Positions 1 to 20,263 of a stretch of DNA of 20,263 bases are shown in pieces (position 1 is the stretch's first letter; every line of letters begins with the position of its first letter). The position numbers and the translations under genes were made by a program. A model generated the notes under the pieces. The model searched no databases. It saw only the letters and a list, made by a program, of their open reading frames with translations, and was not told the origin of the DNA. Source of the stretch: a virus; the IMG/VR virus record IMGVR_UViG_3300030331_000230, positions 1 to 20,263 of that record; one strand, 5' to 3'.

Positions 1-387
1 TTGTATACACTCCCAATACTCTCCGGCTTCGGGGCAAAGAATGCCAGTGTCTTGATTCCAATAGTCAATGCACTCTTGGCAGTTTTCTAGCCATGGGTAC
101 AGATGGTCTGGCCTGTGGTTTTTAAATACATCACCTTCAATCATCCACTGAAACGATCTAGCTGGTGACTCATTACCACGAGTACAACCAATCATATACG
201 GACGGCGTGGATCTCCATTAGGATAACTAAAGTCAGGATCAAAACCTGTTTGAATATAAACATCAAAGGTTCTGCCAAACGGAGTTAACCTACCAAGATC
301 ATCAATCCACATAGCAACTGAATCAGGATCAGTTGGAGGCCCACTACCATTAATTAATAAACAAGCCCCCAATAAACTATTCAGCAT
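1..387 (-). CDS. Partial hypothetical protein, possibly exported or lipoprotein
   Basis: The gene enters the window at its 5' end and runs off at base 1, so about 129 N-terminal residues are visible. I chose ATG 387 over in-frame ATG 393 because the AGGAG ribosome-binding site sits 6 nt before 387 and directly abuts 393. The product begins MLNSLLGACLLING, a short hydrophobic stretch with a lipobox-like L-G-A-C at residues 6-9. No basic residue precedes it, so the signal is weak. The visible part is rich in Cys, Trp, Pro and Asp and has CxxC-like spacing (ENCQEC). This fits an exported protein, but I do not recognise the family. It overlaps the end of the upstream basic protein gene by 7 nt. 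Confidence 0.7.
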   Translation of the reverse strand, partial: MLNSLLGACLLINGSGPPTDPDSVAMWIDDLGRLTPFGRTFDVYIQTGFDPDFSYPNGDPRRPYMIGCTRGNESPARSFQWMIEGDVFKNHRPDHLYPWLENCQECIDYWNQDTGILCPEAGEYWECIQ

Positions 388-677
388 CTCCATCTCCTTC
401 TTGCTGCACATATTCTTTTCTTTGGTGTTTTTTTACAATTAACACCATGCATTTTCATTTGACCAGCAGACCTAGCGCAGTAACTCTTACGTCGCTTAGC
501 TCTTTTACCTGTAGGTTTAGCTTCAGTCACAGCAGTTTTAAGTTTTGATCCGGGGTTTTGTCTACGGTATTTTGCCACGCCTTTAGCGGTCATTCCAGCA
601 CCCTTACTTGTAGGTCTTTTATCACCACTTTTAACTGACATACCTTTCATACTACCTTTACGTTTCTTTTTTGCCAT
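381..677 (-). CDS. Small Lys/Arg-rich protein with C-terminal Cys motif
   Basis: The product is 98 residues, very basic throughout, and begins MAKKKRKGS. Its central part (GMTAKGVAKYRRQNPGSKL) and the following TGKRAKRRKSYCARSAG segment resemble a small-protein family common in marine phages and cyanophages. It ends in a basic block finishing WRC. Cysteines in the second half (YCARSAG, VNCKK, RICAA, WRC) could bind metal, which is inference. The ATG is preceded by an AGGGGG-type ribosome-binding site. It is the last of a run of basic mini-proteins. A role in DNA compaction or packaging is plausible from charge and late-region position, but no function is established by the sequence. Confidence 0.85.
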   Translation of the reverse strand: MAKKKRKGSMKGMSVKSGDKRPTSKGAGMTAKGVAKYRRQNPGSKLKTAVTEAKPTGKRAKRRKSYCARSAGQMKMHGVNCKKTPKKRICAARRRWRC

Positions 678-689
678 GACTAATCCCCC

Positions 690-881
690 TTACAGTTTCT
701 GACCTTGCATATTATACCGTGCTTTTGATTTATGTTCCATTATTTTTTTACGAATAGCAGGAGCAACTGGACATTTTTCACACTCTTCGCCCATAATAAC
801 ATCTCCACCTGCTTTAATTTCAACATTAATACATTTGCCAGAACAACAACCAGCTAATAATAACAGTGCAATATACTTCAT
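690..881 (-). CDS. Small lipoprotein
   Basis: The product is 63 residues starting MKYIALLLLAGCCSGKC. A Lys at position 2, a run of Ile/Ala/Leu and a clear lipobox L9-A10-G11-C12 predict signal peptidase II processing and lipidation at Cys12. The mature part is about 52 residues, with a CEKCP pair and a basic C-terminal half. Its ATG overlaps the stop of the 44-residue basic gene as ATGA, indicating translational coupling. A small late-region lipoprotein could be an Rz1-like outer-membrane spanin, but no Pro-rich Rz1 signature or adjacent Rz gene is visible, so that is only one option. Confidence 0.85.
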   Translation of the reverse strand: MKYIALLLLAGCCSGKCINVEIKAGGDVIMGEECEKCPVAPAIRKKIMEHKSKARYNMQGQKL

Positions 882-1012
882 TTCTTGCCTTTCTTTGCTT
901 TAGCCTTCTTAATCTTTGCTTGCAAGAAAGGAGGCAACGTCTTTTGTGCTGCTGTTAACTTCTTGCCATTACCATTTTTCTTCATAGTTTTTTTCTTACC
1001 GTTTTTTCTCAT
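878..1012 (-). CDS. 44-residue Lys-rich mini-protein
   Basis: This short reading frame encodes 44 residues beginning MRKNGKKKTMKKNGNGKK. A LTAAQKTLPPFLQAKIKKAK segment follows, and the protein ends in a Lys-rich tail. The LTAAQK-LPPFLQ core resembles a small-protein family seen in T4-like cyanophages and marine podoviruses. The gene is joined to both neighbours by ATGA overlaps (start 1012 with the upstream stop; stop 878-880 with the lipoprotein start). This supports translation despite its size. More than a third of its residues are Lys. Function unknown; nucleic acid binding is inferred from charge. Confidence 0.75.
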   Translation of the reverse strand: MRKNGKKKTMKKNGNGKKLTAAQKTLPPFLQAKIKKAKAKKGKK

Positions 1013-1341
1013 TTCTTTTTCCTCATGCGTTGGGTTTTACGTTTACTTGCTTCTTTCTTTTTAACGATATAAGAATGAGCAGCTGTTAGACTTCGCTTCT
1101 TAGCAGGATCTTTAGTCCTACCTTTAGCAACTCTTGAACGTTGTTCAATAAGATTAATAATTTGAGACTGTCTCTTGTGTGACTTAGATTTAAAACTAGC
1201 TTGGCTTAGTGTTTTTCTAATATCTCCTACGCTACTGAATTTAACTGGCACAGTATCTTTAGGATTCTCATCAGTATATAATCTACGACCTGATTTTTTA
1301 GGCTTCTTGCCAGTACCTTTAGCTGGATCTCTACGTTTCAT
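1009..1341 (-). CDS. 110-residue Lys/Arg-rich phage protein
   Basis: The product begins MKRRDPAKGTGKKPKKSGRR, followed by LYTDENPKDTVPVKF. Its middle (SQASFKSKSHKRQSQIINL) matches my memory of a protein conserved in cyanophages and pelagiphage-like viruses. It is strongly basic, ends in RKKK and has no Cys. The central amphipathic region from about 45 to 70 and the C-terminal region are probably helical. Its ATG overlaps the upstream stop and its stop overlaps the downstream ATG, both as ATGA, placing it in a coupled operon of basic proteins behind the portal gene. The function is unknown; a virion-packaged or DNA-binding role is inference. Confidence 0.85.
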   Translation of the reverse strand: MKRRDPAKGTGKKPKKSGRRLYTDENPKDTVPVKFSSVGDIRKTLSQASFKSKSHKRQSQIINLIEQRSRVAKGRTKDPAKKRSLTAAHSYIVKKKEASKRKTQRMRKKK

Positions 1342-1583
1342 TTTCTTGTCTTCTTCTTTTTAGTTTTCTTTTTCCAAGAAATACGAGCAGGTCCAGTCTT
1401 ACGTTTGGCAGCTGAAGTACACTGAGACTTAGTGGGGCGACAGGCGGGATAGGGACGGTTCTTATCTTTCTTCCCACTTCTGCCACAAGGTTTGCCGGTC
1501 TTGCAGTCGATCCAACCTTTACCTTTATTCTGGGAGAACCACTTGCGTAAACCACCAGATGTAGCAGATTTCTTTTTAGCCAT
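1338..1583 (-). CDS. 81-residue basic Cys-containing protein (GLRKWF family)
   Basis: The product begins MAKKKSATSGGLRKWFSQNK and continues with a W-I-D-C-K-T-G-K-P-C-G-R-S segment, then YPACRPTKSQC. I recognise the pattern GL-KWF ... W-D---GKPCGR ... YP-C-P as a small-protein family widespread in marine phages, of unknown function. Four Cys (in DCK, PCG, ACR, QCT) could form a zinc site, which is inference. The C-terminus is a Lys-rich tail. It is coupled by ATGA to the downstream gene and starts 3 nt after the stop of the 54-residue gene. Confidence 0.87.
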   Translation of the reverse strand: MAKKKSATSGGLRKWFSQNKGKGWIDCKTGKPCGRSGKKDKNRPYPACRPTKSQCTSAAKRKTGPARISWKKKTKKKKTRK

Positions 1584-1586
1584 TAC

Positions 1587-1751
1587 TTACTTCTTTCTTT
1601 TACTCTTATTGCCGTAGTTAGCAGCACCTACTTTTCGGCACTGTACAATTCTACCAGATGCATACGCAGATGGAAAGACCTTAGCCTTTGCTTTTACTTT
1701 ACGATAGCATGCATCTTTGTTGGTTTTTTTCTTAGCTTTCTTCTTAGCCAT
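1587..1751 (-). CDS. 54-residue basic protein (DACYRKVKA family)
   Basis: This short gene encodes a Lys-rich N-terminus (MAKKKAKKKTNK) followed by DACYRKVKAKAKVFPSAYAS and an IVQCRKVGAANYG motif. The C--KVKA---FPSAYASG--V-CRK-GA-N-G pattern is a recurrent small-protein family in marine phages as I remember it. An AGGAGG ribosome-binding site lies 4 nt before the ATG. The start overlaps the end of the upstream acidic membrane protein gene by 8 nt. The two Cys about 23 residues apart may bind metal or form a disulfide. Function unknown; it belongs to the late basic-protein cassette. Confidence 0.8.
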   Translation of the reverse strand: MAKKKAKKKTNKDACYRKVKAKAKVFPSAYASGRIVQCRKVGAANYGNKSKRKK

Positions 1752-2553
1752 TACGCCTCCTTGGTTTCCAAAATAATAATAAGGGCAACGCCCACACTCC
1801 TTTAGACTCAGCCACTACAATCATCTCAGGCTCAGGTTGAATAACAACAGGAGGTGGAGGAATGTATTCGTCTGGTTGATCTATTTTAATTTCTTTTACT
1901 TCAGCTTGCTCAATAGATAGAGTTTCTTCTTCAGTAACTAATTCAATTAAAGACTCTTCAGCCTCTAGCTCTTCAACAAGTTCTTCTACTTCAGCTCTAG
2001 CAACAAAGTAACCAATACCTTCTGCAATAGAATAGTCTTCATCTTCGGTTAAAAAGAAATATTCTTTCTCAGCAGCCTGAGTTAAGTCAGCTTCTGTCTC
2101 TAAATCTTGTGCAGGATTAGGAATACTAGCCCATGAATCTTCAAGTAAATCAAACTTCATGCCTTCTTTAGCATCAAAAATACTATCTTGATCTCCATCA
2201 ACTAACACAGCACCGCCTGCTGTATCATTATCAGGCATCTTAATTTCTGGAGTAATCCAATCTAAATCAAGAGCATAAGGATCTTTAGTTGATTTAGGTG
2301 CTGCACCAAGCGTATCTGTAAGACCAGTAACCTGTTCTACCGTTTCAGTTACCTTACTTAATACTTCACCACCAACTACCGTGCCAGTAACAGCAGCAGC
2401 AAGAGTCATCTTCTGCACTTTTTTCTCAAGACCCTGCTTAATGTTAGCACAATCTTCGTATGCAGTCTTTAACTTACGATTGTTTTCTTCACGACAATCT
2501 TCTAACTGTTGCTTAATTCTAACAAGTTGTTCTTGTAATTCTGTATTGTCCAC
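1744..2553 (-). CDS. Acidic membrane protein with Ca-binding-like loop and sorting-like C-terminus
   Basis: The 269-residue product starts at GTG 2553, behind G-rich ribosome-binding sequence. Residues 1-48 look like a coiled coil. Residues 49-66 form one small-residue hydrophobic segment (LAAAVTGTVVGGEVL) that could be a signal anchor. Residues 119-130 read DGDQDSIFDAKE, matching the thrombospondin type 3 / EF-hand-like D-x-D-x-D-S-I-x-D pattern. A very acidic region (about 150-225) and a Pro-rich linker (230-242, with PPPP and PEPE) follow. The last 18 residues are GVWALPLLLFWKPRRRNG, a short hydrophobic stretch plus an Arg cluster. This domain order is typical of exported, C-terminally sorted surface proteins. 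It sits between the portal and the basic-protein cassette. Its role is unknown. Confidence 0.8.
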   Translation of the reverse strand: MDNTELQEQLVRIKQQLEDCREENNRKLKTAYEDCANIKQGLEKKVQKMTLAAAVTGTVVGGEVLSKVTETVEQVTGLTDTLGAAPKSTKDPYALDLDWITPEIKMPDNDTAGGAVLVDGDQDSIFDAKEGMKFDLLEDSWASIPNPAQDLETEADLTQAAEKEYFFLTEDEDYSIAEGIGYFVARAEVEELVEELEAEESLIELVTEEETLSIEQAEVKEIKIDQPDEYIPPPPVVIQPEPEMIVVAESKGVWALPLLLFWKPRRRNG

Positions 2554-2574
2554 GCCCTTGCCCCCTCATTTAAA

Positions 2575-4152
2575 TTACCCCGGCGGTTGCATTCCTTGCA
2601 TAGCCTGTTGAATACCTTGACCACCTGTTTGTTGAAGATCCATCATTGCAGCCTGTGATACGCCTTGAGTAATAGCTTGATTAGTAGACATCTGTTGTTG
2701 AGCATTTAACATTTCACGTTGTTGCTCAGCCTTCTCAGCCTTGATATCTTCGTCAGTACGCACCCAGTTATTAGCATCAAAGCCAAGAGCGGTAATCAAT
2801 GCACGACCATACTCTTCAAACTTAAATGTTTGCATGGCTTCTGCTGGCAAGTTACGCATCATCTCACCCATTTGCATAAGCTTCATAAGATCTGTATCTC
2901 GACTTAGAGCTTGCAGTCCAGTAATAATTTCTACTTTTAATGCACCATCTTCAAAGAACTGATCTTGTAATCGTTGGTCAATCTCACCTTCTTCTAACAT
3001 CAAGAAGACGGCTCGTTCTACAATAGGAACAAACAACTCCCGTGCAATAGAACTAAATGCTCCACCTAATACAGTCTCAAGCTCTTGTCCAATTCTTCGG
3101 ACAGCAGTAGCAGTAACTCTGTCACCGCTAGGAATAGCAGCTGAGTCAAGTAAGAATGCTTGACCAACCTCTCTACGCATAGTTTCTACAGCTTGGAATG
3201 TAGCCTGAATTTGTGGATTCAATGTTTGTGCAGGAGACAAAGCGATAACATCTTGCTGCCTAGCAGATACCCAAGAGCCATTAGCTTGACCCGCAAGATC
3301 ATCAATCTCAGTAATACCTGCAGGATCTACACCCATCCAGAATGTAGAGGCAGCAGCCATACCTTCTTGTGAAGCCTCAGTAAATGACTCTAAGGATTGG
3401 ATATCACCTGCGATATCTTCGCAATGGGATCTTCCATAATTTTCACCAGCAACAGAAACCCAACGCAAAGGGATAATAGGAAACACTTTGTACGAACCAG
3501 TTTCAATGATCTTCTCGTCCTGCTCACGTTCGACAAACCACTCATTGTCATCTTCCTCCTTAGTTAATCTATTGTATACAACATCATAACCTTCAGAGGC
3601 ATAGTCAGCACTATATTGAGATCTAAAGTTATCTTCAATAGCCTCGTCATTACTGCGTGCTACAAACTCAAGATAAATAATTTCCTTTGGCTCTCCGTTA
3701 ACTTCCCTCCTCATCACGAAATGATCAAATCGAATAACTCTAAAAGAAAAATCATCTTCCATAATAACAAGTGAATCTCCAACAACAATAAGATGTTGCA
3801 GGGCTTGGTAGATACTTTCTCTAAGATTTTTAGAATTAATCTTACGATAAACTTGAGTACTCATAGCCTCAAGATAGCTGTTAACTTCAGGATCAGGCTC
3901 TGTACCCGGTCTTAAACTGAATTTAAAAAATGGTGTATCATTAACAGGAAGCATAGCAGAAAGCATTCTAGATGCCATACCTACTACACCACGGGCAGAG
4001 ACAGAACTAAATGGTTGAGGCAACTGTTCTTCATTAGTCCAGCCAGCAGGTGGTAAGACAGAAGGAACAGTTAAGGATGCTACATATCTTGATCGCTCCA
4101 GTTTTCGGATACGTCTACTATCTAGCTCACGAAACCGTTCTTTAATACTCAT
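2575..4152 (-). CDS. Portal (head-tail connector) protein, T7 gp8-like
   Basis: The 525-residue product matches the length and character of podovirus head-tail connectors (T7 gp8 is about 536 residues). These form the dodecameric portal through which DNA is packaged and ejected and to which the tail attaches. The N-terminal part is typical: a basic helix, then PSVLPPAGWTNEEQLPQPF, SSVSARGVVGMASRMLSAML and P-PFFKFSLRPG. The later segment VTATAVRRIGQELETVLGG is the family's conserved core helix, followed by EIITGLQALSRDTDL. The C-terminal about 70 residues are Gln/Met-rich and likely flexible. Its ATG overlaps the stop of the coiled-coil gene as ATGA. It is the only certain virion structural gene here and marks the start of the late module. 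Confidence 0.96.
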   Translation of the reverse strand: MSIKERFRELDSRRIRKLERSRYVASLTVPSVLPPAGWTNEEQLPQPFSSVSARGVVGMASRMLSAMLPVNDTPFFKFSLRPGTEPDPEVNSYLEAMSTQVYRKINSKNLRESIYQALQHLIVVGDSLVIMEDDFSFRVIRFDHFVMRREVNGEPKEIIYLEFVARSNDEAIEDNFRSQYSADYASEGYDVVYNRLTKEEDDNEWFVEREQDEKIIETGSYKVFPIIPLRWVSVAGENYGRSHCEDIAGDIQSLESFTEASQEGMAAASTFWMGVDPAGITEIDDLAGQANGSWVSARQQDVIALSPAQTLNPQIQATFQAVETMRREVGQAFLLDSAAIPSGDRVTATAVRRIGQELETVLGGAFSSIARELFVPIVERAVFLMLEEGEIDQRLQDQFFEDGALKVEIITGLQALSRDTDLMKLMQMGEMMRNLPAEAMQTFKFEEYGRALITALGFDANNWVRTDEDIKAEKAEQQREMLNAQQQMSTNQAITQGVSQAAMMDLQQTGGQGIQQAMQGMQPPG

Positions 4153-4481
4153 GTTGGCCTATCACCTTCTCCGAGTTTATTAATCTGTACCCCCGGTCGT
4201 TCTGAAAAGAAACCCATAACATTATCCATTGCAGTATTCTGAGCAACCTGTTCTTGAATAGCTTCTTCTTCCTTTTCTTCAATCTCTTCTTTCTCTGCCT
4301 GCATGGCTGCATACTGTTCTTCACGAGCAGCACGCTCTAAAGATAATCTTAACTTTTCTTCTTCTAATCTAGCATTACGAGCAGACTCTGCCTCTTGTTT
4401 TCGATATTGTCTTTCTCTTTCTAAATTAGCCTGTGTCTGTGCCTGCATAGCAGACGGATCATAGCTTGCTCCCATACCCAT
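4149..4481 (-). CDS. Coiled-coil protein upstream of portal
   Basis: The product is 110 residues, starting MGMGASYDPSAMQAQTQANL, and is almost entirely predicted long helix. Residues 18-80 are rich in Glu, Arg, Gln and Ala with heptad-like spacing, giving a charged coiled coil. A C-terminal segment contains MGFFSERPGVQINKLGEG. A GGAGG ribosome-binding site precedes the ATG, and the stop overlaps the portal ATG. I do not recognise the family. Small helical proteins just before the connector gene in marine podoviruses are usually virion-associated, so a structural or assembly role is inferred. Confidence 0.85.
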   Translation of the reverse strand: MGMGASYDPSAMQAQTQANLERERQYRKQEAESARNARLEEEKLRLSLERAAREEQYAAMQAEKEEIEEKEEEAIQEQVAQNTAMDNVMGFFSERPGVQINKLGEGDRPT

Positions 4482-4483
4482 TC

Positions 4484-4840
4484 TTACATCCTCCTTGGCA
4501 CACGCAGCATGCCTAATGATTGTTTACGAGGTCTATAAGACTCTCTTGATTCTGTTAACATTTGTTCAGCAAGTCTATCTGCAGCAGCTTGACGAGACTT
4601 AATATCAAAGTCAGCTTTATCAGCTTCAGTCTGTCCTTGTCTGTAGCTAGCAACAACGCCACCCATCATAAACTGTCTACGACGTTCTTGCGATGCCATA
4701 AATTGTTTATTAAATTTTTCAGAAAGTCCAGCTCTAAACTTAGCAAAAGCAGCATCTCTTCTTGCCTGTCTTCTTGCTCTTCTTCTTTTACTTCTACCGA
4801 AAATTAATCCAGTAGTCTTTCCTCTATTAGTAAAAATCAC
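4484..4840 (-). CDS. 118-residue Arg-rich helical protein
   Basis: This gene starts at GTG 4840, 5 nt behind an AGGAGG ribosome-binding site. The GTG overlaps the upstream TGA (GTGA), so translation is probably coupled. The protein has an Arg-rich N-terminal patch (SKRRRARRQARRDAAFAKF), a central helical region containing QERRRQFMMGGVVASYRQG, and a basic C-terminus (RPRKQSLGMLRVPRRM). No signal peptide, membrane segment or catalytic motif is seen. It lies 2 nt before the coiled-coil gene in the pre-portal cluster. A virion or DNA-contacting role is possible from charge and position, but the family is not recognised. Confidence 0.83.
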   Translation of the reverse strand: MIFTNRGKTTGLIFGRSKRRRARRQARRDAAFAKFRAGLSEKFNKQFMASQERRRQFMMGGVVASYRQGQTEADKADFDIKSRQAAADRLAEQMLTESRESYRPRKQSLGMLRVPRRM

Positions 4841-5451
4841 ATTGGCCTCCTTTGTGGAATCATAACAGAACCGCCTTTGCGAGCCTGTTGCATAGATACT
4901 CCACCCTTACTGCCAACATACTCTTGACTCTTTGCTTGCATTCTACGACGCTCTGCTACCAACCCAGCTTCTTCTTCAGTAGGTCTAGCAGCTTCAGAAA
5001 CCGCCTTGTCAAATTCTCGCTGAAGTCTAGCATCTGCTTCCTCCCTTTTCATTTCTCGTTCAGTATCTAAAGTTTGTTGATATAGTTGACTAGATTCATC
5101 AACATATGCCATTACATATCTATGTAATTCATTCTCATTAGCAAATATTTTTTGGTCTTTAATACCATATTCTTCAGGATCTTTATCCATATCAGCAAAT
5201 AATTTTTGGATTTCTCTATCAGAGAAGCCTCTATTCTTAAGACCTTCCACAGTTTTATCTATTTGAGGTGAAAACATTCCAGAAAAAGGACCACCACCTC
5301 TTTGTGGTGAACCTGTTTCTTTTCCATACAATGCCCGAGAAAATCTACCGCTACCGTATCCACCCTCTTCCATTGCAGCTCGTCTTTCTGCTTCTCGTCT
5401 TAGTTGAATTTCCTCTGGAGTTTCCCTGTGAAATGGTGAATGTGGCATCAT
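4837..5451 (-). CDS. 204-residue hydrophilic protein of pre-portal cluster
   Basis: The product begins MMPHSPFHRETPEEIQLRRE; either ATG 5451 or ATG 5448 could be used, behind an AAGGGGG ribosome-binding site. It has a charged N-terminal helix and a Gly/Ser/Arg-rich flexible stretch (about 30-60) with short GG and FSGMF segments. A segment near 70-90 (NRGFSDREIQKLFADMDKD) and a long Glu/Arg-rich helix (about 105-165) follow. The C-terminus is basic and Gly-rich (GGVSMQQARKGGSVMIPQRR). No catalytic motif is seen. The stop overlaps the next start. The mix of flexible ends and a long coiled helix would suit an assembly or virion-internal protein, which is inference. Confidence 0.83.
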   Translation of the reverse strand: MMPHSPFHRETPEEIQLRREAERRAAMEEGGYGSGRFSRALYGKETGSPQRGGGPFSGMFSPQIDKTVEGLKNRGFSDREIQKLFADMDKDPEEYGIKDQKIFANENELHRYVMAYVDESSQLYQQTLDTEREMKREEADARLQREFDKAVSEAARPTEEEAGLVAERRRMQAKSQEYVGSKGGVSMQQARKGGSVMIPQRRPM

Positions 5452-5630
5452 CGGCCCCCTTTCTCTTGCTGTTTAATAATTGTTTCTAATTTTCTAATAA
5501 TATCTCGTTGACCGCCACGAAAAGCCCACTCTTCACGAGTCACTTTCTCCTGATACTCCAGTGGTGGGTACATTTCGTTTAGCAGCTTTGGCACGAGGTT
5601 GTCGATTCTTGGAAAGCTCTTTGACTTCAT
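5448..5630 (-). CDS. 60-residue conserved phage protein (TREEWAFRGGQRD)
   Basis: The C-terminal 41 residues contain YPPLEYQEKVTREEWAFRGG and QRDIIRKLETII, a motif I recognise from many small podovirus and siphovirus hypothetical proteins. I chose ATG 5630 because AGGAG lies 7 nt upstream. This makes the first 98 nt overlap the 3' part of the 70-residue gene in another frame. The alternative ATG 5573 gives a 41-residue product beginning MYPPLEYQ, but lacks an obvious ribosome-binding site. The stop overlaps the next gene's ATG. Function unknown. Confidence 0.78.
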   Translation of the reverse strand: MKSKSFPRIDNLVPKLLNEMYPPLEYQEKVTREEWAFRGGQRDIIRKLETIIKQQEKGGR

Positions 5631-5745
5631 TTTCTAACTCCTCAATCTTTTCAAGCATGTGTCCTAAAACAATAGATAGTTCAGCCGGTGATAATGCCAC
5701 GGCTTTCTGGGCTTTGTTGAGGATTGTTTCTTTTACATAAGGCAT
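5533..5745 (-). CDS. 70-residue protein with coiled coil and basic tail
   Basis: The product begins MPYVKETILNKAQKAVALSP and continues with AELSIVLGHMLEKIEELENE, then VKELSKN. Residues 18-46 form a clear amphipathic helix or short coiled coil. The last about 24 residues are basic and Ser/Thr/Gly-rich (PRAKAAKRN). A GGAG ribosome-binding site precedes the ATG. It starts 28 nt after the zinc-ribbon stop, and its distal 98 nt are shared out of frame with the next gene, so the low-complexity tail may be shaped by double coding. The function is unknown; the helix suggests oligomerisation. Confidence 0.78.
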   Translation of the reverse strand: MPYVKETILNKAQKAVALSPAELSIVLGHMLEKIEELENEVKELSKNRQPRAKAAKRNVPTTGVSGESDS

Positions 5746-5773
5746 GTATATTCTCCATTATTTTTAAAATATA

Positions 5774-5872
5774 TTACGAACAACCACTAGTTGATCCGCA
5801 ATTAGTACATACAGTACACACACCCGCTTGAACCATATTACTTGAACCACAGTTAGAACATTTGGAATGCAT
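5774..5872 (-). CDS. 32-residue zinc-ribbon mini-protein
   Basis: This very short gene encodes MHSKCSNCGSSNMVQAGVCT followed by VCTNCGSTSGCS and a stop. The CxxCG ... CxxC(x)2CG arrangement is a minimal treble-clef or zinc-ribbon. It closely resembles the detached C-terminal zinc ribbon of adenosylcobalamin-dependent ribonucleotide reductases as I recall it (CP-CGS ... C--C--CG-S-GCS). The ATG lies inside the exonuclease gene end, with a 20 nt overlap. No ribonucleotide reductase gene is in the window. It could be a free-standing redox or metal-binding adapter for a reductase elsewhere, or an unrelated zinc protein. The Cys pattern makes chance very unlikely. Confidence 0.85.
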   Translation of the reverse strand: MHSKCSNCGSSNMVQAGVCTVCTNCGSTSGCS

Positions 5873-6620
5873 TCTTATCTCCTTTATACCCAAAGTTCCA
5901 TAAGTTTATGAGCTGACTAGACTTATCATATTCTTCATGACGAAGGATTCTAACACACCAAGCCATAGCCTTACCAAATCTTATAGGATCTAAACCTGCT
6001 CGACCCCTATGTTCTGGCCTCTCTTCGACACGATACATTTCTAGGATCTCTTTTACCCAATCTTCTTGTGGAGTATTATCTAAGAACCTTTGAGCCTTCT
6101 TGGGACCTACTTTCCACAGACCCGGAATATTATCGGTCATATCTCCAGTCATCCACTGCTCATAAAAAAACCTATCTGCTTCCTCTTCGGATACACAGAT
6201 AGGTTTCTTTTCTTTATCAGGATTCCAGTGCCAGCCGGGGACACAACGTAAGTCTTTATCAATAGTTACAGCGATAGCATTACCAGACGATGCTTCAATA
6301 CCCATAATATCATCAGCCTCAAGCTGGGGATACTTAACAATATCAAAGTCATCAACTATAATTTCAACTGCATAATTAATACAATCAGGCTGATTAGTAT
6401 CATCACGGTGAGCTTTGTACTCAGACCAAACCCTACGCCTAAAGTTCTGTTTGCGGGGACAAGACAGGGCTACAATAGGCTTGCAGCCCCGTGGTGTCCA
6501 TCGCTTTACATCATGCTTAAGACGCACAGGAAGCTCGTCAATACCCTCTACATCTGCCCAGAATGAGGCACGATATATTAGGATATCACCATCAATTACT
6601 GCTGTCTTTGGTTTCTTCAT
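5853..6620 (-). CDS. 5'-3' exonuclease (FEN/T7 gp6-like)
   Basis: The 255-residue protein is a metal-dependent 5' nuclease of the PIN/FEN fold, used by T7-like phages to remove RNA primers and degrade host DNA. Acidic metal ligands are visible: D10 and D12 (VIDGDILIYR), E101, D103 and D104 (QLEADDIMG), D121 and D123 (TIDKDLR), and D160 and D163 (MTGDMTDNIPG). The helical-gateway-type YKAHR (68-72) and a helix-hairpin-helix GPKKA (172-176) are also in place, so all core features are intact. Length matches phage family members. Its start overlaps the end of the dNMP kinase gene by 29 nt, and its end overlaps the zinc-ribbon gene. Confidence 0.95.
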   Translation of the reverse strand: MKKPKTAVIDGDILIYRASFWADVEGIDELPVRLKHDVKRWTPRGCKPIVALSCPRKQNFRRRVWSEYKAHRDDTNQPDCINYAVEIIVDDFDIVKYPQLEADDIMGIEASSGNAIAVTIDKDLRCVPGWHWNPDKEKKPICVSEEEADRFFYEQWMTGDMTDNIPGLWKVGPKKAQRFLDNTPQEDWVKEILEMYRVEERPEHRGRAGLDPIRFGKAMAWCVRILRHEEYDKSSQLINLWNFGYKGDKNAFQMF

Positions 6621-7263
6621 CGTCTAATAAATCCATTAACTTCTTAATATTCTTTTTCATATTAGCAATAGAGAAAGCCTCAGCCTTACTGACCTGATAG
6701 TAAACTTCCTTGATCATCCTTTCATACGTCTTGATGCCATTATAATTTTCGATCCAATGTTCCACATCGTAATCTTGACCATTCTTCTCAACTTCATTAG
6801 CCCATTCTTCAGACTCATGATTTCTCCAATCTCCATGATGATCCTCTAGTTCTCGAGGACCGTGTGCTACAAAACAAAGATGTGCATCAATCTCTTTACA
6901 TAATGCAATCTCATTTAAATATCGACAGTCATCTACAATAATAAGATGCTCCCAGTGTTTCTTATCTTGTTTAATAAGATTAAATTCTCTATCTTGAAAA
7001 GATTCAAACTCTGTCTGCCAAGCTTTAATCCAGTGATCAGGATCTATTTCTCTAGCAGTTTCTCCCATTAGTTGACAATAAGATCTATACTCTTGAGGAT
7101 TATCTTCTTTAGTATAACCTTCAGCCTTTGCCCTATCTTTGATAGGCTTGGCGAAGGGCAGAAATACTGGCCTCAGACCGTCCGCAAATGCGAGCTCTGC
7201 AATCAGATTCGCAGCGTGGGTCTTCCCAACCCTTGCTTTGCCTGAGAACATAATAGTTTTCAT
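6592..7263 (-). CDS. Deoxynucleoside monophosphate kinase
   Basis: The 223-residue product has an N-terminal P-loop, GKARVGKT (8-15), and a LIIVDDCRYLNEI segment typical of the T4 gp1-like dNMP kinase family. The PFAKPIKDRAK segment (about 36-46) also fits. Such enzymes phosphorylate dNMPs to dNDPs, recycling nucleotides from degraded host DNA, which suits its place beside the exonuclease and polymerase. The ATG is well supported by AGGAG 7 nt upstream. The first 131 nt are shared out of frame with the previous gene and are much richer in GC (about 55%) than the flanks (about 35%). The C-terminus is acidic. Confidence 0.88.
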   Translation of the reverse strand: MKTIMFSGKARVGKTHAANLIAELAFADGLRPVFLPFAKPIKDRAKAEGYTKEDNPQEYRSYCQLMGETAREIDPDHWIKAWQTEFESFQDREFNLIKQDKKHWEHLIIVDDCRYLNEIALCKEIDAHLCFVAHGPRELEDHHGDWRNHESEEWANEVEKNGQDYDVEHWIENYNGIKTYERMIKEVYYQVSKAEAFSIANMKKNIKKLMDLLDDEETKDSSN

Positions 7264-7714
7264 TCTTCAACTCCTTGTAAAACTCAATAGGTTTATGATT
7301 ATATTTTACCATATATCCACTGCTTCGTAAAATTTCTTGTGCAAGAATTGTACACAATCTTGGCTTCCATCCTAAATAGTAGCCAGTCAATCGCCACCAT
7401 GCAGTTTCTAAAATACTACCCTGATAACCAGTGACTAGTTTACACAGTGTACTGTAAGTAAGATTAGTTTCACCAAATACATGACTGTACACAGGTGGCT
7501 CATACAACTCATTAAATTTATCTCTATCACATACTCTAGCTGAAAACTTATCACTAGTTACAACAGTATATTTGTTGCCACCAAACTCTAATACAAGATT
7601 GCAATGAGTAATTTGATACGGTGTCTTTGTAAACAAAGGCTTAGTTGTAAGCCATACCATGTTAGCAACTGGATCGTTTTTGAATTCATAAAAGTCTACA
7701 CTAATCAGTGACAT
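7133..7714 (-). CDS. Putative permuted papain-like (YiiX/NlpC-type) protein
   Basis: The 193-residue product contains YQITHCNLVLEFGGNKYTVV (about 33-52), with His37 in the usual H-x(2-3)-hydrophobic context. Later comes RLCTILAQEILRSSGYMVKY (119-138), with Cys121 in the C-T/S-x(3)-E-x-L context. His before Cys is the order seen in circularly permuted NlpC/P60 (YiiX/LRAT-like) proteins, so a thiol hydrolase or acyltransferase fold is inferred; no closer family is recognised. The last 43 residues (from about 151) run out of frame through the kinase gene's start, are rich in Arg, Cys and Ser, and look unlike the rest. The start overlaps the DNA polymerase end by 10 nt. Confidence 0.75.
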   Translation of the reverse strand: MSLISVDFYEFKNDPVANMVWLTTKPLFTKTPYQITHCNLVLEFGGNKYTVVTSDKFSARVCDRDKFNELYEPPVYSHVFGETNLTYSTLCKLVTGYQGSILETAWWRLTGYYLGWKPRLCTILAQEILRSSGYMVKYNHKPIEFYKELKNENYYVLRQSKGWEDPRCESDCRARICGRSEASISALRQAYQR

Positions 7715-9396
7715 TCTGACCAGTCCTTTCCGATTTGATACTCACCATCAATGGGCATCTTACAATCTAATTTTTCACCTGCCTCTAGTAGAGCCTGTAC
7801 ACCAAGCTTTCCTACTTCTTCTGCAATATCTTCTGGACATTCAAGCTGCCACTCATCATGCACTGTAGCCATAAACTTAACAGGCATGTCCTTGATCTTA
7901 CGTTCAAGAAGAACTTGTGCTACCTTCATAACAATAGCACCATCGCCTTGCAGTTGCACATTAAGTGCAGCGTGTTGTGATCGACATGGTACAAGCCTGC
8001 CATCTAACAGTTTAACTTTACCAGTACGATCTACATGTGCCTTGACATCATCAATAACTTTCTTCAAAGCTGGCAGACGAGTCAAGAACTTTTTCTTAAG
8101 AGCAGCACCAGCATTAGCATTCTTGCCAATAATCTTGCCAATCTTTACATTGCCAGCACCATACAAGAAACCATAGAAGAAAGTCTTAGCATCGTTTCTT
8201 GTTGGTAATCCAGCAGCATGTTGATTCTCAGAGTGAATGTCTCCCTCTAAGATAATCTTCGCATACGCTCCCTTATCATACTTAGCCATACGGGATGCAA
8301 GCATGCGTGCTTCAAGACCACTAGCATCAATACCGACTTGTACATTACCAGCGGAAGGTTTGAATAATGCTCGTGCTCTTTTGTCTCCTGATACCTGTTG
8401 CAGGTTTGGTTGCGATGCAGTCATACGACCAGTCACCGTACCCTGTGGGTTTACCATGCCGTGAATCTTACCATCACGGCTATGGTAAGCCCGTTTAATC
8501 CAGTCAGATACTTGACCCTGTAGCTTGATAGTATCAAAGTACTTGATAAGTACCTGAGCTTCTGGATACTTGAGTTCTCTAAGCACAGCTTCGTCAACCT
8601 TTGGATTACCCTTGTCGGTCAATGGGGGAACCCAACCATACTTGGCACTAAGCCGCTCCGCAATCTGTTTGCGGGAACCCGGGTTGAAGACTGTTACCTT
8701 ATCTTTAAGTCGCCGTCCTGTTTTCTCGGACCAACGTTCTTCAGTAATAGGTGGAAATGATTGTCTCATTTCATCTTCAATAGAAATCTTATTGTACTGC
8801 AACTCTTCTTCCAAATCGTATGCAGCATCAATGTCAAAGCAAAAGCCGTTAGCAATTTGATTAGCAATAATTCTTGTAACTTGCTGCTCAAGCCAAACAG
8901 ATTTGGAATTTGCATTAATAAACTCCTGTTGTGCTGCCCAAATTTTATGGGAAACTTCTACGTCTTGAATACAATACTCTAGCATTTCATCTGAGTATTC
9001 TTCCCAGCCACCTTGATAGTCTTGTTTATGACAGCCAAGATGTTGCCCCCAACACTGAAGCGAGTTACCACCCAGAGGATGATCACTACGCTCAGGGTAC
9101 ATCATTCGGGAGATAACGAGAGTATCTTGTTGCTCAGTGTGAATAGGACCGTAGAACCTTTCGAGCACAGGAATGTCATATATCGTAATGTTATGGCCAA
9201 TAAGACAGTCGGCATTGCGCAACACATCAACACCAGATCTAATATCCATACCAGTATAAGTTTTAATTTCATTTGTATCTACGTCCTTGATAACAAGGCA
9301 ATGAACCTGAGTTACCTCAGGTATTACATCGCCTTTTGTATTTAAATTAATTTCGTTTAAGCCGTTGGCTTCAATGTCTAGTACGAGTCGGTTCAT
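7705..9396 (-). CDS. DNA polymerase, family A with 3'-5' exonuclease domain
   Basis: This is the replicative polymerase. The exonuclease domain shows D7/E9 (VLDIEANG), D74 (HNITIYD) and Y141/D145 (YCIQDVE). The polymerase domain shows TGR (322-324), motif A GIDASGLEARM with D357, motif B R400-x3-K404-x3-Y408-GFLYG, and motif C VHDE with D514. Tyr408 aligns with T7 Tyr526 and E. coli Phe762, a residue class associated with virulent phages in published surveys. At 563 residues it is compact compared with T7 gp5 (704). A T7-size thioredoxin-binding loop is not evident, so the processivity factor may differ. It lies 16 nt downstream of the primase-helicase gene. Confidence 0.97.
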   Translation of the reverse strand: MNRLVLDIEANGLNEINLNTKGDVIPEVTQVHCLVIKDVDTNEIKTYTGMDIRSGVDVLRNADCLIGHNITIYDIPVLERFYGPIHTEQQDTLVISRMMYPERSDHPLGGNSLQCWGQHLGCHKQDYQGGWEEYSDEMLEYCIQDVEVSHKIWAAQQEFINANSKSVWLEQQVTRIIANQIANGFCFDIDAAYDLEEELQYNKISIEDEMRQSFPPITEERWSEKTGRRLKDKVTVFNPGSRKQIAERLSAKYGWVPPLTDKGNPKVDEAVLRELKYPEAQVLIKYFDTIKLQGQVSDWIKRAYHSRDGKIHGMVNPQGTVTGRMTASQPNLQQVSGDKRARALFKPSAGNVQVGIDASGLEARMLASRMAKYDKGAYAKIILEGDIHSENQHAAGLPTRNDAKTFFYGFLYGAGNVKIGKIIGKNANAGAALKKKFLTRLPALKKVIDDVKAHVDRTGKVKLLDGRLVPCRSQHAALNVQLQGDGAIVMKVAQVLLERKIKDMPVKFMATVHDEWQLECPEDIAEEVGKLGVQALLEAGEKLDCKMPIDGEYQIGKDWSECH

Positions 9397-9412
9397 GAGA
9401 CTCTTCCTCCTA

Positions 9413-11098
9413 TTAGTTAAACGTTACATTGCCTGCATCAGATTCCTGATACTCGACTTCCTCCAGTCTACCGCAGTTGTGATTGTAGTAGAGAGCTGAA
9501 GCTATACCACACTTACCAGTTAGGCGGTTCTTCAGAACACGAACTGTAGTTGTATTCTTGACCACCTCGTCTGGGTCTTGTCGGTTACGCTCCAATGCGA
9601 TAACAGTATTGGGTACAGAAGCAAGAGAGCCTGAGCCTCTAAGATCCTGCATGGTAATACGTTCGCCTTCTTCAAATGCCTTGCCATTCTTGACAAGCTG
9701 AGATACGATATGAATGTGTACACCAGTGCGTGACACAAGTGATCGCAACTCTTTCATAAGACTGTCAATCAACAGTCGTTCGTTATCATTCATAGACCCA
9801 AGCATACCAGTAGCGGCAGCAGTAATGTGGTCAAGAACAATAACCTCAATGCCAAGAGATACAGCCATGAACTCTAGGCGTTGCACAAGATTCTCTACAC
9901 CATTGTTACCAAGGTGGTCATAGATATAGAATCCAGTCTTGCTTAGTTTACCCAAGGCATCATGATACTCTGCATCATTGAATGTGTCAATCTCATTTGT
10001 TGACAGAACATTCTGACCCTCTTCTTCCATCAGCTTATGCATCAATCGTTCTGCACGGATAGATCGAACAGGCTTGTTGATAATCAAAGAGATAATATCT
10101 TCTATAGTTTCTTTGGGTGATTCTTCTAGCATGATAGCACCGCACTTGCGTCCTCGCTTGAGATGATCCCAAATGATTTCACGAATGATAGTAGACTTAC
10201 CTGAGCCAGTACCCGATGTCCAAAGAGTAATCTCTCCTGATCTTTGACCAATCAAGAACTTGTTCATGTTACCCCAAGGATAAGAGAACACACTCTGTTC
10301 TGTATCTTCATTAAGATTAATATTAGAGATGTGCAAGATTTCATCTGGGCTATAGTGCTGTGCATTCCACATAGCAGTCATAACTTCTTTACTCTTACCT
10401 GCAAGCAAGCAATCGTTTGGGTCGTTGAATGGCAGGTTAGCAATCTTGCACTTACCCGGAGGCAGTGTCTCAGCTACTCTCTTTGCTGCCTCTCGACCAG
10501 CTTCATCCTCATCAAACATAAGAATAACTTCATCATACGAGTTAACAAACTCCAAGTTATCTTTGATAGATTTCAAAGCACCTTGTGCTCCCGTTGGTAA
10601 TGAGACTACAGGCCAGCCGCCATTGATTTGGCAGACAGTCATCGCATCGACTTCACCCTCGGTAATGACAAGTTTCTTGCCACCCTTGGATGGCCACAGC
10701 CATTGTCCATACAACGGAAGGTTATGTGCTTTGCCTACCCATTTAAATTGCTTATCAGGACCACGCAACTTCTGAGCAATCAGCTCTCCATCTCTGTAGT
10801 AGTTAGCAATCTCTACATCTTTACCGTTCATGTTTGCAGATTGATAGTCAAACTTCTTAGTAACATCTTCTTTGATGCCACGATGAGAGAGAACTTGGCA
10901 AGCACCCCTGTAAGGTTTCCAATCTTCATCATAAACAGGTTCTGGTTTTATATCATGCATAGGTTTATCTCCTTCCCAATATCCACATGCGAAACAATAC
11001 TTGTGACCATCATCATAGATCGCAAGGTTGTCTCCTTTTGTATCACGACCCTGCCCCCTACACTGGGGACAGGGCTCGTGATGAGTACAAACACTCAT
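9413..11098 (-). CDS. Primase-helicase (T7 gp4-like)
   Basis: The 561-residue product matches T7 gp4 (566). An N-terminal zinc-binding domain with C10/C13 and C35/C38 (CPQC, CFAC) would read the primase recognition site. A TOPRIM core follows with TEGEVDA (E147) and FDEDEAG (D196). The C-terminal RecA-like DnaB-type helicase has Walker A SGTGSGKST (K301), a MLEES motif and a Walker B region IEVIVLDHIT. Further conserved segments are HIHIVSQL, DLRGSGSLASVPNTVIALER and VLKNRLTGKCG. It unwinds DNA and primes Okazaki fragments for the adjacent polymerase. All motifs are intact. It starts 2 nt after the PEP-CTERM gene. Confidence 0.97.
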   Translation of the reverse strand: MSVCTHHEPCPQCRGQGRDTKGDNLAIYDDGHKYCFACGYWEGDKPMHDIKPEPVYDEDWKPYRGACQVLSHRGIKEDVTKKFDYQSANMNGKDVEIANYYRDGELIAQKLRGPDKQFKWVGKAHNLPLYGQWLWPSKGGKKLVITEGEVDAMTVCQINGGWPVVSLPTGAQGALKSIKDNLEFVNSYDEVILMFDEDEAGREAAKRVAETLPPGKCKIANLPFNDPNDCLLAGKSKEVMTAMWNAQHYSPDEILHISNINLNEDTEQSVFSYPWGNMNKFLIGQRSGEITLWTSGTGSGKSTIIREIIWDHLKRGRKCGAIMLEESPKETIEDIISLIINKPVRSIRAERLMHKLMEEEGQNVLSTNEIDTFNDAEYHDALGKLSKTGFYIYDHLGNNGVENLVQRLEFMAVSLGIEVIVLDHITAAATGMLGSMNDNERLLIDSLMKELRSLVSRTGVHIHIVSQLVKNGKAFEEGERITMQDLRGSGSLASVPNTVIALERNRQDPDEVVKNTTTVRVLKNRLTGKCGIASALYYNHNCGRLEEVEYQESDAGNVTFN

Positions 11099-11100
11099 AC

Positions 11101-11544
11101 TTATTCCTTTCTATTTCTCCTACCAAGGCCAGCGAGCCCAAGCATAGCCAGAGCACCGGGGGCAGGAATTAAGTTTCCGTCAAACTGAGTACCAATGGTA
11201 GTGAAGAAGTCATAAGATCCTTCTTCTGCATTAAAGAGAACAGCTTGTTGAAACTCATAGCCATACGCTTCATCAGTAGTGTAGCTGTAGCTAACGGTTT
11301 CACCGGGACTAACTTCTACATTCCAAGTGACAGTATCATCAATAACAAGATCGAAGATAGCAATATCAGATGTTGCATCATTTGAGAATGTATAAACAAA
11401 CAGCTCTGAGTTTGCTTCTTCATCTAAGAAGTATGAAGCAACAAAGCTACCTGTCCACTGAAAATCTTCACCAGCATCACCTACATAGGTTTGCTCAGTA
11501 TAGTCTGGTCCTGCAAGACCAGCTAACAATAATTCTAATAACAT
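11101..11544 (-). CDS. PEP-CTERM-type exosortase substrate-like protein
   Basis: The 147-residue protein has a short hydrophobic N-terminus, LLELLLAGLAG (residues 2-12), without basic residues. A beta-rich Thr/Ser/acidic body of about 110 residues follows. The C-terminus is IPAPGALAMLGLAGLGRRNR (126-145). That tail is the tripartite PEP-CTERM signal: Pro-x-Pro, a Gly/Ala/Leu membrane helix and an Arg cluster, recognised by exosortase (EpsH/XrtA families) in Gram-negative bacteria. The body resembles secreted PEP-CTERM proteins in composition, with no enzyme motif. AGGAG lies 7 nt before the ATG. The gene sits between the tRNA/hairpin block and primase-helicase, a moron-like position. A surface role such as receptor masking or decoy substrate is inference. 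Confidence 0.87.
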   Translation of the reverse strand: MLLELLLAGLAGPDYTEQTYVGDAGEDFQWTGSFVASYFLDEEANSELFVYTFSNDATSDIAIFDLVIDDTVTWNVEVSPGETVSYSYTTDEAYGYEFQQAVLFNAEEGSYDFFTTIGTQFDGNLIPAPGALAMLGLAGLGRRNRKE

Positions 11545-11565
11545 ACGTTATCTCCTAAAATAAAT

Positions 11566-11591
11566 GTGCCACCCTACCGACTGGGTGACAC
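11566..11591 (-). terminator. Hairpin with T-rich tail after tRNA-Arg
   Basis: On the minus strand GTGTCACCC pairs with GGGTGGCAC (9 bp, one G-U pair) around an 8-nt loop, followed by ATTTATTTT. It begins 4 nt after the tRNA-Arg discriminator base and ends before the PEP-CTERM ribosome-binding site. The T-run is interrupted, so it may be a weak intrinsic terminator or a 3'-processing/stabilising stem for the tRNA transcript. Confidence 0.6.
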
Positions 11592-11595
11592 ATAA

Positions 11596-11669
11596 CGCTC
11601 TCGGCAAGACTCGAACTTGCAACCTACTGCTTAGAAGGCAGTTGCTCTATCCAATTGAGCTACGAAAGC
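11596..11669 (-). tRNA. tRNA-Arg (anticodon UCU)
   Basis: A full 74-nt cloverleaf folds. The acceptor GCTTTCG pairs with CGAGAGC (7 bp with one wobble) and the D stem is GCTC/GAGC. The anticodon stem ACTGC/GCAGT encloses loop CTTCTAA, giving anticodon UCU. The variable loop is AGGTT, the T stem GCAAG/CTTGC carries loop TTCGAGT, and the discriminator is G. No CCA is encoded. It reads AGA codons, which are typically rare in GC-rich hosts. Confidence 0.95.
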
Positions 11670-11672
11670 CAA

Positions 11673-11745
11673 TAGCTCCACCGGGACTCGAACCCGGACT
11701 GGATGGATTTTAAGTCCACTGCCTCTGCCATTGGGCTATGGAGCC
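11673..11745 (-). tRNA. tRNA-Leu (anticodon UAA), short variable loop
   Basis: A 73-nt cloverleaf folds. The acceptor GGCTCCA pairs with TGGAGCT (first pair G-U) and the D arm is GCC/GGC. The anticodon stem GTGGA/TCCAT encloses loop CTTAAAA, giving anticodon UAA, which reads UUA. The variable loop is only CCAGT, the T stem is CCGGG/CCCGG with loop TTCGAGT, and the discriminator is A. Bacterial leucine tRNAs normally carry a long variable arm, so this is an atypical class I form. A73 agrees with leucine identity. It lies 3 nt upstream of tRNA-Arg, and CCA is not encoded. Confidence 0.92.
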
Positions 11746-11750
11746 TGCGG

Positions 11751-11996
11751 TTAGTTGTCCCGCTTGTGCTCTGCCCATGCGACAAAGGTTTGTTCAACAC
11801 ATGAAATATTTGGCATAGCAAACTGCCGACCAATCCAATTACCATTGTGATCTTGTCCATCAATCTTTACAAGATAACCATTAGCAATCTTGTTAATATA
11901 AAGATCATTATCAACAGTATCAAACTGACACAGGTAAGCGGCAGCTTGAGTCACGCAGTCTTCAACACTGCATTTAGTTTCATTACAATCACTCAT
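11751..11996 (-). CDS. Hypothetical 81-residue protein
   Basis: ATG 11996 was chosen because AGGAG lies 7 nt upstream, and it overlaps the RusA gene end by 8 nt. The product begins MSDCNETKCSVEDCVTQAAA and later has YINKIANGYLVKIDGQDH and IGRQFAMPNISCVEQTFVAW. Five Cys, three of them in the first 14 residues, and two mixed alpha/beta segments suggest a small folded domain. No membrane segment is seen. It lies 5 nt upstream of tRNA-Leu on the same transcript. I do not recognise the family. Confidence 0.8.
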   Translation of the reverse strand: MSDCNETKCSVEDCVTQAAAYLCQFDTVDNDLYINKIANGYLVKIDGQDHNGNWIGRQFAMPNISCVEQTFVAWAEHKRDN

Positions 11997-12369
11997 TGGG
12001 TTTCTCCTTGTTAATTCCCAAAACAAAATATCCATTTGCATCTTCAGCCCACTGCTTTGTAGCGTATAGTTTAATTACTTGTGAGTCATCATCCCATAGT
12101 CTACCATTCATGACATCAAAGATAGCCTTTACAAAATTATCAATGTCCGCCTTTGGTGCATCTAATTTAGTAGTCTTTGGTCTGCCAATAAACAGTTCAA
12201 GATCTACAGTCAATGGACCAGACAGCGGTTCCCATTCTCCCAATACATCGTCTACAATCTCCGCTGCTTCGCGTCGAAAGTTTTTATAGGGTCCGGCAAA
12301 GTAGGCCCCGTGCTTTGACACACGAGGTCTACTAGCCGCAACAGGACTAATGGGAAAGGACCACTCCAT
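11989..12369 (-). CDS. RusA-type Holliday junction resolvase
   Basis: The 126-residue product matches RusA in length and sequence. It has an N-terminal SFPISPVAASRPRV segment and the catalytic region KADIDNFVKAIFDVMNGR (74-90) followed by LWDDDSQV. The conserved acidic residues D75, D77 and the D93-D95 cluster, together with K81, correspond to the RusA metal-binding site. The enzyme cuts branched DNA and would resolve recombination or replication junctions before packaging, taking the role T7 gives to gp3 endonuclease. Start and SSB stop overlap as TAATG, so the two are likely translated together. Confidence 0.94.
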   Translation of the reverse strand: MEWSFPISPVAASRPRVSKHGAYFAGPYKNFRREAAEIVDDVLGEWEPLSGPLTVDLELFIGRPKTTKLDAPKADIDNFVKAIFDVMNGRLWDDDSQVIKLYATKQWAEDANGYFVLGINKEKPNE

Positions 12370-12884
12370 TAGAACGGGGTGTCTTGAGTCTCAACCTCAG
12401 GAGCCATGGCTTCAGAGCCATCGAATCCTTCAGTCTTATCAAAGCCGCTGCTCTGCTGTTGTTCACCCTTCTCAATGATCTGGACACCATTTAAGAAGAA
12501 TGATACAGAGCCATCACGCTTGAGAAGCATAGGCTTAAGACGAAGCCGAACCTTGTCACCGCCCATAGGCACAGCCTTGGTAGGCTTGGTGTTAGCATCT
12601 ACACATGGGTAGATATCTTTCTTCTCTCCGCCATTCTCTGGTGGGTTAGTAAACAAGGTAGACTTGACCTTAAGGATCTGAGCATCTTCTTGTTCATACA
12701 TACCATTGATCTTCTTACCACCAAGGGCAGTTTGGATCTCACTGAGCTGCGTCTGAAGCTGATCGTCAACAACGACGCTTACGTTATGGTTGCCGGGAGC
12801 ACCAAACTTATCATCAGGACGATGCAGATGTGACCATTTCACATCTAGGGTGTGAGTGTTAAACACTTTAGTAGGATCATTCAT
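12369..12884 (-). CDS. Single-stranded DNA-binding protein (T7 gp2.5-like)
   Basis: The 171-residue protein fits phage gp2.5-type SSBs: an OB-fold-like body and an acidic C-terminal tail ending in Phe (APEVETQDTPF). In the T7 family such a tail contacts polymerase and helicase. The body includes segments such as VFNTHTLDVKWSHLHRPDDK and FGAPGNHNVSVVVDDQLQ, and later KVRLRLKPMLLKRDGSVSFF. It sits directly upstream of RusA and near the replication enzymes. It would coat single-stranded DNA and promote annealing. Assignment rests on size, tail and neighbourhood as well as resemblance, so it is strong but not absolute. Confidence 0.88.
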   Translation of the reverse strand: MNDPTKVFNTHTLDVKWSHLHRPDDKFGAPGNHNVSVVVDDQLQTQLSEIQTALGGKKINGMYEQEDAQILKVKSTLFTNPPENGGEKKDIYPCVDANTKPTKAVPMGGDKVRLRLKPMLLKRDGSVSFFLNGVQIIEKGEQQQSSGFDKTEGFDGSEAMAPEVETQDTPF

Positions 12885-12893
12885 ATGATTACC

Positions 12894-13007
12894 TCAATTC
12901 TTTCTGCCAGCCTTACGCTGACCATACTTGTTCTTATGTTGCCGACGAGTTCTTCCCGCCTTCTTCATACGGGCAACAATACTACTATCAATTTGATTCT
13001 TTGCCAT
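12894..13007 (-). CDS. 37-residue basic mini-protein
   Basis: This short gene encodes MAKNQIDSSIVARMKKAGRT followed by RRQHKNKYGQRKAGRKN. A GGAG ribosome-binding site lies 7 nt before ATG 13007, and the start overlaps the upstream gene end by 20 nt. The C-terminal two thirds is rich in Arg and Lys, suggesting nucleic-acid or RNA contact. It lies just before the SSB gene. I recall similar tiny basic proteins in related marine phages but cannot name a function. Confidence 0.72.
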   Translation of the reverse strand: MAKNQIDSSIVARMKKAGRTRRQHKNKYGQRKAGRKN

Positions 13008-13251
13008 TTAATTTCTCCATGGCTTCATTGAATTCTTGTTCGGATATTTTACCAAAAGCGAGCTTCCAACGCAAGTCTTCTTCAGCATAAGAAATATTTT
13101 TATTTCGTGGTGCTGATCCCTTGCCTTGTTCATTCATGTTAGTAGGATACCACTTGTTTTTATTTTTTCTACCAAATTTTACATCGCGGTCTTTATAACT
13201 ACGACTATTATTCTTAAACCATTTTTCTCTTAAGTCATCACGCAATGCCAT
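12988..13251 (-). CDS. Hypothetical 87-residue protein
   Basis: ATG 13251 is preferred because the product then begins MALRDDLREKWFKNNSRSYK and overlaps the phosphoesterase gene by only 14 nt. A start at 13296 is also open but lies deeper inside that gene. The ribosome-binding site is weak for 13251. The protein has a basic middle (DVKFGRKNKNKWYP) and a C-terminal helix (EEDLRWKLAFGKISEQEF). No catalytic motif or membrane segment is seen. It is encoded between the phosphoesterase and the 37-residue basic protein. Family not recognised. Confidence 0.78.
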   Translation of the reverse strand: MALRDDLREKWFKNNSRSYKDRDVKFGRKNKNKWYPTNMNEQGKGSAPRNKNISYAEEDLRWKLAFGKISEQEFNEAMEKLNGKESN

Positions 13252-13918
13252 TGTATGGTTCCCAGTATGCATACTTGCCATCCAATACAATACCACAGCC
13301 TAAGATAGGTTTGGCATTGTATCTCCGTGCATAGTACATAGCTAATTGATCGTGGTCTACACCACAGCCTACGTTCATACCAAAGACTCTACCACCTTCA
13401 TTACGATAGTAATTAACACCAGCTAGTGAGTGAGTATGCCCTTGCACATAAGAGTTAAAGTTATCCATAGCATTATTCAGTGCCGCATACTTGCCACCAC
13501 GACCGCTATCGCCATGCCGATATAACACACCATCCAAATTGTGAGTAGCATATCTTGGCCTCCAATCCCAGCCCGGAGTTTTCCACAGATAGTTGTAGTC
13601 AACTAAGCACTCTTCAGGCAAGCCAACAGTAGTCATTTGTCTCCGGGGTAGGTCATCATGATTACCCGTCATGACAGTAGCCTTAGGAAATAACTTATAC
13701 AACATTTGCACTTGATCCAGAGCTTTCTGGTATTCCAAGGCTGGGCTATCAAAGCCGGGCATCTTCTCGTGGTAGGAAATGCTAGCCCAGTCTACGACAT
13801 CACCGATATGAACTACGGTATCAATCTCCCACTGATCAGCCATTTCTTCTAGGAAGTTTGGATACCCAAGGTCCATGGCTGGACAGTGGGTATCACCTAT
13901 TACGAGTACTCTTGCCAT
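13238..13918 (-). CDS. Calcineurin-like metallophosphoesterase
   Basis: ATG 13918 was chosen: GGAG lies 8 nt upstream and the product (226 residues) then begins MARVLVIGDTHCP, as usual for the family. All metal-binding motifs are present: GDTH (D9, H11), GDVVDW (D40), GNHD (N86, H87), RHGDSG (H135) and GHTH (H161, H163). The enzyme should hydrolyse phosphomonoesters or diesters using two metal ions; the substrate could be a nucleotide, nucleic acid end or modified product. Its place among replication genes points to nucleic acid or nucleotide metabolism. The start overlaps the upstream gene by 26 nt. Confidence 0.93.
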   Translation of the reverse strand: MARVLVIGDTHCPAMDLGYPNFLEEMADQWEIDTVVHIGDVVDWASISYHEKMPGFDSPALEYQKALDQVQMLYKLFPKATVMTGNHDDLPRRQMTTVGLPEECLVDYNYLWKTPGWDWRPRYATHNLDGVLYRHGDSGRGGKYAALNNAMDNFNSYVQGHTHSLAGVNYYRNEGGRVFGMNVGCGVDHDQLAMYYARRYNAKPILGCGIVLDGKYAYWEPYNGIA

Positions 13919-14228
13919 TTCTAAATCTCCGTTTGTAGTCATCCTTCCATTGATCAACATGGGAGGGAAGATCTACCATTCTTTCTGAGCCCTCGATATA
14001 CTCAGCTGAAATGAACTGACCTTTCTCATCAGCATTATGCTTGTACTTACAAGCTTCAGCACGACGCGGTGCATACAGGTCAACAAGACCATCAATATGC
14101 AACCGCTGCAGAGCATTAAGCTCATCGTAATTATACTCTTTCACTTCGAGAACGTCAAACCATTCTCCTTTGTGAAAGAACTTAGCGGCAGGCTTACTCT
14201 TTGCCTGCTCCATCGCTTTCTTCTTCAT
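13893..14228 (-). CDS. Hypothetical 111-residue protein
   Basis: Two adjacent ATGs (14231, 14228) follow AGGAGG; 14228 has the better 6-nt spacing. The product begins MKKKAMEQAKSKPAAKFFHK, with a GEWFDVLEVKEYNYDELN segment and LQRLHIDGLVDLYAPRRAEA, then a charged C-terminal half (WKDDYKRRFRNGKSTRN). The composition is that of a soluble alpha/beta protein, with no motif I can assign. The gene overlaps the acidic-tail protein upstream by 35 nt and the phosphoesterase downstream by 26 nt, so it is part of one tightly coupled translation unit. Confidence 0.8.
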   Translation of the reverse strand: MKKKAMEQAKSKPAAKFFHKGEWFDVLEVKEYNYDELNALQRLHIDGLVDLYAPRRAEACKYKHNADEKGQFISAEYIEGSERMVDLPSHVDQWKDDYKRRFRNGKSTRNR

Positions 14229-14451
14229 CATTATCCTCCTCTACAGGGAACATTACGTTCAACTGCATATCGGTTTCTTTCTTTACACCTGCCTCAACAA
14301 AGGCAACGAACATATTTTCCATAAATAATTTTGCAAAATTTTCTGAAGGTAATTCTATTGTTAGATTAGAGCCATCAATCTTTGCTAGAGTAACAGCTTC
14401 TGTAATACCTTTCTCCATATCACCCTCTGAATTGATTACTAGATGTGTCAT
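14194..14451 (-). CDS. 85-residue protein with acidic tail
   Basis: The product begins MTHLVINSEGDMEKGITEAV and has a hydrophobic central helix (FAKLFMENMFVAFVEAGVKK). It ends in a strongly acidic tail (VEEDNDEEESDGAGKE). An AGGA-type ribosome-binding site precedes ATG 14451. Acidic tails on small phage replication proteins often mediate contacts with polymerase or SSB-binding partners, but that is inference here. It lies between the RNA polymerase-distal conserved protein and an unknown, overlapping both. Confidence 0.8.
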   Translation of the reverse strand: MTHLVINSEGDMEKGITEAVTLAKIDGSNLTIELPSENFAKLFMENMFVAFVEAGVKKETDMQLNVMFPVEEDNDEEESDGAGKE

Positions 14452-14758
14452 TATTAGTCCTTTCTAAATAGTAAACATTTTGTATCATACCTATAGGTAT
14501 CTTTGTGACCCCGCCAATTTGGTCGTGACCCACATTATCGGTAATAGAATAATGAGTATCGGTAATAGCACAAAGAAAGCCAACAGATTTAATAATAGGA
14601 AGATTACTAAATATATAATCATCAGCATCATTCCTATCAACCCAACCGGGACCGCCACAAGTTTCCGCATCATGCCACCATATCTCCACACGTTCAGGAA
14701 AAGAAGTACTTGGAGTCCAAGACTCCTGTGAGATCCATGTCTCTTCGTTCTGGGACAT
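14420..14758 (-). CDS. Conserved phage protein (WHDA family)
   Basis: The 112-residue product contains VEIWWHDAETCGGPGW, then VGFLCAITDTHYSITDNVG and KIPIGMIQNVYYL. The pattern (W-DA ... SVG-L ... I--N ... IP---I--I--L) is a small domain common in phage genomes next to replication genes, of unknown function. ATG 14758 lies 65 nt inside the RNA polymerase gene and has no clear ribosome-binding site. TTG 14809 has AGGAG 7 nt upstream and would add 17 residues, while GTG 14689 would avoid overlap. The start is therefore uncertain, but the conserved domain is not. Confidence 0.82.
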   Translation of the reverse strand: MSQNEETWISQESWTPSTSFPERVEIWWHDAETCGGPGWVDRNDADDYIFSNLPIIKSVGFLCAITDTHYSITDNVGHDQIGGVTKIPIGMIQNVYYLERTNNDTSSNQFRG

Positions 14759-17132
14759 CAGGGAGTGTGACACCCGTGGTTGCTTCGACGCATCGTTTGA
14801 ATACTTCAAGTTGATTCTCCTTGTGCATTTTTAAAAACTCATCTCTAATAAATTGATTCATCATATCCACATACGGTGCAGGACAACCATATGAATCATG
14901 TATCATACTAAATCTTTCAATACCTGCATTAATCATTTGTTTAATAGTGCAGAACATATGACTAGCATCTAGTGAATGTATATAGTTAGGCGGAATACCT
15001 AACATTGCCTTATCTTTATGCACATCTTTAGAGACATTCCAGAATATAAGTTCTTTGTGGTTAAAGAGTGACGCTAGTGAACGACGCTTCTTGATTTGAT
15101 AATATGCATGCACCACTTTAAATCCACTAGGCACAGTGTATTCCAGATGCATCTCAGCATTGCCACAAATCTCAGCACATTCTTTGAGCCATTCTTTACC
15201 ACGATTAGGTTCTTGCAATGCTTCGCCTAGCCCTGCTTGGATAGCACGAGCCAGCTCTACAATAGCCCCACCCTGTTTATCTTTTGGCACCCAGTCAACA
15301 TGACCTTCAATCTTAATATACTTTTGAATACCATAAAACGTAAGTCCATATGCATCACACATAGTAGGTCGTTTAGTTACAGCACGATCAATACCGTCAG
15401 GCCAGTATTCTAGGAAGTCTTCACACCATGGTATATCTTTTGTATTTAGTTTACAATACTCTGTAGCCTTGTCTGCAATAAACTGGTACAAGTCTTGAGG
15501 TTTATCTTCAGGTAGTACATTAGTAAGCGTACCAATAACCTCATCCCCCATAATAGCAGCCCAATGCTGCGACCCATTACAAGCCCCGTCCATCTGCGGT
15601 GCAAGCTGCGTCAATCCATCTGTACGACACAACTCAAACACAGCAGCAAGTCTTTGGAATGATGGGTTCTTTTTCTTTTTATCTGAAATCCATTCTTTGT
15701 TTTCGTATGGATCTGTATTAATACGTTGCAGCATATCCATGTTATCATCTACCCATTTAACACGATCATTAAATGATAGTTTATCTTGATCAAACAGATT
15801 AGCCACATGCACTTTAACCCAATATAAACCACGCTCTGTTTGTTTAACAGGCTCAGCAAAATGAATCAATGCTTTGTCAAAATCAGAACTCTGATGAGAC
15901 AGCAGCTCGCATGTAGTATACGCTCGCCCCCGGAAGTCAAGCGTAATAGGCATGTAAAAGAACTGATACTTCTGCATCTTTTTAGCAAGAGATAGGCGAA
16001 CTAACATTCTAGCTCTAGCCTGCTCTTGTTTAAACCAATCACTATACATCTCTTCTCTACGTTGACACCACTTAGCTTGTATATCTTTAGGTGCATCTTC
16101 AGGATATGGATCGGAGAACTTAAACTCATCAAAGTCATAGGCTGGTAGATTAGCCTGCCTGTTATTTGATTTGAACATGTTCTCCATTACATCTAAGACT
16201 CTAGAGTTTACAGCCCACTCAGTCTGCATCATAGCATTAACACCATCAAGTACAAACTGTGATGGCTCTGAATGTTTCTGGTGAATAGCTTTGTCTTCTG
16301 CATACTCAGATACATATCTGTGTACAACTTCTTTTCTAATCCAGTGATGTAAGTATCCACCCGAGTTATCTATCTGATGATCTACAGGTGGTATAATCAT
16401 AGGGCGATACACAAGCATAGATGTCTCCATCAACTTATGTCTTTCATTTAGATATGCTAGGAGAGAAGGACTAAACTCTACATGTAGTGCATGAGTCCAG
16501 CCCCTGCCTCTACGTTTGCTTCTCTTTGTAGTTTGAATAGCACCAGATGCTTCTGCAATACGCAACATGTGATGACCAAAGTCATCCTTTTGTTTTAATG
16601 TCATCTCTGGAATCTTTGCCATCTTAGTAGCAAATGCTATACATCTTTTCTCTGACCAGTTTTTAATAAACTTTGACTGTCGTTGCCAGTCCTGTTTGAA
16701 TTCATCTTTAGCAAACTGATAAGAAATAATATTGACAGCATCCTTTGCAATCATTCTAACCACATGCTGTGCTAGTGGTGGATGGATAATACCATCATTA
16801 TCTTCTTTGAATGCACTACTATTTAACCACAGTCGCATGACAGATCTAAGTGTTAGATCAGCCATCTTGTGAGCACCAAGAGCAAACAATGGGTAGACCC
16901 ACTGCGGACACTTAGGACTATTAGATACCTTATCAATCCATTCTTGATACTGCGGTGCTAGATCCTCAATAAAATCATCTAACAGTTTTTGTTCAGGGAT
17001 ACCTTCATCAGGAGCCCTGTCGTAATCATCCCAATACTTTTGGATAGAGGATAACAATGTCTCCTCTTCCATAGTAGATTCAACATCAATTCTTCTTTGC
17101 TGTTCTTCATAAGACAGTTTATCCCAAAGCAT
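14694..17132 (-). CDS. Single-subunit T7-type RNA polymerase
   Basis: The 812-residue enzyme would transcribe middle and late phage genes from its own promoters. T7 active-site equivalents are present: D515 (MDGACNGSQH, T7 D537), K587 (AVTKRP, T7 K631), Y595 (DAYG, T7 Y639) and D746 (IHDSYG, T7 D812), plus DFRGRAY and NYIHSLDASH. The specificity-loop region (about 678-705) differs strongly from T7, so its promoter should differ. The C-terminus (DLTGVLDSKYFFS) parallels the T7 aromatic foot. T7 RNA polymerase is 883 residues; the shortfall lies mainly N-terminal. AGGAG lies 5 nt before ATG 17132. A terminator hairpin lies immediately upstream. Confidence 0.97.
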   Translation of the reverse strand: MLWDKLSYEEQQRRIDVESTMEEETLLSSIQKYWDDYDRAPDEGIPEQKLLDDFIEDLAPQYQEWIDKVSNSPKCPQWVYPLFALGAHKMADLTLRSVMRLWLNSSAFKEDNDGIIHPPLAQHVVRMIAKDAVNIISYQFAKDEFKQDWQRQSKFIKNWSEKRCIAFATKMAKIPEMTLKQKDDFGHHMLRIAEASGAIQTTKRSKRRGRGWTHALHVEFSPSLLAYLNERHKLMETSMLVYRPMIIPPVDHQIDNSGGYLHHWIRKEVVHRYVSEYAEDKAIHQKHSEPSQFVLDGVNAMMQTEWAVNSRVLDVMENMFKSNNRQANLPAYDFDEFKFSDPYPEDAPKDIQAKWCQRREEMYSDWFKQEQARARMLVRLSLAKKMQKYQFFYMPITLDFRGRAYTTCELLSHQSSDFDKALIHFAEPVKQTERGLYWVKVHVANLFDQDKLSFNDRVKWVDDNMDMLQRINTDPYENKEWISDKKKKNPSFQRLAAVFELCRTDGLTQLAPQMDGACNGSQHWAAIMGDEVIGTLTNVLPEDKPQDLYQFIADKATEYCKLNTKDIPWCEDFLEYWPDGIDRAVTKRPTMCDAYGLTFYGIQKYIKIEGHVDWVPKDKQGGAIVELARAIQAGLGEALQEPNRGKEWLKECAEICGNAEMHLEYTVPSGFKVVHAYYQIKKRRSLASLFNHKELIFWNVSKDVHKDKAMLGIPPNYIHSLDASHMFCTIKQMINAGIERFSMIHDSYGCPAPYVDMMNQFIRDEFLKMHKENQLEVFKRCVEATTGVTLPDVPERRDMDLTGVLDSKYFFS

Positions 17133-17150
17133 GCATACTCCTTATGTTGG

Positions 17151-17185
17151 AAAAAGAATACTACCCAGTTTCCTGAGTAGTATTC
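17151..17185 (-). terminator. Intrinsic terminator between early region and RNA polymerase
   Basis: On the minus strand GAATACTACTCAG pairs with CTGGGTAGTATTC (13 bp, one T-G pair) around a GAAA tetraloop, followed directly by TTTTT. This is a textbook Rho-independent terminator. It lies 35 nt after the DUF932 stop and 18 nt before the RNA polymerase start codon, so it should limit read-through from early transcripts into the polymerase gene. A second, weaker 5-bp stem (CACGC/GCGTG) lies at about 17190-17210. Confidence 0.87.
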
Positions 17186-17219
17186 GGGGTTCACGCTGAG
17201 AGGGCGTGCGCGTGATTCA

Positions 17220-18206
17220 TTAGATCAGTTCCAAAGTGTTCTCAAAGATCTTAGTCTTCAGAGAACCAGAGGTTCCGAACATGTTTGTATGTAGTCGATT
17301 CTCTCGACGTTGTGCTTCAGTACGACCACGCGTTGGCAGGGTGTGCTGAACAAAGTAGGTGATAGAGTTGAATGCATTCCACAGGTTGTTACCTGCAGTA
17401 CTAGCTTCAATCTCAAATCTATTCTCCCACTTCAAAGTGGTTTCAATTTTCTTCTTCCAATCACGGTCAGATGACTTATCATCGACTTGATTGAAGTACT
17501 TGTTGTACATCAGATCATAGTAATCTTTCAGTGTGTGACGAGTCATGCCTTGATTAGCAAGGTGTCGAACCTTGTCTTCAAAGACACGACTGTCTTGCTT
17601 GGCTGCAACGATAGCATCATACAGGTCAGCAAGTTTATCTTCCATGTTACCCTTGTGGGCAATACGATAGGCATTTGCTTGAGCCATGGCAATAGCCAAG
17701 GTGTTAGCACAGACAACACGGATAGCAGTTGGGATAGCATTGAATGCCATCAAACCATCGTGTCCGTTAGCAAGCAACAGATACTCATTGGTTACATCAT
17801 CACTATGTTGCGTAGAGAACTCGTTGAACTTCAACAAGAAGTAAGTACGAGCACCATTGCGAAGACTACCAGCAGTCTCTACCTTGGTGTCATTACCAGC
17901 CACGGCATAAGCCAGCTCGGCTACGTCAATGTTTTGGATACGCTTATAGTTGGGACCAACCCAACCAAGCACATCACCAGTGTCTTCACGGATGTTGGCT
18001 ACCTTTTCAGAGGTAACAGTGGTATGCTCAGTATCCCCCCGCATGTAATTACAGCCAATGCTGTGCGAAGGGATGACTCGCCAATCCAAGCCAGCAAGTC
18101 TAAGCGCATCGTAAGGACTAGGGGCATCAGCCACAACAGTACCCAAGCCATGCCAAGCGGAACTACCAGCATACATAGCCGAATCATTTTCATACATTTC
18201 ATGCAC
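17220..18206 (-). CDS. DUF932 phage/plasmid-like protein
   Basis: The 328-residue product has the N-terminal signature of the DUF932/TIGR03299 phage/plasmid-like family (AMYAGSSAWHGLGTVV, then SPYDALRLAGLDWRV). It also shows the later conserved blocks DVLGWVGPNYKRIQN, LLLANGHDGLMAFNAIPTA and IRVVCANTLAIAM. The biochemical role of the family is not established. GTG 18206 is preferred: AGGAG lies 7 nt upstream, whereas the in-frame ATG 18197 is 16 nt away. The gene overlaps the 58-residue gene by 8 nt and is the last gene before the strong terminator, so it is probably transcribed early by host polymerase. Confidence 0.92.
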   Translation of the reverse strand: MHEMYENDSAMYAGSSAWHGLGTVVADAPSPYDALRLAGLDWRVIPSHSIGCNYMRGDTEHTTVTSEKVANIREDTGDVLGWVGPNYKRIQNIDVAELAYAVAGNDTKVETAGSLRNGARTYFLLKFNEFSTQHSDDVTNEYLLLANGHDGLMAFNAIPTAIRVVCANTLAIAMAQANAYRIAHKGNMEDKLADLYDAIVAAKQDSRVFEDKVRHLANQGMTRHTLKDYYDLMYNKYFNQVDDKSSDRDWKKKIETTLKWENRFEIEASTAGNNLWNAFNSITYFVQHTLPTRGRTEAQRRENRLHTNMFGTSGSLKTKIFENTLELI

Positions 18207-18375
18207 GATTAGTCTCCTCGTCTTTCAATTTGTCCAAGTGTGGTTTAAGATATGGGAAGATATACTTGGCAAATCTTTCCATGTCTTCTTCATTCATCAT
18301 CCAGTCTTCAATGACTGACATACATTCATCACGAATGTCATCATCTTCTGGAATAGCAAGATCAATATAGTTCAT
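18199..18375 (-). CDS. 58-residue acidic early protein
   Basis: This short gene encodes MNYIDLAIPEDDDIRDECMS, then a helical VIEDWMMNEEDMERFAKYIF segment and a C-terminus LKPHLDKLKDEETNRA. Its ATG overlaps the upstream stop as TAATG, and its stop overlaps the DUF932 start, so it is embedded in a coupled unit. The N-terminal half is acidic. No family is recognised. It may be a small host-takeover protein given its early position, which is inference. Confidence 0.72.
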   Translation of the reverse strand: MNYIDLAIPEDDDIRDECMSVIEDWMMNEEDMERFAKYIFPYLKPHLDKLKDEETNRA

Positions 18376-18518
18376 TATTCTTCCTCTATATTATAAGTAT
18401 TATAATCTAGTCTGTCAACTTCTTCTTGAAAGATAATATTATTATCGTCTATATCATCTAAATTATAGCAGTGAACATCATCTTCAAGATCATCATTATC
18501 GTCAGGCAACATGCACAT
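18375..18518 (-). CDS. 47-residue highly acidic early peptide
   Basis: This short gene encodes MCMLPDDNDDLEDDVHCYNL, then DDIDDNNIIFQEEVDRL and an EEE C-terminus. About 18 of 47 residues are Asp or Glu and only one is Arg. A GGAAG ribosome-binding site precedes ATG 18518. Such charge recalls DNA-mimic inhibitors such as T7 Ocr, although Ocr is larger and no homology is visible. The 43 nt upstream (18519-18561) hold only an AT-rich stretch and the ribosome-binding site. Confidence 0.68.
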   Translation of the reverse strand: MCMLPDDNDDLEDDVHCYNLDDIDDNNIIFQEEVDRLDYNTYNIEEE

Positions 18519-18561
18519 TATACTTCCTTTCAAGTTAAGGTTGTGTTAATTAATTTATTTT

Positions 18562-18765
18562 TTACCAGAATGTATTACGCTGAACATAAATAGCAGTGAA
18601 CCCGCTCGGTAAATCTTCACGGTTTTTCTTTGCCCGATCTTCACATTTATCCAGCTCAGATTCTGTAAGAAGCAGGTGTTTAATTTTACCCACCTCATCC
18701 ACGCAGGTAGCATAGTAATACACTTTGTTAGCAGATTGGTGAGCATTCTTATTCTCAACTTTCAT
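18562..18765 (-). CDS. 67-residue early hypothetical protein
   Basis: The product begins MKVENKNAHQSANKVYYYAT, followed by CVDEVGKIKHLLLTESELDK and a C-terminal SGFTAIYVQRNTFW. Predicted content is mixed strand and helix, soluble, with no catalytic motif. The layout (YYY--CVDEVG-I--LLLTESEL--AE-RA) resembles small phage early proteins with a single compact domain. Its ATG overlaps the upstream stop as ATGA, showing coupling. The frame is chosen over a competing frame of the same length because of this coupling and the protein-like composition. Confidence 0.8.
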   Translation of the reverse strand: MKVENKNAHQSANKVYYYATCVDEVGKIKHLLLTESELDKCEDRAKKNREDLPSGFTAIYVQRNTFW

Positions 18766-18980
18766 TCTTCATCTCCATGATTGTGCTGCATCTTATCCCA
18801 GTGCTCTTGTTCTAGGATCTGATACGACTCATAGTGATACTGCAAACGTTCAATGATACGAGGGATATCAACTGAACGAATCTTAGGTGCAACATCCTCT
18901 GCAAAACAGAAGCGAAAGTCTTCGCATGAGCCATGTCTAGCAGTTGCTTCATCCAATGTAAGGTGGTGATAGAACTTCAT
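18762..18980 (-). CDS. 72-residue early hypothetical protein
   Basis: ATG 18980 overlaps the upstream stop as ATGA and gives MKFYHHLTLDEATARHGSCE at the N-terminus, followed by DFRFCFAEDVAPKIRSVDIP and a long C-terminal helix ending HNHGDEE. His and acidic residues are enriched, and two Cys lie near positions 19 and 25. No family is recognised and no membrane segment is present. A longer frame opens at 19028 but would lie inside the preceding gene without support. Confidence 0.78.
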   Translation of the reverse strand: MKFYHHLTLDEATARHGSCEDFRFCFAEDVAPKIRSVDIPRIIERLQYHYESYQILEQEHWDKMQHNHGDEE

Positions 18981-19540
18981 TCTGGCAACCACCCTGCAAG
19001 TTGCATGCCGGGTTCTTTGAAGAACCATTCATTGAACTCAATGTCCCAGTCACGCTCTTCAATAATCTCTACAATCCTGTCGTAGATCTTGTAGGGTGGA
19101 CCCCATGGGGTATCATAGTTACCGTCAAGGTGAATCCACTCTTTGTCATTCCACTCTTCTGTATAGGTAGTAAAAGCATAATCAGTCATATCCCACTTGC
19201 AACCCCAAGCATCACGTTGAGCTTGGATTTGATTCCAATTGGTATCATCTTGTTCATACTCACCAATAGGCGAGATCTTTTCATACAAGAAACGATAGCG
19301 AGTTGGCTCGCTTGGATCTTGTTCACAAAATTCAGCGAGGAAGTCTTCCATATCAGACTTACCACCGCTCATACTTACTTCATTCATACACCAGTTAGGC
19401 ATTTGTTCTCCATCTGCACAGTAGACTGCACGATTAGTTGGCATTATTAGTTCCTGTTCTTTGTTCATATCGTGTTGCATATTGATATCTAGCCATTGAT
19501 CAGGCGTGATATCCTCATAATTATACAACATGCTTGGCAT
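18977..19540 (-). CDS. Api92-like ferredoxin-like domain protein
   Basis: Residues 47-187 match the Api92-like family: MPNWCMNEVSMSGG, then a WGCKWDMTDY segment and DTPWGPPYKIYDRIVE, with the family's Trp-rich core. The family is found in phages and mobile elements and has no established activity. The full frame from ATG 19540 adds 46 residues of plausible sequence and overlaps the upstream gene by 20 nt. ATG 19402 has GGAG 5 nt upstream and would start exactly at MPNWC, as homologues usually do, but would leave 118 nt uncoded. ATG 19444 is a third option. The start is unresolved. Confidence 0.82.
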   Translation of the reverse strand: MPSMLYNYEDITPDQWLDINMQHDMNKEQELIMPTNRAVYCADGEQMPNWCMNEVSMSGGKSDMEDFLAEFCEQDPSEPTRYRFLYEKISPIGEYEQDDTNWNQIQAQRDAWGCKWDMTDYAFTTYTEEWNDKEWIHLDGNYDTPWGPPYKIYDRIVEIIEERDWDIEFNEWFFKEPGMQLAGWLPE

Positions 19541-19757
19541 CCTGCCAATAGATTTGTTTTACTTCACTGTCATAAGAGTCCCAGTGTTCTTCTTCTGAGT
19601 AATCCCAAGCATCAATGTCTTCGTTCTGAATCTTTTCAAGAAGCTCATCTTTGTTCTTACAGTTAAGTACGTCAAGTGTTTCTTGTGAGAATGTAAACTG
19701 TACAGTCTCATAATATTGAGAAGTTACTTCAACCTCAATCGTAAATGAATCTGACAT
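19521..19757 (-). CDS. 78-residue early hypothetical protein
   Basis: The product begins MSDSFTIEVEVTSQYYETVQ and continues FTFSQETLDVLNCKNKDELL, then an acidic Trp/Tyr-rich C-terminal part (DAWDYSEEEHWDSYDSEV). Two N-terminal strands and a helix suggest a small alpha/beta fold, and the overall charge is strongly negative. It overlaps the lipoprotein gene end by 23 nt and the Api92-like gene start by 20 nt. Function is not recognised. Confidence 0.8.
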   Translation of the reverse strand: MSDSFTIEVEVTSQYYETVQFTFSQETLDVLNCKNKDELLEKIQNEDIDAWDYSEEEHWDSYDSEVKQIYWQDAKHVV

Positions 19758-19917
19758 TGAATGCCTCCATCATTTCATAGTCCATAAAAGTATCATAACC
19801 AAGCTGATCACCAGCTCCGTATAGGGCGGCAGGTTCATTAAACTTGATGTCAGGCTGATCGAATACGGGTTGTGCCGAGCAGCCACAAAGAAAAAACAAT
19901 AAGAGTCTACTCCCCAT
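19735..19917 (-). CDS. Early small lipoprotein
   Basis: ATG 19917 gives MGSRLLLFFLCGCSAQPVFD: a short basic n-region (Arg4), a hydrophobic core and a lipobox L10-C11-G12-C13, predicting lipidation at Cys13. A longer frame from 19947 would bury this signal. The mature part is about 48 residues, acidic and aromatic (YDTFMDYEMMEAFNVRFIYD), without further membrane segments. The gene is nested between early genes, overlapping the upstream gene by 11 nt. An early envelope lipoprotein could block superinfection as phage T5 Llp does; this is an analogy from timing and size, not homology. Confidence 0.78.
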   Translation of the reverse strand: MGSRLLLFFLCGCSAQPVFDQPDIKFNEPAALYGAGDQLGYDTFMDYEMMEAFNVRFIYD

Positions 19918-20227
19918 CACTTTGTCTAAACCTTTCGTTACAAGCATTGGCTTCAGCCTTCAGCTCATCTGATAACTTAATAATATTGTGTCTCCAAACC
20001 TTAGCTTTGAATCTCTTCACTGTTTCTGCAATATCTATATCTTCATAGACTGCAAACTCTCCACCCCAATCTAAGACATTACCTGCCTCAGTACAATGAA
20101 AGACCATAGTCTCAGGCCCATCAATCTTACTAACCAAGAAATATTGTCCTTCAATAAAGTGAACCTCTTGTTTAATAATATGATCTGCCTCAAGGGTACA
20201 GTCATACCTAAATGTCGTAGTCTCCAT
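19907..20227 (-). CDS. 106-residue early hypothetical protein
   Basis: The product begins METTTFRYDCTLEADHIIKQ and contains EVHFIEGQYFLVSKIDG, GNVLDWGGEFAVYEDIDIAE and a C-terminal helix (IIKLSDELKAEANACNERFR). It is a soluble, mainly beta then alpha protein with no recognised motif. AGGAG lies upstream of both GTG 20230 (5 nt) and ATG 20227 (8 nt); ATG is preferred. It is the first visible gene of the transcript. Bases 20228-20263 hold only the ribosome-binding site and an A-rich leader, and no promoter can be assigned. Confidence 0.8.
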   Translation of the reverse strand: METTTFRYDCTLEADHIIKQEVHFIEGQYFLVSKIDGPETMVFHCTEAGNVLDWGGEFAVYEDIDIAETVKRFKAKVWRHNIIKLSDELKAEANACNERFRQSDGE

Positions 20228-20263
20228 CACGGAGTCTCCTTTTTTGTTGTTGTCTGTTAGACC

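Follow-up and report, generated by a model that had tools for sequence, protein, structure and literature searches.

The closest described counterpart of the protein reported here is found in the PEP-CTERM/exosortase (EpsH) system. Common to both are a C-terminus made up of a Pro-x-Pro motif, a hydrophobic stretch and an Arg cluster, and a body with little homology beyond this tail; an exosortase is also encoded in the candidate host family. Our protein differs in that PAP stands in place of PEP, the hydrophobic stretch is short, there is no classical signal peptide, and the gene is carried by a phage. The active site of exosortase is predicted to face outward, in the part of PMC1569441 that deals with it. 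Among viruses, 13 TIGR03118 proteins, which have a putative exosortase-interaction domain, were counted among the proteins of hot-spring viruses derived from horizontal gene transfer, according to the section of PMC11003980 concerned. What they share with our case is that viruses encode proteins of cellular origin bearing a putative exosortase tail; they belong, however, to another family and come from another habitat. In the passages of PMC12642866 that mention it, PEP-CTERM concerns Microcystis genes. Among the papers listed from a library of open PMC articles, which does not include preprint servers, none was seen to report such a protein as encoded by a T7-like phage.

A preliminary description of a viral DNA of 20,263 nucleotides (the whole stretch analysed, hereafter 'the window') had proposed that it encodes a PEP-CTERM/exosortase-type surface protein. 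If this is true, lytic phages would use bacterial C-terminal sorting to alter the surface of the cell being killed. The gene would also give a host clue for uncultured large T7-like phages, provide a genetic handle on the planctomycete exosortase, and make it possible to ask directly whether a substrate lacking a classical signal peptide is accepted by exosortase.

A conserved insert next to the primase gene

The gene, for a protein of 147 residues, lies at 11101..11544 on the minus strand. It starts with ATG and is preceded by a Shine-Dalgarno sequence, AGGAGAT (11550..11556, minus). As first described, the open reading frame is there, and its tail combines Pro-x-Pro with a Gly/Ala/Leu stretch and a cluster of Arg residues. 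The search of related phages that had been suggested found the gene on 19 other viral contigs; it is encoded there at 20 loci, L019 and L020 being parts of a single contig. At three loci the protein is identical to that of the window over its full length, and at the remainder identity is 85 to 93% over the best segment. GGAGAT is found 5' of the start in 19 of the 19 loci compared at the start (L019, which is without the gene start, was excluded). For the 21 pairs formed by seven sequences of the gene, dN/dS was 0.05 to 0.19; within the tail, pairs differed by 0 to 1 nonsynonymous versus 0 to 8 synonymous changes. Reading frame, conservation, alignment and selection confirm that the gene is real, conserved and under purifying selection.

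Two other explanations were rejected: a non-functional hitchhiker on the ground of purifying selection, and contamination by host DNA on that of the position of the gene inside the phage replication module in many contigs. The protein had no match in 50,697 phage records and none among PHROGs, and a first scan of genome contigs gave no relative. Its AlphaFold model had a pLDDT of 35.2, and no structure was obtained.

The T7-like nature of the carrier was borne out by matches to a single-subunit RNA polymerase, a primase/helicase, a DNA polymerase and a head-tail adaptor (phrog_414, phrog_239, phrog_17 and phrog_449), all encoded in the window. A qualification is the size of the longest record with the gene, 67 kb; its structural genes are far from the gene described here, which adjoins replication genes. 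Phage integrase was found in none of nine viral records. Directly downstream is the primase/helicase gene (9413..11098, minus; phrog_239). On the upstream side lie tRNA-Leu (taa; 11673..11745, minus), tRNA-Arg (tct; 11596..11669, minus) and, between tRNA-Arg and the gene, a hairpin with an 11-bp stem followed by TTTATTTT (11564..11593, minus; -18.4 kcal/mol, z -4.1). This hairpin is absent in L044 and L045. The tRNA-Leu call covers only 73 bases and has no long variable arm; bacterial tRNA-Leu usually has one.

The primase start was covered in 33 of the 39 loci found, of which 19 have the gene and 14 do not (the six loci without the primase start were left out of this count). In L042 and L043, at about 80% primase identity, tRNA-Arg runs directly into the primase gene; both tRNAs were called in L042. 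Because these two loci are natural empty sites, the claim of a discrete insert between the tRNA/hairpin block and the primase-helicase gene is confirmed, and the gene is a dispensable insert. On a primase tree of 26 rows, two changes are required to account for its presence and absence, such as a gain and a loss. Four records of 68 to 73 kb, from the group at 55 to 59%, gave no PF07589 or TIGR02595 match. Sequence comparison further indicates that the final codons of the inserted gene contain the likely Shine-Dalgarno sequence of the primase gene, AAAGGAA (11104..11110, minus); it is also present 5' of the primase gene in empty sites. The tail may end in RKE because its last codons hold this signal.

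Two observations concern other parts of these phages. At 381-1751 (minus) the window has a row of small Lys/Arg-rich open reading frames together with a lipoprotein-like one (690-881). The 67-kb T7-like record (G002; L066, 4312-19731) has an open reading frame of 5139 codons, preceded by one of 1371 codons whose product ends in NFTWEF.

Tail and body of the encoded protein

The C-terminal sorting-type tail (residues 126-147; 11104..11169, minus) reads IPAPGALAMLGLAGLGRRNRKE in the window protein. It conforms to IPAPGALAMLGLAG[LF]GRRNRKE in nine of ten aligned members, and the tenth, L018, has the variant IPSPGAIAMLGVVGLGRRRNRKE. All three parts of the signal are there, but the near-invariant PEP is not: the motif is Pro-Ala-Pro, or Pro-Ser-Pro in L018, and Phycisphaerae tails likewise have Pro-Ala-Pro. 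A hydrophobic segment, GALAMLGLAGLG, leads into the basic cluster RRNRKE, but at about 12 to 14 residues it is shorter than usual.

Profile searches, proposed as a check of the original claim, gave scores below the cut-offs, which taken literally speaks against it. The protein scored 14.3 bits on PF07589, and 17.5 in a genome search, for a cut-off of 20.7. On TIGR02595 it reached 13.3 of the 16 bits required in G000, G002 and G003, and G005, which carries the L018 variant, had no TIGR02595 match. The best NCBIfam match was PEP_EDSA_1 (E = 4.1e-4), which matches ten of ten members, while PF07589 weakly matches nine. Phycisphaerae proteins with the same tail served as a yardstick; ten were picked among plus-strand tail matches, seven of them as C-terminal pieces only. 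They scored 14.8 to 19.5 bits on PF07589, none reaching 20.7, and four of the ten reached the TIGR02595 cut-off of 16, one at exactly 16. Since these same-tail proteins mostly miss the cut-offs too, a score below cut-off does not discriminate.

In the PF07589 genome search, the tail was found in all four records with the gene and in none of six others. At E<=10 this profile also matched 13 of 14 control genomes, never above the cut-off, and TIGR02595 at E<=1 matched seven of the 14, two of them above its cut-off. Among 915 open reading frame segments of at least 60 codons, from 14 viral pieces, only two had such a tail, both being the gene under study. Chance matches were rare: one in 18,300 shuffled tails, and one in 200,000 shuffles of the protein's own tail. 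A PEP-CTERM-type signal is supported in kind, the tail having the PAPG form of Phycisphaerae. We do not formally count the protein among the PEP-CTERM proteins, because it lacks the PEP letters, stays below the cut-offs and has no classical signal peptide.

The body (residues 1-125; 11170..11544, minus), which begins MLLELLLAGLAG, is of unusual composition. It is free of Lys, Arg, His and Cys over its 125 residues in the window protein, and the same holds for ten of ten members. For 44 other open reading frames of at least 100 codons in the 67-kb record, the lowest Lys plus Arg content was 5.3%, and one of them has a 125-residue stretch at 0.8%. In 146 Phycisphaerae PEP-CTERM bodies, taken as the 110 residues before the motif at loci picked by phage tail or phage profile, the median was 1.8%, and 79% were at or below 3%. 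For 629 other genes of genome G012, measured whole, the median was 10.5%, and 0.6% were at or below 3%. Body composition thus supports assignment to the PEP-CTERM protein class without recourse to the tail.

As had been pointed out, the N-terminal export signal is short and lacks basic residues. The N-terminus is MLLELLLAG, and no classical signal peptide was seen on inspection, basic residues being absent up to residue 125. A short N-terminus of this kind recurs in a T4-like phage protein (see below) and in a Phycisphaeraceae PEP-CTERM family (L123, L150, L155 and L168; pattern M[FY]ES[ILM]ILA[GS]...IPAPGALALLGLAGLGRRRRNG). This family shares with the phage protein an N-terminus that bears Glu and lacks basic residues, and a nearly identical tail; its members are, however, about 205 residues long, compared to 147, and no body homology was detected. 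One member weakly matches the carbohydrate-binding domain CBM_4_9. GGAG is found 5' of the start in three of the four loci, the three that were compared upstream of it. The joint N-terminal motif, built after seeing the gene, occurred in one of 692 crude G012 genes, the PEP-CTERM one. The likeness was noticed after the fact, and this counts against our best reading. Such an N-terminus may be exported by N-tail translocation, a process that positive charges would impede. A type IV pilin-like N-terminus is conceivable as well.

The protein resembles a PEP-CTERM protein of the Phycisphaerae PAPG form and most likely functions as one. The initial assignment to the PEP-CTERM/exosortase type is partly supported, by the form of the tail, the body composition and the exosortase of the candidate family; its functional claims are not established.

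Candidate host and proposed role

Species genomes were scanned for DNA coding for IPAPGA[LF]A[ILM][LF]G[LF]AG. This gave 101 stretches, several per genome, of which 80 were listed and examined. A Planctomycetota label was found on 75 of these 80, mostly Phycisphaerales or Phycisphaerae. The other five were three stretches of one lake genome, one of Anaerolineales, and one in a genome labelled Chitinophaga, which also turns up in the Phycisphaeraceae-family search. Among the listed stretches, 84 of 85 tail matches were in frame at C-termini, ending 21 to 25 codons on, the odd one being the Anaerolineales stretch. The nearest tails among the listed matches read IPAPGALALLGLAGLGRRRRNG and come from MAGs MED-G178 and NAT18.

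At E<=1e-4, the profile of the full phage protein matched in 73 of 151 Phycisphaeraceae-family genomes, the matches resting mostly on the tail. For the order that includes the Anaerolineales genome it matched in none of 151, a control without known positive for which the Phycisphaeraceae search is the positive counterpart. A profile of the body only found nothing in 301 genomes of the candidate host's order, in a search without positive control, and gave a best E of 0.84 against 5107 planctomycete open reading frame segments. Exosortase, which the original proposal had suggested looking for, gave matches over the cut-off in 98 of 101 Phycisphaeraceae genomes and matched in one of 14 controls. 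The GC content of the phage is about 40 to 41%, compared to 57% in G012, though values as low as 43% occur at planctomycete loci with the tail. Comparison of the tRNAs with about 40% of G012 (13 tRNAs) gave a best identity of 78%, to another isoacceptor, an uninformative result. The primase profile found no close phage relative in 350 genomes of the candidate host's order, and one distant T7-like contig (G382). No direct host link was found; the phage most likely infects Phycisphaerae-type planctomycetes.

A host-type tail on a phage protein suggests that the phage uses the host sorting enzyme to place this protein in the envelope. The gene would be a moron that an uncultured T7-like phage carries among its early/middle (replication) genes, with a product that mimics a host PEP-CTERM protein. 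Its acidic body, free of Lys and Arg, would cross the inner membrane, a possible path being N-tail translocation that dispenses with a classical signal peptide, and the Arg cluster would hold the C-terminus in the cytoplasm. The host exosortase would recognise PAPG on the outward side of this membrane and cut, and the body would remain in the envelope of the infected cell or in its exopolymer. There it would most likely shield or alter the surface, for instance so as to exclude further phages. In our estimate it is about an even bet that the product of this moron imitates an exosortase substrate of planctomycetes and reaches the envelope of infected cells. Weighing against this reading are the scores below the cut-offs, the lack of a classical signal peptide, of a body homologue and of a close phage relative in the genomes searched, the difference in GC content and the poor structural model. 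Superinfection exclusion, taken on its own, is a tentative proposal that we consider rather doubtful.

Surface change or superinfection exclusion is nevertheless the likeliest role, because the conserved body argues against a pure decoy and the gene position against a virion or lysis function. The tail could also be a plain anchor, the protein staying unprocessed and acting in the inner membrane, for example by keeping the DNA of later phages from entering. Sub-threshold sorting scores, the lack of a classical signal peptide and the short hydrophobic ends would fit such a protein, but an anchor has no need of a near letter-for-letter Phycisphaerae tail including Pro-Ala-Pro-Gly, and the body composition fits an exported PEP-CTERM protein; we consider this explanation unlikely. 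Less probable still is a decoy or inhibitor that occupies the host exosortase and halts sorting of host surface or exopolymer-linked proteins. Its tail would be nearly invariant and host-like, as is observed, but the body is conserved like a working domain (dN/dS 0.05 to 0.19), and a decoy would need export too, since the predicted active site of exosortase is outward-facing (PMC1569441, in the part cited above). A true substrate seems likelier than a decoy.

Convergence, in which a phage protein that is cytoplasmic or otherwise unrelated came by its tail with no connection to exosortase, would account for the scores under the cut-offs and for the lack of a cellular body homologue in the 301 genomes of the order. 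We regard it as improbable given the chance rate of one in 18,300 shuffled tails, the body composition, and the same architecture in a T4-like phage. Small size alone would suit a virion or lysis protein, a reading that we hold to be very improbable: in the 67-kb record the gene sits among replication genes, with those for capsid and tail far away, it is absent at the same site in the relatives L042 and L043, and it has no PHROG match. For a virion protein specifically, gene position was the reason for rejection. An exported substrate of the host exosortase remains our preferred reading.

Similar proteins in other viruses

A scan of viral contigs for the tail gave 27 stretches: 18 were the gene described above, eight were other PEP-CTERM-like C-termini, and one was not. 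A T4-like phage PEP-CTERM protein was found on contigs of one metagenome (L251, 8808-9218; L259, 454-861; L278, 3001-3408). In L251 and L259 it has 136 to 137 residues, a similar N-terminus and the tail VPAPGAIALMGIAGI[TS]A[KT]RRRR. For TIGR02595 (cut-off 16), the L251 tail scored 16.7 bits and that of L259 15.6, or 19.6 and 19.1 in the genome search. The T4-like protein has in common with the family of the window a size of about 136 residues, a short Glu-bearing N-terminus and a PAPG tail; the two align end to end, with a body similarity that alone is not significant (1.8 bits). L251 also encodes a T4-type single-strand-binding protein, a tail tube and a baseplate hub. A planctomycete host of this phage is putative, because its single-strand-binding protein is closest to those of Synechococcus phages (57.6%).

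A third group, L260, L267 and L248, is related via a Cys-rich membrane protein. It is conceivable, though we think it doubtful, that several unrelated lineages of planctomycete phages (T7-like, T4-like and the L248/L260/L267 group) place envelope proteins via the host exosortase, the T7-like and T4-like ones by an undescribed export route, free of signal peptides and poor in Lys and Arg, that is shared with a host PEP-CTERM family.

Some further features of these contigs are worth recording. In the window, a 269-residue protein is encoded after the head-tail adaptor gene (1744-2553, minus). It has a coiled-coil start, a membrane stretch and the C-terminus QPEPEMIVVAESKGVWALPLLLFWKPRRRNG, kept in two relatives. 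On visual inspection it is similar to the Cys-rich membrane proteins encoded next to the PEP-CTERM genes of L260 and L267; tblastn gave no link between them. At least one PEP-CTERM-like protein is encoded in each of L260 (6712-11280 and 12473-13558), L267 (5528-6933) and L248, and some of these have classical signal peptides. L260 also encodes a prepilin-type protein over the TIGR02532 cut-off. Beside the PEP-CTERM gene of L248, in contig 1 of G394 (38977-39045), TIGR02595 matched at 19.8 bits in a reading frame that is interrupted by a single TAA.
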